Below are positions 1 to 64,000 of a stretch of DNA of 64,000 bases, in pieces. Within the stretch, counting starts at the first letter, position 1. Each line of letters opens with the position of its first letter. A model generated the notes under the pieces. It was given only the letters and a program-made list of their open reading frames with translations. It searched no databases and was not told where the DNA came from. The DNA is from Acidobacteriaceae bacterium (GTDB taxonomy: Bacteria; Acidobacteriota; Terriglobia; Terriglobales; Acidobacteriaceae). A program made the translations under genes and the position numbers. The stretch lies in NCBI GenBank assembly GCA_003134995.1, contig PLDC01000005.1:1-64000 (forward strand). The letters run 5' to 3'.

Positions 1-175
1 ACTACCGTGGCGGCGAACCCTGATCCCATTAGAGTGCCTTGTATTCACAGGCTGTGATGTGGTAGAGACTGAGGGGGTTGGGGGAGTAAGAAGCACAAAT
101 GGAAGTGTTTTGGATGGTAGTCGACTTTAGTTGTTGGCTTCACGCTGGCAGCGTTGTTAGCGAGGTGGGCCGGTC
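1..175. other. Left window edge, no recognisable feature
   Basis: No open frame with a credible start, no RNA fold that I recognise and no repeat was found here. The stretch contains G-rich runs around 70-90. It could be the end of a gene lying outside the window or plain intergenic DNA. Confidence 0.4.
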
Positions 176-724
176 GTGGTGAGAAAGAAGCGTTACCCTC
201 AATCCTCCCCGCCAGCCCCGCAGCGGCGAATCGAGGTTGTCGAGGCGAACAAAAAAGGCGACGGTCTCAGTACGTCCGCCTTTGGAAAATCCAACTCGGC
301 AAGCGGTCTGTGAGACCGACATACGCTACAACTCATTGAAAAGTAACATCTCAAAACGGTTGGAGCACAGGCGGAGAGCATTGAGCGGCGGGTTAGTGAT
401 ATTTTTCGCCAAAGCGGGGGCACGAGACTGGAAGCGAAAATCGCGCCATTGGAAGACGCCGTTGGTCGTGTACCTTCAGGTTCATGGGCAGGGGTGTGTC
501 GTGATGGTCTCGCCCCTTTTTCGTCAGCCAGACCAGGCCGTCCAGTCGAACTATCGCGTCAGAGGCCCCCGCTGTTCATCGGTCACCCCCGACTCTCCGC
601 TGTCCTCGACCTAGCGGGCCGGCTGATTCAATTTGTCGCTACTCTGAATTTTGATTTTCAAGTACACGCTGACCACTTTGCCGACTCGTTTCAAGCTTAT
701 TTGAACACCCTATCCGTCAGTTGA
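176..724 (+). pseudogene. Possible decayed coding region, function unknown
   Basis: One reading frame from a GTG near 176 to a TGA at 724 looks protein-like but is broken by in-frame stops near 310 and 343. The first part is basic and proline-rich. After the second stop comes a heptad-like helical stretch (around QAESIERRVSDIFRQ), then a mixed region ending 15 bases inside the convergent kinase gene. No family was recognised. Alternatives are chance open frames in non-coding DNA or an assembly or sequencing error in a real gene. The conceptual protein matches nothing I know, so this call is weak. Confidence 0.2.
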
Positions 725-1360
725 GTCTTGCACCTCCTCACCCCTGCCGGACTCCACAACAGAGATCTTTTTCAGGATTTGTTGTCGACATGCCGCTTTC
801 GTCTCGGCATCGTGGGCGAAATCATTGGTTTCGCTGTCTATTGAAAGTGTCGGCACCAATTCGCTAGCGATCGCTATCTCCCTATCAATTGCCGTGTTCA
901 GAGAGTGCAAGAACTGGAGCTTAATACCAGACTCCACTCTCCGAGCTCTTGCTTCGATTCTTCGCATCTGGGTTTCTGGGGAACAGCGTAGCTGGATCAA
1001 CAGCGCTGGGGCTGCGCTGTCCGCACGAACACGTTGGTAAACTGCTTCGAAAGCACGGAACTCTCCCGCCTCCAGCGAAACGGCCGAATATGCACGATCC
1101 AGACTATAGGAGAAGTCGCAAACGGTGATGCTTTCACTTCCGTCAAACCTTTGCCGCTTGATCTGATGATAGTGTTGCAGCAGGAACGAGACTTCAGCCT
1201 CGAAGCTGTAGCGGCCTGGCGTTTCGTAAAAGGGCTCCCAGAAAGGCGTAGCGGTGAAGTTTTCCAACACCACCTCCGCGTGTCCCTTCAGAAGATTCGC
1301 CAAGGTCGTCTTGCCCGAGGCGATTCCGCCACAAATCTCAATTCGAAACGGTATGCCCAA
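710..1360 (-). CDS. Deoxynucleoside kinase-like P-loop protein
   Basis: Predicted 216-residue cytosolic kinase of the deoxynucleoside kinase (dNK, dGK/dAK) family, which phosphorylates deoxynucleosides for nucleotide salvage. The N-terminus carries a Walker A loop, GGIASGKTT, right after a short beta strand, as in the family. Further on are a DFSYSLDRAY segment resembling the catalytic/substrate-binding region and an arginine-rich lid-like stretch (RRIEARARRVESG). The length fits the 200-220 residue bacterial dNKs. The start is TTG; the P-loop begins at about residue 10, as expected, so no longer start is needed. It stands alone, next to poorly coding DNA. The exact substrate cannot be read from sequence; a thymidylate or other small P-loop kinase is the alternative. 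Confidence 0.75.
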   Translation of the reverse strand: MGIPFRIEICGGIASGKTTLANLLKGHAEVVLENFTATPFWEPFYETPGRYSFEAEVSFLLQHYHQIKRQRFDGSESITVCDFSYSLDRAYSAVSLEAGEFRAFEAVYQRVRADSAAPALLIQLRCSPETQMRRIEARARRVESGIKLQFLHSLNTAIDREIAIASELVPTLSIDSETNDFAHDAETKAACRQQILKKISVVESGRGEEVQDSTDG

Positions 1361-1678
1361 TGGAACTCATCCTGTTTTGGCCACGCGCCGCGGCCAGATC
1401 CTTGCTCAGTAGTGATGCTGTTTTCGCCTAGTTTTCAACATACCAGCTAAAACCCAGATCTACTGAAATTCCGAACAAAGTCAGCCAAAAGACCGTCCTT
1501 GCGGTTCAGCGGACACAAGGATGCATCGTGGTGGTGCAACGCAATGTGAACGATAGTGAAAAATCCTCTAACGCCTGTGTTTACACCATGCTATCAAGCT
1601 TTCATTGAGGAAAATGAGGTCCTTGTCGTGGTTAGCTTCGTCTGAGACGATGTAGCCCCAGTCGTGCGGGCCCCAGAC
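1361..1678. other. Intergenic stretch without identified feature
   Basis: No supported gene. On the minus strand the frame that continues past the antitoxin pseudogene's stop stays open for about 36 codons (WGPHDWGYIVSDEANHD and onwards). It looks mildly protein-like but has no start codon and no recognised family. It may be a gene remnant associated with the neighbouring broken antitoxin. Confidence 0.3.
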
Positions 1679-1890
1679 CTACGACGCTTTTGATTTCCGG
1701 TTACGCGCTTTCGTCGGAACGGCGGGCTTTGGTGCTTCGGATGGCATAGAGCGTTCGAACATGCTCATGGGAACAATGGCGGCGGCGTCTCTACCGTAGT
1801 AGTGAGAATGGTCGGATCACCATTTTCGGCGCTGTTGACTACCTCGCGAATTGCGAGCCGGAATTCGGAAACCTGCATGCGTCTGACCAT
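1679..1890 (-). pseudogene. Frameshifted Phd/YefM-type antitoxin
   Basis: Conceptual translation from ATG 1890 (or ATG 1878) gives MQVSEFRLAIREVV followed by NSAENGDPTILT, the N-terminal DNA-binding pattern of Phd/YefM antitoxins. The frame then runs into a TGA at 1767-1765. Shifting one base near 1795-1803 restores the expected continuation, YGRDAAAIVPMSMFER, matching the family's 'RHGRPVAVLVPLEEYER' segment, and then a basic tail to a TAG at 1681-1679. The simplest reading is a one-base deletion in a formerly intact gene. No PIN or RelE-like toxin frame was found on either side. The intact homologue-type pair at 58144-58772 gives the comparison. Confidence 0.6.
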
Positions 1891-1933
1891 CGTGCGCGAA
1901 ATTGTACAACATATATGACAAGCACAGATCGTA

Positions 1934-3628
1934 TTAGTTGTGCTGCGCGGTTTGTGAAGCGGGGGCCGAAGTGAGAAGGAAGCTTGCATAGGCCTTCCCG
2001 CCCAGACCATCGATCAGGCCGCTCTTGTTCGGACTGCCCCAACCGCTCGCTAAGTCGTAGCCGATGGTCGCGGAATATCCGTTGCTGCCACTCACGATAT
2101 CGTGAAAGTCCTGGCTGTAAGTGGTGGCGAGCCCGATTGTGTAGATCTTCGGATTGATGAAACCGACTGGACCCAAGCCATTGAACACTGATTGCTGATT
2201 CGTGAGGGCAATATATCCAGCCCACATGGGAGCAGCGAAGCTGGTGCCACCATATTCGTTGGCCGTGCAGGCCTGCTGGTCAGCGCACACGTAGAAGGTG
2301 AAGTCGGAATTTGCCGAGACATCAGGGGTGTTCCGTAAAGTCTGCGAACACGCCGCACACCCGGCGGCCGTCTTGACCTGCCAATACGGAATGGCTATAT
2401 CGTCGGGCGAGATGCCACCGCCGCCACCCTCCCATGCGGTTTCAGAAGCCCACGGACCTGCAGCGCTCTGAGTAGTCAAAGAAGTTCCGCCCACTGCGGT
2501 GAGGTATTGATTGTCCGCAGGCCATACAATCGACTCTGGTGTCCAAGCCCCACTATCGCCAGCCGCTTGAAACAAGCTCTGCCCCTGCGCTTCGAACTCG
2601 GTGAAGTAGGGATCGTCGATCTTCGGATCCGGTGGGAACCATACCCATGAGGAGCTCAACTGATAGTTCAACGGATTCGCGGTCGCCATGGCATTGAAGA
2701 TCGCCGCGTCGCTCGAACCGACATACATCACCAGGCTCGACATTCCGGGAGCCATGCCCAGTGCCTGCGTCATATCGATCGTCTGTTCGGTGTCGTCGCA
2801 GGCTGGATAGACACAGCTGGTGCTGGTTCCGTCTGTCGACAACAACGTGACAGGCACATCATTCACTTGCCCGGCGTTCGTGTAATAGGTGTCGAGATCG
2901 GCCAAATCGGTTCCGGCATACTCGAGCAGTCCGAGCGACTGGCCGGCCCCGGTAAGAACCTGGCCTTCGTAATAAGCCGCGCGCATGTCGCTGCCGCAGA
3001 ACGATGCGGAGGGGCACGAACCCGTCGTGGCGTTGGACTTCACGTTTGGCGTATTCGGGTCGCGCTTCACCAGCGCGGGCTTCGGGATCGAATAATTATC
3101 CAGTCCCGTAACGTGCCACAACTGCACCGGCAGATCGACCGTTGGCTCGCGGTCTGGGGCGTAGAAGGTACGCGCTTCGGTGGGATGCTGATAGACGCCG
3201 AGGCTGACATGGAACGCCTTCTCAATCGTGGCCGCCGAACCGACGACATCCAGGTTCACGCGATTGCGCGAAGTGGCAACCACCTTGAATCCGTTTTCTC
3301 TCGCCCACTGCATCACGCTCTCATAATCGGCTGCAGCGGGACCATATTTCTCGGTGAACTGACCAACGCTTAAGAACTGGTGATAAGTCGCGCTGGAGGG
3401 ATCGTAGACGTCCTTTAAGAAGCTCTGCAGCCCCGATTGATTGCGGAGCGGGAGCACCAGCACGATGCGCATAGATTGGTTTGCGGGAAGACGCCCGATC
3501 AACGGCGCCTTGCCATTCAGCGTGACCTCACGCGTATGGCGGGTCAGCAGTGGCAGCGATTCGGCAAGGCACACGTTGATCGCCAACGCAGCGAATGCCA
3601 GAAGAGACACAGCGAATCTTCGAATCAT
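1934..3628 (-). CDS. Sedolisin-family (S53) secreted serine protease
   Basis: A 564-residue pro-kumamolisin-type peptidase acting outside the cell or in the periplasm, normally active at acid pH. Residues 1-23 are a signal peptide. Residues about 25-190 are the activation propeptide (Pro-kuma_activ), including YHQFLSVGQFTEKYGP. The catalytic domain shows E281 and D285 in the ExxxD motif, the oxyanion D358 (QAAGDSG) and the nucleophile S463 in GGTSFAAP. The C-terminal calcium site is visible as DFHDIVSG and GYDLASGWGSP. ATG 3628 was chosen over the longer TTG frame because it gives an immediate signal peptide and has an AGGAG Shine-Dalgarno about 8 bases upstream. The length suits the family. 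Four cysteines near 423-454 may form disulphides. Confidence 0.92.
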   Translation of the reverse strand: MIRRFAVSLLAFAALAINVCLAESLPLLTRHTREVTLNGKAPLIGRLPANQSMRIVLVLPLRNQSGLQSFLKDVYDPSSATYHQFLSVGQFTEKYGPAAADYESVMQWARENGFKVVATSRNRVNLDVVGSAATIEKAFHVSLGVYQHPTEARTFYAPDREPTVDLPVQLWHVTGLDNYSIPKPALVKRDPNTPNVKSNATTGSCPSASFCGSDMRAAYYEGQVLTGAGQSLGLLEYAGTDLADLDTYYTNAGQVNDVPVTLLSTDGTSTSCVYPACDDTEQTIDMTQALGMAPGMSSLVMYVGSSDAAIFNAMATANPLNYQLSSSWVWFPPDPKIDDPYFTEFEAQGQSLFQAAGDSGAWTPESIVWPADNQYLTAVGGTSLTTQSAAGPWASETAWEGGGGGISPDDIAIPYWQVKTAAGCAACSQTLRNTPDVSANSDFTFYVCADQQACTANEYGGTSFAAPMWAGYIALTNQQSVFNGLGPVGFINPKIYTIGLATTYSQDFHDIVSGSNGYSATIGYDLASGWGSPNKSGLIDGLGGKAYASFLLTSAPASQTAQHN

Positions 3629-4092
3629 TTTCTTTCTCCTCCGTTGGTCTTGTGACCAGAATTTCGTGACTTGGCTTTCATGAATCGATCTGGGTGATTC
3701 GGTTTTCGTGAGTGGGCGGTTTGCGCAAGGTCTTCCGTGCTCGCCGCAACCCTTTCGGGGGAATTTGTAGAGGAATCGGAACACGGCGACGACTCTACAC
3801 CTCGCGCCGCAACCTGAATTGTGTGAAAGAAATTTCATACTTTTGGGACTGAAGCACGGAGGAGGATTCAAGGTTCGGTCGGCGGATCGTCTTTTGTTGT
3901 CTCGCTACCGCTCCACTCAAAACTGTCGGCTTTTGATATCCCGCCCCAATCAGTTGTTCCGGTCGAGGAGTTGTAAGCATGACGGGTGAGTGCCGGGGGA
4001 TCGTATTCGAGACTGCGAATGCATTCGCTACAACAGCCGGCGCAATCCCCCTTACCCATTGCTTTCGCGAGGGGCCAGTCCGACTGAGGCCA
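3629..4092. other. Intergenic region between protease and GH2 genes
   Basis: Apart from the protease ribosome-binding site next to 3628, I see no gene, terminator hairpin with a T-run or clear promoter. Small open frames on both strands lack ribosome-binding sites and family resemblance. Confidence 0.4.
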
Positions 4093-6813
4093 CTATTCTA
4101 CGTTCCAGCCGCTGACTTCTACAGTCGCTTTAGACGTTCCCAGGTCATTCGTGCGATAGGTAGCGGTTACTTCGCGCTTCTCGCCGGGAAGGAGAGAGAT
4201 GTAATTGTCTTCCCACACGACTGGCAGGATATCTTCGCCCTCGACGCCTTTGGTGACCTTGAGGCGGACGAAGAATGCCAAACTCTTGCTTGGATTTTCC
4301 AGCGTTATGTGGGTGCTGGATTCTTCGCCTTTGTTCTCGGTGCGGTGGGTAACGATAAGCTTCACCTTTGGAAGATGTGCTAGCGCGGTGTAGTCGGCGA
4401 AGGATTCGGTTGGGGTCATCCACCAGGTGGACTTTGCCCAGTCAAGAGTTTCGGGCTTGGTGGAGAGCCAGTAGAAATTGGAGCCTAGTATTGCGCCGGT
4501 GGGGTCAGTGAGTTGCAGAGCTACGAAGTACGTGGGGCTTAGGCCATCGATTTCGGGCAACGTGAATATTTTAGCTGTGCTGTCGGCGGGCGCGTCGAGC
4601 GTGTCCTCGCGCGAAAACTTCTCCGTCATATCCAGGTTGTAAATCTTCGTTGTGAGCTTCAAGCCTTTGCTATCTGCATACTGGCTGCTCACCACCCAGA
4701 TGGATTTATCGTCGTAGCCATAGACCGGGTGCAGCGCTTCAAGGGCGCGCTTAGCGCCGAAGTAGCCGCCGGCCGCGCGCAGGTAATAGTCGTAGAGATG
4801 CCAGATCATCGACGGCCAGGCGTTGTTCAGCATCCACTGGATCACCCCTGTCGACTGGTACTTGTTGCGGCTGTAGGCTTCGTACATGGCCCGCACACCT
4901 TCATAGGTTTGCAGTTGCGATTTGACGGCGAAATCTTCCGCGCTATTGGATTTCCCGTAGCGTTTCGCAAGCGCATCGCTGAAGACGTGGATGGTTTTGA
5001 ATTCTCCGCCGCCGGCGTGGTAGTTCCATACTTCATCGATCGGCCACATGTGATCTTTACCCACCATGGCGCGAATACTTTCTATGGGCGGGACGGCTGG
5101 TCCCATGCTGGTTTCTGTGTTGAAGCCGTAGGCGCCGCCGCAGCCTCCGGGATTGCACTGCTTGCGGCCAGTCTGGCCTTGCGGAGTGTCTTGCTCCCAG
5201 TAGCTGGGGGCAACGTATTCGTACGGTCCCGTCATTTTCACGCCACTGTTTCCTGTAACTTTCGTGGCGGCGCCTGTGGCCGAAGAGACCACGGGATTCG
5301 GCCATAGAAGCTGCTTTTCAATATCTAGATACATTTGCTCGACTTTGGGCGGGGGCGGATTATCACTGCCGTTCAACCACGCAATCAAACTGGGATGACT
5401 GCGCAGGCGATAGATCTGATCGCGCAGGGATTGCTGCGCGATGGAAAAATCCTGCGGCTTCCAATGGTTCCAGCGTTCCCAGAAATCGCAGCAGCACCAG
5501 CCCGCCATCACCAGAATTCCTTCATGGTCGGCTAGATCGAAAAACTCCTCGGTTTCGAGTTTCCCTTCGAGGCGAACTGTATTGAGTCCCATATCGCGCA
5601 CGTAACGAAATTCATCGTGGAGGCGCTGCGAATTTTCGCGAAGCATCAGGTCGGGGGTCCAACCGCCACCGCGGATGAGGATGCTCTTGCCATTGATATG
5701 GAAGGCGCGTCCGCCGCCGGCGTTTATTTCAGAAGTTACCTCGCGGATGCCGAACTCGGTTTGGGAAATGTCGCTGACTGCGTCGTTGACCTCGAATGCC
5801 ATGTTCAGTGAATAGAGATTCGGCTTGCCCATCTGCGCGGGCCACCAAAGGCGCGGGTTTGCGAGGATCAGCTGCGGGAATTTGTCGGGCGTGAAGGTCA
5901 CGTCCTTCGATTCGTTCGCCGCGAGTTCCACTTCCTGCTGGAACCTCGCGCCCTCAATTTCACCGATAAGCTTTCCCCTCACTTGCTTGCCGGTTCCGTT
6001 CTTCAATTGCGCAGTGACGGTGAGCTGCGCGGAATCAGCGGCGGGAAGGTTCAGCTTCGAAACAACCGTGGCATAGCGCAGCGCAACCGGGCCGCTGGTG
6101 GTGAGGTAGACTTCGCGCCACAGGCCCATGTTTTTGTCCGGAGGCGCGGGATTCCAATCAACGAAGGTGATGGCGAGATCGCTTTGCGTGGGGGCGAAAA
6201 CCTGCACTGCGAGAACGTTTTCGCCGCCCGGTTTCAGAGCTCCGGTAACGTTCAATTCATAGGTGCGCCAGGCTCCTGCCACATCGTTGGAGTTCGCAAT
6301 CTGCTTGCCGTTGAGCCAAACATTAGCGCCGTAGTTGATTCCTTGAAAGTTCAGCCAGACGGTTTTTCCAGCGTAGGAAGCAGGCACCGCAAATTGCTTG
6401 CGAAACCACCACGAGACCGCATAGGGACTATCGCGCGGCATGGCAATGTCGGAGAAATTTGCGCCGACGGGGTACTTCACCCCGGGGAATTGGCGCAGAT
6501 TCGTGGCGAAGAATGGGTCGGGCAGGGTCTTGTCTTTTACCAAAGCCGCGACGACAGTGGTAGGAACACTCGCGCTGTGCCATCCCTCCGGAACGAAGGC
6601 GGCCGCAGAGACTACCTCGCCTTTCGCCTTGACCTTGGCGGAAGATTGCAGCGTCCAATCGTCGCGAAGCACGAGCTTCTCATTCGATGTGATTTGGCTC
6701 GATGCGTTTGAGACCGCCGGGTTAGCAGCCGAGAGACAGGGCACGAGAATTGAAATCACAAACAAATGCGCGAACAAGTGCAGGAAGAAAACCAGCCGTT
6801 TTGAGGGATTCAT
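4093..6813 (-). CDS. Exo-beta-D-glucosaminidase-like GH2 glycoside hydrolase
   Basis: A 906-residue secreted enzyme of glycoside hydrolase family 2, closest in motifs to exo-beta-D-glucosaminidase (CsxA type), which removes glucosamine from the non-reducing end of chitosan oligosaccharides. A signal peptide covers residues 1-30. A jelly-roll sugar-binding domain, an Ig-like domain and the TIM barrel follow. The diagnostic acid/base motif is GSDN with Asp near residue 484, where most GH2 enzymes have NE. The nucleophile Glu is near 567 in FNTETS. The AGWCCCDFWE stretch also matches the CsxA-like subfamily. ATG 6813 places the signal peptide at the N-terminus; the longer frame adds 19 residues without one. 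Mannosidase-type GH2 is the alternative, but GSDN argues against it. Confidence 0.85.
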   Translation of the reverse strand: MNPSKRLVFFLHLFAHLFVISILVPCLSAANPAVSNASSQITSNEKLVLRDDWTLQSSAKVKAKGEVVSAAAFVPEGWHSASVPTTVVAALVKDKTLPDPFFATNLRQFPGVKYPVGANFSDIAMPRDSPYAVSWWFRKQFAVPASYAGKTVWLNFQGINYGANVWLNGKQIANSNDVAGAWRTYELNVTGALKPGGENVLAVQVFAPTQSDLAITFVDWNPAPPDKNMGLWREVYLTTSGPVALRYATVVSKLNLPAADSAQLTVTAQLKNGTGKQVRGKLIGEIEGARFQQEVELAANESKDVTFTPDKFPQLILANPRLWWPAQMGKPNLYSLNMAFEVNDAVSDISQTEFGIREVTSEINAGGGRAFHINGKSILIRGGGWTPDLMLRENSQRLHDEFRYVRDMGLNTVRLEGKLETEEFFDLADHEGILVMAGWCCCDFWERWNHWKPQDFSIAQQSLRDQIYRLRSHPSLIAWLNGSDNPPPPKVEQMYLDIEKQLLWPNPVVSSATGAATKVTGNSGVKMTGPYEYVAPSYWEQDTPQGQTGRKQCNPGGCGGAYGFNTETSMGPAVPPIESIRAMVGKDHMWPIDEVWNYHAGGGEFKTIHVFSDALAKRYGKSNSAEDFAVKSQLQTYEGVRAMYEAYSRNKYQSTGVIQWMLNNAWPSMIWHLYDYYLRAAGGYFGAKRALEALHPVYGYDDKSIWVVSSQYADSKGLKLTTKIYNLDMTEKFSREDTLDAPADSTAKIFTLPEIDGLSPTYFVALQLTDPTGAILGSNFYWLSTKPETLDWAKSTWWMTPTESFADYTALAHLPKVKLIVTHRTENKGEESSTHITLENPSKSLAFFVRLKVTKGVEGEDILPVVWEDNYISLLPGEKREVTATYRTNDLGTSKATVEVSGWNVE

Positions 6814-6909
6814 TTTGCTCTGTCTCAGGATGTATTCCGCCGATTCGGATCGGACTGATATGGATATCACTTCTATTGATGCGTTTCAATGGAATCGCGT
6901 GCGAACTGT

Positions 6910-8682
6910 TCAGACTCCCACGACAGTCTGCGTGCCACCGTATTTCTGGAAAACGGAGTCGCGGGAGATCACGCCCTCGAGTCGACGAGAGTCAGCACGG
7001 TTGACGACAGGAACGAGAGGATAAACATTCACATAGCGGAGCGCGGAATCGAGCGGAAGATCAGGGTAAAGACTGGGCACTGACTGCGGGGGAAGAACTG
7101 AGCCGAGCGTGAGTTCGCCCTTACCTTCCTGAAACAGGCGCTGAAGTTGCTCGCGGCTGATCGTGCTCCAACCGGCAGGATGTAGACGCACCAGAAAAAT
7201 AGAGTCGGCGGAATCCTGGATGCGGTGCGCGTTGGCATCGACGTAGTCTTGCGCGCTAAGGATCGTTGCGGGGACCGGGAGCATGGCGTCTTCGACGCGG
7301 AGAATGGTTTCTTCGCGCTCCTCTTCGAGCGAAGGCAAAATTAGTCCGTCCTGCCGGGTGAGCAGGTCGAAGATGGGAATGCTCTGCAGGCCGCGCGATA
7401 CAAGGTAAGAAAAAGTGTTGGCGACGATGACGGGGACGATGATCTCGTAATTGCCGCTGACTTCGAGAACCATGAAAACAGAGGTCATCGGCACGCGAAG
7501 AAAACCGGCAAAGAGCACGCCCATGCCGACCAGGACATAGGTTCCGGTTGATCCGGTGAGGTTATGAAATAAGATGCGCTCAATGTCGCCGACGGCACCT
7601 CCGAGCATGGCCCCAATGAAGAGAGTAGGCGCGAACATTCCGCCGGGAGTTCCGCTCACGAAAGAAATGGTCGTGGCAATAATCTTCAAGATGGCGAGTA
7701 TGGCCAGGATCTTCCACGCGAACTGGCCATGCATGGCCTGATCCATGGCGTCGTAGCCGGCGCCCATGACTTGGGGAAATCCCAGAAAACCAATGAGGCC
7801 GACCACGAGTCCCGCGAATGCGGGCTGGAAATATTGTGTCCAGCGCGGCAGAGCTTTCAGACGGGGACGAAGGTAGCCGATTGACTTAGCGAAGATGACA
7901 GAGGCGAGACCGCCCACAATGCCGAGAACAGCATAGGCGATGAGTTCGGTAGGACGCTTGAAAGTGGTGACAGGAATGCGAAACAGCGGTTCGCTGCCGA
8001 GAAACCAACGCACGATCACGACGCTGGAAACAGCGGATAAGACAACGGAACCAAGGATGCCGGCGCTCCAGCGTCCAATCACCTCTTCAATCACGAAGAG
8101 GACCGCGGAGATCGGCGCGTTGAAGGCTGCCGCCAGCCCCGCGGCCGCGCCAACTGGGGCCATGAGACGCAGTTTTTCGCGGGAGATATGCAGCCAGCGT
8201 CCCAGGGCAGAGGCGATGCTGGCTCCGATCTGGAGCGAAGGATCTTCGGGCCCGAGCGATTGACCAGAGCCGATGGCAATCGCGGCGCAGATAAATTTTC
8301 CGACGGCCGTGCGAAACGGAATGACGCCGTTGAAGATATAGAGCGCGGCCTTGGTCTGGTTGACGCCGCTGCCGCGGATCCCCGGAAACAGATGCAACAC
8401 GAGCGCGGCTACGACCAGGCCCGCGAGCGCGGGCACGGCGATCAGCCGCCAGCTGTGAGCTTGCGCGAGCGGACCGAGCAGGGCCAGGTGCATCCAGTCA
8501 ATCGCCAGACGAAAGCAGACCACGGCCAAGCCGGAAAAAATTCCGATAAAGACCGAGAGAATGAGAAAGAATACTTCTTCATGGAAGGCGCCTTCGAGAG
8601 TGGAAAACAAGCGCCGGGGAATACGGAAGCGCACGACCGAAGGGTGCGGAGCTGCGAGCGGTGGACTTGCAGGAGTGCTCAT
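6910..8682 (-). CDS. ClC-type chloride channel/transporter with degenerate CBS tail
   Basis: A 590-residue inner-membrane ClC protein. Residues about 35-430 contain the many membrane helices. The anion-pathway motifs are GIRGSGVN (101-108), GSGQSLGPEDPS (138-149) with the gating glutamate at 146, and an EE pair at 199-200 in the position of the internal proton-transfer glutamate of H+/Cl- antiporters. GTPGGMFAPTLFIGA is the expected later motif. The last 130 residues resemble a pair of weakly conserved CBS domains. ATG 8682 overlaps the stop of the upstream TPR gene as ATGA, so the two are translationally coupled. Whether it is a channel or an antiporter cannot be settled; the EE pair favours exchange. 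Confidence 0.9.
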   Translation of the reverse strand: MSTPASPPLAAPHPSVVRFRIPRRLFSTLEGAFHEEVFFLILSVFIGIFSGLAVVCFRLAIDWMHLALLGPLAQAHSWRLIAVPALAGLVVAALVLHLFPGIRGSGVNQTKAALYIFNGVIPFRTAVGKFICAAIAIGSGQSLGPEDPSLQIGASIASALGRWLHISREKLRLMAPVGAAAGLAAAFNAPISAVLFVIEEVIGRWSAGILGSVVLSAVSSVVIVRWFLGSEPLFRIPVTTFKRPTELIAYAVLGIVGGLASVIFAKSIGYLRPRLKALPRWTQYFQPAFAGLVVGLIGFLGFPQVMGAGYDAMDQAMHGQFAWKILAILAILKIIATTISFVSGTPGGMFAPTLFIGAMLGGAVGDIERILFHNLTGSTGTYVLVGMGVLFAGFLRVPMTSVFMVLEVSGNYEIIVPVIVANTFSYLVSRGLQSIPIFDLLTRQDGLILPSLEEEREETILRVEDAMLPVPATILSAQDYVDANAHRIQDSADSIFLVRLHPAGWSTISREQLQRLFQEGKGELTLGSVLPPQSVPSLYPDLPLDSALRYVNVYPLVPVVNRADSRRLEGVISRDSVFQKYGGTQTVVGV

Positions 8683-9848
8683 CGGCTTGCGGCCTCGCGC
8701 TTTTCGGAGATCAACAGCAGTGCGAGGTCGAGGCCTTGCGGCATTCCACAAATGTCTTTAGTCTGCTGCTCGGTTTGGAAAACCACGTCCATGATTGTGT
8801 CCGGAAGATCAGTTTCTGCGGGAGAGTGCAAGCGGGCTAGATTTGGCTGAATGTCTGTCAGACGGGACTCCAGGCTGGAAAGTGGAGATGCAGTAACGGT
8901 CGCGGGAACTTTCAGGTCCACGCCGGTTTGCTGGGCGCACTCGGCGAGGCGTTTTTCAGCCTGGGACAGGGCGGCCGTAATGCGCCGGTTGCGTTCAGCA
9001 TCGGAAATGTGGCTTTGGAAAGGATTGGCGCGGAGAATCAAATCGGTCGTTGCAAGCAGCTCGCGCGACTCGCCATCCTGCGAATTTGCTTTCACCGCAG
9101 CCTCCAGATAACGTTGGGCGGTGGCGTAGTTTCCCGTGCGATAGGCGGCCTGGCCGGCTCCGGCGAGGGCGGAGGAGTTCGCGGGATTAAGGCGCAGAAC
9201 TTCTTCATACTGGGCGAGCGCGTTGGGATAGTCCTGAGCCTGCTCGAACAATTGCGCGGCCTGAAGATGCGCGGCGGCATCGGATGGCAACGACGTTGCC
9301 AGGGCCATCATTTCCGATTCAGCTTTATCCGGCACACCTTGCTTGAGCAGAAACTGGATGAGTTCGATGCGGGCTTTGTTGCGATTGGCGTCGGGATCGG
9401 ACTTCCACTCTCCGTACATCGCGTTGTGATAATAACGAGTGGCATCTTCGATGGAACCGCGGTGGGCTTCGACGCGAGCCAGAGCTAAATTTACGGCGGC
9501 ATCCTGCGGAGCACGCTGCCACAGTGCAATGAGATAGGACTCGGCTTCGTCGAGAAGCCTTGGATCGTTGCTGTCACGCAGGGCTCGAGCCAGGCTGAGC
9601 TGATACTGCGAGTTCGTGGGTTCGCACGTGAGGGCGGCGCGAAACGCGGCTATGGCGTCGACATACCGGCCGGCGCTCGCATCGGCGAGACCTTGCGCAT
9701 AGAGCTTGCGTCCGCGTGCCTGTTGATTAGCGTTGAAGCGGACGACGAGATGGCTGACCGCGGCGAACGAGACGGCGGCGGCGAGCGTCAGGATAAGCAG
9801 TATGAGAGGCGCGGAACGCGGAACGAATTTAGGGAGCGTCCATGACAT
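8679..9848 (-). CDS. Membrane-anchored TPR protein
   Basis: A 389-residue protein with one N-terminal membrane helix (about 12-34) and then tandem tetratricopeptide repeats, for example AQGLADASAGRYVDAIAAF and ALAQYEEVLRLNPANSSAL, to about residue 265. The remaining region is less regular and contains two cysteines (CAQQ, DICG). TPRs act as protein-binding scaffolds; a partner is unknown. It is co-transcribed and overlaps by four bases with the ClC gene, suggesting an assembly or regulatory role for that transporter, which is inference only. ATG 9848 was preferred over the frame's first codon, four residues upstream, but either is possible. Confidence 0.8.
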   Translation of the reverse strand: MSWTLPKFVPRSAPLILLILTLAAAVSFAAVSHLVVRFNANQQARGRKLYAQGLADASAGRYVDAIAAFRAALTCEPTNSQYQLSLARALRDSNDPRLLDEAESYLIALWQRAPQDAAVNLALARVEAHRGSIEDATRYYHNAMYGEWKSDPDANRNKARIELIQFLLKQGVPDKAESEMMALATSLPSDAAAHLQAAQLFEQAQDYPNALAQYEEVLRLNPANSSALAGAGQAAYRTGNYATAQRYLEAAVKANSQDGESRELLATTDLILRANPFQSHISDAERNRRITAALSQAEKRLAECAQQTGVDLKVPATVTASPLSSLESRLTDIQPNLARLHSPAETDLPDTIMDVVFQTEQQTKDICGMPQGLDLALLLISEKREAASR

Positions 9849-10041
9849 GTCTCGTATCACGATATCATTTGGATCGAGATTGGGAATGGGGCCGGCACGG
9901 TAGGAACCAGGCCGCCGGCCAGAGGGCGGCGCAACGTCAGGTGCTTTGCGTCAGTCATATTGCGGATGGGGTGTATCCTCGTAGCTCTTCCCTCGCTTCT
10001 TGATTTATTTACACCGTCCTAAGTGGAGGCTAACAGACGTT

Positions 10042-11733
10042 ATGGCCAAAAGATTGGCGGTCACGATCGCAGGCGCTGTCTCTTTGGGCAGTTACGAAGC
10101 AGGTGTGTTATACGAACTGATGCGGGCCATCCGCACGTTCAATGAAGCTGGTTCCGACAAAAACAAAATCTATGTGGACGTCCTTACCGGTGCCTCTGCA
10201 GGCGGGATGACGGCAGCGATGGTGTCGCAGCGCTTGATGTACGACGCCAGTTCGCTCGAGGGGGAATTCAGCAACTCGCTTTATCAGGCGTGGGTGGAAC
10301 GCATCAGTCTGATGCAACTGGTCAAGATGAGATGGAGCGAACGAAAATGGCACTCGCTTTTTTCTTCTGACCTTATCGACTCAATCGGCCGGGATATGCT
10401 GGTCACATCGATGAAGAAGCCCGGCAGCGGGCCACACGCAGCCGTGGAACAGATTGATGGCTTACCGGAAAAACTGCGGGTTGGACTGGCACTTACCAAT
10501 CTCAACGGAATCGACTATATGCTCCCGATTCTGGGCAGTGACGACGGCGGATTCAATTACACCCGTTCTGTCGACCAGAAGCTTTTCGAGGTTGCCGCCG
10601 ATGGACAAGCCAACGCCGCGCAGTGGGAACAGATGTGCGACGTTGCCGTCGGCTCCGGAGCATTTCCAGCCGCGTTCCGACCCAAGGGAATCCAACGCAG
10701 TGTAGACGATTATGGAGACCGCCTTCCCGCCGACAAGCATCGCTGGGTGCAGGGCAAAACCTACGTGGATTGGAGCGGACTGTCGCCCACAGACTTCGCT
10801 TTCTCCGACGGTGGCGTGTTGCAGAATCAGCCTCTTGGGATCGCCAAGGATCTGGTCGACGCAGCCGTGGCAGATCGGGAGGCTCGGCTGGGTGAAGCGG
10901 CGCACTGCGACCCTAGTGATCGACTTTATGTTTTCGTCACGCCACATTCAGTGAAATCCACCGCACAGAATCTGCAGGCGCAGAAGATAACAATCTGGAA
11001 CGAACTCAAACAACTCTTCCGCGTGTACACACGCCAAGCCATGTTTCACGACTGGATTATGGCGGAGGGAGTTAACCAGGACATCCGGCTGCTGGATGTC
11101 CGTGCCTCGCAGCTGGCCGACGTGATTGCTCACGGAGCACTGGATGTCGTCTCACTGAGTAAGACAGCAAGCGACCTAAATGGACTGCTCATGCCTAACC
11201 GGGAGCAGGCCAGGTTGAACCGCCTGCGGGAACAGTACAGCGTCGAATACAAGAGGGTGCTTGACGCGGTCGGTCCAGAGGCCGCCGAGGCGTTCATCGG
11301 CGCACTGGCCACCCTCGAGGCCGCGGCGCAGCTCGAGAAGCGCGACAAGATGAAGATTGTGGCAGTCACCGCGGATGCACAGAAGGAGCTTGCGGGGTCT
11401 GGACTGTCAGCCTTTGTTGGTTTCTTCAAGAAGAGCTTCCGGGAGCACGACTATTGGGTGGGACGCTTGAAGACACGCGTGTATCTGCAGCGTACTGACG
11501 TGAAGAAAATTCTGGAGGTAACGACGTGGCCGGAGGAACATATGTGGCAGCCGGAGTTGCCGAATCTCTCCGGAGTGCATTTGCCACTGAGTAGATTCCA
11601 AATCGCAAAAGCAGCGTTCATTCCCATGATCATCATGGTTTTGATACGGCCAGGGCTGCTTTTCGCGCTGCTGCTCACTTTTTTGTTGCTCGCAGGGCTG
11701 GTGTTTGGTGGCGCGTATCTGCTGCACTTTTAG
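10042..11733 (+). CDS. Patatin-like phospholipase with C-terminal membrane segment
   Basis: A 563-residue patatin-domain lipid acyl hydrolase. The glycine-rich oxyanion region GAVSLGSYEAG is at 11-21. The nucleophile elbow GASAG puts the catalytic Ser at 52, and the dyad Asp is 256 in FSDGGVLQNQPLG. The C-terminus carries one long or two short hydrophobic helices (about 525-563), so the enzyme is probably membrane attached with the catalytic domain in the cytosol; there is no signal peptide. ATG 10042 has a GGAGG-like site upstream and gives the compact patatin N-terminus MAKRLAVTIAG. The family resembles the larger bacterial patatins annotated as DUF3376-containing, but I cannot confirm that. 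Released fatty acids or lysolipids are the expected products. Confidence 0.85.
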   Translation: MAKRLAVTIAGAVSLGSYEAGVLYELMRAIRTFNEAGSDKNKIYVDVLTGASAGGMTAAMVSQRLMYDASSLEGEFSNSLYQAWVERISLMQLVKMRWSERKWHSLFSSDLIDSIGRDMLVTSMKKPGSGPHAAVEQIDGLPEKLRVGLALTNLNGIDYMLPILGSDDGGFNYTRSVDQKLFEVAADGQANAAQWEQMCDVAVGSGAFPAAFRPKGIQRSVDDYGDRLPADKHRWVQGKTYVDWSGLSPTDFAFSDGGVLQNQPLGIAKDLVDAAVADREARLGEAAHCDPSDRLYVFVTPHSVKSTAQNLQAQKITIWNELKQLFRVYTRQAMFHDWIMAEGVNQDIRLLDVRASQLADVIAHGALDVVSLSKTASDLNGLLMPNREQARLNRLREQYSVEYKRVLDAVGPEAAEAFIGALATLEAAAQLEKRDKMKIVAVTADAQKELAGSGLSAFVGFFKKSFREHDYWVGRLKTRVYLQRTDVKKILEVTTWPEEHMWQPELPNLSGVHLPLSRFQIAKAAFIPMIIMVLIRPGLLFALLLTFLLLAGLVFGGAYLLHF

Positions 11734-11850
11734 CCGCGACCCTCAGCGGGACTGGTGGCATTGCTTTACGGCCTGACATTCAAGTCTTACTTTCGCGCCC
11801 AGCAACCTCGGGTTCAGGTAAGATATTCGGTCTGCAGGTACGGCCTAACA

Positions 11851-12561
11851 ATGAATCGCGAATATCACAAAGGATATAGCCAGGAACTGAACCGGGACAT
11901 GGATGCTCTGGTTTTTGGGCATGCGGGGACGCCGCTGCTGGTGTTTCCGACCTCCATGGGAAAGTTTTTCGAGTATGAAGACCGCGGGATGATTGGCGTG
12001 TTGGCGCCGAAAATCGAGCGCGGCGAACTTCAAGTGTTTTGCCCGGATGGAGTTGATACCGAGAGCTGGTACAACAAGGGCGTGCATCCCAAGGTGCGAG
12101 TGCTGCGGCATTTGCAGTATGAACGCTACATTCTGCATGAGATGGTGCCGTTTATCCGCTGGAAGAATCAAACGCCGCGGCTGGCGGTAACGGGATGCAG
12201 CTTTGGGGCCTATCACGCGGTAAATTTTGCGCTCAAGCATCCCGATGTGGTCACGCATTGCGTGAGCATGAGCGGCGCATTCGATATCCATCAATTTCTG
12301 GATGGCTATTATGACGACGATTGCTACTTCAACTGCCCGCCCGACTATTTGCCGAATCAGAACGACGACTGGTTCCTGAGCCGCTACCGGCAGATGAAGA
12401 TTGTGCTGGGGTCGGCGGATTGGGATATGTGCCTGGATCAGAACGTGAAACTATCGGCAATTTTGAATGGCAAGGCCGTGCCGCATTGGCTGGATATTTA
12501 CGGAGATAATTCGAAGCATGACTGGCCGCTCTGGCTGAGTATGGCGGGGAAGTATTTTTAG
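11851..12561 (+). CDS. Putative esterase, alpha/beta-hydrolase fold (esterase D/COG4947-like)
   Basis: A 236-residue cytosolic alpha/beta hydrolase. The nucleophile elbow GCSFGAYHA places Ser near residue 116; a GSADWDMC loop may hold the acidic residue and KHDWPLW the catalytic His. The N-terminus MNREYHKGYSQEL and the PLLVFPTSMGKFFEYED stretch match a conserved family of uncharacterised esterases. ATG 11851 was chosen because the family begins here; the 32 upstream residues of the open frame look non-coding. It precedes ATP-grasp and GCS2-type ligase genes, so it may trim, release or acylate the product of those enzymes. The substrate is unknown. Confidence 0.75.
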   Translation: MNREYHKGYSQELNRDMDALVFGHAGTPLLVFPTSMGKFFEYEDRGMIGVLAPKIERGELQVFCPDGVDTESWYNKGVHPKVRVLRHLQYERYILHEMVPFIRWKNQTPRLAVTGCSFGAYHAVNFALKHPDVVTHCVSMSGAFDIHQFLDGYYDDDCYFNCPPDYLPNQNDDWFLSRYRQMKIVLGSADWDMCLDQNVKLSAILNGKAVPHWLDIYGDNSKHDWPLWLSMAGKYF

Positions 12562-12564
12562 GAT

Positions 12565-12600
12565 CGGGCTTCGGGCTTCGGCTTTCGGGCTTCGGGCTTC
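12565..12600. repeat. Reiterated GGGCTTC word after a stop codon
   Basis: The sequence is built from near-exact repeats of the 7-mer GGGCTTC/GGGCTTCG and starts four bases after the esterase stop. The same word recurs as an inverted pair at 44498-44522 and 44589-44613. It is too irregular to be a microsatellite made by simple slippage. Function unknown. Confidence 0.7.
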
Positions 12601-12668
12601 TGCAGCACGGACAGTTGGCTCGCGGGAGAATTCCTCGCAGCGGTATCGAGGGAGCTAGAGTCTAGCGG

Positions 12669-12726
12669 TCCTTCGACTGCGTGATTGCTTCGCTTCGCGA
12701 AACCATCACTCCGCTCAGGATGACAA
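12669..12726. repeat. Dispersed intergenic repeat, CTTCG...CTCAGGATGACAA type
   Basis: Begins TCCTTCGACTGCG and ends CTCAGGATGACAA. Related stretches occur at 14134-14158, 16436-16473 and 51982-52024. Always intergenic; likely a small dispersed repeat family. Confidence 0.6.
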
Positions 12727-12747
12727 TTTAGGAATGGAGACTGCGTC

Positions 12748-13755
12748 GTGAAGAAGATTGGAATTTTATTTGGAATGGAAAATACGTTTCCGCCGGCCTT
12801 GGTCGAGAAGGTTAATTCGATGAAGGTGGATGATGTCACTGCGGAGTTTGTTTCGATTGGCGGCATCCGCATGGATGAGCCGAAAAAATATGACGTCATC
12901 ATCGACCGCATTTCGCAGGATATTCCGTTCTACCGGGCGTATTTGAAGAATGCCGTGCTGCACGGGACGATTGTCGTGAACAATCCGTTCTGGTGGTCGG
13001 CAGATGACAAGTTTTTCAATTACGCGCTGGCGGACAAGCTGGGCGTTGCGATTCCTCCGACGATAATTTTGCCGCACCACAAGCATCCGGAAGGAACCAC
13101 CGACAAGTCGATGAGGAACTTGATTTATCCGCTGAACTGGCAGGAGTTGTTTGATTACGTCGGCTTCCCTGCTTTCCTTAAGCCTTACTCCGGAGGCGGA
13201 TGGAAGCATGTTTATCACGTGCATTCGCCGGAAGAATTTTTCCACCACTACAACCAGACCGGCGATTTGTGCATGACCCTGCAGCACGGCGTTGTGTTTG
13301 AGGAATATTACCGCTGCTATGGGGTGGGGCAGGAAAAAGTGCACATCATGAAGTACGATCCGCGGGCGCCGCATCATGAACGGTATGTGAAGGGAAATCC
13401 TCCGCCGTCCACGGAAGCGTTACGGTCCAGAATCGAGAAAGATGCTCTGACCTTGTGCCGCGTGCTGGGATACGACTTGAACACGGTGGAGTTTGCCGTG
13501 GAGGACGGAGTGCCGTACGCGATTGATTTTCTAAATCCAGCGCCAGACGCAGAGATTACCTCAGTGGGGCAGGAAAATTTTGACTGGATTGTGAATGCCG
13601 TCGCGGAGATGGCTGTAAAGATGGCTACGAGCGGAGAGAATCCAGCGCAAGAGTTGCGGTGGGCTGGTTTTTTGAACGGGCCGCCGGAGAAGAAGACCCG
13701 GAAGGCCGAGCCTGCGTGGGTCGCCGACCGGAAGCGGGGCAAGACGGCCAAGTAG
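12748..13755 (+). CDS. ATP-grasp family ligase
   Basis: A 335-residue protein with the ATP-grasp layout: an N-terminal Rossmann-like preATP-grasp part (MKKIGILFGMENTFP), a central lid (GFPAFLKPYSGGGWKHVY, in which the Lys and glycine loop bind ATP) and a C-terminal metal-binding part (EFAVEDGVPYAIDFLNPAPD, in which E/D/N coordinate Mg). ATP-grasp enzymes join a carboxylate to an amine, thiol or imine through an acylphosphate. The acceptor is unknown. The start is GTG 12748, which gives the conserved MKKIGILFG strand. It lies in a same-strand run with an esterase, a GCS2-type ligase, a metallopeptidase and a second ATP-grasp-like protein. The basic tail after residue 310 looks disordered. Confidence 0.8.
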   Translation: MKKIGILFGMENTFPPALVEKVNSMKVDDVTAEFVSIGGIRMDEPKKYDVIIDRISQDIPFYRAYLKNAVLHGTIVVNNPFWWSADDKFFNYALADKLGVAIPPTIILPHHKHPEGTTDKSMRNLIYPLNWQELFDYVGFPAFLKPYSGGGWKHVYHVHSPEEFFHHYNQTGDLCMTLQHGVVFEEYYRCYGVGQEKVHIMKYDPRAPHHERYVKGNPPPSTEALRSRIEKDALTLCRVLGYDLNTVEFAVEDGVPYAIDFLNPAPDAEITSVGQENFDWIVNAVAEMAVKMATSGENPAQELRWAGFLNGPPEKKTRKAEPAWVADRKRGKTAK

Positions 13756-14063
13756 GAGTTGCAGGAGCGAATCCTCAGATGACTGAAGTAAGTCATGCGC
13801 GCCGCCTCGAAAATAAAGCTCGGCACTGATGAGAAAGCAGCGATTGCTGGAGGCGGTCGCGCTCCTCCGGGATGAGCGTTCGGAGGTCGAGCAGGATTGG
13901 CGGTTGTGCTAGAACCTTGGCTGGAGAAGGCAAAGAGCTTGCTGGAAGTCGAAGAATCCCGCCGTAATAAGCATCGAGGCCGCGGTGGCTTGACCCCGCA
14001 GCGGCTTGAATAGTCGTAACGCATACAGCTTCCCGACTCATTTATACTGTTCAGGCAGGTGGT

Positions 14064-14098
14064 CCCCATCCTTGCGCAAAGAACGCGCAAGGATGGGG
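14064..14098. repeat. Perfect 14-bp hairpin with AAAGAAC loop
   Basis: CCCCATCCTTGCGC, a seven-base loop AAAGAAC, then its exact reverse complement. No T-run follows on either strand, so it is not a standard terminator. Loops of closely related sequence sit in the hairpins at 60241-60299 and 62961-62991 (read on the opposite strand). Confidence 0.8.
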
Positions 14099-14133
14099 CA
14101 GCCGTATCACGGGCGCTTTCGGCAGAAACCAAG

Positions 14134-14158
14134 GTTCCTCGCTTCGCTCGGAATGACA
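14134..14158. repeat. Dispersed intergenic repeat, GGAATGACA variant
   Basis: GTTCCTCGCTTCGCTCGGAA followed by TGACA; a shortened relative of the repeats at 12669-12726 and 16436-16473. Confidence 0.5.
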
Positions 14159-14175
14159 GACTTTTTCTTGACGCC

Positions 14176-15315
14176 ATGAAACCTACTTTCAGCATCGGGA
14201 TTGAAGAGGAATATCAGACCATCGATCCGGAGACGCGGGATCTGAAGTCGCATATTCAGGCGGAGATCCTCGAGAAGGGCAAGCTCATCCTGCAGGAGCG
14301 CGTGAAGGCGGAGATGCATCAGTCCGTCGTCGAGGTGGGCACGGGCGTCTGCAAGACCATCAAGGAAGCCAAAACGGAAGTGAAGATGCTGCGGCGCGAT
14401 ATTGTGCGACTGGCCAAGGAGAACGGGCTGCGGCTGGCTTCGGTGGCGACGCATCCGTTTGCCGACTGGCGCGTGCAGGAGATTTATCCCGACGACCGCT
14501 ATAAGCACATTGTTGAAGATCTGCAGTTGGTGGCGCGGGCAAATCTGATTTTTGGGTTGCACGTGCATATTGGGATCGAGGACCGCGAGACCGCGATCCA
14601 CATGATGAATCATGCGCGCTATTTTCTGCCGCACCTGCTGGCATTGTCGACGAATTCGCCGTTCTGGCTTGGGATGAACACCGGCTTGAAATCCTACCGG
14701 TGCAAGGTATTCGACAAGTTTCCGCGAACCAACATTCCGGATTACTTTCCTAGCTGGGGCGAATACGAAAATTTCATCAAACTGCTCATCAAGACTAATT
14801 GCATCGACAATGCGAAAAAGATATGGTGGGACATCCGGCCGCATCCGTTCTTTAATACGATCGAGTTCCGGGTATGTGACATTCCGATGCGAGCGGACGA
14901 AACCATTGCGCTGGCGGCGCTGATTCAAGCGACGGTGGCGAAACTGTATAAGCTGCATACAGCAAATCAGGGATTCCGTTTATACCGCCGTGCCCTTCTA
15001 ATGGAGAACAAGTGGCGGGCGGCGCGCTACGGGATGAGCGGCAAGCTGATCGATTTTGGAAAACAGACGGAAGTCCCGGCCAAGGATTTAATCCACGAAT
15101 ACCTGGAATTCGTCGACGATGTGGTGGATGAACTCGATTCGCGCGAAGAGTTGAACTACATCCATACCATGCTGGAAACGGGCAGCGGCGCAGACCGACA
15201 GTTGCAGGTGTATCAGGAGACTGGAGATTTAAAGAAAGTTGTCGATTACATCATTGAGGAGACGGAGACAGGCCTGGCGGATGACGAGCCGGCTTCCGTG
15301 AGAAAAGTAGGCTAA
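14176..15315 (+). CDS. GCS2-type carboxylate-amine ligase (YbdK-like)
   Basis: A 379-residue member of the glutamate-cysteine ligase 2 family (COG2170/YbdK), glutamine synthetase-like fold, catalysing ATP-dependent amide formation between a carboxylate and an amine. The N-terminal signature FSIGIEEEYQ supplies the metal-binding glutamates. Downstream are FGLHVHIGI, WDIRPHPFFNTIEFRVCDIP and RAARYGMSGKLIDF, all typical of the family. ATG 14176 matches the usual MKPTFSIGIEEEY start; the 39 residues before it derive from repeat DNA. It ends TAATG with the next gene, so it is coupled to the peptidase-like protein. True gamma-glutamylcysteine synthesis is possible, but the neighbours point to another amide product. 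Confidence 0.87.
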   Translation: MKPTFSIGIEEEYQTIDPETRDLKSHIQAEILEKGKLILQERVKAEMHQSVVEVGTGVCKTIKEAKTEVKMLRRDIVRLAKENGLRLASVATHPFADWRVQEIYPDDRYKHIVEDLQLVARANLIFGLHVHIGIEDRETAIHMMNHARYFLPHLLALSTNSPFWLGMNTGLKSYRCKVFDKFPRTNIPDYFPSWGEYENFIKLLIKTNCIDNAKKIWWDIRPHPFFNTIEFRVCDIPMRADETIALAALIQATVAKLYKLHTANQGFRLYRRALLMENKWRAARYGMSGKLIDFGKQTEVPAKDLIHEYLEFVDDVVDELDSREELNYIHTMLETGSGADRQLQVYQETGDLKKVVDYIIEETETGLADDEPASVRKVG

Positions 15316-16409
15316 TGAAAATTCCTGCAGACAAATCTAGGGCTCCTTCGACGACCCCGACGCAGACCCCGCGGCAAGGGTGGGGCACGCGATCACACAA
15401 CACAATCTCTTTTGATCCGGAATACGCGGTTGGCGCGCGCAATGCGGTGCAGGTTTGCCTGCGGATCCAGCCCAACGAAAAGGTGTGTGTAATCACCGAT
15501 GAGGCCACGATCGAGATTGCTGCCGCGATCGTGCATGAACTCGACGAACTCGGCTCGCCCTACCGCGCCTGGGTGCTCGAGGATTTGGCGCCGCGTCCGC
15601 TGAAGGATTTGCCAGCAGAGATTCTGCAGGATTTGGAAACCAGCCGGGTTTCGATTTTTGCAGTGCAGGCCCAGCGCAACGAATTGCGCACCCGGATGCA
15701 GATGACGGATGTAGTGAATCGGCGGAAGATCCGGCACGCACACATGGTGAACATCAACCGCCAGATTATGCTGGAAGGCATGCGCGCCGATTTTCAGAAA
15801 GTGGACCGGCTGAGCGCAAAGGTTGTGGCCATGGTGCGCAAGGCGGAACGCGTGCGCGCGAAGACTGCAGCGGGAACGGACCTTACCGCTGAACTAAATC
15901 ATAATTACCATTGGTTGAAAACCAGCGGAATTATCACTCCGGAAAAGTGGGGGAACTTGCCAGGCGGTGAGATTTTTACTACGCCCGGCGAGGTGAATGG
16001 AACTTTCGTGATTGACGGCGTAGTGGGAGATTATTTGTGCGCAAAGTTTGGCAGCTTGCGCGAGACTCCGCTAATCATTCACATGAAGAAGAACCGGCTT
16101 ACCGAAGCGCATTCGGACAATCGCGAACTGGAAGACGACTTCTGGAAGTACACGCATACCGATGAGAATAGCGACCGCGTGGGCGAGTTTGCCATTGGGA
16201 CGAATATTGATTTGAAAGACGTGATTGGGCAGATTCTGCAGGATGAGAAATATCCTGGCGTGCACATTGCGTTTGGGAATCCCTATGGTGCCCACACGGG
16301 TGCGGAATGGGATTCGTCGACCCATATCGATGTGGTAGGGCGAAAGTTCAACATCTGGGTGGACGACGAGCAGATCATGCAGGATGGAAAGTTTTTGGTG
16401 GAAGCGTAG
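15315..16409 (+). CDS. M29-type metallo-aminopeptidase-like protein
   Basis: A 364-residue protein resembling peptidase family M29 (AmpS/AmpT, dinuclear-metal leucyl aminopeptidases). Candidate ligands in family order are E226 (TTPGEVNG), E291 (GEFAIGTN), H318 with Y324 (HIAFGNPYG), H337 and D339 (STHIDVVG). It is shorter than classical M29 enzymes (about 400-410 residues), mainly in the N-terminal domain, whose first 30 residues look disordered. The ATG overlaps the preceding stop by one base (TAATG), indicating translational coupling with the amide ligase. A ligase next to an amide hydrolase could form a make-and-break pair, or the peptidase could process precursor peptides; this is inference. 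Confidence 0.8.
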   Translation: MKIPADKSRAPSTTPTQTPRQGWGTRSHNTISFDPEYAVGARNAVQVCLRIQPNEKVCVITDEATIEIAAAIVHELDELGSPYRAWVLEDLAPRPLKDLPAEILQDLETSRVSIFAVQAQRNELRTRMQMTDVVNRRKIRHAHMVNINRQIMLEGMRADFQKVDRLSAKVVAMVRKAERVRAKTAAGTDLTAELNHNYHWLKTSGIITPEKWGNLPGGEIFTTPGEVNGTFVIDGVVGDYLCAKFGSLRETPLIIHMKKNRLTEAHSDNRELEDDFWKYTHTDENSDRVGEFAIGTNIDLKDVIGQILQDEKYPGVHIAFGNPYGAHTGAEWDSSTHIDVVGRKFNIWVDDEQIMQDGKFLVEA

Positions 16410-16435
16410 GGGCGTGCCGCTGCGGGCGGACAGCA

Positions 16436-16523
16436 GGTTCCTCCCCTTCGCTGCGCTCAGGGTCGGAATGACAAGCCTTTAGGCTGCCTGGAGTGACTAA
16501 CCTTTAGCATTCTCGGAATGACA
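16436..16523. repeat. Two copies of the GGAATGACAA intergenic repeat
   Basis: The first copy (16436-16473) reads as GGTTCCTCCCCTTCGC ... GGTCGGAATGACAA. A shortened copy, TCTCGGAATGACAA, lies at 16510-16523. They are followed by GGCGGGACGCCGGCGC, another short inverted word, just upstream of the next gene. Confidence 0.55.
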
Positions 16524-16573
16524 AGGATTTTGTCGGCGGGACGCCGGCGCTACGCGGTTGTTTGGCGCGACGA

Positions 16574-17764
16574 ATGATTGCTTCCCTGCGAAAGCAGTTC
16601 AACGACAGCTTCACTCCCGAAAGGTATCAGACATTCCTGCGGCGGATCGACGACGCTTGCGGTACTCATGTGCAGTTCCGGCTTTCGGAGACTCCTTGTT
16701 TCTTTCCCAAATCATTGCTGAATCGAATGGCAAAGGATGGGAAAGAACTGATCATGCAACTGGTCGATAATCCGGAATACCGTGCGCGGTCGGATGCGTC
16801 AATTCCGGCGGAGTTCCGAGTTGCGAATGAGTCTCCCCGGCCGCTGTTTGTGCAAGTAGATTTTGGGTTGGGGCGAGATGCCAACGGCAACTTGCAGCCA
16901 AAACTTGTCGAGTTGCAGGCCTTCCCTTCTCTTTATGCGTATCAGGTGACGCTGGCGCAGAGTTACATTGATGTCTACGGACTTGATCGGGGCCTGAATT
17001 TCTTCCTGAGCGGTCTCAATGAAACTTCCTATCGCGAACTTTTGCGGCGGGCAATTGTGGGAACACATGATCCGGAGAACGTAATCCTGATGGAGATCAA
17101 TCCGCAGACGCAGAAAACTTTACCTGACTTTCTGCTGACGGAAAAGATGCTGGGGATTAGAACGGTCGACATTCAAACCATTAAGAAGCAAGGCTCGCAG
17201 CTTTACTACGAACGCAACGGAACTCAGGTGCCGATCCGGCGAATCTATAACCGGACGATTGTGGACGAGTTGCAGCGCAAGAACATAAAACTTGGATTTG
17301 ATTGGCGCGACGATCTTGACGTGGAGTGGGCGGGACATCCCAACTGGTATTTCCGAATCAGCAAGTTCTCGATTCCCTATCTGCGGGATCCTTCGGTTCC
17401 GAAGACTTGGTTTCTCGATCGACTTGAAAGCATTCCCGACGACCTGCAGAACTACGCGCTGAAACCGTTATATTCATTCGCTGGGTTGGGGGTGGTGATC
17501 GCGCCGACAAAGGAAGATATCGCAGCGATTCCGGCGGAGAAGCGGTCGGAATACATTCTGCAGGAGCGGCTGCACTTTGAGCCGGTGATCGAAACTCCAT
17601 TCGGCGCCACGAAGGCCGAAGTGCGGGTCATGTACATATGGCAGGACGATTTGACGCCGGTGCTGACGATTATCCGCATGGGTCGTGGCTTGATGATGGG
17701 CGTAGATCACAACAAGAATATGGCGTGGGTTGGAGCGTCGGCGGGGCTGTGGCCGGAAGAATAG
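16574..17764 (+). CDS. Second ATP-grasp-like protein, uncharacterised
   Basis: A 396-residue protein. The C-terminal half has an ATP-grasp flavour: YALKPLYSFAGLGVVIAPT resembles the lid Lys and glycine loop, followed by YILQERLHFEPVIETPFG and KAEVRVMYIWQD in the position of the metal-binding strands. The N-terminal half (PRPLFVQVDFGLGRDANGN, LVELQAFPSLYAYQ) is reminiscent of circularly permuted or glutathionylspermidine-synthase-like ATP-grasps. The start is uncertain: ATG 16574 or TTG 16562; neither has a strong ribosome-binding site. It closes the run of amide-forming genes and converges with the DUF2934 gene, five bases away. The ligase role is inferred; the fold should be tested by structure prediction. 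Confidence 0.6.
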   Translation: MIASLRKQFNDSFTPERYQTFLRRIDDACGTHVQFRLSETPCFFPKSLLNRMAKDGKELIMQLVDNPEYRARSDASIPAEFRVANESPRPLFVQVDFGLGRDANGNLQPKLVELQAFPSLYAYQVTLAQSYIDVYGLDRGLNFFLSGLNETSYRELLRRAIVGTHDPENVILMEINPQTQKTLPDFLLTEKMLGIRTVDIQTIKKQGSQLYYERNGTQVPIRRIYNRTIVDELQRKNIKLGFDWRDDLDVEWAGHPNWYFRISKFSIPYLRDPSVPKTWFLDRLESIPDDLQNYALKPLYSFAGLGVVIAPTKEDIAAIPAEKRSEYILQERLHFEPVIETPFGATKAEVRVMYIWQDDLTPVLTIIRMGRGLMMGVDHNKNMAWVGASAGLWPEE

Positions 17765-17769
17765 TCGTT

Positions 17770-18126
17770 TTAGCCGATTCTTTTGACGACCGTGGTTTGG
17801 AGTTCGCGGCCGTTGGGCCGGCGCAGGAATAGTTTGTCGCCAGCGAGGCGAACGGGGATGGGATCGCCGGGCTTCCATTCGCCGGGCATGTAGCCGTCGG
17901 CGGAAGTTGATTCGTATTCGCCGGTGTAAACCACGCCGCTGACATTGACGACGACCGCGCGGCGGATCGCGTGAGTGTTTGCTTCGCGGAGAATTTCTGC
18001 TTCGGCCTGATACCAGTTTTCGGCGTCGTGGCCTTCGACCGCTCCACCACGCTCGAAGAGTTCAGTGGCGCGGCGACGGATCGCTTCTTGCGGTTGCGGA
18101 GAGTCGTTCCCGGGGATGCGTGCCAT
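17770..18126 (-). CDS. DUF2934-domain protein
   Basis: A 118-residue protein. The helical motif IRRRATELFERGGAVEGHD followed by WYQAEAEI (residues about 15-45) is the DUF2934 signature, a short domain of unknown function common in Acidobacteria and Proteobacteria. The C-terminal half is beta-rich with a GEWKPGDPIPVRLAGD turn that could form a small barrel. ATG 18126 has a GAGG-like site upstream; an in-frame TTG at 18183 would add 19 residues that also look plausible. Soluble, no signal peptide. Its role is unknown. Confidence 0.75.
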   Translation of the reverse strand: MARIPGNDSPQPQEAIRRRATELFERGGAVEGHDAENWYQAEAEILREANTHAIRRAVVVNVSGVVYTGEYESTSADGYMPGEWKPGDPIPVRLAGDKLFLRRPNGRELQTTVVKRIG

Positions 18127-18258
18127 ATCAGAACCGCCTCGATATTCAGGGTTGCTCACTTCATAGTATTCGCCGTCAGGCAACTTAGAACCAGTTCACG
18201 GACACAAAAGAATAGGGTGATTTTCAGTTCGGGAACTACGACAATCAAAACGGGCCTG

Positions 18259-18287
18259 TTGACCTAAGTCGCTGGTGGGCCTAACAT
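18259..18287 (+). promoter_or_regulatory. Sigma-70-type promoter for the kinase gene
   Basis: TTGACC at 18259-18264, a 17-base spacer and TAACAT at 18282-18287. It lies 28 bases before the kinase ATG and is correctly oriented. Five of six and four of six consensus matches. Confidence 0.6.
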
Positions 18288-18314
18288 TACGGCGTTCGGG
18301 GGCTGCGTCCTCTC

Positions 18315-20717
18315 ATGATTGGCCAGACAGTATCCCACTATCGAATCCTGGGGAAGCTGGGCGGTGGTGGCATGGGAGTGGTGTATGAAGCCGAGGACCT
18401 CAAGCTCGGGCGTCACGTTGCACTGAAGTTCATTCCTGAAAATCTCGCCGGCGATTCCAAATCGCTGGAACGTTTTACCCGCGAAGCCAGAGCCGCGTCT
18501 CTCCTGAACCATCCCAACATCTGCACAATTCATGGCATTGAGGATAACAACGGGCATCCCTTCATCGTGATGGAGAAACTCGAGGGCGAGAGCCTGAAGC
18601 AATGCATCTCGGGACATGCGCTGCCGACCGAGCAGGTGCTCGATATCAGCATCCAGGTTGCGGACGCCCTCGCGGCGTCACATGCCAAGGGAATCGTGCA
18701 CCGGGACATTAAGCCGGCAAATATCTTCCTGACTCCGACCGGACAGGTGAAGGTACTGGATTTCGGGTTAGCCAAACTGGTGCATAACGTCGGCACCGAC
18801 AGCGATGGAGCGGGCTTGGACCAGTCGTTAACGGCTGTGGGCGTGATCCCTGGCACCGCGATCTACATGTCGCCGGAGCAGGCGCGCAGCGAAGACATCG
18901 ATTTCCGCAGCGACCTGTTTTCCTTCGGCGTCGTCATGTATGAAATGTCGACCGGGAAGAAGCCTTTCTCCGGCAAGAACTCTCTGATGACGCTGGATGC
19001 GGTATTGCACGACAAGCCGATCCCGCCGGGAGAACTGAATCCGAAAGTGCCGGTGGAACTGGAAGGCATCATCGGCAAGGCGATGGAGAAGGACCGCAAG
19101 CAGCGGTATCAAAGCGCCACGCAGATGAAGGCCGATCTGCAGCAACTGAAGCGCGAGAACGAGTCCGGGCAAGTAAAGAGCGGATTTCAGCAAGCCAGGC
19201 TGCGGGTCACGAGCCAGACCTTCGGACATACTGGCGGCAAGTGGCAGCTCTGGCTCCTGCTGGGAACGCTGGCGCTACTAGTCACGGTGTTGGCGGCAGT
19301 GGGAGCGTACTGGTGGAAACACCGATCCGTGGCAAGTCTGGAGCAGCAGAATGCAATTGCGGTGCTGCCCCTGCAAAATGTGAACGGCGATTTTGCCGTG
19401 GATTACCTACGCTTCGCGCTGGCAGATGAGTTGACCAGCGTATTGACTTACTCGCGCTCGCTCGAGGTGCGGCCTTCGTCGGTGACGCGGCGGTTTGTGG
19501 CTTTAGACCTGGAACCGCACAAGGTCGGTCAGGAGCTGCACGTGGGCCGCCTGCTGACCGGGCACTTCATGCGGCAGGGTGAGCAGTTGAGCGTAACTCT
19601 GGAAGCGATTGATGTGCCCACCGACCGGTTGCTGTGGCAAGCTACGGTCACGGCACCGGTGAATGATTTGATCTCCCTGCAAAACCAGCTGACCACTCAG
19701 ATGCAGCAGGGCTTGTTGCCCGCGCTGGGGGTTGCGGGAGGATCGTTAAGCGCCGCGTCACGCCCCAAGAGTCAGGAGGCATACGACCTCTACCTGCATG
19801 CTCTTGCCTTGCCGCATGATCCCGCACCGAATAAGGATGCGATCGCAGTGCTGGAACATGTGGTAGGAGAAGACCAGAGCTATGCGCCAGCGTGGGAGGC
19901 TTTGGGGCTGCGCTATTACTATGACTCGGCCTTCTCCAATGGCGGGGAAGAGATGTTCCAACGCTCGAATGCGGCGTATGAACGGGCGCTGGCGCTGGAT
20001 CCGAACCGCGAACTCGCGGCCAGCAATCTAATCGTGAATCGAGTGCAGCGCGGCGAATTAGGCCGCGCTTATGATGCGGCGACCGATCTGGTGCGGCGGC
20101 GGCCGCAGAGCGCCGATGCACATTTCGCGCTGAGTTACGTTTTGCGTTATGCGGGTATGCAGGAAAAGGCGACGCAGGAGTGCAACACGGCGCGCTCGCT
20201 GGATCCGGGGAACTTCAATTTCCGATCGTGCGCGTGGGCATTTCTGGAGTTGGGCAAGACGGACAAGGCAATGGATTTCGTACACCTGGACGCGGGCTCG
20301 GAGTGGGCAAACTGGGTGACGCCGTATGTATATCTGGCTGCGGGGAATGTGGCGCAAGCGCGAGAGAGCGCGAAGAGTGTGGCGAAGTCCTCGGCTTACC
20401 ACCGGGAGTTGCTGTCGGCGTGCACGGCCGCGCAGCGGCCGGCTGACATGGACCGGATCGTGCGCGAGGCGGTGGCCTCCGTGATGACCGAACCTGATCC
20501 GGAGTCGTGGTATCACGTGGGGGCATTGATGGCATATTGCGGGCAAGAAGATGCCGCTTTACGTTTGCTGAAAGCCGCAGTGCAGCAGAATTATTGCGCA
20601 TATTCGGCCCTGCTGGAGGATCCGCTTCTAAAAGATTTGCGCAAAGATACGGCCTTTAATGAAGTGCTTACCGCCGGCAGCAAATGTCAGGCAACGCTGA
20701 AGGAAGGGCGGCAGTAA
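18315..20717 (+). CDS. Transmembrane Ser/Thr protein kinase with TolB-like and TPR regions
   Basis: An 800-residue Hanks-type kinase. Residues 1-275 are the kinase domain: glycine loop GKLGGGGMG (13-21), ATP-anchoring K38, catalytic HRDIKPAN with D131, DFG at 149-151 and an SPEQ activation segment. A single membrane helix follows (about 312-335). Next is a TolB-N/FlgO-like domain (AIAVLPLQN ... [21 protein letters not shown]) and then TPR-like repeats to the C-terminus. The kinase would be cytosolic and the sensor-like part periplasmic. This domain order is common in Acidobacteria, where such kinases are numerous. Substrates and ligand are unknown. It has its own promoter and no obvious operon partner. 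Confidence 0.92.
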
Positions 20718-20725
20718 GAACCAGC

Positions 20726-20749
20726 CCTCAGTTCTCGGTTCTCAGTTGT
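20726..20749. repeat. Reiterated TCAGTTCTCGG word after a stop codon
   Basis: CCCTCAGTTCTCGGTTCTCA plus GTTG: a TCAGTTCTCGGTTCTCAGTT reiteration nine bases after the kinase stop. It belongs to the same class of 3'-end word repeats as those at 12565, 23731, 44498 and 49373, though the word differs. Confidence 0.55.
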
Positions 20750-20825
20750 TTGCCTTCGGTCTCGGCTCTGGGCTTACCCTTTCTTTTAGCCTGGAGTCTA
20801 ATTACAGGACAAGAAAGGAAAAAAT

Positions 20826-23738
20826 TTGCGTCGGAGCCGGGGTAGGCCCCATCCTTGTAAGGTGAACTTCTTGGGATGCAAGCTCCTTGCGAGCCGTTTA
20901 AGGCGGCTCATCCAATATTTTGCTGAAACCTCCGTGGTCCGGATCTCATTCTTAGTCTTGTTCCTAGCAATCCCGGTTCTGCTGATGGGCTCACCACTCT
21001 GGACTGGAAAAAGCTCGGCGCGGCCGGCCCCTGCTGTCGCCGCCTCTGAAAATTCTAAAACCCCGGTAACGAACTTCCCTCAACTCCCTTATCAAGGATC
21101 TCCTCCCGAACTTCCGCAAGATCAAGGAATCCTCGGCTTGCGCGACGAACTGCGGCGACTGGGCACGACCGCGCGGCTGATGCAGACCGTGGCGCATCCT
21201 GACGATGAAGATGGCGGGATGCTGACGCTGGAATCGCGCGGGCGCGGAGCCAGCGTTCTGCTGATGACGCTGAATCGCGGCGAGGGCGGACAGAACAAGG
21301 TCGGCAGTAATTTATCGGATGTGCTCGGCGTGCTGCGCACGGAAGAACTGCTGGCTTCCGATGAGTATTACGGCGTTCAAGAACGCTTTTCGCGCGTCGC
21401 CGACTTTGGCTTCTCGAAGAGCGCGGATGAAACTTTTGCGAAGTGGGGCGGCCACGATATCGCGCTGGCAGATATGGTCCGGGTGATTCGGACTTTCCGT
21501 CCTGATGTGTTAGCGGCGCGATTTTCGGGCACCGACCGCGATGGCCACGGACATCACCAGGCTTCCGCCATTCTGACGAGAGAAGCCTTCCGGGCAGCAG
21601 CGGACCCGGGACGGTTTCCCGAGCAGATTGCGCAGGGACTTCTTCCGTGGCAGGCAAAAAAGGTCTACATCGGCAATGTGTGCGGCTTCGGGGCAACGAG
21701 TTGTCCGGATGCGAACTGGACGGTCAAGTTGAATACGGGCGAGAAGAACGCGGACCTGGGAGGGTCCTATGTGCAGTTCGCAATGCAGGGATTGCGGCAC
21801 CAACTCTCGCAGGGAGCGGCGAATTGGACTGTGGATCCCGGAGACCGGTTTACGTTTTATAAACTGGTGGATTCCGTAGAGCCCGCAAAGCTGGATAAAG
21901 ATGGGCACGAAAAAGATTTCTTTGACGGGATTGATACGAGTTTGCCGGGGCTGGCTGCTCGATTAGGAGCGGAAGAATCGAAGGTTCCGCAGTTGCGGCA
22001 GGAGTTGACCGAAATTGCCAGCAAGGTTGCCGAAGCCACCCGGGATGCGAAAGGAGACGATGCATCCCCGGCAGCGGGGCCTTTGATGGGAGCCGTGGCC
22101 GCTTTAGACAGAGTGCGCGCGGAAGTCAGCAAAAGTACTCTGAGTGTTGCGGCGAAAGCTGATCTCCTAATGCGACTGGAGGAGAAGCGCAAGCAGGCCG
22201 AGACGGCACTCAACGAAGCTTTGAACGTAAGTCTTGAGGGTGTGGTCGCTGTTTCAAAAGAAGTCGCGAAAGAAGCGGACGCTGTGACCACGGTTTCTCC
22301 AGGCCAGGAGTTTTCGGTGGCCGTGGATTTTCGCAATGGCTCGAAAGATCATCTTTCGATTGATGGTCTGAAGCTTGAGGTGCCGGAGGGATGGGAGACG
22401 ACCTCCGACGAGACAAAGCGCGTCGTCAAACCGGGAGATGGCTTTCGCAAAGTCTTTCGACTGCGCGTACCGAAGAATGCGACGTACACACGGCCCTACT
22501 GGCATCGCGATGATCCCGAGAAAGAAAGCCTCAATCAGATCGACGACGAGAAGTATGCGACGCTTCCCTTTCCGCCTCCGGTGATGCGTGCCCTGGTAGA
22601 GTATTCCGTGCCAAGCGCGGCCGGCGCAGCGGTAAAGAATAGCATCGGCGCAATCGTGGTCGCGCCGTACGTTGACGAAGCCGGCGCGGAACGTGCGCGT
22701 ACGCTGGCGGTTGTTCCTGCATTTTCGGTCGCCTTGGAACCCGGGACGCAGGTGATCTCGACGCATAACGGCGCGAATTCAACAGTGACCGTGGGCGTAA
22801 TCAGCAATCTCAGTCACGAAGCGCATGGCGTGTTGCGACTTGAACTACCCGCGGGTTGGCGGTCAGATCCGACACAGCTCTCAGTGGAGTTCCCGCGGCG
22901 CGGAGAGAAGCGCGATTTCCAGTTCAAGGTCTTCCCCGCCGGATTGCAGGAGGGGCGAGCAAAGGTTCGCGCCCTTCTCGACGCGGACGGCGAGAAGTTC
23001 AGCGAAGGCTACACGCTGGTGACGCGCGAAGATCTGGGCAGTTTTTACTATTACCAGCCGGCGGTGCAGCGCGTGAGTATTGTCGATGTAAGAGCGCCGC
23101 ATGATCTTAAGATCGGCTACATCATGGGCGCGGGCGACGACATTCCCACAGTGCTGCAGCAGGTGGGCATGAATGTAACTTTGGTCCCGCCGGAGAAGCT
23201 GGCGAGCGAAAATCTTACGCAATTCGCAACGATTGTGCTGGGGATTCGCGCCTACGATACGCAGAAAGATGTGGTCACGAATAACAAGAAGCTGCTCGAT
23301 TACGTCGCCGCCGGCGGAACGCTGGTCGTGCAATACAATGCCGGTGTGGCAGATTTTAACAATGGGCACCTCACTCCGTACTCTGCGGAACTGAGCCGGG
23401 CGCGGGTTTCGGTGGAGGAAGCTCCAGTGGAAGTTCTGGCGCCGCAAGATGGCGTGTTTCATTACCCAAACGAGATCACGGCGCACGATTTCGATGGCTG
23501 GGTGCAAGAGCGCGGACTCTACTTCATGGATAAATGGGACGATCACTTCAAGCCGCTGCTCAGCTGTCACGATCCGGGCGAAGACGCGCAAAAGGGCGGG
23601 CTGCTGCGCGCGCAGTACGGCAAGGGAACTTACATTTACACGGGGTATGCGTTCTTCCGGCAATTGCCCGCGGGAGTTCCGGGCGCGGTGCGGCTTTACG
23701 TGAATTTGTTGAGCGCGGGACATGAGGGCGGTCGTTAG
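20826..23738 (+). CDS. PIG-L family deacetylase with C-terminal GATase-like domain
   Basis: A 970-residue exported or membrane-anchored protein. After a basic N-terminus and one hydrophobic helix (about 38-56) comes a PIG-L/LmbE domain with the zinc motif AHPDDED (near 123) and the second half GHGHHQAS (near 240), typical of N-acetylglucosaminyl deacetylases. A coiled region (380-470) leads to a beta-sandwich (NEW3/Ig-like, about 490-730). The last 220 residues resemble a class I glutamine amidotransferase/ThuA-like Rossmann domain. The start is uncertain. TTG 20826 has an AAGGA site seven bases away; GTG 20934 would give a conventional signal peptide but lacks such a site. The likely substrate is an N-acyl sugar or glycolipid. 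Confidence 0.82.
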   Translation: MRRSRGRPHPCKVNFLGCKLLASRLRRLIQYFAETSVVRISFLVLFLAIPVLLMGSPLWTGKSSARPAPAVAASENSKTPVTNFPQLPYQGSPPELPQDQGILGLRDELRRLGTTARLMQTVAHPDDEDGGMLTLESRGRGASVLLMTLNRGEGGQNKVGSNLSDVLGVLRTEELLASDEYYGVQERFSRVADFGFSKSADETFAKWGGHDIALADMVRVIRTFRPDVLAARFSGTDRDGHGHHQASAILTREAFRAAADPGRFPEQIAQGLLPWQAKKVYIGNVCGFGATSCPDANWTVKLNTGEKNADLGGSYVQFAMQGLRHQLSQGAANWTVDPGDRFTFYKLVDSVEPAKLDKDGHEKDFFDGIDTSLPGLAARLGAEESKVPQLRQELTEIASKVAEATRDAKGDDASPAAGPLMGAVAALDRVRAEVSKSTLSVAAKADLLMRLEEKRKQAETALNEALNVSLEGVVAVSKEVAKEADAVTTVSPGQEFSVAVDFRNGSKDHLSIDGLKLEVPEGWETTSDETKRVVKPGDGFRKVFRLRVPKNATYTRPYWHRDDPEKESLNQIDDEKYATLPFPPPVMRALVEYSVPSAAGAAVKNSIGAIVVAPYVDEAGAERARTLAVVPAFSVALEPGTQVISTHNGANSTVTVGVISNLSHEAHGVLRLELPAGWRSDPTQLSVEFPRRGEKRDFQFKVFPAGLQEGRAKVRALLDADGEKFSEGYTLVTREDLGSFYYYQPAVQRVSIVDVRAPHDLKIGYIMGAGDDIPTVLQQVGMNVTLVPPEKLASENLTQFATIVLGIRAYDTQKDVVTNNKKLLDYVAAGGTLVVQYNAGVADFNNGHLTPYSAELSRARVSVEEAPVEVLAPQDGVFHYPNEITAHDFDGWVQERGLYFMDKWDDHFKPLLSCHDPGEDAQKGGLLRAQYGKGTYIYTGYAFFRQLPAGVPGAVRLYVNLLSAGHEGGR

Positions 23739-23774
23739 TCGTTGGTCGTCGTCATTGGTCGTTCGCTGTTAGTC
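23731..23774. repeat. Reiterated GTCGTTAGTCGTTGGTCG word spanning a stop codon
   Basis: Imperfect repeats of GTCGTT(A/G) extend from the last codons of the PIG-L gene, whose TAG stop at 23736-23738 lies inside one unit, to ten bases before the permease start. The repeat therefore supplies the stop and possibly the final residues. Confidence 0.55.
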
Positions 23775-23784
23775 CTTCCTCGAA

Positions 23785-25266
23785 ATGTCGACTGCTTCGC
23801 AGAACAATTCGGGATCTCCCAGCCTGATTCGCGGCATGGGCCTCGGCAGCGCGACCGCGCTCAACATGATCGACATGATCGGCGTGGGGCCGTTCATTAC
23901 TATGCCGCTGGTGCTGGGCGCGATGGGCGGCCCGCAAGCGATGCTGGGATGGATCGCAGGCGCGCTGCTGGCAGTGTGCGACGGACTGGTGTCCGCAGAA
24001 TTGGGCGCGGCGTTTCCGGGGTCGGGCGGATCGTATCGCTACTTGAGCGAGATTTATGGTCCTCGAAAATGGGGACGGCTGATTTCGTTCCTCTTCATCT
24101 GGCAAATTTCCTTCAGCGCTCCGCTTTCGATTGCCAGCGGATGCATCGGGCTGGCCGGCTACGCCGCGTATTACTGGCCTCACTTGGAAACGGTCTACGC
24201 AGCCCACACTGCGGTTCTATCCCTTCCAGGCGCCGGGCCACTTCAGGTGAGTTGGATTGTGACTCCCGGAACTGCGCTGGCAATTGCCGTCTGCGGCTTG
24301 ACGGTCTTGCTGCTCTATCGACGCATTACGGTGATCTCGCGACTCTCGACAATATTGTGGCTCGGCGTGATGGGCACGATCGGATGGATCATCTTCGCCG
24401 GCCTGACTCATTTCAACTCAGCTCGCGCGTTCGATTTTCCTCCCGGCGCCTTCACTCTCTCGCATCAGTTCTTCACTGGCTTGGGCGGAGCACTCTTAGT
24501 AGCCACCTACGACTATTGGGGCTACTACAATGTTTGCTACCTCGGCGATGAAATAAAAGATCCCACGCGGAATATTCCGCGAGCCTTGCTGCTTTCCATT
24601 CTGCTCGTTGCCTGTCTATACCTAATGATGAACCTGTGCATCCTCGGCGTAATTCCCTGGCGGGAAATGCTGCAGGCTGGGCATAACAACAATGGCTTGT
24701 ACGTTGTGTCATTGTTTATGCAGAGGATTTACGGGGCTTGGGCCGCACGCTTAGTCACGGGGCTCATAATTGTGGCCGCGTTTGCCTCGGTCTTCTCGCT
24801 AATGCTAGGGTATTCGCGCGTTCCGTACGCAGCCGCATTGGACGGGAACTATTTCCGGGCATTCGCCAAGGTCCATCCGGTGTACTGCTTTCCTTATGTT
24901 TCGCTGCTGGCGCTGGGAGCTGTAGCGGCGGCATTCTGCTTTCTGAGGCTGAGAGACGCGATCGCGGCGTTAGTGGTCATTCGGCTTGTGCTGCAATTTC
25001 TCGTGCAGGCGGTGGGTTTGATTGTGCTGCGAGTGCGGCAGCCGGACTTACCGCGTCCGTTTCGCATGTGGTTGTATCCGCTGCCGGCGCTGGTGGCGAT
25101 CGCGGGATTTCTCTTCATCCTGTTCAATCGCGAGAACTGGCAGAAGGAAGTGCGTTACGCTGCCATGATATTGTTGGCGGGCCTTGTGATCTACATGATT
25201 AGGGCATGGAGAGGCCGGGAATGGCCGTTTGGCGCGGCAAATCATGGAGCGGAACCTTTAAGATAG
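23785..25266 (+). CDS. APC-superfamily amino acid permease
   Basis: A 493-residue inner-membrane transporter with about 12 hydrophobic helices. The first helix has the unwound substrate-binding motif IDMIGVGPFITMPLVLGAMGG, and helix 2-3 carries ELGAAFPGSGGSYRYLSEIYG, the hallmark of the amino acid/polyamine/organocation superfamily. EIKDPTRNIPRA follows a helix, as usual for this family. The start ATG 23785 matches the family's N-terminus. Substrate specificity cannot be read. The 59 bases between it and the next gene suggest possible co-transcription with the DinB-like gene. Confidence 0.9.
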   Translation: MSTASQNNSGSPSLIRGMGLGSATALNMIDMIGVGPFITMPLVLGAMGGPQAMLGWIAGALLAVCDGLVSAELGAAFPGSGGSYRYLSEIYGPRKWGRLISFLFIWQISFSAPLSIASGCIGLAGYAAYYWPHLETVYAAHTAVLSLPGAGPLQVSWIVTPGTALAIAVCGLTVLLLYRRITVISRLSTILWLGVMGTIGWIIFAGLTHFNSARAFDFPPGAFTLSHQFFTGLGGALLVATYDYWGYYNVCYLGDEIKDPTRNIPRALLLSILLVACLYLMMNLCILGVIPWREMLQAGHNNNGLYVVSLFMQRIYGAWAARLVTGLIIVAAFASVFSLMLGYSRVPYAAALDGNYFRAFAKVHPVYCFPYVSLLALGAVAAAFCFLRLRDAIAALVVIRLVLQFLVQAVGLIVLRVRQPDLPRPFRMWLYPLPALVAIAGFLFILFNRENWQKEVRYAAMILLAGLVIYMIRAWRGREWPFGAANHGAEPLR

Positions 25267-25325
25267 AAGCTGGCCACGAACACGGAGGCTGTCTTTCGTG
25301 TGTCGATCTAAAATGGAGAATTGCG

Positions 25326-25892
25326 ATGAGAAAAAAGCTTAGCGCACTAGCGTTTGCCGCGCTCGCTCTGGCGGCGGTTGCTGGGGCACAGGACAAGATG
25401 AGCAAGGACGAGCATCGATCCGTTGCGCAAGTGCTCGACCGCACCGTCATGAACGTCGAGCATGAGTTTGTTCCCGCAGCGGAGGCGATGCCCGAGGACA
25501 AATTCGGATTCGCCCCGAGCAGTGGCGAATTCAAAGGTGTGCGAACCTTCGGCGAGCAGATAAAACACGTAGCCGCGGTGAATTACATCTTTGGAGCGGC
25601 AATTCTGGGCGAAAAGGTTCCCGTGGATGTCGGCGACGAATCCGGCCCGCCGTCAATCAAGACTAAAGCGCAGATCATTGACTACCTGAAGGCATCGTTC
25701 GTATACGTGCATAAGGCTGTCCAGACCATCAGCGAGAAGAATCTCGTGGAGCCCATAAAGAGCCCTTTCGGAGAAGGAACGGTGACGCGACTAGGGTTGG
25801 CGACCAGCGTCTCCGCCCACTGTTTCGACCACTACGGACAGATGGTGGAGTATCTGCGCATGAATGGAATCGTTCCGCCAGCCAGTATGTAG
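25326..25892 (+). CDS. Exported DinB-like protein
   Basis: A 188-residue protein with a signal peptide (1-21, cleaved after AGA) followed by a four-helix DinB/YfiT-like bundle. The metal-binding histidines of the superfamily are suggested by the EQIKHVAAVNY and SAHCFDHYGQMVEYLR segments. The DinB superfamily includes thiol-dependent transferases, but exported members in Acidobacteria are uncharacterised. ATG 25326 has a GGAG site and an immediate signal peptide; the longer open frame upstream overlaps the permease and is rejected. The final motif YLRMNGIVPPAS is characteristic of this group. Confidence 0.82.
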   Translation: MRKKLSALAFAALALAAVAGAQDKMSKDEHRSVAQVLDRTVMNVEHEFVPAAEAMPEDKFGFAPSSGEFKGVRTFGEQIKHVAAVNYIFGAAILGEKVPVDVGDESGPPSIKTKAQIIDYLKASFVYVHKAVQTISEKNLVEPIKSPFGEGTVTRLGLATSVSAHCFDHYGQMVEYLRMNGIVPPASM

Positions 25893-25910
25893 GTTGAGTG
25901 CGCGATTCAA

Positions 25911-26168
25911 TCAGTGCCGGCGGGAGCGGACATAGCGTCGATCAACTTCAGCCCTATCATGGCCAGGCGCGACAATGCCGCTGAGGTGTTGCTGAAAGGT
26001 GATACCAGGTTCTTTCGCTACGCGGGAGGGATAGGACTTGACCGCCTGCAGGAAATGTTGGATTTCCTCCTCAACCTCAGGTGAGATGACATGTCCATGC
26101 GCAACTTGTGGTGGGACGATGTCCCATAGCTGGGCCTGAGGCTGCATTTTCGGCTTCATCCTTACCAT
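25911..26168 (-). CDS. Small hypothetical protein
   Basis: An 85-residue protein of unknown function. It has a proline-rich N-terminus, then an amphipathic helix (EVEEEIQHFLQAVKSYPSRV) and a basic tail (HDRAEVDRRYVRSRRH). It fills the gap between two converging genes, ends 18 bases from the DinB-like stop and does not overlap another gene, which supports it. The start could be ATG 26168 or ATG 26159. No membrane segment, no recognised domain. A chance open frame cannot be excluded. Confidence 0.45.
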   Translation of the reverse strand: MVRMKPKMQPQAQLWDIVPPQVAHGHVISPEVEEEIQHFLQAVKSYPSRVAKEPGITFQQHLSGIVAPGHDRAEVDRRYVRSRRH

Positions 26169-26336
26169 CCCCAAAACAAACTCAGCTTGAACTTCCGAAG
26201 AGGCGACCCGTATGGTCCAACAAACACCGGGGGGATGGAAAAGTTTCGGTTGTGGGGGGAAGGCCCAACATATCCTGAACTAACTATTTCGGTAAATGGC
26301 ACTTTTGTGTGCCCGAAACGGTTAGCAGAACTGCAA

Positions 26337-27266
26337 TCAGCCGCGGGCGCCGCGTGGTGCGATGGAGGTGGGAAGCAGCTCGGCGCGAAGCCCGCTACGC
26401 GAGAGATGGGCGGCAATGAGCTTTCTTGTTTTCTGCGCAGCAGAGCGGGGGTCGATGAAAACGATGACCGATGGCCCAGCGCCACTGAGCGCCACTCCGA
26501 GCACGCCCGGTTTCCCGGTCAATTCTTGCAGACATGGTAGCAGCGGACAGAGTGCGGCGCGGTAAGGCTGATGAATGCGATCTTCCAGTGCAGCGGACAG
26601 CAAGTCGTAACGGCCCTGTGTAAAGGCGGCAAGCAGAAGCATCGAGCTCTGGATATTAGCCACGATATCGGCACGAGAATACTGCGCGGGCAGCACGCGC
26701 CGAGCTTCTTCGGTAGACAAGGCCTGGTCGGGGATGGCAAGTAGCAGCGGCCACTTCCCTTTTGGACGAATACCGACCACTTGCGCCTCGGCTTCGCTGG
26801 ACATGCGGGCAATCGTCAGACCGCCCATCCAGCAGGCGGATGCGTTATCAGGATGGTGCTCTCGGCGCGAGGCTTCTCCGATGATTTGCGCATCGGTCCA
26901 CCGCAAACGGCCGAAGTGATTGGCCAGGGCGATCCCGGCAAGGCGGGCCGCAGCCGAAGAACCGCAGCCCTTGCCGATGGGGATATCGTTCTTAATCCGA
27001 AGTGATAGCGGAGTGACTTCCGCACCCTGCGCTTCGAGAATCTCACTGTAAGTAGTAAGGATGAGATGATTTTCGAGGCGCTGGCAGATTTCCTGGTCGC
27101 GTCCTGTCACCGCGATGGAAAAGCTGGGAGCAGGCCGGGCATCCACGGTAATGTAGAGATCCATCGCCAGCGCGGCGGCATCGAATGCCGGGCCCAGATT
27201 CGCAGAGGTGGCCGGGAGAGCTAGGTGCAGCGCGGCCGGGCGGCGACTGGTCTTCTTCTTAGGCAT
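26337..27266 (-). CDS. thrB: Homoserine kinase
   Basis: A 309-residue GHMP kinase that phosphorylates L-homoserine to O-phosphohomoserine in threonine synthesis. The GHMP motifs are in order: LPATSANLGPAFD near residue 18, the phosphate-binding loop IPIGKGCGSSAAA near 94, HPDNAS, and the C-terminal SGAGPSVIVF. ATG 27266 overlaps the last eight bases of the upstream thrC gene, giving coupled expression of the two consecutive pathway steps. The longer in-frame start lies inside thrC and is not used. No homoserine dehydrogenase gene is seen in the window. Confidence 0.92.
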   Translation of the reverse strand: MPKKKTSRRPAALHLALPATSANLGPAFDAAALAMDLYITVDARPAPSFSIAVTGRDQEICQRLENHLILTTYSEILEAQGAEVTPLSLRIKNDIPIGKGCGSSAAARLAGIALANHFGRLRWTDAQIIGEASRREHHPDNASACWMGGLTIARMSSEAEAQVVGIRPKGKWPLLLAIPDQALSTEEARRVLPAQYSRADIVANIQSSMLLLAAFTQGRYDLLSAALEDRIHQPYRAALCPLLPCLQELTGKPGVLGVALSGAGPSVIVFIDPRSAAQKTRKLIAAHLSRSGLRAELLPTSIAPRGARG

Positions 27267-28650
27267 TCGAGTCCGTTGGGTCGGATTTCTCCGCTTGTTC
27301 CAAAGTCTTGACCACGGCCTCCAAGGTCGCATCAATCACGACCGGAGGATGGCGAAACTGATCCAGTTTGGCGCTCTCTCGCTCATCCGCGGTGCCCCGA
27401 AAAAGATCGCTGCGGTGAAATGCCATGGTGAAGTCGGGATCCTTGAGCAGGTTTCCGGTGAGAACCAGGACCACAGTCTCCTCTGGCTTTACGAAGCCCG
27501 CCTGCAGCAATTTTTTCAAGCCGGCGAGGGTGACGGCAGAGGCCGGCTCACAGCCAATTCCTTCGGCTCCGATTTCGGCTTTGGCTTGAACGATTTCGAG
27601 TTCGCTCACCTGCTCACAAGCGCCGCCCGTGGCCTGAAGAACCTTGACAGCTTTTTCCCACGACGCTGGGTTGCCGATGCGGATCGCCGTGGCCCGAGTT
27701 TCGGCCTGCACGCTGACCAGACGTTTGCCGCCACCTTCTCGCAGAGTGCGAACCAGAGCGTTGGCCCCCTCGGCTTGAATAACGGACAACTGCGGCAAAT
27801 GCGAGATTAGTCCGATCTCGAGCATCTCGAGCAATGCTTTGCCAATCGCGGAACTATTGCCGAGATTACCGCCGGGCACGATGATGTGGTCGGGAGGTTG
27901 CCAATCGAGTTGTTCCAGCAATTCGATTGCGAGAGTCTTCTGCCCTTCCAGCCGAAACGGGTTGATCGAGTTCAGCTGATAGACCGGCGCGCGCTTAACC
28001 AACTCTTGCAGCAGGCGGAGGCATCCGTCGAAATCAGTGCGGAGTTGGCAGGCGAGAGCGCCGTAGTCGAGCGCCTGTGATAATTTGCTCCAGGAAATCT
28101 TGCCTTCGGGCACGAGAACCAAACTACGCATGCCGCCGCGCGCGGCGTAAGCAGCCATCGATGCGGATGTATTGCCGGTGGAGGCGCAGGCTACCCAGCG
28201 GTATCCGGCCTGGCGCGCAAAAGTTGCGGCGACAGTCATGCCGGCGTCCTTGAAGGAGCCGGTGGGATTCATGCCTTGGTGCTTGGCATACAAGCGTGAA
28301 ATCCCGGTCGCACGCGAGGATTGCGGAAGTTCGTAGAGCGGAGTGTTGCCTTCGCGCAGAGTGACTACGTTCTCCTCGGACTCAGGCATAGGCAAAAGTT
28401 CACGGAATCGCCAGACTCCGCTCAAGTCGAGAGCTTCATTCAACGTACGCCGTTCCCGCCACAGCGATTTCAGCGCGACTGGGTCATTGGAATTCCAGGA
28501 TGAATTAGTCATCTCAAGCAGGTTGCCGCAGTCCGAACACCGAAAGTCTTCCGAGGCCGAACCGGTCATCGCGCCGCAGCCGATGCAACGAAAACGAAAC
28601 GTAGTCTGGCTGGGTTGTGAACTTTTCTCAGAAGTAGTGGAAGAAGACAT
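27259..28650 (-). CDS. thrC: Threonine synthase
   Basis: A 463-residue PLP enzyme converting O-phosphohomoserine to threonine. It starts with a zinc-ribbon-like segment (C22, C25, C38, C41) seen in one subgroup of threonine synthases. The PLP lysine is K134 in NPTGSFKDAG, and the phosphate-binding glycine loop is PGGNLGNSSAIGK. The serine-rich first 15 residues are probably flexible. It overlaps thrB by eight bases. The cupin gene ends 15 bases upstream on the same strand, so the three could share a transcript. Confidence 0.92.
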   Translation of the reverse strand: MSSSTTSEKSSQPSQTTFRFRCIGCGAMTGSASEDFRCSDCGNLLEMTNSSWNSNDPVALKSLWRERRTLNEALDLSGVWRFRELLPMPESEENVVTLREGNTPLYELPQSSRATGISRLYAKHQGMNPTGSFKDAGMTVAATFARQAGYRWVACASTGNTSASMAAYAARGGMRSLVLVPEGKISWSKLSQALDYGALACQLRTDFDGCLRLLQELVKRAPVYQLNSINPFRLEGQKTLAIELLEQLDWQPPDHIIVPGGNLGNSSAIGKALLEMLEIGLISHLPQLSVIQAEGANALVRTLREGGGKRLVSVQAETRATAIRIGNPASWEKAVKVLQATGGACEQVSELEIVQAKAEIGAEGIGCEPASAVTLAGLKKLLQAGFVKPEETVVLVLTGNLLKDPDFTMAFHRSDLFRGTADERESAKLDQFRHPPVVIDATLEAVVKTLEQAEKSDPTDSNA

Positions 28651-28665
28651 GGATGAGGTGAACTG

Positions 28666-29130
28666 CTATTTCTGGCCTCGCAGATATTGGTCGGTCTTGT
28701 TGATCCAATCGGCGCGCGGAGGATTGAACACATCCAAGTCAACTGTATCTTCGAGCGCTTCAGCTTTGTGCGGCATGTGCGCGGGAATGCACAGCACTTC
28801 GCCGGCGTGGACGACGATTTCCCGGCCGTCGATCCAGAACTTCAGCGCCCCGTCGAGAATGTAAGTGAGTTGTTCATTGTGGTGGCTGTGCTCGGGGACG
28901 ATACATCCTTTTTTCAGCAGCACGCGCGCCACCATAATTTCCTGACCCACAACGAACTGCCGCCGCAAGAGCGGGTTCAGCTCTTCAAGAGGAATGGTGT
29001 GCCAAGGAATGTGCTGTGGCGCGTGCTCACTGGCCGCATGTTTGGTAACGGCGCGTTGAGCACGGGAATGAGATTTCGCGTCTCTTGCTTTTCCAGCAAC
29101 TGCGGCTTTAGTTTTCAATTTCTTCGCCAT
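28666..29130 (-). CDS. Cupin-domain protein
   Basis: A 154-residue protein: a lysine/alanine-rich N-terminal tail of about 40 residues, then a single cupin barrel. The first cupin motif is PEHSHHNEQLTYILDG, holding the histidines and glutamate that bind metal; the second is GEVLCIPAHMPHKAEA. Small cupins of this type can be sugar isomerases, dioxygenases or regulators; the reaction is not evident. It ends VFNPPRADW, a tail common in such proteins. It is likely transcribed with thrC, although a functional link is not obvious. Confidence 0.85.
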   Translation of the reverse strand: MAKKLKTKAAVAGKARDAKSHSRAQRAVTKHAASEHAPQHIPWHTIPLEELNPLLRRQFVVGQEIMVARVLLKKGCIVPEHSHHNEQLTYILDGALKFWIDGREIVVHAGEVLCIPAHMPHKAEALEDTVDLDVFNPPRADWINKTDQYLRGQK

Positions 29131-29168
29131 GAAAGTCGATCCCGGCTTCTTATAAGAAGCCCCTGGTT

Positions 29169-30503
29169 TCAGTGGACCTTGCCTCCATAGAGCTTCACGG
29201 CATTGTCATGCAGGTAGCCATGGGCAAGTTTCAGGGCGCGAGCTTCGCTGATTTCGTTCTCCGAGATCATCTCGGCCAGCGCCGCGGCCAGCGCCATTCG
29301 CGATGATTTCGCTCCCAGCCAATAGCTTTCTTCCGCGCCCAGAACTTCATTGTACGGGAAAGCGTCCGTGCCGAAAGTGATCTTGTCGGGGAAAGTTTCC
29401 AGCCACATCTTCAGCGTGTCCCTAAAGGCAGAAGGATATTGCACAAGTTCGCCAAGCGAGGAATCAAGATAAACATTCTTCATCGACGCGAGCCAGATAG
29501 CTTCCCGCTCCAGCGGGTAGCCACCGTGGATCATGACGAACGTGGTGCCCCTGTAGCGCGGGTCGCGCACCACGCTCTCCAGATTCATGACATTGCTTTC
29601 ACTGAAGTTGAAGTAATTCCCGATGCCCGCCGCGGTGTGAATGTGCACGGGGAGGTTCAGCCGTCCGCCCTGAATCACCAGAAAACGAAAGACGTAATCC
29701 TGAAAAGTTCGGTATTCTTTTTCGCTGGGAACGCCGCCACGGGCGTATTGCTTATAAATGGCTTCGGCTTGCTCACGCGTTGGATCCGAGAACGTTGTAG
29801 GACGGAAATACGCCACTTCAAACTTCATGGCGATCCCACCTTTTTTCTGATTGTCTTCCAACACGCGGACGATGAAATCCAAGTACTCGCTCAACTTGGC
29901 AGGAAGCTTAGTTGCGTTCTCCTGCTGCATCCAGCGGTGCAGCATCTTCTCCTGCAGCGGGATGTACACTTGCTCGTCAGGATTGCGCGCGCTCTCGCGC
30001 TCGTTGTTAAAGGGCCACATAAAAGAATCAGCGAAGAACACCCACGGGAACCGCTTGGGGTCAAGGTAATCGGCCATGATCGCGCGGTTCGCGACCGAAC
30101 TCTCAGTATTGATCTTATCGAGAATCATGTTGAAGTAGGCGGTGCCGGGGTACTGCTTTTTCAGTTCCGCCTTTTTCGCGACGAGCCACTTAGCGTGTTC
30201 GGCTGAGAGATCATCGTACGGATACCCAAAGAGAGCCTTAGCTGCGGCAATCAGTTCAGGATTGTCGTCGCGCGTGCGCACAGGAAGATTGGTGTCAGGA
30301 GCAGAGGCCATCGCGTCGACATCCGGATCGTCGGAAAAGCCCGGATGCGCGTGGTGATCGAAAGCCGGGATTTTTTCAATTTGCGGAAGCAGGCGCTGGC
30401 AGATCTGCTGAACGTCCGGTCCGGCAAACGGACGTGCCTGCGCGACGGCAAGAGATGACAAACCGGCCACGACACAGAACAATAATGGAACAAGCCGTTT
30501 CAT
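29169..30503 (-). CDS. Exported amidohydrolase-2-like metal-dependent hydrolase
   Basis: A 444-residue TIM-barrel hydrolase with a 21-residue signal peptide. Metal-ligand motifs of the amidohydrolase superfamily are visible: DHHAHP early, HIHTAAG in the middle, MIHGGYP and the late FGTDAFP aspartate. The pattern fits the amidohydrolase-2 (PF04909, decarboxylase/lactonase-like) group rather than uronate isomerase. An inserted helical region (about 100-200) is larger than in simple members. The substrate is unknown. The neighbouring SDR gene on the same strand ends 23 bases upstream. Confidence 0.82.
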   Translation of the reverse strand: MKRLVPLLFCVVAGLSSLAVAQARPFAGPDVQQICQRLLPQIEKIPAFDHHAHPGFSDDPDVDAMASAPDTNLPVRTRDDNPELIAAAKALFGYPYDDLSAEHAKWLVAKKAELKKQYPGTAYFNMILDKINTESSVANRAIMADYLDPKRFPWVFFADSFMWPFNNERESARNPDEQVYIPLQEKMLHRWMQQENATKLPAKLSEYLDFIVRVLEDNQKKGGIAMKFEVAYFRPTTFSDPTREQAEAIYKQYARGGVPSEKEYRTFQDYVFRFLVIQGGRLNLPVHIHTAAGIGNYFNFSESNVMNLESVVRDPRYRGTTFVMIHGGYPLEREAIWLASMKNVYLDSSLGELVQYPSAFRDTLKMWLETFPDKITFGTDAFPYNEVLGAEESYWLGAKSSRMALAAALAEMISENEISEARALKLAHGYLHDNAVKLYGGKVH

Positions 30504-30526
30504 AATCGCATTCTGTCTCTGAAAAT

Positions 30527-31315
30527 CTATAAGCCTTTATACATGCCGCCGTCGACAAGTACGGTCTGGCCCGTTATATAGGAAGCGCGCTCCGACGCAA
30601 GCCAGACGATGGTCTCGGCAACTTCGCGTGGCTCACCCAGGCGCTTGAGCGGAGCGTCCGCAGCCCATGCGTCGAAAATCTCCTGCTCACCTTTCCCTGA
30701 AGAAGAAGCGCTGGCCTTCGCTAGTTCCTTGAGCCGGTCCGTGGCTGTGAAACCAGGGCCAACATTGTTCACCAGGATTCCATCTTTTCCGAACTCATTG
30801 GCCAAACTCTTAACCAAGCCGACCACCGCGGCCCGCACCGCATTCGACAAGACAAGATCATCCACCGGTTGCTTGGTTGTAATCGACGTAAGCGTGATGA
30901 TGCGGCCCCATTTTTTCCGCTGCATATGAGGGATGACCTCGCGCGCGAAGTAGACTGTGCTGAGGAAGTTCGTCTCCAGCGCGCGTTGCCATTCCTCGAG
31001 AGTGGCGACAAGAAAACCCTTAGCCGGCGGGCCTCCGGCGTTGGTCACACAAATGTCAACGCCACCGAACTTCTCTGCCACCTCCGCAACAAACTGTTTG
31101 ACAGCCTTGGCGTCTGTGACGTCGAATGCCTGAGCAAGAACCTCAGCGCTATATTGCTTTCTGATCTTCTCCGCGGCGGATTGCAGAGTCTTTTCGTTAC
31201 GCGCGCACATGGCTACGCGGCAGCCCTCGGCGGCAAGCGCCTCCGCGGTGGCGCGGCCAATCCCTTGACTCGACGCGGCCACCAGCGCGACACGATTTTT
31301 CAAACCGAGATCCAT
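30527..31315 (-). CDS. Atypical short-chain dehydrogenase/reductase lacking YxxxK
   Basis: A 262-residue Rossmann-fold SDR. The nucleotide loop is AASSQGIGRA instead of TGxxxGIG, the NAG motif is TNAGGPP, and the C-terminus ends with TGQTVLVDGGMYKGL. At the catalytic position the usual Y-x-x-x-K is S157-N-A-V-R161, so both Tyr and Lys are replaced. This resembles an SDR subgroup described as 3-ketoacyl-ACP-reductase-like with an imperfect catalytic tetrad. It may use a different mechanism or be non-catalytic. ATG 31315 was chosen because the preceding 19 residues look like intergenic DNA. It is divergent from the PLP enzyme at 31397. Confidence 0.87.
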   Translation of the reverse strand: MDLGLKNRVALVAASSQGIGRATAEALAAEGCRVAMCARNEKTLQSAAEKIRKQYSAEVLAQAFDVTDAKAVKQFVAEVAEKFGGVDICVTNAGGPPAKGFLVATLEEWQRALETNFLSTVYFAREVIPHMQRKKWGRIITLTSITTKQPVDDLVLSNAVRAAVVGLVKSLANEFGKDGILVNNVGPGFTATDRLKELAKASASSSGKGEQEIFDAWAADAPLKRLGEPREVAETIVWLASERASYITGQTVLVDGGMYKGL

Positions 31316-31396
31316 GGATGCGGAATTATAAACGGTGTGCAGTGCTTCGCTTGCTGCAGTGCGCTTGCGCAATTAGTCTGTAGGAACGAGGCGTTC

Positions 31397-32596
31397 ATGA
31401 AAAGGCACACCCATCACTCCGAAACCAAGACGGTGCGCGGCGCGGCGGATCTGGAAAAGAAAAACGGTCCGATGTCCACGCCCATCTATCAGACTTCCAC
31501 GTTCGAAGTCGCCGACAATGACGAGCAGTTGCGCGCTACCCACACCGACCACTTTTACACGCGCTACGGCAATCCGACGAACACGGTTGCCGAGAAAACG
31601 ATTGCAGTGTTGGAAGGCATGGAATCTGCGCTCACATTTGCCTCGGGCATGGGCGCGATCACGACAACGATCATGGCGCTTCTCAAGAGTGGAGACCACA
31701 TTGTGGCGCAGCGCGATATTTACGGCGGCGCGAACAAGTTTCTATCGCAGTGGCTGCCGAAGCTGGGAATCGAGACCACATTTGTCGACACTACAGAATA
31801 CGAGCAACATGCGCGGGCGATTCGTCCCAGCACGAAGCTGCTCTATCTGGAGTCGCCGACCAATCCAACTCTGCGCGTAGTAGATTTCAAGAAAGTGGCA
31901 GCGATCGCAATGGAACACAATCTGCTCAGCATGATTGACGCCACATTTGGCACGCCCATCAATCAGCATCCAGCGGAGTTCGGCATCGATCTCGTCATGC
32001 ATTCAGGAACGAAATACCTTGCCGGGCATTCCGATCTGATTTGCGGCGTGGTTGCAGGACGGCATGAGTTGATAGAAAAAATCTGGCAGACGCGTACAAC
32101 GCTGGGCAATTGCATGGATCCTCACGCGTCGTGGACGCTCATACGCGGACTGAAGACGCTGGCAGTGCGCGTAGCGCGGCAGAATGAAAACGCGCTGCGG
32201 GTAGCGGAGTTCTTGTCTGAACATGCGAAGGTCCGCAGCGTGCATTATCCGTTTCTAAAAAGCCATCCGCAGTACACTGTGGCGCGCCAGCAGATGAGCG
32301 GCGGCGGCGGAATCGTCACCTTTGAGGTCGAAGGCACAGGCGAAGACGCGCGGCGCGCAACCGAGGCCATGCGCCTGTTCACGCTAGCGCCGAGCCTGGG
32401 CAGCGTTGACTCCCTGGTGTCGATTCCCGTGCTGACCTCGCATGCCATGGTTCCAGCTGAAGAGCGCGCCAAGATGGGCGTCACCGAACAGATGATTAGG
32501 CTCTCGGTGGGAATTGAGAACGCCGACGATCTGATCGCCGACTTGGAAGTCGCGCTCCAAGCCGTGGCGGCGAGGCAGCAGGTGACGGTGCCCTAG
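31397..32596 (+). CDS. Cys/Met metabolism PLP-dependent enzyme (cystathionine gamma-synthase/lyase type)
   Basis: A 399-residue fold-type I PLP enzyme of the transsulfuration family. Signatures include YQTSTFEV, the YTRYGNPTN motif that contacts the neighbouring subunit's PLP phosphate, and the Schiff-base lysine K206 in HSGTKYLAGHSD. SLGSVDSL near the C-terminus is the usual substrate-binding loop. Family members are cystathionine gamma-synthase, cystathionine gamma-lyase, O-acylhomoserine sulfhydrylase and methionine gamma-lyase; the sequence does not decide which. ATG 31397 is preceded by GGAACGAGG. The upstream extension of this open frame is antisense to the SDR gene and rejected. Its stop shares a CTAG with the receptor gene's stop. 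Confidence 0.9.
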   Translation: MKRHTHHSETKTVRGAADLEKKNGPMSTPIYQTSTFEVADNDEQLRATHTDHFYTRYGNPTNTVAEKTIAVLEGMESALTFASGMGAITTTIMALLKSGDHIVAQRDIYGGANKFLSQWLPKLGIETTFVDTTEYEQHARAIRPSTKLLYLESPTNPTLRVVDFKKVAAIAMEHNLLSMIDATFGTPINQHPAEFGIDLVMHSGTKYLAGHSDLICGVVAGRHELIEKIWQTRTTLGNCMDPHASWTLIRGLKTLAVRVARQNENALRVAEFLSEHAKVRSVHYPFLKSHPQYTVARQQMSGGGGIVTFEVEGTGEDARRATEAMRLFTLAPSLGSVDSLVSIPVLTSHAMVPAEERAKMGVTEQMIRLSVGIENADDLIADLEVALQAVAARQQVTVP

Positions 32597-35500
32597 AAAA
32601 TAAACTTTCCTGCTAACTGAAGAATGCGTGCCGCGTGCGCAGCCCCTGGACGAAGAAAGCCCGTCGTGCTCGGCAAGCAGGAAGGGTCTCCCGCCGAGTT
32701 GTTGGCGCCTCCATAGCAGCCTATAACGCTATCGGCATTTCCTTGTCCGGAGTTATCGCCAGCCGATCCTCCATCGCCGCCCAACCAACTGAATTCGGTG
32801 TGATTGAACACATTGAACGCTTCAGCACGGAATTCAAAGTATTTGCTCTCCGTGATGGCAAAGTGTTTGATCAATGCCATATCGAAATTCGTTCGCCAGG
32901 GATTGTTCAAAATGTTTCTCCCGGCATCGCCGAAAGTCAGGCCGGTGGGCGCCACAAACACCGCGGGATTGTAGAGCAGAGGACCATAACCATAGTCGGG
33001 ACCGCCCTGGACGCCTGCTCTGGGATTGCCGACAAGATCTGGATAGGACCCAGCGCTCAGGCTGCCTAGATTGTCGATTTGAGAATCGAGATTGCCCACG
33101 CCCGCGTTATCGGCAGGCGCAATCACGCCGTTGCCTCTGTTGTACACACTGAACGGGGTGCCGCTCTGAAGCAGCGTGATGCCCGTCCACTGCCAGCCTC
33201 CCAGCAACCTATGCGCCAGGCCTGGATTCTTAAACAGTGGCAAATCGTAAACGTAGGCAAAAGTGAGGGTGTGCCGTTGATCAAAGTTGGAGCTGGCGCG
33301 AAAGGTGTTGAGCGCGTAGCTGTTGATCAACCCAACGTCATTGGCCGAGGATGTATCGTCGATCGAGTGGCTATAGGTATAGGCGAAGTTAAGTTGCAGC
33401 CCGCCAATGCTGCGCCGCACTGAAGCTTCCAGCGCGTTGTAATTGGAGGAACCCGTCTGGTCCTTGCGCCCGATGCTGCCGTATCCCAGATACGGCCGGA
33501 ATGCATTCGGGCTGTTGCCGCAAGCCACCGACAAATTAACGGCCGCGCCCGACGGCGGTCCGCCAGCCACACCGGGCGTGTAGGGAACGGTGGTGCCGTA
33601 GGAAGTCGTCGCGTTCATCGGAACGCCATAGGCGTCAACATTTACGCCTGGCTGGTCGTTGCCCGCGCCCCAACTGCAATCGTAAGTTGTACCCGGCACA
33701 ATGGGATTCACTCCCAGCGGACCAGCGCCAATCGCCTGCCCAGGACTATAAGGATTTCCCCCAGGTTGTAGCGATGCCGGAAGAATCTGATTCAACTCAT
33801 AAGCGCGAGTCAGATGAACCCCAACCGTTCCAACATAAGAAAGCGTGGCCACTGTGCCCTTCGCGATCTCGTGCTGAACATCCAAGTGCCACTCTTGCAT
33901 GTAGGGCCACTTGGCCTTGGTCGGAATCGACCCAACAATAATCGGCGGCGCACCCGCACCCAGAAGGCTGGGATTTAGGCTGGGATAACCAGATAGATTG
34001 CCCGCCGAGTTATTGGTGACGGTCGTAGTCTGAGTCTTGTTGTCGTAGGGTTCCAGCAAGTCGGTATTCGACTCGTTGCCGTTCATGTGTTCGTAGAAGA
34101 TGCCGTATCCGCCGCGGAAGGCCCACTTCCCATCGCCGAACGGATCGAATGCAAATCCCACGCGCGGCGCAGGGTTTAGCCAGTGGTTGTTCATGCAACC
34201 CTTGGGCGATCCAACCGTAACTCCGCACTGCACCCAGCCATTATATGGATCGGTGGAGGTCGCGTTGAAAAGTGGATTGCCTGGAGCCGATCCAGTTACA
34301 TTGCCATTGGTATCGACACCGCTGTTCCCCGTAACGAAACGCTCCGGGTCGAAATTAAAAGCCAGATTGTTCAGCTCGCGGTACGTTCCATAGAAACTGA
34401 AACGTATTCCCAAATTCAGCGTCAGACGACGCGTAGCATGCCAGTCATCCTGAAAATACGGCTCGTAGATTTTGTAGAAATTATGCATCTTCAGCTGCAG
34501 TTGCTGCTGCGTGAAGCTGGTTATATTCCCCAGAAGCAAATCGGCGTAAGCGTTGCCCGTGGAATTTTGCGAGCCGTTACTGTCATTGGCAAAGCCCAAT
34601 ATGCCATTCGCCCCCGTTGGCGGTTGGGGCAGTTCGTTCTTGTGGGCATCCACAAACGAGAAACCGAACTGCAGGTTATGAGTGCCGACAACCTTGGTGA
34701 CATTGTCGCGAAAACCTAGCGTTGGATTCGAATTGATCGGGCCTTCTGGCACGTAACCGGGGTCCTCGGCGAAATCGTACAGGCTGTCGACAAGGCCGAC
34801 GCCGGGCACTTCAGGGGCGCTAAAACCAAAGCCATTGTCATACAGGCCGAGATTGCCAAACGCGGTGCCCCGCTGCCATGGACCAGTCAGGGTCGTCGAG
34901 ATGTGATCGGTGGTATAGCTGGCGACAAATTCGTTAAGCAACGTAGGAGTAACTGTAGCCGTAAGCCGCGCCACCATGCTGACGCCGGGATTCTTGAAAC
35001 CTGTCTGAATGCTGGGGAAACTGGTGCCGTCGGTCCACAACGGAACCGGGTACTGCTGTTGCCACGAGTCGTGAATGTAGTGGAAGCTGGCGCGAACCTT
35101 GTCGGTGATGTTGTGATCGATCTTGAAAAGTTCCTGACGCCAGTGCGTCGGAAGCGTCGGAGACGCATACCATTGGTCAAAGGTGTTGCCCAGATTTCCG
35201 GATGAGGAATTTGGCTGTGGGATCATCGCGGTAAGAGCGGAGGCAATCGCAGAGTCCGAGATGGGCACCTGATCGCCGACGAATGGTTGTCCCACGTCCC
35301 CTGGGTTCGTTCCCGAGGGTTGCGCAATGCCGTTGATAAACTGAGGAACCAGCGGACACTCTGCGTTGCCCGGAACCGAACACTGATCCGAAAAGTTTCC
35401 CATGCGGTCTGCCATCGTCGGAACCGGAGTTGTCGAAAAGAAATTCGCCGGAATCAAGTCGCGGCGAAATTCCTCCGAATAAAAAAAGAACGTTTTCTGC

Positions 35501-36399
35501 CGGTTCGCGTTGTAGTGGCCCGGAATATAAACCGGCCCTCCGATCGTTCCGCCAAAGTCGTTCTTCTTGTACTCCGGCGGAGAACTCAAGCCAAATTGAG
35601 TTGCGTTGAAATCGTCGTTGCGCACAAACTCGTACAGGTCGCCATGGAAGTGATTCGTGCCAGACTTGACCTCGATCTCGACCGTCCCCGAGCCATTCTT
35701 GCCATATTGTGCGCCGTAGTCAGAGGTCAGCACCTTGAACTCCGCAATCGCATCGATGCTGGGGTAGACGTTGAGCGTGGTGTTGCTCCCGTTATCCAGC
35801 ATGTCGCCGCCATCCAGTTCAAAGTTGTTGTACTCGGTGCGCCCACCGTTAACGCTGAAGGCCACCGTGGTCGCACCCTCTCCCCCTTCGTCCTGGCCAG
35901 ATTGGTTGGTGACGCCCGGCGACAGACCCACCAGTGATGTAAAATCGCGTCCGTTCAGTTCCAGTTGAGTGATCTCCCTCCCAGTCACTACGCTACCCAG
36001 GTCCGAGGATTGGGTTTCAACCTGAGCCACTTCCGCGCCTTCCACAACGACCTCGGTGCTGATCGTGCCCACTTGCAGCGCCACGTTCACTCGCGCTTTT
36101 TCTGCCACCTGCAGAACGACATTTTTAGCTTGATACTTCTTGAATCCCTCGGCCGCAACCGTCAAATCGTAAGAACCAATCGGCAGCGCCGCAAACAAAT
36201 ATTCGCCACTCTCATTCGTGGGCGCGGTACGCGTAACGCCATGCTCCGTGTTGCTGATCGTCACCTGAGCCTTAGCGATAGCCGCTCCACTGGAGTCAGT
36301 GACAGTTCCTGTGATCGAGGCGGTATCTTGCGCCCACGCCGCCGTGCAACAAGTCAGCAGCAACAGTGCGATTCGCACGAGCTTACGATGAAATTTCAT
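32593..36399 (-). CDS. TonB-dependent receptor with carboxypeptidase-like N-terminal domain (Oar-like)
   Basis: A 1268-residue outer-membrane protein. Signal peptide 1-23; a carboxypeptidase regulatory-like Ig domain (about 25-110, ITGTVTDSSGAAIAKAQVTI); a plug domain (about 120-230, LNGRDFTSLVGLSPGV); then a large beta-barrel ending in the aromatic residue Phe (KFIF), as required for outer-membrane insertion. Such receptors are strongly expanded in Acidobacteria and are thought to import glycans, peptides or metal complexes with TonB energy. ATG 36399 gives the signal peptide directly. A promoter and a candidate LacI-type operator lie upstream, and a lacI-family gene precedes it on the same strand, suggesting sugar-responsive control. 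Confidence 0.92.
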   Translation of the reverse strand: MKFHRKLVRIALLLLTCCTAAWAQDTASITGTVTDSSGAAIAKAQVTISNTEHGVTRTAPTNESGEYLFAALPIGSYDLTVAAEGFKKYQAKNVVLQVAEKARVNVALQVGTISTEVVVEGAEVAQVETQSSDLGSVVTGREITQLELNGRDFTSLVGLSPGVTNQSGQDEGGEGATTVAFSVNGGRTEYNNFELDGGDMLDNGSNTTLNVYPSIDAIAEFKVLTSDYGAQYGKNGSGTVEIEVKSGTNHFHGDLYEFVRNDDFNATQFGLSSPPEYKKNDFGGTIGGPVYIPGHYNANRQKTFFFYSEEFRRDLIPANFFSTTPVPTMADRMGNFSDQCSVPGNAECPLVPQFINGIAQPSGTNPGDVGQPFVGDQVPISDSAIASALTAMIPQPNSSSGNLGNTFDQWYASPTLPTHWRQELFKIDHNITDKVRASFHYIHDSWQQQYPVPLWTDGTSFPSIQTGFKNPGVSMVARLTATVTPTLLNEFVASYTTDHISTTLTGPWQRGTAFGNLGLYDNGFGFSAPEVPGVGLVDSLYDFAEDPGYVPEGPINSNPTLGFRDNVTKVVGTHNLQFGFSFVDAHKNELPQPPTGANGILGFANDSNGSQNSTGNAYADLLLGNITSFTQQQLQLKMHNFYKIYEPYFQDDWHATRRLTLNLGIRFSFYGTYRELNNLAFNFDPERFVTGNSGVDTNGNVTGSAPGNPLFNATSTDPYNGWVQCGVTVGSPKGCMNNHWLNPAPRVGFAFDPFGDGKWAFRGGYGIFYEHMNGNESNTDLLEPYDNKTQTTTVTNNSAGNLSGYPSLNPSLLGAGAPPIIVGSIPTKAKWPYMQEWHLDVQHEIAKGTVATLSYVGTVGVHLTRAYELNQILPASLQPGGNPYSPGQAIGAGPLGVNPIVPGTTYDCSWGAGNDQPGVNVDAYGVPMNATTSYGTTVPYTPGVAGGPPSGAAVNLSVACGNSPNAFRPYLGYGSIGRKDQTGSSNYNALEASVRRSIGGLQLNFAYTYSHSIDDTSSANDVGLINSYALNTFRASSNFDQRHTLTFAYVYDLPLFKNPGLAHRLLGGWQWTGITLLQSGTPFSVYNRGNGVIAPADNAGVGNLDSQIDNLGSLSAGSYPDLVGNPRAGVQGGPDYGYGPLLYNPAVFVAPTGLTFGDAGRNILNNPWRTNFDMALIKHFAITESKYFEFRAEAFNVFNHTEFSWLGGDGGSAGDNSGQGNADSVIGCYGGANNSAGDPSCLPSTTGFLRPGAAHAARILQLAGKFIF

Positions 36400-36535
36400 G
36401 ACTAAGTTTTCTCCCGATGCGCTGACGGCTCGCGCATCCCCACAGAAGCATATGCCCGGCCAAGACATCCGCGACGACGAACAATTTATTTAACAGCCCA
36501 GATTTCGGAACGAACCCAACGCCCACTTTTGGTTT

Positions 36536-36551
36536 ATTAAAACGTATGAAT
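36536..36551. promoter_or_regulatory. Candidate LacI-family operator
   Basis: ATTAAAACGTATGAAT is an imperfect palindrome centred on a CG step, with five of seven arm positions symmetric. This is the general shape of LacI/GalR operators. It overlaps the -10 end and likely start site of the receptor promoter, and the LacI-type gene lies directly upstream. Confidence 0.4.
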
Positions 36552-36579
36552 AGTGCTTTTATTGGCTATCTTGTGTCAA
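36550..36579 (-). promoter_or_regulatory. Promoter for the TonB-dependent receptor
   Basis: On the minus strand, TTGACA (36579-36574), an 18-base spacer and CACTAT (36555-36550). The perfect -35 compensates for a weak -10. It lies about 150 bases from the receptor start, leaving a long leader. Confidence 0.5.
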
Positions 36580-36581
36580 GT

Positions 36582-36647
36582 AAAAAACGCGGCGCGCGGC
36601 GCGGATCAAATTCCAGATATGCAAAAATTTGATTCCCGCCGCGCGCC
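36582..36647 (-). terminator. Rho-independent terminator of the lacI-family gene
   Basis: A near-perfect 22-bp inverted repeat (36591-36612 with 36626-36647; GC-rich GGCGCGCGGCG ends) separated by 13 bases. On the minus strand it is followed by CGTTTTTT at 36587-36582. It begins eight bases after the LacI stop codon, which separates the regulator from the receptor transcript. Confidence 0.85.
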
Positions 36648-36654
36648 GAGCAAC

Positions 36655-37701
36655 CTAACCAAGCCTTCGCGTAGACTCCCGAACCACTAATTCCGGCGCG
36701 ACCTTGCGATGATGAGCCGTGACCTCGCGTTTCTCGAGCACGCAGTTAATCCCCTCGAGAACGATACCCACAGCATCCGCGCCCATCGCTTCCATCGGCT
36801 GTCGCACCGTGGTCAGCGCTGGAGTGCAGAGCGACGAAGCGGCCACATCATCGAAGCCGATCACCGAGCAATCGTCCGAAACTCGCAGGCCAGCCTTGGC
36901 TAAGCCGCGGATCGCGCCGTATGCACTGACATCGTCGAAAGCCAGCAAGGCCGTGAACTGGCGCCTCTGCTTGATCAAATTCTCAGTGAGCCTCTGCCCC
37001 ATCTCAAAACTCGAAAGCGGATCGCGCGACTCGGGCAAGTCCACCACCAAACGTTCATCCAGTTCAAGACCACACGCCTTGGCGCATTTACGAATTCCCC
37101 GCCAGCGCGGAGAACTGTCCGCCAAAGTCTTCGGCCCACGGATAAACGCGATCTTGCGATGGCCCAGAGCATGCAGATGTTCGAGCGCCAAGTAGCCGCC
37201 AACTTCATTGTCGACAATCACTGAACTCATTGAGTCCCCCTTGAGTTCGTGCGCGATAAGCGCGGTCGGGATGCTGCTCTTTTCCAGATCGGCAAGCAAA
37301 TTGAGATCGAGAAAAAGCCAGTTGGCGAGCACCACCAAACCCTCGATGCGGCGGTCGAGCAGCATCTCGAGATAACGCTCAAAGCGGCTGCGCTCGTTGT
37401 GTACATCGGTGAGAATCGGCAGATAGGAAGCCTGATAGAGCGTGTTTTCGATGCCGCGCAGCACCAGCGTGCAGTAGGGATCGGTCATGTCGAAGACCAT
37501 CACGCCGACGGTGTGGCTCCGTTTACTGCGCAGCGAGCGGGCAAACTGGTTGGGACGATATCCCAGCTTTTCCGCCGCCTTCTCGATGCGTTTCTTGGTC
37601 ACAGGCGGAATGTAGCGCGCGAGTGGAGCGTCGTTCAAAACGATCGACACCGTCGTCGAGGAGAACCCGCTCTCTTTCGCCACATCGCGAATCGTGACCA
37701 T
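36655..37701 (-). CDS. LacI-family transcriptional regulator
   Basis: A 348-residue repressor-type protein. Residues 1-55 form the helix-turn-helix and hinge (TIRDVAKESGFSSTTVSIVL, RPNQFARSLRSKRS). The remainder is the periplasmic-binding-protein-like sugar sensor domain (GVMVFDMTDPYC ... SVIGFDDVAASSLCTPALTT). ATG 37701 gives the canonical MVTIRDVAKESG start; the frame upstream of it is not typical. It has its own terminator. The likely target is the adjacent receptor promoter, where an operator-like palindrome occurs, and possibly its own divergent region. The effector sugar is unknown. Confidence 0.92.
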   Translation of the reverse strand: MVTIRDVAKESGFSSTTVSIVLNDAPLARYIPPVTKKRIEKAAEKLGYRPNQFARSLRSKRSHTVGVMVFDMTDPYCTLVLRGIENTLYQASYLPILTDVHNERSRFERYLEMLLDRRIEGLVVLANWLFLDLNLLADLEKSSIPTALIAHELKGDSMSSVIVDNEVGGYLALEHLHALGHRKIAFIRGPKTLADSSPRWRGIRKCAKACGLELDERLVVDLPESRDPLSSFEMGQRLTENLIKQRRQFTALLAFDDVSAYGAIRGLAKAGLRVSDDCSVIGFDDVAASSLCTPALTTVRQPMEAMGADAVGIVLEGINCVLEKREVTAHHRKVAPELVVRESTRRLG

Positions 37702-37779
37702 CGAAGCCCTGCCTTGAAATGCCGCCGAGCCCTCGCGCTTGAATTCATTGCGGAGGTTGGCGGACACTACACCAGAGGA

Positions 37780-39030
37780 ATGAGACGAGTGTCAAGCGCG
37801 CACATCTGGTCGAGAGTCGTCGTCTGCCTGCTGCTGGGGAGCGCAGCGGCCGCAGCACCGCTGCAAGATTCTTCGCCGGCAACGGCAACCAAGCCTCGAA
37901 ATGCCGCGCCAGTAGCCTCATCTGAAGCATCCGACGATCCCGCTAAGCTTTTTCAAGCGGGACAAGATGCGCTCAAGCAGAACTTGCTGGACGAGGCAGA
38001 GCGCGACTTTCGTCGAGTGCTGGCGTTGAATCCGCAATCCGGCGCTGCCTACGCAAATCTCGGCGTCGTCTATATGCGTCGTAAGCAATGGCCAAAAGCT
38101 CTAGAGATGCTACGCAAAGCCGAGCACCTTATGCCGAACGAGCCCGGAATCCGGCTGAACATCGGCCTCGCCTACTTCCGGCAAAGTGAGTTTCTTAAAG
38201 CTATTCCGCCGTTTGAATCCGTCGTAAGCGATCAGCCGGACGCGCTCCAACCGCGCCACTTGCTCGGCCTATGCTATTTTTTCGCCGAGCGCTGGGCCGA
38301 TGCAGCAAACATTCTGGAGCCACTCTGGGCGCAGGAATCCACCCAATTAAGTTATCTCTACGTGCTCTCGATCGCCGCCCACCGCGCCGGCAAAAAGGAT
38401 CTCGACGACAAGGCCACGCTCCAACTTATCAAGGCCGGCGAGGGTTCGCCCGAGTTTCATCTCTTCATGGGCAAAGCCCACCTCAATCTCGAACAATACG
38501 ACCTCGCTCTCGCCGATTTCCAGGCTGCCGCCGAAGCCAATCCCACGCTGACTTTCGTTCACTTCAACCTCGGTCTCACTTACTTAAAAAAGCAGGACTA
38601 CGATCACGCCCGTGACGAATTTCTGAAAGACGCCGCCGTAGAACCCGATCTCGCTCTCAACTACGACGAACTCGGCGACGTCTACTCTCTCCTGCAACAA
38701 GACAGCGACGCGGACAAGAGCTACCGAGAGGCGCTAAGCCTAGATCCGCAGCTGATCCATTCCTACCTGGGCCTGGCCAAGACCTGTCAGCGCGAAGGAA
38801 AGTATTCGGAGGCACTCACCGCAATTGATTCGGCGAACAAACTCGACCCTGACCGCACCGACATTCACTACGTGCGCGGCCAGATCCTGATTCACATGAA
38901 CCGCAAAGCAGAAGGCAAGAAGGAACTCGAAACCTCCGTACGCATCGACAACGAACACCGCGCCGCGCGCGAGAAGCAGGTAGAAAACGGCACCCTGCCC
39001 TCGCCCGAACTTCTGCGGGACGACCAGTAA
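37780..39030 (+). CDS. Exported TPR protein
   Basis: A 416-residue protein with a signal peptide or membrane anchor (about 10-27), an alanine/proline-rich linker and at least nine TPR units, for example FQAGQDALKQNLLDEAERDF and ALEMLRKAEHLMPNEPGIRL. ATG 37780 is preceded closely by AGAGGA. It is divergent from the lacI-family gene, with 78 bases between the starts, so the two may share control. Such periplasmic TPR proteins are abundant in Acidobacteria, with no specific function known. Confidence 0.85.
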   Translation: MRRVSSAHIWSRVVVCLLLGSAAAAAPLQDSSPATATKPRNAAPVASSEASDDPAKLFQAGQDALKQNLLDEAERDFRRVLALNPQSGAAYANLGVVYMRRKQWPKALEMLRKAEHLMPNEPGIRLNIGLAYFRQSEFLKAIPPFESVVSDQPDALQPRHLLGLCYFFAERWADAANILEPLWAQESTQLSYLYVLSIAAHRAGKKDLDDKATLQLIKAGEGSPEFHLFMGKAHLNLEQYDLALADFQAAAEANPTLTFVHFNLGLTYLKKQDYDHARDEFLKDAAVEPDLALNYDELGDVYSLLQQDSDADKSYREALSLDPQLIHSYLGLAKTCQREGKYSEALTAIDSANKLDPDRTDIHYVRGQILIHMNRKAEGKKELETSVRIDNEHRAAREKQVENGTLPSPELLRDDQ

Positions 39031-39410
39031 TCCGCTACTCCATATTCCCAATCCGGCCCAATCCCGCCCCGGTTCGCGCCGGGAACTTTGGTAGCTTGCC
39101 GTAACCAGTACCTAAATTGCTATCCTCGATTACGTTGACAACCTTGGGGTTGCAGACCATACTCGCGAATAAGCTGCAGAAAATTGCAAACCGAGAGGCC
39201 TTCGGATTAAGGGCGCGTTTATTTCTAAGCAAAACGAATTCTGGGTCAAACGAATCTTCGCGCCAGAACTCAGAACAAAAAACTCAGAACTCGGAACTAA
39301 TAAGGAAAGATCAACTAAGAAAAGATCAACGGCCCCGGCCGAGTGCTTTTCCGCCGACCAGGGTTTCATCGTGTCATCACTAGCGTGTGTTCATTAGGAG
39401 GATCACCTTG
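39031..39410. other. Intergenic leader region with a word repeat
   Basis: A 380-base stretch without a gene. It includes the repeat at 39264-39298 and ends in the strong AGGAGG site of the SBBP gene. No clear promoter or riboswitch was recognised; the long leader could hold one that I cannot see. Confidence 0.5.
39264..39298. repeat. Reiterated CAGAACTC word
   Basis: CAGAACTCAGAAC, a short A-run, then CTCAGAACTCGGAACT. Resembles the reverse complement of the word repeat at 20726-20749 (AGTTCTC), so the same family may be present in both orientations. Confidence 0.55.
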
Positions 39411-42296
39411 TCAAAACCATCTGCTCCCAGAGGATGGGTCTATGCTCTCTGCACCGTCCCGGTTCTAGCCATCGTTGCCTTAGCATTGCTCGCCTTTTCT
39501 CCGGCCAGTCGCCATAAGGCCGCGTCAACCAACGGAACTCGCGCGCCCCAGCCCGTTACGCCTGCCGCTCGTGGCCGCGTTCAGGCCAACTTCGCCGCGC
39601 TTCCCCTGGCTTTCGAAGAGAATAAGGGACAGACCGACGCTCAGGTCGAGTACATGGCACGGGGCAACGGCTACACTCTATTCCTCACCGCGAACGATGC
39701 CGTCTTCTCGCTTCACTCCGCATCTGCCGCGAGTAGATTGTCCACCATCCGTCGCGGATTGCAGATGGCCGCAAAGAATCTTCCAAAGCAAACCAACAAT
39801 CAAAAGGATTCCACCGCCGTAGTCCGCATGCAACTCGCAGGCGGCAATGCGCAGGCCAAGGTTTCTGCCGGCGGACAACTGCCCGGCAAGAGCAATTACT
39901 TCATCGGCAATGACCCCAGCAAGTGGCAAGAAGATGTGGCGCACTACGCCCGCGTCTCTTACCAGGACGTTTATCCCGGCGTAAACCTGGCCTTCCACGG
40001 CGCGCAGCGTCAAGTCGAATTCGACTTCGTAGTCGCCGCAGGAGCCAATCCCGCGCCCATCGGCTTCCATTTCACCGGCGCCCAAAGCCTTAAAACGGAT
40101 GACTCCGGCAACCTCGTAGTCTCTTCCGCCGCAGGCGACGTTCTACTCCACAAGCCGGTCGCCTATCAGGAACAAAACGGCGCACGCCAACCCGTCGACG
40201 CGCAATTCGTCCTCAAAGCCAACAATCAGGTCACCTTCGAACTCGGCAACTACGATCACAACCGCGAACTGGTAATCGATCCCTCCGTCAGCGTCGAATA
40301 CTCAACCTATCTCGGCGGCAGCGGAACCGATAACGGATATGGAATCGCCTTCGACAGTAGCGGTAACGCTTACATCACCGGGCAAACCGCATCCCAAAAT
40401 TTCCCGGGCACGTCCGGCGGATTCACTGGGACGGCGCAGGCCTTTGTCACAAAGATCGCCGCCGACGGCTTGAGCCTGACCTACTCCACCTACATTGGGG
40501 GCAACGGCAATCCCGGCGACAGCGGAAACGCAATTGCTGTGGACTCTTCCGGCGATGCGTATGTTGCCGGTGGCACAACCTCAACCAACTTTCCGGTAGT
40601 CCCAAGCCCAGGGGCTTATCAAACCACTCTGAAGAGCACCTCTGGCAATGCTTTCGTATTTGAACTTAGCCCTAGCGGAGGCTCCCTCACGTACAGCACC
40701 TATCTTGGAGGCTCTACAGACAGTGCGGGCCACCACAGCACCGACAAAGCTCTGGGCGTCGCCCTGGACAGCACAGGCGACAGTTATGTGGTGGGAAGCA
40801 CGTCCTCCACAGATTTCCCGACCACTGCGAGTCCTCTTCAGGCGTATGTGGCGGGCAGCACCGGCAGCGGGTTCGTCACGAAGCTAAACTCTTCCGGAAC
40901 CGCCTTGGTGTATTCCACCTACCTGGGCGGCAGCGACATCGCCGGCAACATAGGCGACTTGGCGGAAGCCGTTGCCTTGGACTCAACCGACAATGCTTAC
41001 GTGGCGGGCCAAACTTTCAGTTCCGCCTTCACCTCCACCAAAGGGGCATTCCAAACTGCGTGCGGAAGCTGCACTAACGGCAATTCCAATGCTTTCGTCA
41101 CTGTTATCAACCCGAACGGAAACGGGTACGTATATTCCACGTTCCTGGGAGGAAGCAGTATCGACTCTGGCTCCGGCATCGCGGTGGACTCCGCAGACTC
41201 CGCCTATGTAACCGGGACGACAGCATCTTCGAATTTCCCCACGACCACCGGAGCATTCCAGACCACCTACGGCGGGGACAACGACGCATTCGTAACTAAG
41301 CTGAATCCGGCCGGGAGCGCTCTTGTTTATTCCACTTTCCTCGGCGGCGCTGCGTTCGACTCAGCAGCGGGCATTGCGGTTGACGGAAACAACAACGCTT
41401 ACGTGACGGGCCAGACCTCTTCCACTAACTTTCCGACGGCGAACCCCACCCAGTCTGCCCTTAATGGGGGCAACAACACAGTCAATAGCGACGCATTCGT
41501 GAGCGAGATCAATTCGGCCGGCTCCAAACTCGCCTTTTCCACCTATCTGGGTGGGGCGGGTGATGACGATCAAGGCGCTTACGGGGCCATTGCGGCAGAC
41601 AACGCTGGCGCCTACATCTACGTAACTGGAAACACCCAGGCACCTGTTTCGCCACCCGGCCCTAACAACTTCCCGACGACTCCCTCCGGGACCGTGCAAA
41701 CGGCTGCGGGCGGCGGCATCGACGCCTTCGTGGCAAAGTATGCGCAGACCACTTACACTCTTGCAGCCACGCAGCCGACGACGGTATCGTCGCCCGGAGG
41801 ATCAAGCACGTCAACCGTCACGTTGACCTCTTACAACGGCTACAACTCCTCGGTCAACCTGAGTTGCAGCGTAACCGGCACGGGATCGCCGCTACCGGCA
41901 TGCAGCACCACCAGCTTCGCCCCCGACTCGGTCACGCCCACAACGTCCGGTGCCACTAGCACCCTAACAATCACCACGACCGCAGCCACCAGTTCGACGT
42001 TCGCTCCCCGAAAGGTTTTCTACGCAATGTGGCTGCCGATCATGGGCATGGCGCTGGTTGGGATGAGCTTCGGCACGCGTTCGAGCCAGAAGAAAATGCT
42101 CAGCTTCCTAATTCTCGGCATCGTCCTGGCCTCTCTCTTCCTAATGCCGGCCTGCGGGGGCAGCAGTGGCGGGGGTGGCGGAGGCGGTGGCAGTTCGGGC
42201 ACGCCCGCGGGAACCTACACCGTAACAATTACGGGAACGGGCACCGACTCGGCCGCGACGACGCAAACTGCCCAAGTCACCCTAACAGTCAACTAG
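39411..42296 (+). CDS. SBBP-repeat beta-propeller surface protein
   Basis: A 961-residue exported protein. Signal/anchor helix about 10-30. Residues about 60-300 form an N-terminal domain (PLAFEENKGQTDAQVEYMAR) regularly found before SBBP repeats. About 300-780 contains roughly eight SBBP beta-propeller repeats, each with YSTYLGG, D.SGNAYVTG and FPTT-type turns. An Ig-like segment follows. The C-terminus has a two-helix module beginning FYAMWLPIMG and ending FLMPACGG plus a glycine-rich linker and a final strand, shared with the next gene. TTG 39411 was chosen because AGGAGG sits six bases upstream; the GTG frame start 24 bases earlier lacks one. Probably cell-surface adhesive or structural. 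Confidence 0.87.
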   Translation, partial: SKPSAPRGWVYALCTVPVLAIVALALLAFSPASRHKAASTNGTRAPQPVTPAARGRVQANFAALPLAFEENKGQTDAQVEYMARGNGYTLFLTANDAVFSLHSASAASRLSTIRRGLQMAAKNLPKQTNNQKDSTAVVRMQLAGGNAQAKVSAGGQLPGKSNYFIGNDPSKWQEDVAHYARVSYQDVYPGVNLAFHGAQRQVEFDFVVAAGANPAPIGFHFTGAQSLKTDDSGNLVVSSAAGDVLLHKPVAYQEQNGARQPVDAQFVLKANNQVTFELGNYDHNRELVIDPSVSVEYSTYLGGSGTDNGYGIAFDSSGNAYITGQTASQNFPGTSGGFTGTAQAFVTKIAADGLSLTYSTYIGGNGNPGDSGNAIAVDSSGDAYVAGGTTSTNFPVVPSPGAYQTTLKSTSGNAFVFELSPSGGSLTYSTYLGGSTDSAGHHSTDKALGVALDSTGDSYVVGSTSSTDFPTTASPLQAYVAGSTGSGFVTKLNSSGTALVYSTYLGGSDIAGNIGDLAEAVALDSTDNAYVAGQTFSSAFTSTKGAFQTACGSCTNGNSNAFVTVINPNGNGYVYSTFLGGSSIDSGSGIAVDSADSAYVTGTTASSNFPTTTGAFQTTYGGDNDAFVTKLNPAGSALVYSTFLGGAAFDSAAGIAVDGNNNAYVTGQTSSTNFPTANPTQSALNGGNNTVNSDAFVSEINSAGSKLAFSTYLGGAGDDDQGAYGAIAADNAGAYIYVTGNTQAPVSPPGPNNFPTTPSGTVQTAAGGGIDAFVAKYAQTTYTLAATQPTTVSSPGGSSTSTVTLTSYNGYNSSVNLSCSVTGTGSPLPACSTTSFAPDSVTPTTSGATSTLTITTTAATSSTFAPRKVFYAMWLPIMGMALVGMSFGTRSSQKKMLSFLILGIVLASLFLMPACGGSSGGGGGGGGSSGTPAGTYTVTITGTGTDSAATTQTAQVTLTVN

Positions 42297-42315
42297 CACC
42301 GAACCAAGTAAACCA

Positions 42316-42348
42316 AGGCCGCCTCCACCAGAGGCGGCCTAAATTTTT
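42316..42348 (+). terminator. Rho-independent terminator of the SBBP gene
   Basis: AGGCCGCCTC, loop CACCA, GAGGCGGCCT, then AAATTTTT. Perfect 10-bp stem, 19 bases after the stop codon. The AGG/CCT ends with following A and T runs may also work on the opposite strand. Confidence 0.9.
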
Positions 42349-42480
42349 CCCTCCCACGCCGTCACGGGTTGGCGCGATCCCCTTCTCTAGTCTAAGATTC
42401 TCTGTGGCGCATTCTGCAAGAAGCCGTTCGTATACCATTACTTTTGCGAACGGCGATCGGCGGACGACTGCTTATCCGGT

Positions 42481-42529
42481 CATGCTTAGCTGACATGCTT
42501 GGCTGATCATGCTTAGCTGATCATGATTG
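42481..42529. repeat. Tandem repeat CATGCTTAGCTGAT, about 3.5 copies
   Basis: CATGCTTAGCTGA, CATGCTTGGCTGAT, CATGCTTAGCTGAT and a partial CATGATTGG. Units of 13-14 bases lie about 75-120 bases before the next gene, in the expected promoter/leader zone. No similar tandem array was seen elsewhere in the window. Confidence 0.8.
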
Positions 42530-42601
42530 GCCAATCACGACCGGCGGCATTCTTTCCCGCCGCCTCGGGCAGCTTTTGCGCCGTTGGAGGAATCGAAGGT
42601 A

Positions 42602-43636
42602 GTGAGTCCTAATCTCCTCATGGTGAATCTCAGGCAGCTCGCGCGCCCGCTCGTCTTCGCTCTGTTGCTCTCTCTGCTCACCGCAGCCTCTGTGTCCACG
42701 GCGTACGGCCAGCAGTTCACTCTCACTGTAACGAGCCCGCTCGCCCCGTCGGCAGTCGATCCCGGCGAGAACTCGATTGCGACCATCAGCGTCGGCGCCA
42801 CCGGAGGCTTCGACAGTCCCGTCTCCTTTGACACCACTCCCTGCACGGTCACACCAGTGCAATCCGCCGGCACTCCAGTATGCTCGGTGAGCCCCGGCTC
42901 TGTAACTCCTCCGGGCCAGGCCTTCGTAACCATTACCACCACCGGCGGCGCCGGCAGCGGCGCAACTCCGGCGGGCTTGTACACCATCTCCATCACAGGC
43001 ACCAGCGGCACCACATCGATCCCCCTCACCCTGACTTTGAACGTAGTAAATGTCACCGAGGATTACTCGCTCTCAGTCGCGCCCACCCTCGCCACTCCCA
43101 GCCCTGTAACCGCCGGCAGCATCGCAACCACCATCGTCACCGTGAATCCGATTGCCAGCTACACCGGAGAAGTCACCCTCTCCTGCCTCTCGATAACCCC
43201 TGTCGTGGAGGCGGAGCCCTATTGCTCATTCAATCCTCCCACTGTGTCGGTCACGGCTGGCAGCCCTCCACAACCTTCTACTCTCACCATCACCACGCAA
43301 TCACCCAGCGCCGAACTGCGCGGCCGTCGAGTTTTTTATGCCATGTGGATTTTGCTTCCCGGGCTGGCGCTCGTTGGAGTGGGCGCAACCAACTCCCGCC
43401 GCAGACACCTGCTGGGCGCGCTCTTGCTCATAGGCATTGCCGGCGGTTTAGTCTTCATGCCGGCGTGCGGTACCAACGTCAAATCAAATTCTCTGACTGG
43501 GAATACCACTCCGAAAAATACGTACACGTTCATCCTCTCGGGCACCGACCAAAACGGCGTCTCGCCCGGAAACCCCACGAGTTGCCCAGTCGGCCAGACC
43601 TGCGACCTGGCAAGTGTCACGCTGGTGGTGAACTGA
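42602..43636 (+). CDS. Ig-like surface protein with shared C-terminal anchor module
   Basis: A 344-residue exported protein. Signal peptide within the first 35 residues (PLVFALLLSLLTAASVSTAYG). Two Ig-like/DUF11-style beta domains with conserved cysteines follow (FDTTPCTVTPV, LSCLSITPV), of the type FTLTVTSPLAPSAVDPG. The C-terminal 105 residues repeat the module of the preceding gene: RRVFYAMWILLPG, an Arg-rich loop, a second helix ending VFMPACGT, a linker and a closing strand. The start is uncertain: GTG 42602 has GGAGG further upstream; ATG 42620 is closer to the signal peptide. It is a shorter companion of the SBBP protein and probably has the same location. Confidence 0.75.
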   Translation: MSPNLLMVNLRQLARPLVFALLLSLLTAASVSTAYGQQFTLTVTSPLAPSAVDPGENSIATISVGATGGFDSPVSFDTTPCTVTPVQSAGTPVCSVSPGSVTPPGQAFVTITTTGGAGSGATPAGLYTISITGTSGTTSIPLTLTLNVVNVTEDYSLSVAPTLATPSPVTAGSIATTIVTVNPIASYTGEVTLSCLSITPVVEAEPYCSFNPPTVSVTAGSPPQPSTLTITTQSPSAELRGRRVFYAMWILLPGLALVGVGATNSRRRHLLGALLLIGIAGGLVFMPACGTNVKSNSLTGNTTPKNTYTFILSGTDQNGVSPGNPTSCPVGQTCDLASVTLVVN

Positions 43637-43653
43637 GACAGGACTTCCCTTCG

Positions 43654-44496
43654 ATGTCGCTGCGGAACACTGCATGGCGTCGTCCCGGACTGCGGTTCGT
43701 TCGCGCTGGCGTGGTTTACGGACTCTCAATTCTTGTCTCGCCGGTCGCTCTCTCGCCAATTGTCTCTGCAATCGCAGCCTCGCCTCTACAAACCACTCCG
43801 GGGCAGGATGCAGACAGCAAGCCAACTAGTAAGACAAAGAATGATAAACACACGCCGCCGCCACCCGTAGTGCGCTGGGACGAAGCGCAGCCAGGGTGCA
43901 CCTTTTCAGCCGGCGACGATGGCAAATATCGCTACGGACTTTGGTCAGGAGACGCAGGCGTAACCCTCGCCGTAGACGCCCGCGAACTGCAGGTGATCCC
44001 CCATCGTGGTTGGCCCGTCCTCGGAGTCTTCCTGACCATTCGCTATCGTGGAGCCGCCAGCCTCGACACGGCCATCGACGGCATCACGCTGCAGTTCATG
44101 AAGCATTACAAAATCGTACAGACGTCACTCGACCCCGACGATTACACGCAGAAGATTCAGTCCGATGCCGATGCGCTCGACGATGAGACCCGGCGTGAAG
44201 TCAAGAATCATCCCGAGAAGAAAGAAGTTTACGAAGCGCGCCTGCAGGAATACCAGAAGTCGGCCAACGAAATGATCGAGTTCCTGGGAACGAAAGGTCT
44301 GCGCCCCGCACACTTGGATCGCGCCAATCCAGAAGTAAGCGGCTGGGTCTTCTTCAACACGAAATCGAAGTGGTTAGGCAACTGGAAAACACAGGAAGAC
44401 TTCATCCTCCGTTTCCCGCTGGACGGCAAGATATTCGAATTCCCCTTCAAACTACCGCCCAAAAAAGGCGAACTCCTGCTGCAGAAAAGACCATGA
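43654..44496 (+). CDS. Exported hypothetical protein
   Basis: A 280-residue protein beginning 18 bases after the preceding gene, so probably in the same transcript. An N-terminal hydrophobic segment (about 18-42) acts as signal peptide. A low-complexity linker with TPPPP follows, then a mixed alpha/beta region with a charged helical insert (DDETRREVKNHPEKKEVY). It ends in FPFKLPPKKGELLLQKRP. No family recognised. The conserved-looking aromatic strands (GWVFFNTKSKWLGNW) suggest a beta-sandwich. The upstream part of this frame lies over the Ig-like gene and is non-coding. Confidence 0.7.
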   Translation: MSLRNTAWRRPGLRFVRAGVVYGLSILVSPVALSPIVSAIAASPLQTTPGQDADSKPTSKTKNDKHTPPPPVVRWDEAQPGCTFSAGDDGKYRYGLWSGDAGVTLAVDARELQVIPHRGWPVLGVFLTIRYRGAASLDTAIDGITLQFMKHYKIVQTSLDPDDYTQKIQSDADALDDETRREVKNHPEKKEVYEARLQEYQKSANEMIEFLGTKGLRPAHLDRANPEVSGWVFFNTKSKWLGNWKTQEDFILRFPLDGKIFEFPFKLPPKKGELLLQKRP

Positions 44497-44497
44497 A

Positions 44498-44613
44498 GCG
44501 GGCTTCGGGCTTCGGCGTTCGGCCCTACGGAAAGAAAGATCAGAAGCAAGAAAAGAAGAGACAGTCGGAAATCGCGGATTCTTAAAGCCCGAAAGCCGAA
44601 GCCCGAAGCCCGC
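44498..44613. repeat. Long inverted repeat of the GGGCTTCGG word
   Basis: Left arm 44498-44522 and right arm 44589-44613 are reverse complements with one mismatch over 25 bases, separated by 66 bases. They occupy the gap between two convergent genes, three bases from the stop of the CBS gene. They could form a bidirectional hairpin terminator, but there is no good T-run. Confidence 0.75.
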
Positions 44614-44615
44614 CT

Positions 44616-45026
44616 TTAAGATGCCGCCCGCCGAGCCTGTCGCTCGAGTTCAGCAGCCTGCCGCATGACGATGTCACGCAACGAAACCAATCCCTTCAAC
44701 TGCTTGCCCTCCACGATCGGCAGATGCCGAAAGCCGAACTCGTGCATGATGAAGAGACATTCTTCAATACTCTCATCGAGATTCACCGCGCGTGGATTCG
44801 CGGTCATCACTTCCGATACAGCGGTGGTGCCGGGCGTCCGGCCCGCGGCCACCACGCGGTTCATAATGTCTCGCTCTGAAAAAATGCCGGCCAGTTCTTT
44901 GTTGCGCAGCACCGGCAGTGCGCCGATGTTGTGTTCCATCATGAAGCGCGCCGCTTCCAGCACGGTCCGTTCGGCATCAATCGAATAAATTTTGCGGTCT
45001 TTCACAAGTTCCCGGAGGGTGGACAT
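44616..45026 (-). CDS. CBS-domain pair protein
   Basis: A 136-residue cytosolic protein made of two CBS motifs (about 8-60 and 72-125: VLEAARFMMEHNIGALPVL and CLFIMHEFGFRHLPIVEG), which together bind adenine nucleotides such as AMP, ATP or NAD. Stand-alone CBS pairs often sense energy state. ATG 45026 has an AAAGGAG site; the longer open frame upstream is intergenic. A helical tail (RQAAELERQARRAAS) ends the protein. The partner is unknown. Confidence 0.9.
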   Translation of the reverse strand: MSTLRELVKDRKIYSIDAERTVLEAARFMMEHNIGALPVLRNKELAGIFSERDIMNRVVAAGRTPGTTAVSEVMTANPRAVNLDESIEECLFIMHEFGFRHLPIVEGKQLKGLVSLRDIVMRQAAELERQARRAAS

Positions 45027-45122
45027 AGCAAGCTCCTTTGGGGGGCAAGGTACTCGGGGCTCAGGGGCCCGGTTCACAAGCGGCACTACTTTACCACAAA
45101 ATCGCAGCTCCTCTGGAGGCAA

Positions 45123-45554
45123 CTACTGCAGATGGTTCAGCCGGATCGGGCTCGCGTCAGCCGTGCTTTCACTGCGCGGCTTCGTCGATACCACAACGTA
45201 CTCGCGCTCCTTGCTATCGGCATACTCAGCCCGCAGCAGCAACTTGTCTTTATCGAAGCGAAATTGTGCCCGCTCGCCCACCGGCAAAAGTTCTGGATGC
45301 CTCTTGTCCCTGGCACGGATTCGATAGATCGTCCTGTCCGTTTGCAGCACATATTCTTGGCATACTTTCTGCGTCTTCAGGTGATCAGAGCCGGTCTCAG
45401 TCGGCACGTTCAAGTTGTCGCCGTTTTTCTGCTGCACGCCGCAACTCACCGAATCCATCTGCAACAATTCGCCACTCTGATATGCCTTAAGATCCTTGGC
45501 AAAGGCCGTGGCAGCCGCCAGAATCAATCCGAACACAAGTGTATTGCGGCGCAT
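45123..45554 (-). CDS. Exported hypothetical protein
   Basis: A 143-residue protein with a signal peptide (1-20, cleaved after AFA). The mature part contains two cysteines that may pair (SVSCGVQQ and QKVCQEYV) and a beta-rich pattern (YVLQTDRTIYRIRARD, AQFRFDKDKLLLRAEYAD). This layout is seen in uncharacterised acidobacterial periplasmic proteins. ATG 45554 has GGAGG upstream. It lies 97 bases upstream of the CBS gene on the same strand and may be co-transcribed. Confidence 0.75.
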   Translation of the reverse strand: MRRNTLVFGLILAAATAFAKDLKAYQSGELLQMDSVSCGVQQKNGDNLNVPTETGSDHLKTQKVCQEYVLQTDRTIYRIRARDKRHPELLPVGERAQFRFDKDKLLLRAEYADSKEREYVVVSTKPRSESTADASPIRLNHLQ

Positions 45555-45746
45555 GGAATCCTCCAGACAATCTGAATGCGTCTTCGGAAAGTCTCGCCGA
45601 ACCGGCAAATCGCCACTCGGATAAGAAAATCCGCCACTTGGATTGTTTCTAATCTTGCGCGCGCTCGTCAGATTACTTCGGTATCGCGCGAAGGTAACGT
45701 AAGCAGGCTGCAAAAACTGATCTGTGTGCGCGGCGAGGCAAAAGGT

Positions 45747-47045
45747 TCAGCGTTCAACCAATTCGTCCAGCGTGGAAAAGAATTCTGGATAAGAAATCGC
45801 CACGCATTCGCTGCCGCGAATGAGCGTCTCTCCCTGCGCGCGCAGGGCCGCAATGCTGAAGGCCATCGCAATGCGGTGATCACCGAACGATTCAAGTTCA
45901 GCCCCAAGCAGCGACTGTCCACCCGGAATCTTCAGGCCGTCCTCGCGTTCTTCCACTTGTGCGCCCATGGCGCGAAGATTGATGGCGATCGATGCAATCC
46001 GGTCCGACTCTTTCACGCGCAATTCCTTAGCATCGCGAACCTCGATCCCATTCTCTGTATAAGGAGCGATCGCGGCCAGCACGGGAATCTCATCGATCAG
46101 TGCAGCCGTATCGGCCCCGGCGATGGTCGCGCCCTTCAGTCGTCCGCCCTCAACCTGGAGAGTGCCCACGAGTTCGCCATGCACCTCTTCCAGTTGCGTT
46201 ACAGAAATGCGCAGCCCCATCTGCATCAGGATATCGAGCAGTCGAGCGCGCGTCGGATTCATCAGCAGATTTGTGAGAGTCAATTGCGAACCTGGAAAAA
46301 GCGCGGCAGCGCAAAGAAAAAACGCGGCAGAAGAGAGATCTCCGGGAACGAGCGCCTCGATTCCGCGCAAACGCTGACCGCCGCGAATTCGCACTTCATT
46401 CCCCTTGCGCTCAAGTTGCGCTCCAAACGCCCGCAGCGCAACTTCCCCATGATCCCGCGTCCGCAGCGGTTCTTCGACGCGAGTTTCGCCCTCGGCCAGC
46501 AACCCTGCAAACAGCAGGCAAGTCTTCACCTGTGCGCTGGCGACCGGCATTTGGTAGTGAATGCCCTTGAGCTGAGCGCCGGTAATGTGCAGCGGCGGAA
46601 ATCCGTCTTGCGCTGTGATCTGCGCGCCCATCGCCGTAAGCGGCGTAATCACGCGCAACATCGGACGCCGTGACAGCGATTCGTCGCCCGCCATTTCGCT
46701 CGAAAACTTCTGACCCGCGACAATGCCGCTCAGCATGCGAATCGTCGATCCAGAATTCCCGCAATCGAGCGGTGCGCTCGGAGCCGCCAACGACACTCCA
46801 CTTCCCTGTACTTCGAGGACGTTGCCCGCGCCATCCTTGCGCTCCCACTTTACTCCCAACGTGCGCAGACAGCCGAGCGTGCTGGCGCAATCCGCGCCGG
46901 TCGAATAATTTTTCAAACGCGACGGCCCGTCGGCAATCGCCGCCAGCATGGCGTATCGATGCGAAATGGATTTATCCCCAGGCAGACTCACACTCCCGCG
47001 CAAATTGCGCGCAGGACGTACGACCACTTCAGACTCGCTTTTCAT
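45747..47045 (-). CDS. aroA: 3-phosphoshikimate 1-carboxyvinyltransferase (EPSP synthase)
   Basis: A 432-residue enzyme of the shikimate pathway joining shikimate-3-phosphate and phosphoenolpyruvate. Motifs include SVSLPGDKSISHRYAML at the N-terminus, DCGNSGSTIRML for the PEP/phosphate site, RVKESDRI and the late FGDHRIAMA. The LPGDKSISHR form is that of the class II enzymes rather than the LPGSKSLSNR of class I, so intrinsic glyphosate tolerance is possible but not shown by this alone. The length fits the family. The start ATG 47045 gives the expected N-terminus; the next gene upstream ends six bases away. Confidence 0.95.
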   Translation of the reverse strand: MKSESEVVVRPARNLRGSVSLPGDKSISHRYAMLAAIADGPSRLKNYSTGADCASTLGCLRTLGVKWERKDGAGNVLEVQGSGVSLAAPSAPLDCGNSGSTIRMLSGIVAGQKFSSEMAGDESLSRRPMLRVITPLTAMGAQITAQDGFPPLHITGAQLKGIHYQMPVASAQVKTCLLFAGLLAEGETRVEEPLRTRDHGEVALRAFGAQLERKGNEVRIRGGQRLRGIEALVPGDLSSAAFFLCAAALFPGSQLTLTNLLMNPTRARLLDILMQMGLRISVTQLEEVHGELVGTLQVEGGRLKGATIAGADTAALIDEIPVLAAIAPYTENGIEVRDAKELRVKESDRIASIAINLRAMGAQVEEREDGLKIPGGQSLLGAELESFGDHRIAMAFSIAALRAQGETLIRGSECVAISYPEFFSTLDELVER

Positions 47046-47051
47046 CTGGAA

Positions 47052-47528
47052 TCAATATAGCGGATGGAAAAAACAAAGTAGTAAGTAGCCAGCGAAGACC
47101 CGCAAGAAATCGAGACTTACTGACCACTGATCACTGACCACTGCCGAAACTTCGCGCAGCACGTCCGCAGGAATCTCTTTCAGCCGCACGCCAAACTCAA
47201 ACATCGGCGTTTCCGTTCCGCGCCCCCAGCGCGCCACTTCCCAGTGCGCGCGCACAAACTTCACATCCGGATGCGCCGTCAGATCCAGCAATAGCGGACT
47301 CTCCCCGCAATAAAATTTCTGTGGAAACGAGACTACAGGCTTCACGCCCCAAGTCGCGCCGTCGCCTGAGCCATGAATGATGACCTCGAGCGACTCCTGC
47401 TCAATAATTTTCGTAATCTCCAGAGTCAGCAGAAACACGCGGCTCGCTGCACCGCTAACATCCACTGTAGGGCCATCTCCCTTGGCGCTAACCGCAGTTC
47501 TATCCGCAACTAGAAACGTATCAATCAT
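47052..47528 (-). CDS. Hypothetical protein with a repeat-derived C-terminus
   Basis: A 158-residue protein of unknown function. Residues 1-128 look like a genuine beta-rich domain (SRVFLLTLEITKIIEQESLE, TAHPDVKFVRAHWEVARWG). From about residue 129 the coding sequence runs into the GACCACTGATCACTGACCAC repeat, giving VVSDQWSVS and a hydrophobic tail, so the original C-terminus has probably been replaced. It ends six bases before aroA. No catalytic motif or domain recognised. Confidence 0.6.
   Translation of the reverse strand: MIDTFLVADRTAVSAKGDGPTVDVSGAASRVFLLTLEITKIIEQESLEVIIHGSGDGATWGVKPVVSFPQKFYCGESPLLLDLTAHPDVKFVRAHWEVARWGRGTETPMFEFGVRLKEIPADVLREVSAVVSDQWSVSLDFLRVFAGYLLLCFFHPLY
47116..47143. 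repeat. Reiterated ACTGACCACTGATC word inside a gene end
   Basis: CTTACTGACCACTGATCACT followed by GACCACTG; a self-similar word in the last 90 bases of the hypothetical gene at 47052-47528. Confidence 0.65.
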
Positions 47529-47573
47529 GGCGAGAGGATTGTAGCAAATCGCCGCAGGATCGTGTCCTCAGCA

Positions 47574-48482
47574 TCACTCAGAAGGATGCGGGCCTGTAAA
47601 CTCCGCGCAGCAAGGCTTCTCCACGGGCCTGAATTCCATTAACTCAATGCGCGTCAGATCGGGATCGAACAAGTTAAGCTGCCACTTCCCGTCTTTGCCC
47701 ATCTGCGCCTTCTCGCTATCATGCGGCTTCCAGCCATGTGCTTCGAGAATCGCTTGCGCCTTCTTCATATCAGCAACACCCAGCGAAATATGATTCAACA
47801 CGCCAGTCAACCGCAAATCAGGATGCTCAGGATGGTTCAGCATGTATTCCAGCCAATCCGTTCCGTTGGGCACCTGCATCGCAACCCAGTCAGTATCGTC
47901 AGGTTTCATGCCTCCATGCCAATACAAACGAAACCCAAGCAGGTCGCGGTAGAAGTGATCTTCCGCATCGCGGTTGCGAACCAGAAATCCAACATGAATC
48001 ATATGCTTTGAAACCCAAGACGGCCCTGCATCGAGCCAGGCGTCCCTCAAATGCAAGCCTCCACTTACAAATTCAATCCGGTGCCCTTCGGGATCGCTCA
48101 CAAAAAAGCTCAAGCTCTGATCGTCGTGTCTTTTGATTTCCGATGCTTTCACGTCGTTTGCAGCCAAGTATTTCCGCAGCGCCGTAACATCGTCGGTCGC
48201 GAAGGCGACGTGATCCATCCGATCAATTGCTTTCGGATCAGGCGCGCTACTGTAGCCGACCCACTGCGTGCCAACCAGGAACCTCACGAACTCGCCAGAT
48301 TCTACCGGAGTCACTGAGCCTAGCCCCAGTGTGCCGCTGTAAAGAGACCTGACTCCCTCCGGATCGGTTGTGTAGAAAGCAACGTGATCGATTCCAGTGA
48401 TGCGGGGCCGGGCAACCGTGCCGGTCTGTGGGTGAGCGCAAACCGCAAAGAGTCCAAATGCAACCACGGCAAATCTTTTCAT
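47574..48482 (-). CDS. Exported two-module glyoxalase/VOC-superfamily protein
   Basis: A 302-residue protein with a signal peptide (1-20) and two vicinal-oxygen-chelate modules: GIDHVAFYTTDPEGVRSLY (about 27-150) and HVGFLVRNRDAEDHFYRDLL (about 160-290). VOC enzymes are metal-dependent lyases, dioxygenases or isomerases; histidines at the start of each module (DHVAF, IHVGF) and ARIELMEF-like strands (TRIELMEF) could be metal ligands. The reaction is unknown. ATG 48482 gives the signal peptide. The alpha/beta hydrolase gene ends 46 bases upstream on the same strand. Confidence 0.85.
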   Translation of the reverse strand: MKRFAVVAFGLFAVCAHPQTGTVARPRITGIDHVAFYTTDPEGVRSLYSGTLGLGSVTPVESGEFVRFLVGTQWVGYSSAPDPKAIDRMDHVAFATDDVTALRKYLAANDVKASEIKRHDDQSLSFFVSDPEGHRIEFVSGGLHLRDAWLDAGPSWVSKHMIHVGFLVRNRDAEDHFYRDLLGFRLYWHGGMKPDDTDWVAMQVPNGTDWLEYMLNHPEHPDLRLTGVLNHISLGVADMKKAQAILEAHGWKPHDSEKAQMGKDGKWQLNLFDPDLTRIELMEFRPVEKPCCAEFTGPHPSE

Positions 48483-48528
48483 AGGTCCAACTCCCAGCAA
48501 GCCCGACCTGAAGATTGATCGCCCACTT

Positions 48529-49335
48529 CTAAACACGCTCCAGAAACTGCCGCAGCAGCTTGCCCGCTTCTTCTGGTTGCTCCCACGGCGAATAATGTCC
48601 GGCCTTCGGAATCACGCGCAACTGGCTGCTGGAAATATGCTGGCGCATCAATTCGGCTTCGTTCAAGCCGGTCAGAATGTCTTCGTCCCCGGTAACAAGC
48701 ACCGTTGGAACATTGATTGTCTTCAATATATCCACCGAGTCCGGACGCGCCGCCATCCCGCGCTGCACCTGCGCCACATCTTCCGGCGACATCTTCCGCA
48801 TCATGCGCAGCGCGCCCTCCACCAGATCGGGCCGAAGCTCGCGCGTGCTCTTACCCAGCAGTCGCGGAACCATGCTCTCGAAAAACGGTTCGGTGCCGCG
48901 CTCAACAACGTCGTTCGCGGCCTGCAGGCGTCCTGCGCGAGCTTCGGCGGAATCGGCTGGCGCCTTCGTATTGAAAAGCCCGAGCGCAGTCACGCGCCCG
49001 CGATGCCTTCGCCAAAATTCAAACAAAGCGTATCCGCCGATGGAACATCCAACCAGCGGAGCGCGGCCGATCCCAACATCGTCCATCACGCGCGCAATAT
49101 CGGCAGCGTGCTTCTCCATCGTCGCTGGTCCTTCGCCAACTCCGGAACCTCCGTGGCCGCGCAGATCTGGCAGAATCACGCGATAGCGCGTGCTAAGAGC
49201 CTGAGCCACAGGCAGCCAGAATTCATGATTCACAGGAAAGGGATGCAGCAGAAATACAGGAGAGCCTTCGCCCAGTACGCGGTAAGCGATCTCCGCGTCA
49301 CCGCTCTTTATTTGCTGAAGCGCAATCGGCTGCAT
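48529..49335 (-). CDS. Alpha/beta-fold hydrolase
   Basis: A 268-residue soluble hydrolase. LLHPFPVNHEFW forms the oxyanion region, GCSIGG is the nucleophile elbow (Ser near residue 97), VTGDED carries the acidic residue and AGHYSPWEQP the catalytic His. This pattern fits the carboxylesterase/3-oxoadipate enol-lactonase group. No signal peptide. The ATG 49335 start is family-like (MQPIALQQIKSGDAEIAY). It may be co-transcribed with the VOC gene. Confidence 0.88.
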   Translation of the reverse strand: MQPIALQQIKSGDAEIAYRVLGEGSPVFLLHPFPVNHEFWLPVAQALSTRYRVILPDLRGHGGSGVGEGPATMEKHAADIARVMDDVGIGRAPLVGCSIGGYALFEFWRRHRGRVTALGLFNTKAPADSAEARAGRLQAANDVVERGTEPFFESMVPRLLGKSTRELRPDLVEGALRMMRKMSPEDVAQVQRGMAARPDSVDILKTINVPTVLVTGDEDILTGLNEAELMRQHISSSQLRVIPKAGHYSPWEQPEEAGKLLRQFLERV

Positions 49336-49372
49336 TAGGGATTTGATGAAAATTGTCGACCGTTGTCTTAAT

Positions 49373-49399
49373 CAGCATTCAGCACTCAGCATTCAGCAA
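49373..49399. repeat. Reiterated CAGCATTCAG word
   Basis: CAGCATTCAGCACTCAGCAT followed by TCAGCAA: overlapping copies of CAGCATT/CAGCACT between two minus-strand genes, upstream of the alpha/beta hydrolase start. A further word-repeat family. Confidence 0.6.
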
Positions 49400-49417
49400 T
49401 TGGCGATTGACAATGAA

Positions 49418-49732
49418 TTATGGGTTCGTGACGCGCTGCGCTCCCATCGGCGCGGCCAGCAGCAGCGGTTCTTCCGGCATCACGATCCACGCGATGGGAT
49501 AGAAGATCAAGCCTATTCCCGTCATTAACGACACAACCAGCCACACCAACCGGATCGCGGTCACATCGATATCAAAATATTCGGCGAAGCCCAGGCAGAC
49601 GCCCGCGATCTTGCGCCCCTGGCGCGGCCGCACCAGGCGCTTGCGCGCCACCGACGCGCCCACGCGAATGCCGCAATAAGCACAAACGGCCGCGTCGTCC
49701 TGAATCACTTTGCCACAGTAGTTGCAGTACAT
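49418..49732 (-). CDS. Zinc-ribbon/PspC-domain membrane protein
   Basis: A 104-residue protein. An N-terminal zinc ribbon (CNYCGK and CAYCGI, residues 3-23) is followed by a PspC domain (RQGRKIAGVCLGFAEYFDID) and one membrane helix (about 62-84), ending in a short cytosolic tail. PspC-type proteins take part in envelope-stress sensing in proteobacteria; here no psp partners are nearby. ATG 49732 is the clear start. Confidence 0.88.
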   Translation of the reverse strand: MYCNYCGKVIQDDAAVCAYCGIRVGASVARKRLVRPRQGRKIAGVCLGFAEYFDIDVTAIRLVWLVVSLMTGIGLIFYPIAWIVMPEEPLLLAAPMGAQRVTNP

Positions 49733-49817
49733 ACCTACTCCTCCCCGCCGCCCAATAAATAGTACGTAATTGTAGCCCGAAAGTTCCAGAACGTCCCTTT
49801 CTCAGCGCTTCACAGCC

Positions 49818-51074
49818 TCACTCCCGGTAGGCTTCCTTGATGTGCTCGCGAGCCTTATCTGCAAAAGGAGTGCTGCCGTTTTCTGCAACGACGGTCTGAT
49901 ACTTCTTCATCGCCAAATCGCGTTTCTGCAGCAGGTCGTACATTTCGCCGGCAGCAAGATTCGCCCTCTGCAACGTCTCTGGATCTGGATCGGAAGCCTG
50001 GCTGATCAGTTCATACGCGGCCGCAGCCCCCGCGTAATCTTTCTGGCTGCGCATCGACTCGCCCAAACCCCACGCCGCCATTTCATAGTGCAGGTTTCCG
50101 TACTTGCCGTCCCGGCCGCTCTGCCACACCTTGCGATAGGCGGCTGCCGCCTCCGTTGCGTGGCCACCGGCGCGAAATAGATTCGCCTCTTCCAGCGGAA
50201 ACAAATAGTTTCTCGGATAAGTCGCGGCCAGATCGTGCATGAGCGCGCGCGCCTCGTCATAGCGATGCTCGCGGCGCAGGAACAAGCTCAACACCACTTT
50301 CGCGTCAACGCTGTTCTCGCCGTTGCTGTTCGCGACCTCGCGCAGATATTCGAAGCCTTTTTCCTTGGTCCCGCTCAGCCCCACCATGGCGACCGCGACC
50401 TTCACGCTCCATGGCAGGCTGCCCATTACGTAGTTGTGCGTACCCACCACCAGCTTCGCATCCACGTAGTTAGGGTTGAGTTCCAGAACGCGTTCGTGAT
50501 CGTGGCGCGCGCCCACTGCGTTGCGCAACGCGGAAAACCACGCCCGCTCAACCAGCGCAGTGTAGAGCGAGAACTGCGCCCGCGTGACGCCACGCGCATA
50601 GATTGCATTTACGTTATTAGGATTTGCCTTGAGTTGCTCTTCTTCCAGCGTCTCGGCGCGATCGACCAATGCTTTGATTCGCTCCTTCACCTTCGGATCG
50701 GCTGCGCGATGGGCGTTGCCGATGAAGCTATCGTTGGCGTATTCACCGGAATTCATTGCGCCCATGCGATAGAGTTCGCGCATCAGTACTGTGCTCAGCA
50801 GGTGGTTGACTGCGGAGGGATCCGCCGGGTGACGGTCCATCACCTTTTCAAACTCCTGGATCGCTCGGTCGTAATCCAGGTTGTAGAAATGTTCGAAGGC
50901 AGAGTCGACCAGCGGATCGTGTTCAACGGCAGAAGCGCCGGACGCGGCGGGCGTGCTCCCGGCTAGAGCTGAGGTCTGCCCCGTAGCCAGAATCGACCAC
51001 AGGCCCGAGACGACAAGACAGACCAGCGCGCTCTTTCCTACGAATCGCTTCACCAATATCAGACCCAAGCGCAT
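49818..51074 (-). CDS. Exported TPR protein
   Basis: A 418-residue protein with a signal peptide (about 10-33) and alpha-solenoid repeats. The first TPR is recognisable as FEHFYNLDYDRAIQEFEKVM; the middle (LPWSVKVAVAMVGLSGTKEKG) deviates from TPR and resembles a family of tetratricopeptide proteins seen in Acidobacteria. Later repeats include AAAAYRKVWQSGRDGKYGNL. It has no evident operon partner. Function unknown. Confidence 0.82.
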   Translation of the reverse strand: MRLGLILVKRFVGKSALVCLVVSGLWSILATGQTSALAGSTPAASGASAVEHDPLVDSAFEHFYNLDYDRAIQEFEKVMDRHPADPSAVNHLLSTVLMRELYRMGAMNSGEYANDSFIGNAHRAADPKVKERIKALVDRAETLEEEQLKANPNNVNAIYARGVTRAQFSLYTALVERAWFSALRNAVGARHDHERVLELNPNYVDAKLVVGTHNYVMGSLPWSVKVAVAMVGLSGTKEKGFEYLREVANSNGENSVDAKVVLSLFLRREHRYDEARALMHDLAATYPRNYLFPLEEANLFRAGGHATEAAAAYRKVWQSGRDGKYGNLHYEMAAWGLGESMRSQKDYAGAAAAYELISQASDPDPETLQRANLAAGEMYDLLQKRDLAMKKYQTVVAENGSTPFADKAREHIKEAYRE

Positions 51075-51397
51075 CCCGGACGTCTCATCCTTACCGTTAG
51101 TCTAACTGAAGTAGCTGGTGCACGAGACGAACCAAAAGGCGTCCTCAGGAAGCAAAACCATTCACGACACATTCCGCAGTGAGGCGTGCATTTACGCCAG
51201 CAAAAATCGAGAAGCGCCGCTCCTGAACCAACGTAACAGGCGCATCTTTACGGGCTTGCGAGTAATAATTGCCCGCACTCACTTCCGGCGCAAGAGCGTA
51301 GGAACTTGCAAGTATTTGAATTGTAAACACCTTAGACGGGAGGGTTCTTTGGCTGTCGGCTTGCCTTGCACTGGATAAGCGCTCCTGTCTTCAATCT
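51075..51397. other. Divergent intergenic region
   Basis: A 323-base gap between two divergent genes. No gene, repeat or convincing promoter was identified. Confidence 0.5.
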
Positions 51398-51940
51398 ATG
51401 CCTCATGCAGCTCATGATGCTGATGCGCGTCAGGACTTCTGGCGATCTCCGTCCGTACCCGAACCGGCGACAGCCGCAGTTCCCGTTGCGGCCTCGGGCA
51501 TGGCCGACGCGTGTGACGACTGTGGAACCGAGTTCATGATCGGCGCCCGCTTTTGCCATACCTGCGGTCTGCGGAGACCCGCCCTGCATTCCGCCGGTGT
51601 GGATGCCGCAGGCGGTCTGTGGCCGCGAAGTCTGGCAGTAGTCCGCTCGTGGTCTAGTTCGGCCGTAACAGGGTGGCAGAAAATGTCCCTGCCCCGCTGG
51701 ATGCAATATCTACATTTCCACGAGATTCAGCGCTGGATCGGCCTGCCCACGGCGTCTCTGATCGCGTTCATGATCGGCGTGGGCTGCGTAGCCGGAGCGA
51801 TCAGCGTGAGCCTGGTTTACAGAGCCTCGAATCTGGCGGAATTTCAGGCCATCCAGATGTGGCGCATCGAATGGCTGCTGGCGGCAACCGCGGCTTTTGT
51901 GGCTGGCATTCTGCTGAAAAAACCCAATGACGGCGATTAG
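51398..51940 (+). CDS. Zinc-ribbon membrane protein
   Basis: A 180-residue protein. A double CxxC zinc ribbon (CDDCGTEF and CHTCGLRR, residues about 39-60) is followed by a linker and two membrane helices (about 118-138 and 152-170), ending KKPNDGD. No enzymatic domain is evident. ATG 51398 is the only good start. The proline/alanine-rich N-terminus is probably disordered. It may be a membrane-associated nucleic-acid- or protein-binding factor, but this is not shown. Confidence 0.75.
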   Translation: MPHAAHDADARQDFWRSPSVPEPATAAVPVAASGMADACDDCGTEFMIGARFCHTCGLRRPALHSAGVDAAGGLWPRSLAVVRSWSSSAVTGWQKMSLPRWMQYLHFHEIQRWIGLPTASLIAFMIGVGCVAGAISVSLVYRASNLAEFQAIQMWRIEWLLAATAAFVAGILLKKPNDGD

Positions 51941-51981
51941 CTTGGAGTTTGGCTTACGCGTAGGGCCGGTTGAGCGGGAGA

Positions 51982-52024
51982 TCCTTCACTCCGCCTGAGA
52001 AGCGGCTGCGTTCAGGATGACAAT
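51982..52024. repeat. Dispersed intergenic repeat, CTTC...TTCAGGATGACAA type
   Basis: TCCTTCACTCCG ... GCGTTCAGGATGACAA; matches the ends of the repeat at 12669-12726. Confidence 0.55.
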
Positions 52025-52225
52025 GCCGTAAAGAAGCGGCAAACTCAAGGCCCTGAATTCAGCCACTACCCACAACGCCATTCTTCTTGACACCAGAATC
52101 CAGCCGCACTATAGTTTTGCCTCCTCCCCGGGTGAGAGTTTCTCTCACGTCTAGAAACCATTTCCCTCAACAGACTGAGGGCCGAAGTCCGTGAAAACTC
52201 CACATCGCAGCGACGAGGGATACCC

Positions 52226-53425
52226 ATGCGAAGCAAAAATCCTCCTCGAGGATTGTACGTAGCGGCCGTAGCCGCTTTGACCACACTCATGATGTCCGCA
52301 ATGCCGGCGACCGCGCAAACGGAAACGATTCTAGTCAGCCTTCAGCCCAATGCCGTCGGCTATTCTGCGTCGGAGGGCGTTGCCTTCGATAGCTCGGGCA
52401 ATCTCTATGGCGTGACCAGCTACGGAGGCGGCGACGGTTCGGGAGCGATTTTCGAGATGTCGCCAGCAGGTGGCGGCACATGGTCAGCACCTGTCGTGAT
52501 TCTGGATGTAGCAGGCCGCCCCGAAAGCCCGCTCTTCTTCAAAGGCGGAAACATTTTCACGACTGCCACTTTCCTGGGTATCGAGGGAGGTGTTTACGAG
52601 TTGTCGCAGGGATCGGGCGGATGGACGCAGAATATCCTCTACGATTTCCAGCGTAGAGATGCCAGGGCTCCCTGGAGCAACGTCGCTTTCGATTCATCCG
52701 GCAATTTGTATGGGACCGCCCAAATTGGCCCGACGCACCCAGATCTGGGCGCGGTGTACGAGCTTACTCCCACCGAGAGCGGAGAGTGGACAGAAAGTCT
52801 ACCGTTTGTTGGCGGCGGTCTCACTTACGGGTCTAATCCCCTTTGGGTCATTACAACTCCATCGGGCAATCTTTATGTGGCGACAGAGTTCGGCGGCGCG
52901 TACCAGGGCGGCGCGGTTTTCCAACTCACGCCCTCTGCAGAAGGATGGTCGCCCAGCTTGATGTATGCCTTTCCGAGTGGGAGTTCGCCGTGTTGCCTGA
53001 CACTGGATGCGAGCGGCGACGTGTATGGCACCACGTTCGGACGTGGCGGTTACAACGCGGGGTCAGTCTTCCGGTTGAAGAAGACTGCGTCGGGCGCTTG
53101 GGGGATGCAGTCCCTGTATAGCTTCGGCAACGGAGCCACTGGAACCTTTCCGACTTTTTCCGCACCTGTTCTTGACTCGGCAGGCAATCTCTACGGGACA
53201 ACCAGTTCGGGCGGGAGCGGCGGAGCTGGCGTGGTGTACAAGCTGTCTCCAGGGGCGGGAGGAAACTGGACCGAGACCGTTTTGCATAACTTCACGAGCA
53301 ATGGGGTCGATGGAATTACTCCGTACGGGGGCGTTGTGTTTGGTCCTGACGGGAACCTTTATGGCACCACATACTACGGCGGGCTCTTCAACGACGGGAT
53401 CGTGTATGAGCTCACTCTGAATTAG
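52226..53425 (+). CDS. GloVer-repeat exported protein
   Basis: A 399-residue exported protein. Signal peptide about 1-31 (ending in ATAQ). Tandem beta repeats with the GloVer signature, for example SSGNLYGVTSYGGGDGSGAI and DSAGNLYGTTSSGGSGGAGV, each ending in a VYEL/VFRL strand and separated by GGTWSA-like turns. This repeat type, common in Acidobacteria and Planctomycetes, probably folds as a beta propeller. ATG 52226 follows GACGAGGG. Likely surface or periplasmic; ligand unknown. Confidence 0.87.
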   Translation: MRSKNPPRGLYVAAVAALTTLMMSAMPATAQTETILVSLQPNAVGYSASEGVAFDSSGNLYGVTSYGGGDGSGAIFEMSPAGGGTWSAPVVILDVAGRPESPLFFKGGNIFTTATFLGIEGGVYELSQGSGGWTQNILYDFQRRDARAPWSNVAFDSSGNLYGTAQIGPTHPDLGAVYELTPTESGEWTESLPFVGGGLTYGSNPLWVITTPSGNLYVATEFGGAYQGGAVFQLTPSAEGWSPSLMYAFPSGSSPCCLTLDASGDVYGTTFGRGGYNAGSVFRLKKTASGAWGMQSLYSFGNGATGTFPTFSAPVLDSAGNLYGTTSSGGSGGAGVVYKLSPGAGGNWTETVLHNFTSNGVDGITPYGGVVFGPDGNLYGTTYYGGLFNDGIVYELTLN

Positions 53426-53468
53426 AGCCTGCGATTTAGAACTTGAGGAGGACAGCGGTGGGTCAGGA

Positions 53469-54320
53469 TTATTCCCCGCCGTTGCCGGCGGCCCGCCTCT
53501 GCTGATTCATGCGATAGAGATGATGCACCGGCCCGGTCCCGCGTCCCAACGGATGCCCTGCCGCAATTGCCGCCGCCACATAAGTCTTAGCCAGCAAGGC
53601 AGCTTCGGCCAATCCGCGGCCTAGCGCCAGGTGACAAGCCATCGCGGTTGCGAAAGCACAACCGGTTCCGTGAGTAGAATTTGACCGCTGCCGCTCCGCC
53701 TTGAAGACCTCTTCTTCGAATCCGACTTTACCCATAAAGCTCAACAAATCGATGGCCTTCTCTAAATGGCCGCCGGTGACTACTACGGCGTTCGCACCCA
53801 TGGAATGAAGCTTGGCCGCCGCAGCCCGCATTTCGTCGAGATCCGTAACCTTTAGACCAGTGAGCACAGCGGCCTCGTCCACATTCGGAGTAATCACATC
53901 CGCCAGCGGGATCAGTTTCTCGATCAGCACCCGGGTTCCAGCAGCATCCAGCAGTTCCGCTCCAGAAGACGACCTCAGGATCGGATCCAGCACTACATTC
54001 GGCAACTTCCCAGCCTTACCAGGACGCGACCCCAGAAACTCGACCAACGCGCGGACCACCTTCGCCGACCCGAGCATTCCAATCCGCACGGCCGCAATAG
54101 GAATGTCCGCGGCCAGCTCCTCCAGAGTCTGGGTTACCAGCCCTGCGTGGACCGCCTCGACCCGCCGAACCCCGGCCGTCGACTGCACGGTCATGGCAGT
54201 AATGCAGCCGACCCCATAGCAGCCGTGGGCGGCGATGGTCTTGATATCGGCCGTCACTCCCGCCCCAGACGACGGATCAAAACCAGCAATGGTCAATACG
54301 ACAGGTGGTCTCTCGGCCAT
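53469..54320 (-). CDS. thiD: Hydroxymethylpyrimidine/phosphomethylpyrimidine kinase
   Basis: A 283-residue ribokinase-fold enzyme that phosphorylates HMP and HMP-P in thiamine synthesis. The N-terminal TIAGFDPSSGAGVTADI is the family signature, followed by ALTVQST-like (AMTVQSTAG), the VLDPILRSSSGAEL region and the C-terminal catalytic THGTGCAFATAMA with the base Asp replaced by Cys in GTGCAF, as is normal for ThiD. Length and start are standard. No TPP riboswitch could be recognised upstream. Confidence 0.93.
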   Translation of the reverse strand: MAERPPVVLTIAGFDPSSGAGVTADIKTIAAHGCYGVGCITAMTVQSTAGVRRVEAVHAGLVTQTLEELAADIPIAAVRIGMLGSAKVVRALVEFLGSRPGKAGKLPNVVLDPILRSSSGAELLDAAGTRVLIEKLIPLADVITPNVDEAAVLTGLKVTDLDEMRAAAAKLHSMGANAVVVTGGHLEKAIDLLSFMGKVGFEEEVFKAERQRSNSTHGTGCAFATAMACHLALGRGLAEAALLAKTYVAAAIAAGHPLGRGTGPVHHLYRMNQQRRAAGNGGE

Positions 54321-54720
54321 AGTCTTTTGCCTAAACTCCTCCGAACGGGCCGAAGTCCCCCCTAGTTAGAAAAGATTATTTCTTCAGCCCTAAAGCAACC
54401 TTGTACCTAAAATGCTGACGATAAACAAGTTACAAGCACTTTATCTGTAAGTCACTGAATCCATTGAGGATGCGATTCCCTGTCGACCTACAGAACGCTG
54501 AGTATTTACCATTTCATAAACAGTTAACATCCCTGTAATGATAGACATGTCACCGATTACTCATATTTAACAACAAGTTACGTGAGATATCGATAACTAG
54601 CACGTCACCCTAGGCCACTGAACTTTCGGATTGACAAGCCCCACCCCGCCCCATACCATTTGAAGAACGTTAACCAAACAGCCTAGCTTAGGATGACTTT
54701 TGAGATGCGAGGAGAACTGA
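54321..54720. other. AT-rich divergent intergenic region
   Basis: A 400-base gap between thiD and rlpA, visibly richer in A and T than its surroundings. It carries the rlpA promoter and a direct repeat, AACAAGTTAC, at 54424-54433 and 54572-54581. No gene was recognised. Confidence 0.6.
54631..54659 (+). promoter_or_regulatory. Promoter for the rlpA-like gene
   Basis: TTGACA at 54631-54636, 17-base C-rich spacer, TACCAT at 54654-54659. A perfect -35 element, about 60 bases before the start codon. Confidence 0.65.
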
Positions 54721-55230
54721 ATGCAAGGACGTATTGCTCATGGACTGATGATCGCTTTATTGATCGTCGGACTGGGAGCGGCTCAGGGACCAAACAGCTC
54801 GGAGGCCAGTTCCGCGCCGACTAGCCCCGTTCCAAGTAAGCCCGAAGCCCGCAACCAGACCGGCAAACATCAACCGTATCAAGTTGGGACAGCCTCGTGG
54901 TATGGCGAGTACTTCGTTGGCAAGCCGACCGCCAGCGGTGAAGACTTTGACATGTACGACATGACCGCCGCTCACCCCACACTACCCTTGGGTAGTTACG
55001 TGCGGGTTACCAACCTGCGTAACGGAAAAGCGGTGGTGGTCAAGGTCAACGACCGCGGACCGGTCGTACCCGGCCGCATTATCGACCTTTCTTACGGCGC
55101 AGCCCAAGCCCTGCAGTTCGAAAACCGTGGCTTGCAGCGCGTCCGTCTGGACTTGGTTAAGCCCCGCACTCAGCGCCGGGCAGTCTACGAAACCGTCGCC
55201 TCGAACTATCCCGTGGCGGAACTTCGCTAG
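54721..55230 (+). CDS. rlpA: RlpA-like septal ring lytic transglycosylase
   Basis: A 169-residue exported protein. Signal peptide 1-21, a proline/serine linker, then a double-psi beta-barrel (about 52-150): GTASWYGEYFVGKPTASGE, MTAAHPTLPLGSYVRVTNL and VKVNDRGPVVPGRIIDLSY. The Asp in NDRGP and a His in TAAHPT match the catalytic residues of RlpA, which cleaves denuded glycan strands at the division septum. No lipobox is visible and no SPOR domain is present, unlike E. coli RlpA. GAGGAG precedes ATG 54721. Confidence 0.9.
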   Translation: MQGRIAHGLMIALLIVGLGAAQGPNSSEASSAPTSPVPSKPEARNQTGKHQPYQVGTASWYGEYFVGKPTASGEDFDMYDMTAAHPTLPLGSYVRVTNLRNGKAVVVKVNDRGPVVPGRIIDLSYGAAQALQFENRGLQRVRLDLVKPRTQRRAVYETVASNYPVAELR

Positions 55231-55249
55231 ATAATCTACACTGCAAGGG

Positions 55250-56008
55250 ATGCAGGCCACTCTGCCCAACCGCATCCCTTCTGACCAGCGAGAGACCAGC
55301 CTTCCCGAAAATGACGTACGTGGAAAGCTGATCGTTGCTCTCGACGTTTCCACCGCAGCCGCCGCGCAGAAGATCGTCGCGGCGGTGGGTGACTCGGCGC
55401 TGACCTACAAAGTCGGCATGCAGCTCTACACCGCCGAAGGCCCGCAAGTGGTGCGGGATCTCGTGGCCTCAGGCCGCCGCGTCTTCCTCGACCTAAAATA
55501 TCACGACATTCCCACGACGGTAGCCGCAGCCGTTCACGAAGCATCCCGGCTCGGTGTCAGCATGTTAACCGTTCATGCCGCAGGCGGCGCCAAAATGCTC
55601 CGCGCAGCGACAGACGCAGCCCGGTCCAATAACCCGGCGTTGATCGTGTTAGGCGTCACGGTCCTCACCAGCCTCGATGAAAACGAACTCGAAAAAGTAG
55701 GCTTCCGCGGGACCGTGCGCGAAGAAGTGCTGCGCCTCGCCGCCATGGCCATCGACCATGGATGCAAAGGCATCGTCACCTCCGCCCGCGAGTCCGCCGC
55801 CGTCCGCGCCGAACTCGGTCACAATTTCGCAATCGTGACCCCAGGCGTGCGCCCCGCCGGCTCCGCTCACGCCGATCAATCCCGCGTAGCCACTCCCGCC
55901 GAAGCCATCGCCGCCGGAGCCTCCCACATCGTAGTCGGACGCCCCATCACCGAAGCCGCCGATCCCGCCGCCGAAGCACGGGCCATTCTCGAGCAGATCA
56001 GCTCCTAA
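55250..56008 (+). CDS. pyrF: Orotidine 5'-phosphate decarboxylase
   Basis: A 252-residue TIM-barrel enzyme completing UMP synthesis. The catalytic signature DLKYHDIPTT holds D81, K83 and D86; K54 is also in place (YKVGMQLY). TPGVRPAGSAHADQSR and VVGRPITEA form the phosphate-binding loops. The N-terminal 20 residues are an unremarkable extension. The start ATG 55250 lies 20 bases after the rlpA stop, so the two may share a transcript. Confidence 0.95.
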   Translation: MQATLPNRIPSDQRETSLPENDVRGKLIVALDVSTAAAAQKIVAAVGDSALTYKVGMQLYTAEGPQVVRDLVASGRRVFLDLKYHDIPTTVAAAVHEASRLGVSMLTVHAAGGAKMLRAATDAARSNNPALIVLGVTVLTSLDENELEKVGFRGTVREEVLRLAAMAIDHGCKGIVTSARESAAVRAELGHNFAIVTPGVRPAGSAHADQSRVATPAEAIAAGASHIVVGRPITEAADPAAEARAILEQISS

Positions 56009-56148
56009 GAAACTCCTTTACGCCCGGGACGGCCACGAGTACGATGGCCTCGTTTTCTCAAATCAAGCCGGACTTTCCTTTTAAGTACTGCCGCGAATCT
56101 GTGGCAGGGGCCAGCTTCCACAATTTGGTTTGCATCGCGGAGAACATC

Positions 56149-56550
56149 GTGATCCTGAAAAGTATTGGGCGTGCAGCTCTGGTTGTCGTCCTTTGTGCGG
56201 CGCTCGCCACACCCGCTCGCGCTGACAAGCTACAGTCCGATGCAGACAACATCATCATCGGAGTTGTGGTTGTAGTTGCTGCCATCGTCGTAGTCACCAT
56301 CGTTCTGGTCAGGCACGAAGCGAAAAAAGACAGGACGATTACCGGCTGCATAAGCTCGGCGGGAAGCCACTTAACCATCGCCGACGAAAACGACAAAGAG
56401 ATCTACGAACTGGCCGGCAACACCGCTGGCATCACGCCAGGTGACCGAATAAAGTTAAAGGGCAGGAAAGTAAAATCAAAGGCTCCCGACCACACGCACG
56501 TCCTGGTAGCAACCAAGGTGACCAAGGACTTCGGCGTCTGTCAGCCCTAG
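56149..56550 (+). CDS. Membrane-anchored protein with a DUF5818-like domain
   Basis: A 133-residue protein. GTG 56149 has GGAG six bases upstream and gives a signal peptide (MILKSIGRAALVVVLCAALA). A longer frame from ATG 56044 is possible. A second hydrophobic segment (IIIGVVVVVAAIVVVTIVLV) anchors it in the membrane. The C-terminal 75 residues (TITGCISSAGSHLTIADE ... GDRIKLKGRKV) form a small OB-like barrel resembling DUF5818. Function unknown. Confidence 0.7.
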   Translation: MILKSIGRAALVVVLCAALATPARADKLQSDADNIIIGVVVVVAAIVVVTIVLVRHEAKKDRTITGCISSAGSHLTIADENDKEIYELAGNTAGITPGDRIKLKGRKVKSKAPDHTHVLVATKVTKDFGVCQP

Positions 56551-56649
56551 TGCGAAATCGACGCCGGAGATGCCGCCCGCGGCGGAAGCCGAAGCGATTC
56601 TGGCGCAAATCGGCTAGTCGCGTTGCATCCCGCGATATAATCATGCGCC

Positions 56650-57162
56650 ATGGAAGTCACTTACCAGCTTACCGCTGACGACTTTCGTCACGGAATGATC
56701 GCGTGGCGGATGAAAAACGCGTTGCGGCGATGGAGTTGCTGGATCGGTCTGGCAGTGATGCCGCCGATTCTAATCTTCAACGCAATCCTGCTGATCTGGT
56801 ACCCGCGGCCCAGTCTCAGAGAAACCGAGTGGTTCCTGCTCGGCGCAGCTACATTCTGCCTGGGCTACATCGGGGCCGGGCCATGGATCTCGGCTCGAAT
56901 TCAGTTCCGCCGCATGCCATCCGCACACGATCCAATAACTCTTGCGACCTCGGACTCTGGCCTTCGCATACAATCCCGGCATGCGGACTCCCGAGTCGCA
57001 TGGTCGGCCTTCATCGGCTGGCGCGAGGAGAAATCCATCTTCGTAGTTTTTCCTCAACCAAGAACGTACGTTCCGATTCCGAAACGAGCCTTCACCGGCC
57101 AGCAGCAAGCAGAATTTCGCGAGATACTCCGCCGCAATATAGTGCCATTCAAAAGCAAGTAG
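56650..57162 (+). CDS. YcxB-like membrane protein
   Basis: A 170-residue protein with two N-terminal membrane helices (about 30-50 and 62-82) and a C-terminal YcxB-like domain (SRVAWSAFIGWREEKSIFVV, RTYVPIPKRAFTGQQQAEF). The family is uncharacterised. It ends 13 bases before the DNA glycosylase start, so the two are probably co-transcribed. ATG 56650 is the natural start. Confidence 0.85.
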   Translation: MEVTYQLTADDFRHGMIAWRMKNALRRWSCWIGLAVMPPILIFNAILLIWYPRPSLRETEWFLLGAATFCLGYIGAGPWISARIQFRRMPSAHDPITLATSDSGLRIQSRHADSRVAWSAFIGWREEKSIFVVFPQPRTYVPIPKRAFTGQQQAEFREILRRNIVPFKSK

Positions 57163-57175
57163 GCATCCAACCACA

Positions 57176-58075
57176 GTGCCCGAACTGCCCGACATCTCCG
57201 CCTACATAACCGCACTAGAACCCCGCATAATAGGTCAGCCACTAGAACATGTAAGACTCCAAAGCGCGTTCCTCGTGCGAACCGCCCAACCACCGCTAGC
57301 CGACGCAGAAGATCGCACAGTCCGCGAATTGCGCAGAATCGGCAAACGCATCGCCTTTGGCTTGGATAATGATCTTTGGCTAGTCCTTCACCTGATGATT
57401 GCAGGCCGATTGCACTGGCGCCCGGCAAATGCAAAGCTAGCCGGACGCCAGTCCCTGGCGGCGTTCGACTTCCCTAACGGCTCGCTGGTTCTTACCGAGG
57501 CCGGTTCCAAGCGCCGCGCGTCCCTGCACGTAGTCCAGGGAGAAGATGCGCTCAGTTCTTTCGAGGCCGGAGGCATCGACGTCTTCTCCAGCAACCTCGA
57601 TTCCTTTCGCGCCGCACTCACCGCCGAAAACCACACCCTGAAGCGCGCGCTGACCGATCCGCGTTTACTGAGCGGCATCGGCAACGCTTATTCGGATGAA
57701 ATCCTGCACGCTGCGCAACTCTCCCCACTCACGCAAACGCAAAAACTGAAGCCGCCCGATTGGGAGAAACTTTTCGCCGCCACCCAACAAACGCTAAAGT
57801 TGTGGATCGACCAACTCCGCGCCGAAGCAAACGCCGCCTTCCCCGAAAAAGTCACCGCCTTTCGCAAAGGCATGGCAGTCCACGGCCGCTACGGCGAACC
57901 GTGTCCAAGATGCGGCGACAAAGTCCTCCGCATTCGCTACGCCGACAAAGAAACTAACTACTGCGCGCAATGCCAAACCGGAGGCAAAGTCCTGGCCGAC
58001 CGCAGCTTGTCGCGCCTCCTGGGATCAGACTGGCCCAGAACCCTGGAGGAACTCGAAGCCCTAAAGCGCCGCTAA
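57176..58075 (+). CDS. Fpg/Nei-family DNA glycosylase
   Basis: A 299-residue base-excision repair enzyme. Starting at GTG, the mature N-terminus PELPDI supplies Pro2 and Glu3 for catalysis. The helix-two-turn-helix contains GIGNAYSDEIL, and the zinc finger is CPRCG followed by CAQCQ (spacing as in Fpg). At the position of the conserved zinc-finger arginine (five before the third Cys) there is a Lys, which may alter lesion recognition. GKRI near residue 60 holds the family lysine. Whether it prefers 8-oxoG or oxidised pyrimidines cannot be told. Confidence 0.88.
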   Translation: MPELPDISAYITALEPRIIGQPLEHVRLQSAFLVRTAQPPLADAEDRTVRELRRIGKRIAFGLDNDLWLVLHLMIAGRLHWRPANAKLAGRQSLAAFDFPNGSLVLTEAGSKRRASLHVVQGEDALSSFEAGGIDVFSSNLDSFRAALTAENHTLKRALTDPRLLSGIGNAYSDEILHAAQLSPLTQTQKLKPPDWEKLFAATQQTLKLWIDQLRAEANAAFPEKVTAFRKGMAVHGRYGEPCPRCGDKVLRIRYADKETNYCAQCQTGGKVLADRSLSRLLGSDWPRTLEELEALKRR

Positions 58076-58108
58076 GCGCGGGCTGGTAATCGCTCGCCTC
58101 TTTGGATG

Positions 58109-58137
58109 TTGACCACTCTTGATGACTATGGTCTAAT
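58109..58137 (+). promoter_or_regulatory. Promoter of the toxin-antitoxin operon, likely leaderless
   Basis: TTGACC (58109-58114), 17-base spacer, TCTAAT (58132-58137). Transcription would start about seven bases later, at the antitoxin ATG at 58144, predicting a leaderless mRNA; there is no Shine-Dalgarno. Confidence 0.7.
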
Positions 58138-58143
58138 GATTAA

Positions 58144-58386
58144 ATGAAAGAAGTCGCCATCTCCGAATTCAAGGCCAAGTGTCTTTCCCTCCTCGATCAG
58201 GTGCAGAAGACGAAGAAGCCAATCTTGGTGACGCGCTTCGGAAAGCCCATTGCCGAAGTAATACCGGCCTCACCCTTGGCGGGGCCAAGGGACTGGATTG
58301 GCTCGATGAAGGACACGATGAAGATTCTGGGGGACATTGTTTCTCCGGCCAGTGACGAAGATGAGTGGGAGGTGCTGCGCGATTGA
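58144..58386 (+). CDS. Phd/YefM-family antitoxin
   Basis: An 80-residue antitoxin. The N-terminal part MKEVAISEFKAKCLSLLDQV and VTRFGKPIAEVIP are the Phd/YefM DNA-binding fold. The acidic C-terminus (SPASDEDEWEVLRD) would wrap the toxin. It overlaps the PIN toxin gene. Expected to autoregulate the promoter just upstream. Compare the broken relative at 1679-1890. Confidence 0.93.
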   Translation: MKEVAISEFKAKCLSLLDQVQKTKKPILVTRFGKPIAEVIPASPLAGPRDWIGSMKDTMKILGDIVSPASDEDEWEVLRD

Positions 58387-58772
58387 AACTCCTGCTGGAT
58401 ACGCACATCTGGCTCTGGAGCCTGCATGACACCAAACGCTTGGGGAAAAGAGTCTCACACGAATTGAAGAATCCTGAGAACGAACTCTGGCTTTCTCCAA
58501 TCAGCACTTGGGAAGCGCTGCTCTTGAACGCCAAAGGTCGAATTAGCCTGCCCGAAGATATCGGGGCCTGGGTCGCCGCAGCCACAGGTCCTCTCCGGGA
58601 AGCTCCGCTGACGCATGAGATCGCACTCGCATCTCGCCTCTTGAAGCTTCCTCACAACGATCCTGCGGACCGTTTTCTGGCCGCAACGGCTCAACTTCTG
58701 CGCTTAACCCTTGTAACGGGAGACACCAGATTACTCGGTTTGGGAGATATATCTACCCTATCCAACCTCTGA
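58383..58772 (+). CDS. PIN-domain ribonuclease toxin (VapC-like)
   Basis: A 129-residue toxin. PIN acidic residues are D6 (LLDTHIWLW), E44 (SPISTWEAL), D96 (NDPADRFL) and D114 (LVTGDTRLL), the set that binds Mg for RNA cleavage. Start TTG 58383 overlaps the antitoxin's TGA by three bases (58384-58386); GTG 58365 would overlap it by 22. Coupled translation keeps the antitoxin in excess. The likely RNA target is tRNA or rRNA, as for other VapC enzymes, but it is not known. Confidence 0.93.
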   Translation: MKLLLDTHIWLWSLHDTKRLGKRVSHELKNPENELWLSPISTWEALLLNAKGRISLPEDIGAWVAAATGPLREAPLTHEIALASRLLKLPHNDPADRFLAATAQLLRLTLVTGDTRLLGLGDISTLSNL

Positions 58773-58808
58773 TTCGATTCGCGAAGTCTGTCGTCGCACA
58801 ACCGACAT

Positions 58809-60110
58809 TCACTTCAGCAACCCCCTCAGCACCGCAACCTCCGCCGCAATCCCAGTCCGCAGCGCCGGATCCACATCCGGCGCAAACAGCGCAGAATGAT
58901 TCGAGGGCAGCATGATCCCGGAAGCTTTGGCCTCAGCAAACTTCTCCGGATCCGCTCCACCTAGGCTGAAATAAAATCCCGGAATTCCCTGCTCCACGAA
59001 GTAAGAGAAATCCTCCGATGCCGGAATCGGATCTTCTATCACCACATTGTCCTTGCCCAGCGCCGCTTCCAGCGTTCCCTTCATTCGCTGCGCTAACGCA
59101 GGGTCGTTATAAACCAGGTCGGTGCTCTCGTAATGATCAAGCAAAGGAGCACGCGGCGCGCCTCCAGCCTCAGCCTCGGCCTTTGTGATTCGCTCAATCG
59201 CCGCCAGCACCTGCTTGCGGACTTCCGCGTTGCGAGTCCGAACCGTCAACCCCAGCTCAGCCTGATCCGGAATAATGTTGTTCTTCGTGCCCGCGTGAAT
59301 GTAGCCCACCGTAACCACCGCCATCTCACCCGGCTTCACTTCGCGCGAAGTGATCGTCTGCAAAGCCAGAATCGTTCGCGCCGCAATCACAATGGGATCA
59401 ATCGTCGTCTGCGGCGCAGCTCCATGCCCGCCCTTGCCATAAATCGTGAGGCGCAGCGAATCCGCATTCGTGTTGTAAACTCCCGGGACAATCCCAACCG
59501 TCCCTGCCGGCAGCAAGTTGCCCACATGCAGCGCGACAGCAACGTCAGGCTTCGGAAAGCGCGTCAACAAGCCATCGGCGATCATTCCCTTCGCGCCGGC
59601 AATCGTCTCCTCCGCCGGCTGCCCGATCAACATCAGCGTCCCATGCCACGTATTCTTGCTGCGCGCCATGATCGCCGCCGTGCCCACAATCGAAGCCATA
59701 TGCAAATCGTGCCCGCAAGCGTGCATGACCGGAACATCACGCCCCGCGTCATCCTTCGCGTGGACCTTGCTCGCATAAGCCAGCCCGGTCTTCTCTTCCA
59801 CCGGCAGCGCGTCCAGTTCCGTCCGCAGCATCACGGTCGGCCCCGCGCCGTTTTTCAGGATGGCAACAATTCCCGTTCCACCGACATGCTCAGTCACTTC
59901 ATAGCCAAGCCCGCGAAGTCGCGCAGCCAGCTTCGCCGCAGTCCGCACTTCATGCGAAGACAGCTCCGGATTCTCATGAATATCCAGATAAAGCGCATGC
60001 GCATCAGGATAGACCGCGTCAACTTCTTGCGATGAAGGAGCCTGAGCGCACGCAACCGCACTCAGAAATGCAACCACCAAAACTCGTGTCCAGATTCTTG
60101 TCCAGGTCAT
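58809..60110 (-). CDS. Exported M20-family amidohydrolase
   Basis: A 433-residue M20D peptidase-like hydrolase (hippurate/IAA-amino-acid hydrolase type). Signal peptide 1-23. Metal ligands: HACGHDLHMA, GQPAEET and the distal SNHSALF. The lid domain GKGGHGAAPQTTIDP mediates dimerisation. Typical substrates are N-acyl amino acids. ATG 60110 gives the signal peptide; the longer frame adds residues before it. The length fits the family. Confidence 0.92.
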   Translation of the reverse strand: MTWTRIWTRVLVVAFLSAVACAQAPSSQEVDAVYPDAHALYLDIHENPELSSHEVRTAAKLAARLRGLGYEVTEHVGGTGIVAILKNGAGPTVMLRTELDALPVEEKTGLAYASKVHAKDDAGRDVPVMHACGHDLHMASIVGTAAIMARSKNTWHGTLMLIGQPAEETIAGAKGMIADGLLTRFPKPDVAVALHVGNLLPAGTVGIVPGVYNTNADSLRLTIYGKGGHGAAPQTTIDPIVIAARTILALQTITSREVKPGEMAVVTVGYIHAGTKNNIIPDQAELGLTVRTRNAEVRKQVLAAIERITKAEAEAGGAPRAPLLDHYESTDLVYNDPALAQRMKGTLEAALGKDNVVIEDPIPASEDFSYFVEQGIPGFYFSLGGADPEKFAEAKASGIMLPSNHSALFAPDVDPALRTGIAAEVAVLRGLLK

Positions 60111-60207
60111 AAGGTTCTCGGATGATATCTGGCGCAGCAACAAGCCGCAAATAAGCGACACTGCAATCCGAAATCGATTTCCGTCCGAAACGCGGTGTCA
60201 TCCTGGA

Positions 60208-60228
60208 GGCGGGCGCTTTTTGCCCGCC
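60208..60228. repeat. Short GC hairpin
   Basis: GGCGGGC, seven-base loop, GCCCGCC. No adjoining T-run beyond the loop, so termination is uncertain. Confidence 0.65.
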
Positions 60229-60240
60229 GAAGGATCCGGG

Positions 60241-60299
60241 CGAGCCGCGCGATCATTCTCGCGTTTCTTGCGAGAATGCAAAATCGCGCGTTTGGCTCG
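60241..60299. repeat. Long imperfect hairpin of the shared-loop family
   Basis: Outer CGAGCC with GGCTCG, then CGCGAT with ATCGCG, then ATTCTCGC with GCGAGAAT, around loop GTTTCTT. Read on the other strand the loop is AAGAAAC between CGC and GCG, close to AAAGAAC at 14078-14084. Confidence 0.75.
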
Positions 60300-60487
60300 C
60301 TTCCCTATCGAATTCGGCCACCGCCTAAAATAAATTCGTCCTAAGATTCTCGCCCGACCCAACATTCCCAAATCTGCCAACCCCAAAAAATCCATCTTCA
60401 ATTTCAGTTTCACGACCTCTTGCCGGGTGTACAATTTTTTTAGCAAGCACTGGGTTGCGTCACTTTCGTCAAACACCCGAGGTGCTA

Positions 60488-61543
60488 ATGAACGTTCACA
60501 TCAGTTACCGCCTTCATAAAACTCCCGCCGTAGAGAAAGACCTTCAACATCAAGTCGAAAAACTGCGAACACGCCTGCAAGTCTTTCGCCCCGAACTCAT
60601 CCACCTCAAAGGCATGGTCGAAGAGGTCTCTCCGCGCGAAGGCATAAGCGTCTCGCTCAACCTGCGCCTGCCCTCCGGACAAATGGCCGTCCAGGCCAAA
60701 GCCCCAACCGCCGCAGCCGCCGTAAAAACCGCGTTCGAAGATCTGCTGCAGCAACTCAATAAACACAAAGCCCTGCTGCGCTCCAGCCACAAGTGGACGC
60801 GCCGCCAAAAAGACACCCCCGCCCGCCGCAATTCCTCCGTGCCCTTCGAACAGACGCTGGCCGCAGTCTTCCCGGCAACGGTTTCGTCCGACGATGTTCG
60901 CTCCTACGTCAACGTGAATCTTTCCCGCCTCGAGCGTTTCGTCGAACGCGAAATCTATTTTCGCGAAGCCTCCGATTTCATCGCCCCTGATTCCATCACC
61001 AAAGAAGAAGTCATCGACGAAACCATCGCCGCCGCTCTAGGTGATGATACGGATGGCATCAAAGAAAAACCTGAGCGCCTCGCCCTCGAACCCTGGCTCT
61101 ACCGCTTAGCCACGCGCGCCCTCGATGAACTTTCGCGCCCCGATGGCACCAACGGCGGCGCTGTGCACCTCGAAGACTCCGCTCGCAAGCAAAACGTCAA
61201 GGCCAGCGATGAGCCTGAACTGCAATTCCATCAGCCCGACGAAGCCATCACCGAAGAAACCATCATCGCCGACGGCCGCATCGCCACGCCCGAACAGATC
61301 GTCGGCTCCGACGAAATGATGCGCCTGATCGCCTCCGCTCTTCGCGACCTGAGCCCGCCGCAGCGCGAAGCTTTCATCCTCCACGCCATCGAAGGTTTCG
61401 GCGTCGAAGAAATCTCCGCCATCACCGGCACCACGGCCGAAACGGTGTCGATCTCCATCTCTGCCGCCCGCGATCACCTGCGCAAATCGCCCAGCATCGC
61501 CCATCAATTCAAGGGACGACTTGCGCCCACCGGAACCGCGTAA
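60488..61543 (+). CDS. HPF/RaiA ribosome-hibernation domain fused to sigma-factor-like regions
   Basis: A 351-residue protein. Residues 1-105 match the HPF/RaiA (S30AE) fold that occupies the small-subunit decoding channel: MNVHISYRLHKTPAVEKDLQ, VSLNLRLPSGQMAVQ, AFEDLLQQLNKHK. From about 136 to 216 the sequence resembles ECF sigma region 2 (LERFVEREI ... VIDETIAAAL ... LEPWLYRLATRALDELSR). Residues 272-336 resemble sigma region 4 with a helix-turn-helix (LRDLSPPQREAFILHAIEGF, AETVSISISAARDHL). An acidic linker joins the halves. ATG 60488 has GAGG five bases upstream. It forms an operon with the next gene. It could couple hibernation to transcription or use the sigma-like part only as a binding module. 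Confidence 0.8.
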   Translation: MNVHISYRLHKTPAVEKDLQHQVEKLRTRLQVFRPELIHLKGMVEEVSPREGISVSLNLRLPSGQMAVQAKAPTAAAAVKTAFEDLLQQLNKHKALLRSSHKWTRRQKDTPARRNSSVPFEQTLAAVFPATVSSDDVRSYVNVNLSRLERFVEREIYFREASDFIAPDSITKEEVIDETIAAALGDDTDGIKEKPERLALEPWLYRLATRALDELSRPDGTNGGAVHLEDSARKQNVKASDEPELQFHQPDEAITEETIIADGRIATPEQIVGSDEMMRLIASALRDLSPPQREAFILHAIEGFGVEEISAITGTTAETVSISISAARDHLRKSPSIAHQFKGRLAPTGTA

Positions 61544-61591
61544 ATCCACTTCCAACAAACGACAGCCGCGACCAAGAAAGGATCACCGCGA

Positions 61592-62899
61592 ATGATTACT
61601 CGGGAACAGATTCACGAACTAGCCCAATTCGAAGATCAGCCCGGCTGCGCTCTAAGTTTCTATTTTCAGCCCGCGGCCCCGCGCAACAAAGCCCACAAGG
61701 AAGAAGCCATCCTCACCAAAGATCTGGCGCGCGAAGCCTTGCGCCAGTTGGAAAGCAACGGCAATGGCGGGCTCGCGAACGGCCGAGATACGAATAAAGA
61801 GAAGAATAAAGATCAGAATAAGGAAAAGATCGAGTCAGCCCGCGCCGATCTCGACCGCATCCTGCGCCTCTCGCAAGAACTGCGCGCGCCCGGCAACGGC
61901 ACGCACGCCAAGGCCATCTTCGCCTGCTCGGCGCAAGGTTTCTGGCGCGAGTACGACCTGCCCGCGCAACTCACCGGCACGCAGCTCGTGGTGAATCGCC
62001 GTTTCCATCTAAAGCCCCTCGCCCAGTTGCTCGGAGCATTTCCCCGCCTCGGCATCGTACTGCTCGACCGCCATCGCGCGCGCCTGTTCGATCTCCGCCT
62101 CGGCGAACTCAGCGAGCGCATGGATTTCGTTCATCCCCTTACCCGCCGCGGCCGCGGCGCTGGCTTCGGAGCCTACGATGCCGGCCACGCCGAGCGCCGC
62201 GTCGCCGACGACGCCCTCCATCATTTCAAGTTCATCGCCCAGTTCATCAAAGACTCGTTGGAAAAAAACATGTTCGAGAAGTGGATCATCGGCTGCCAGG
62301 ATGTTCACTGGTCGCAGTTCGAAGCTCAACTGCATTCCTATGCGAAGCAAAAACTACTGGGCCGCTTTAATGCCGAAATAGCTCACGTGAGTAATGAAGA
62401 AGTTCGCTCGCAAGCCGAAAAGATTTTCGCCGACTCGCAACAGCACCGCTGCCAGGAGGTCGTCAGCGAGACCATCAACCAGGCCCGCCACCATGCCCGC
62501 GGAGTCACCGGATTGCGCCGCGTCCTCAACTCCCTCGAGTTAGGCGAAGTGCAAACCCTGCTCATCGGCCAGAACTATCACGCTCAGGCCGTCGAGTGCG
62601 CCGGCTGCGGCCACCTTGACGCCCACCTCGTTAGCCTCTGTCCAGTTTGTAGCCGCGAGACTCGCGAGGTCGTCGACGTTTCCGAAGCCATCCTGCCCTG
62701 GGTAATCCGCCACGACATCGAACTGTTCTACGTCAAAGATGATCCCGAGTTCGACAAAGTAGGCAACATCGCCGCGCTGTTACGCTTCCGCTCCGAACAA
62801 AACAAAAACGTGCGCTCCATCACCGAGATCCCAGCGCACCCATCTCTAGGTCGCCAACCAGGATTAGTAGGCCGCTACCGAGGCGCAGCCATCGGCTGA
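61592..62899 (+). CDS. eRF1/Pelota-like bacterial release-factor-family protein
   Basis: A 435-residue protein with an eRF1-like domain order. Residues 1-150 would be domain 1, interrupted by a Lys/Asn/Glu-rich insert (about 66-80). About 152-285 resembles domain 2, with LGIVLLDRHRARLFDLRLGE and a glycine-rich loop RRGRGAGFGAYDAGHAERR where GGQ lies in classical factors; GGQ itself is absent. About 286-405 resembles domain 3: LGEVQTLLIGQNY, a zinc ribbon (C336, C339, C350, C353) and VGNIAALLRFR, like the GGIAAILRY end of eRF1. It fits the bacterial families (baeRF/VLRF1-related) proposed for ribosome rescue. It starts 48 bases after the HPF fusion gene. Confidence 0.72.
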   Translation: MITREQIHELAQFEDQPGCALSFYFQPAAPRNKAHKEEAILTKDLAREALRQLESNGNGGLANGRDTNKEKNKDQNKEKIESARADLDRILRLSQELRAPGNGTHAKAIFACSAQGFWREYDLPAQLTGTQLVVNRRFHLKPLAQLLGAFPRLGIVLLDRHRARLFDLRLGELSERMDFVHPLTRRGRGAGFGAYDAGHAERRVADDALHHFKFIAQFIKDSLEKNMFEKWIIGCQDVHWSQFEAQLHSYAKQKLLGRFNAEIAHVSNEEVRSQAEKIFADSQQHRCQEVVSETINQARHHARGVTGLRRVLNSLELGEVQTLLIGQNYHAQAVECAGCGHLDAHLVSLCPVCSRETREVVDVSEAILPWVIRHDIELFYVKDDPEFDKVGNIAALLRFRSEQNKNVRSITEIPAHPSLGRQPGLVGRYRGAAIG

Positions 62900-62960
62900 A
62901 TTCCAATCCCCTCAGAGGTTGGGATTTAGCTGAGCGCGCGCAAACACAAAAATGGGGTGC

Positions 62961-62991
62961 CCCATTTCTCGCGTCCTTTGCGAGAAGTGGG
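62961..62991. repeat. Hairpin of the shared-loop family
   Basis: CCCATTTCTCGC, loop GTCCTTT, GCGAGAAGTGGG (one G-T pair). On the other strand the loop reads AAAGGAC between CGC and GCG. It lies 62 bases after the release-factor-like gene and is preceded by GGGGTGCCCC. Confidence 0.75.
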
Positions 62992-63160
62992 AACCACGAA
63001 CGCCTGCAGCAAAGGTCTCCAAAGTCGAGGCGCCACTACAAGTGTAGAGCGGAGACTCATATCCGGTGCTTTTGACTTTGATCCCAACCGTGCCGCCAGC
63101 ACAACCGTGGAAAGATCGGCACTTCAGCGCCGCGTAAAGCTCCAAAAACTCAAACGGGCA

Positions 63161-64000
63161 TCAGCCCCAGCGCGGCAGTTCATCCAAACCAATCCCCAGT
63201 GCAATCTTCCCAATCACTTCATGCGTAAGAAACGCATTCGCCGGATGAATCCTTCCCAAGCGCGCATCGCGTAACAAACGCTCGTATCCCGCCGACCGAA
63301 AAATTCCATGCCCGCCAGCCACATCAAGCCCAAGATCCACCACCCGCCACGACGCTTCCACCGCCCGATATTTCGCCGCGAAAATCTTCACCGCCCACTC
63401 GGCGCCGTAATCCACGCCCTTCGACCAGTCCTTAGCAATGCGATCAAGATGCGGCCCGATCGATTCCAACTCAATCACCATCTCCGCAACCGCGTGCTGA
63501 ATCTCCGGATGGTAAGCCATCGACCGCGTCAGCGCGAGCGAACTCTTGCTTTTCACAGAAGCAATGCTCTTATCCAGCGCCCGCTTGGCCAGCCCGTAAT
63601 AAACATTCGCAAACCCCAACAGCGCCCACGCAAACATCGAGAGAACATACCCATCGATTCCAGCACCCCCGGCCGGAACGATCCGCGCAACGTACCGGTC
63701 CGGAATGAAAACGTTCTCGAGGACCGTGTCATCGCTGCGCGTAGCGCGCATGCCGAGAACGTCCCAGGTTTCCTTAATGGTGTACCCGCTGCTGTCGCGC
63801 GGCATAAACGCGTGCACAATCTTCGGATGGCTGGGATCGCTCGTATCCATTCCATGCATGCCGAAACGCGTCCAGACCGGAGTCAGGCTTCCAAACTGTT
63901 TGCGGCCGGTAAAGCGATAGCCGCCATCCACCCGTTCCGCCTTCGTAGTAGAAAGAAGCACGGGAAGATCGTTGCCGCTCTCCGCGTGACCGGCTGCAAA
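63161..64000 (-). CDS. Acyl-CoA dehydrogenase-like protein, 5' end outside window
   Basis: The C-terminal 279 residues of an acyl-CoA dehydrogenase/flavin monooxygenase-type protein; the frame runs to the window edge without a start. The beta-domain contains TGRKQFGSLTPVW, a typical FAD-adjacent strand, and GMRATRSDDTVLENVFIPD, the standard end of the middle domain. The C-terminal helical bundle ends with GLDVAGGHGIFRSAGYERLLRDAR, the conserved dimer/FAD motif. The substrate cannot be told. There is no operon partner inside the window. The stop lies 170 bases from the shared-loop hairpin. Confidence 0.9.
   Translation of the reverse strand, partial: FAAGHAESGNDLPVLLSTTKAERVDGGYRFTGRKQFGSLTPVWTRFGMHGMDTSDPSHPKIVHAFMPRDSSGYTIKETWDVLGMRATRSDDTVLENVFIPDRYVARIVPAGGAGIDGYVLSMFAWALLGFANVYYGLAKRALDKSIASVKSKSSLALTRSMAYHPEIQHAVAEMVIELESIGPHLDRIAKDWSKGVDYGAEWAVKIFAAKYRAVEASWRVVDLGLDVAGGHGIFRSAGYERLLRDARLGRIHPANAFLTHEVIGKIALGIGLDELPRWG

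Follow-up and report, generated by a model that had tools for sequence, protein, structure and literature searches.

What does a ribosome hibernation domain do when it is joined to a sigma-like half and encoded next to a relative of release factors? Two genes in the window (the whole 64,000-nt stretch of acidobacterial DNA analyzed here) raise this question. An earlier note, made from the sequence alone, had described them as an HPF-sigma fusion followed, after 48 bases, by an eRF1-like gene. This observation is confirmed: the Pfam models Ribosomal_S30AE, Sigma70_r4_2, and baeRF_family10 are all matched above their cutoffs, and the predicted folds agree. The features of the locus are listed in Table 1.

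Table 1. Features of the gene pair, with positions in the window and the basis of each assignment.
Feature	Position	Strand	Basis
Gene 1, HPF/RaiA (S30AE) plus degenerate ECF-sigma-like half, 351 aa	60488..61543	+	ORF, Pfam, NCBIfam, predicted fold
HPF (S30AE) domain, residues 1-109, beta-alpha-beta3-alpha fold	60488..60814	+	Pfam, AlphaFold model, Foldseek
Sigma2-like helices, residues 134-216; Asp177 at the usual region-2.2 Gln position	60887..61135	+	Model, alignment
Conserved acidic linker segment, residues 243-264, QPDE motif at 249-252	61214..61279	+	Alignment
Sigma4-like domain, residues 265-341; usual basic residues at 323 and 326 absent from the recognition helix	61280..61510	+	Pfam, model, alignment
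Intergenic stretch, 48 bases	61544..61591	+	Sequence; spacing across adjacent pairs
Gene 2, baeRF family 10/Balon-like three-domain aeRF1 homologue, 435 aa	61592..62899	+	ORF, Pfam, NCBIfam, predicted fold
GGQ-loop position, residues 183-203, no GGQ	62138..62200	+	Alignment of 32
Zinc-ribbon-type C336, C339, C350, C353, C-terminal (Pelota-type) domain	62597..62650	+	Alignment of 32

As the start of gene 1, the ATG at 60488 is preferred over an in-frame TTG at 60455 because AGGTG is located just 5′ of the ATG. A promoter and terminator scan of 60150-63200, weakly informative for this organism, detected neither a terminator-like site on the + strand (hence none between the two genes) nor a sigma-70-type promoter-like site. 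Just 5′ of the gene 2 start codon, at 61580-61587 and beside AAAGGA, the window reads GGATCACC, the same letters as at the 16S rRNA 3′ end; this is probably a coincidence. Elsewhere in the window (58144-58772), a Phd-type antitoxin ORF overlaps a VapC-type PIN ORF, as judged by eye.

To estimate how widespread the fusion and the pair are, we counted them in several genome samples; the counts are lower bounds, since scoring in many genomes covered just a portion of the candidates from the first look. Among 150 genomes of the family sample, the fusion was detected in at least 79 (partial matches included), gene 2-type proteins in at least 71, and both in at least 63. In 61 of the 79 fusion-bearing genomes, the two genes are direct neighbors on the same strand, and in 58 of these 61 pairs 19 to 78 bases separate the matched stretches. 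The pair is thus conserved in related genomes, whereas an unconserved pair would have refuted the earlier note by its own terms, and it is not a product of chance. A chance fusion or an assembly error is likewise ruled out by the presence of the fusion in 79 of 150 genomes. The other 18 fusion-bearing genomes lack an adjacent gene 2; the surroundings of seven of these unpaired fusions were read, and gene 2 was not found there. Eight family genomes contain gene 2 and no fusion. Six of them hold only a more distant kind (E values of 1e-41 to 1e-64), and in the other two, 2 and 212 bases of contig are left upstream of the gene.

A single-sequence search with gene 1 in the phylum sample yielded matches in 187 of 297 genomes (E ≤ 0.001), many of them to sigma4 only. 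When matches spanning both halves were counted, near-full-length fusions were present in at least 19 genomes, and one more genome contained a contig-cut copy. HPF-only relatives were found in two genomes of this sample. Genes of ~100 aa at L186:3854-4159 and L187:4367-4669 encode the HPF type of the fusion with no sigma half; at L186, a SpoU-type methylase gene comes next, on the opposite strand (by eye).

A search of a species-genome collection with one sigma4 peptide pattern retrieved 55 loci, of which 52 belong to this protein family and are acidobacterial by record title (some are contig-cut, and one has only the sigma part in the reading frame); three of the 55 are sigma-only matches and were not counted as fusions. 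Gene 2 directly follows the fusion in 39 of 44 window-type loci, which were grouped by hand. In two of the five unpaired ones, the contig continues for 0 and 145 bases past the fusion; the remaining three are followed by 316, 685, and ~4,900 bases without a match. Gene 2 was not found in 14 more distant acidobacterial loci, some of which are incomplete; four of these genomes carry a gene 2 relative elsewhere, some distant gene 2 matches being listed with in-frame stops. Downstream of seven of the 14 distant loci is an aminotransferase gene (by eye, with two loci partly legible; by Pfam for one), and five of these seven also have a SpoU-type methylase gene further downstream (by eye).

The fusion also turns up in samples of two other phyla; bin contamination may account for some copies, above all for the single full pseudomonadote one. 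The alphaproteobacterial-record phylum sample (299 pseudomonadote genomes) contains at least one full fusion, whose likely ATG follows the end of a same-strand Clp-type ATPase gene by ~77 bases, as well as a copy cut near a contig end and a stand-alone sigma half. At least nine of 199 genomes in the planctomycete-record phylum sample have matches at E ≤ 1e-18: six extend from HPF as far as sigma4, two reach no further than sigma2, and the ninth is broken or gapped. Two planctomycete-sample proteins, at L200:4859-5788 and L202:5464-6315, have HPF and sigma2-like parts and no sigma4 match. Gene 2 was not found in the 12 fusion loci fetched from these two phyla. Since no neighboring gene 2 was found for 18 of 79 fusions in the family sample, for the 14 distant acidobacterial loci, or for these 12 loci, the fusion does not need gene 2.

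The N-terminal half of the gene 1 product is matched by Ribosomal_S30AE at residues 9-95 (28.7 bits, cutoff 23.7), and S30AE was matched at E ≤ 0.01 in 18 of 19 fusion members. This half is basic, with a pI of 10.3 and a net charge of +8 over residues 1-105. In the AlphaFold model (mean pLDDT 74), residues 1-109 form the HPF fold, three sigma2-like helices fall between residues 134 and 216, and sigma4 helices are seen from 268 onward; confidence is low at 102-129 and 220-249, and the relative placement of the domains is unreliable (pTM 0.32). In the Foldseek search, the first 18 rows are HPF/YfiA-type proteins, as judged from titles or chains, and include the RaiA-type chain found in the Balon-RaiA ribosome 8rd8; from row 19 ECF sigma factors appear, interspersed with further HPFs. 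The S30AE_C dimerization domain is absent from the Pfam domain list of gene 1. The same genome encodes a separate long HPF (S30AE plus S30AE_C) next to a sigma-54 gene; the fusion is therefore a second, different HPF.

The C-terminal half has the full sigma2-sigma4 layout. Sigma70_r4_2 (PF08281) matches residues 280-331 with 42 bits (cutoff 25.7), the NCBIfam sigma70-ECF superfamily model (TIGR02937) matches residues 166-333 with 48 bits (cutoff 42.9), and E. coli sigma-E aligns with gene 1 in both sigma regions, weakly in region 2. Together with the ECF sigma structures among the Foldseek matches, these results are what would be expected if the C-terminal half were a working, although unusual, ECF sigma factor whose availability is tied by the HPF half to ribosomes, the sigma being freed when ribosomes are busy and held when they are idle. 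The residues tell against this reading. We compared 49 distinct acidobacterial fusions with 29 control proteins matching sigma-70 region 4, 19 of them from this genome (out of 47 matches) and 10 from the phylum search; some controls are long or divergent, and the denominators include one whose region 2 is misaligned. Fusions of the other phyla were inspected by eye and are not part of these counts. Fisher tests on the counts treat related sequences as independent and serve as a guide only. Gln at position 177 in region 2.2, a core polymerase contact, occurs in 0 of 49 fusions versus 25 of 29 controls, the position being Asp in 47 of 49 fusions. Asn at 210 is found in 2 of 49 fusions and 25 of 29 controls. 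In the recognition helix, where basic residues contact DNA (−35), Lys or Arg is present at position 323 in none of the 49 fusions versus 19 of 29 controls and at position 326 in 4 of 49 versus 20 of 29. Position 321 is not clearly lost, with a basic residue in 20 of 49 fusions and 15 of 29 controls (Ser in the window protein), a point in favor of a working sigma. An acidic residue is found at position 318 in 39 of 49 fusions versus 1 of 29 controls, and the mean sigma4 charge is −4.6 in fusions versus +0.1 in controls. The sigma half of the window protein has a net charge of −17, and Pfam Sigma70_r2 was matched in 0 of 19 fusion members (E ≤ 0.01).

We consider a working sigma factor improbable and reject the plain ECF sigma reading on the strength of these residue counts. 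The earlier note saw a possible transcription link in the sigma half; as a working link it is doubtful, with the expected core, −10, and −35 contact residues mostly gone. Since the sigma fold is retained and most sigma-specific contacts are lost, we refer to this half as a pseudo-sigma. It is probably a protein-binding module that replaces the HPF dimerization domain.

Stand-alone pseudo-sigma relatives without HPF exist in 4 of 150 family genomes (L182:962-1753, L183:4644-5450, L184:4977-5801, and L185:478-1575). In these, Asp replaces the region-2.2 Gln (by eye), and dnaK is located upstream on the same strand in all four loci (by Pfam for one, by eye for the others). Another stand-alone pseudo-sigma, at L196:1619-2251 in a pseudomonadote-sample genome, contains a WYQPDE segment. 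Two ordinary-looking ECF sigma factors of the same family (L024 and L026) have LTLEDLLPS before sigma4, resembling the fusion linker, and are a possible source of the sigma half.

Could the sigma fold be just a structural or dimerizing tail that stabilizes HPF on the 30S subunit or makes 100S dimers, with no role in transcription? It occupies the place of S30AE_C in long HPFs, and the genome's separate HPF retains S30AE_C. The sigma half is conserved despite its lost contacts. Among 32 window-type sequences, mean identity is 0.63 in the HPF half, 0.55 in the sigma2 and sigma4 regions, and 0.59 for the QPDE segment, compared to 0.32 in the linker. Of 50 distinct acidobacterial fusions, 46 retain QPD[DE]; this points to a specific partner and is not what a mere tail would predict. 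The same holds for the sigma4 profile, to which proteins in samples of three phyla still match. By eye, QPDE is also present in pseudomonadote copies and is not visible in planctomycete ones; the motif is therefore not needed in all fusions, a result that is again compatible with a tail. Overall, we give the structural reading somewhat less than an even chance.

If the pseudo-sigma does have a partner, one candidate is an anti-sigma factor: the fold would act as a sigma mimic, and ribosome occupancy by the HPF domain would switch a stress regulon. A model for such mimicry is provided by PhyR, in which a sigma4-type fold serves outside promoter recognition and which binds NepR. The Pfam PhyR_sigma-like model scores above its cutoff in the window protein (28.7 versus 27) and is matched at E ≤ 0.01 in 18 of 19 fusion members; this match is weakly specific, however, because the PhyR and general sigma4 models overlap. 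The position of one pseudomonadote-sample fusion directly downstream of a Clp-type ATPase gene and of the stand-alone relatives after dnaK is consistent with a stress connection of this kind, but no anti-sigma gene was recognized beside the fusions (by eye; gene listings are incomplete for some loci). We regard sigma mimicry as unlikely.

Gene 2 scores 69.1 bits against baeRF_family10 (PF18854; cutoff 27.1). Its scores against named hibernation factor equivalogs in NCBIfam (48.7 of 480, 35.8 of 330, and 34.1 of 320) are all far below the cutoffs, so it is a distant relative of these factors. The predicted structure (pLDDT 84, pTM 0.76) has the three-domain aeRF1 fold, whose absence would, according to the earlier note, have refuted its proposal. 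The best fold matches are Msmeg1130/Balon structures 8v9l (E 1.6e-20, TM 0.83 by target length) and 8v9j (4.8e-20, 0.84), followed by aRF1/eRF1. No close paralogue of gene 2 was found in the genome, the search returning one fragment at E 0.59.

Ribosome rescue or peptide release rather than hibernation would be the function of gene 2 if its similarity to aRF1 were taken at face value: among solved structures, its sequence profile gives aRF1 (4af1; E 1.4e-9) and Pelota (8.5e-9) as top matches, ahead of Rv2629 (third, 2e-8), MSMEG_1130 (fourth, 1.1e-7), and Psychrobacter Balon (0.006). The score against the aRF1 model TIGR03676 is 31.3 bits, with a cutoff of 234.7. In addition, baeRF family 10 is listed among the few baeRF families with a well-conserved active-type glutamine (Burroughs and Aravind, PMC6514570). 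In the alignment of 32 gene 2 homologues, residue 201 is a glutamine in 7 sequences and a glutamate in 24, GGQ is present in none of the 32, and NIKS is present in none either. Since GGQ is missing, peptide release is unlikely, and rescue by hydrolysis was rejected on this count. In the loop, G191, Y195, G198, and R202 are invariant in all 32 homologues, as are cysteines C336, C339, C350, and C353. With Balon as the best fold match, a rescue or release factor is a very improbable reading of gene 2. The ribosome-related theme proposed for the pair holds in its hibernation part, which is the best reading, and fails for rescue by peptide release.

The gene pair is thus best explained as a two-gene ribosome hibernation unit consisting of an HPF fusion with a putatively dead sigma half and a Balon-like protein, an explanation that we hold to be probable. 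Protein 1 would bind idle ribosomes, its HPF/RaiA domain lying in the 30S decoding groove, and protein 2, a putative catalytically dead relative of aeRF1 of the Balon type, would enter the A site. Together they would close the ribosome in the manner of Psychrobacter RaiA and Balon. The C-terminal half of protein 1, in the place of the HPF dimerization domain, would have a sigma fold without promoter recognition and would probably serve as an acidic protein-binding module, presumably exposed or hidden depending on ribosome binding. A further step, in which the number of idle ribosomes determines how much pseudo-sigma is available for binding RNA polymerase or an anti-sigma factor, seems rather unlikely to us. 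If true, hibernation would directly gate a transcription program, with a Balon-like partner supplied by the same operon, and the fusion would define a new type of ribosome-to-transcription switch that has relatives in samples of three phyla.

The idea of a single system is supported in part and, as first stated, is not new. According to PMC10901736, Balon and RaiA occur together in a single complex with the ribosome, Balon genes most often adjoin raiA, and “alternative sigma70 factors” are also named among their neighbors. PDB entry 8rd8 is titled as a Balon-RaiA ribosome. HPF-baeRF gene neighborhoods are reported in PMC6514570. HPF-baeRF and RaiA-Balon neighborhoods are already known, and the fusion is the new part as far as the literature searched goes. 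Some of the alternative sigma70 factors beside Balon genes may be the HPF-sigma fusion, named by its sigma half. A “sigma-70 factor” annotated beside a Balon-type gene may be a hibernation factor, which calls for caution. No description of an HPF-sigma fusion was found in the open-access literature searched, judged by titles and abstract openings, where other wordings may exist. HPF fused to a sigma fold thus appears to be undescribed. The fusion is shared by several acidobacterial families and was met again in the samples of two further phyla. It provides a concrete protein for probing a possible physical coupling of ribosome idling and transcription control.

Among known systems, long HPF and RaiA share with gene 1 the N-terminal S30AE domain and its fold; long HPF has S30AE_C where gene 1 has the sigma-like half. 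ECF sigma factors of the sigma-E type share the sigma2 and sigma4 layout, but most of their expected core and DNA contact residues are missing in gene 1, which is, moreover, fused to HPF. The sigma-like domain of PhyR has a Pfam match in gene 1, which differs from PhyR in having no receiver domain in its Pfam list, in being HPF-fused, and in having no NepR-like partner that we could see. Gene 2 is above the Pfam cutoff for baeRF family 10, for which an HPF neighborhood is likewise reported (Burroughs and Aravind 2019); the passages considered here mention no sigma domain on the HPF partner, and gene 2 differs from the family as described there in lacking a well-conserved Gln. Another close counterpart is Balon (Psychrobacter Balon, Msmeg1130, and Rv2629), which has, like gene 2, the aeRF1 fold without GGQ and NIKS and a gene adjoining one of the HPF/RaiA type. 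Msmeg1130 is 15% identical to gene 2 in the fold alignment, and, compared to Balon, gene 2 is distinguished by four invariant zinc-ribbon-type cysteines and by an HPF partner that bears a sigma-like half.
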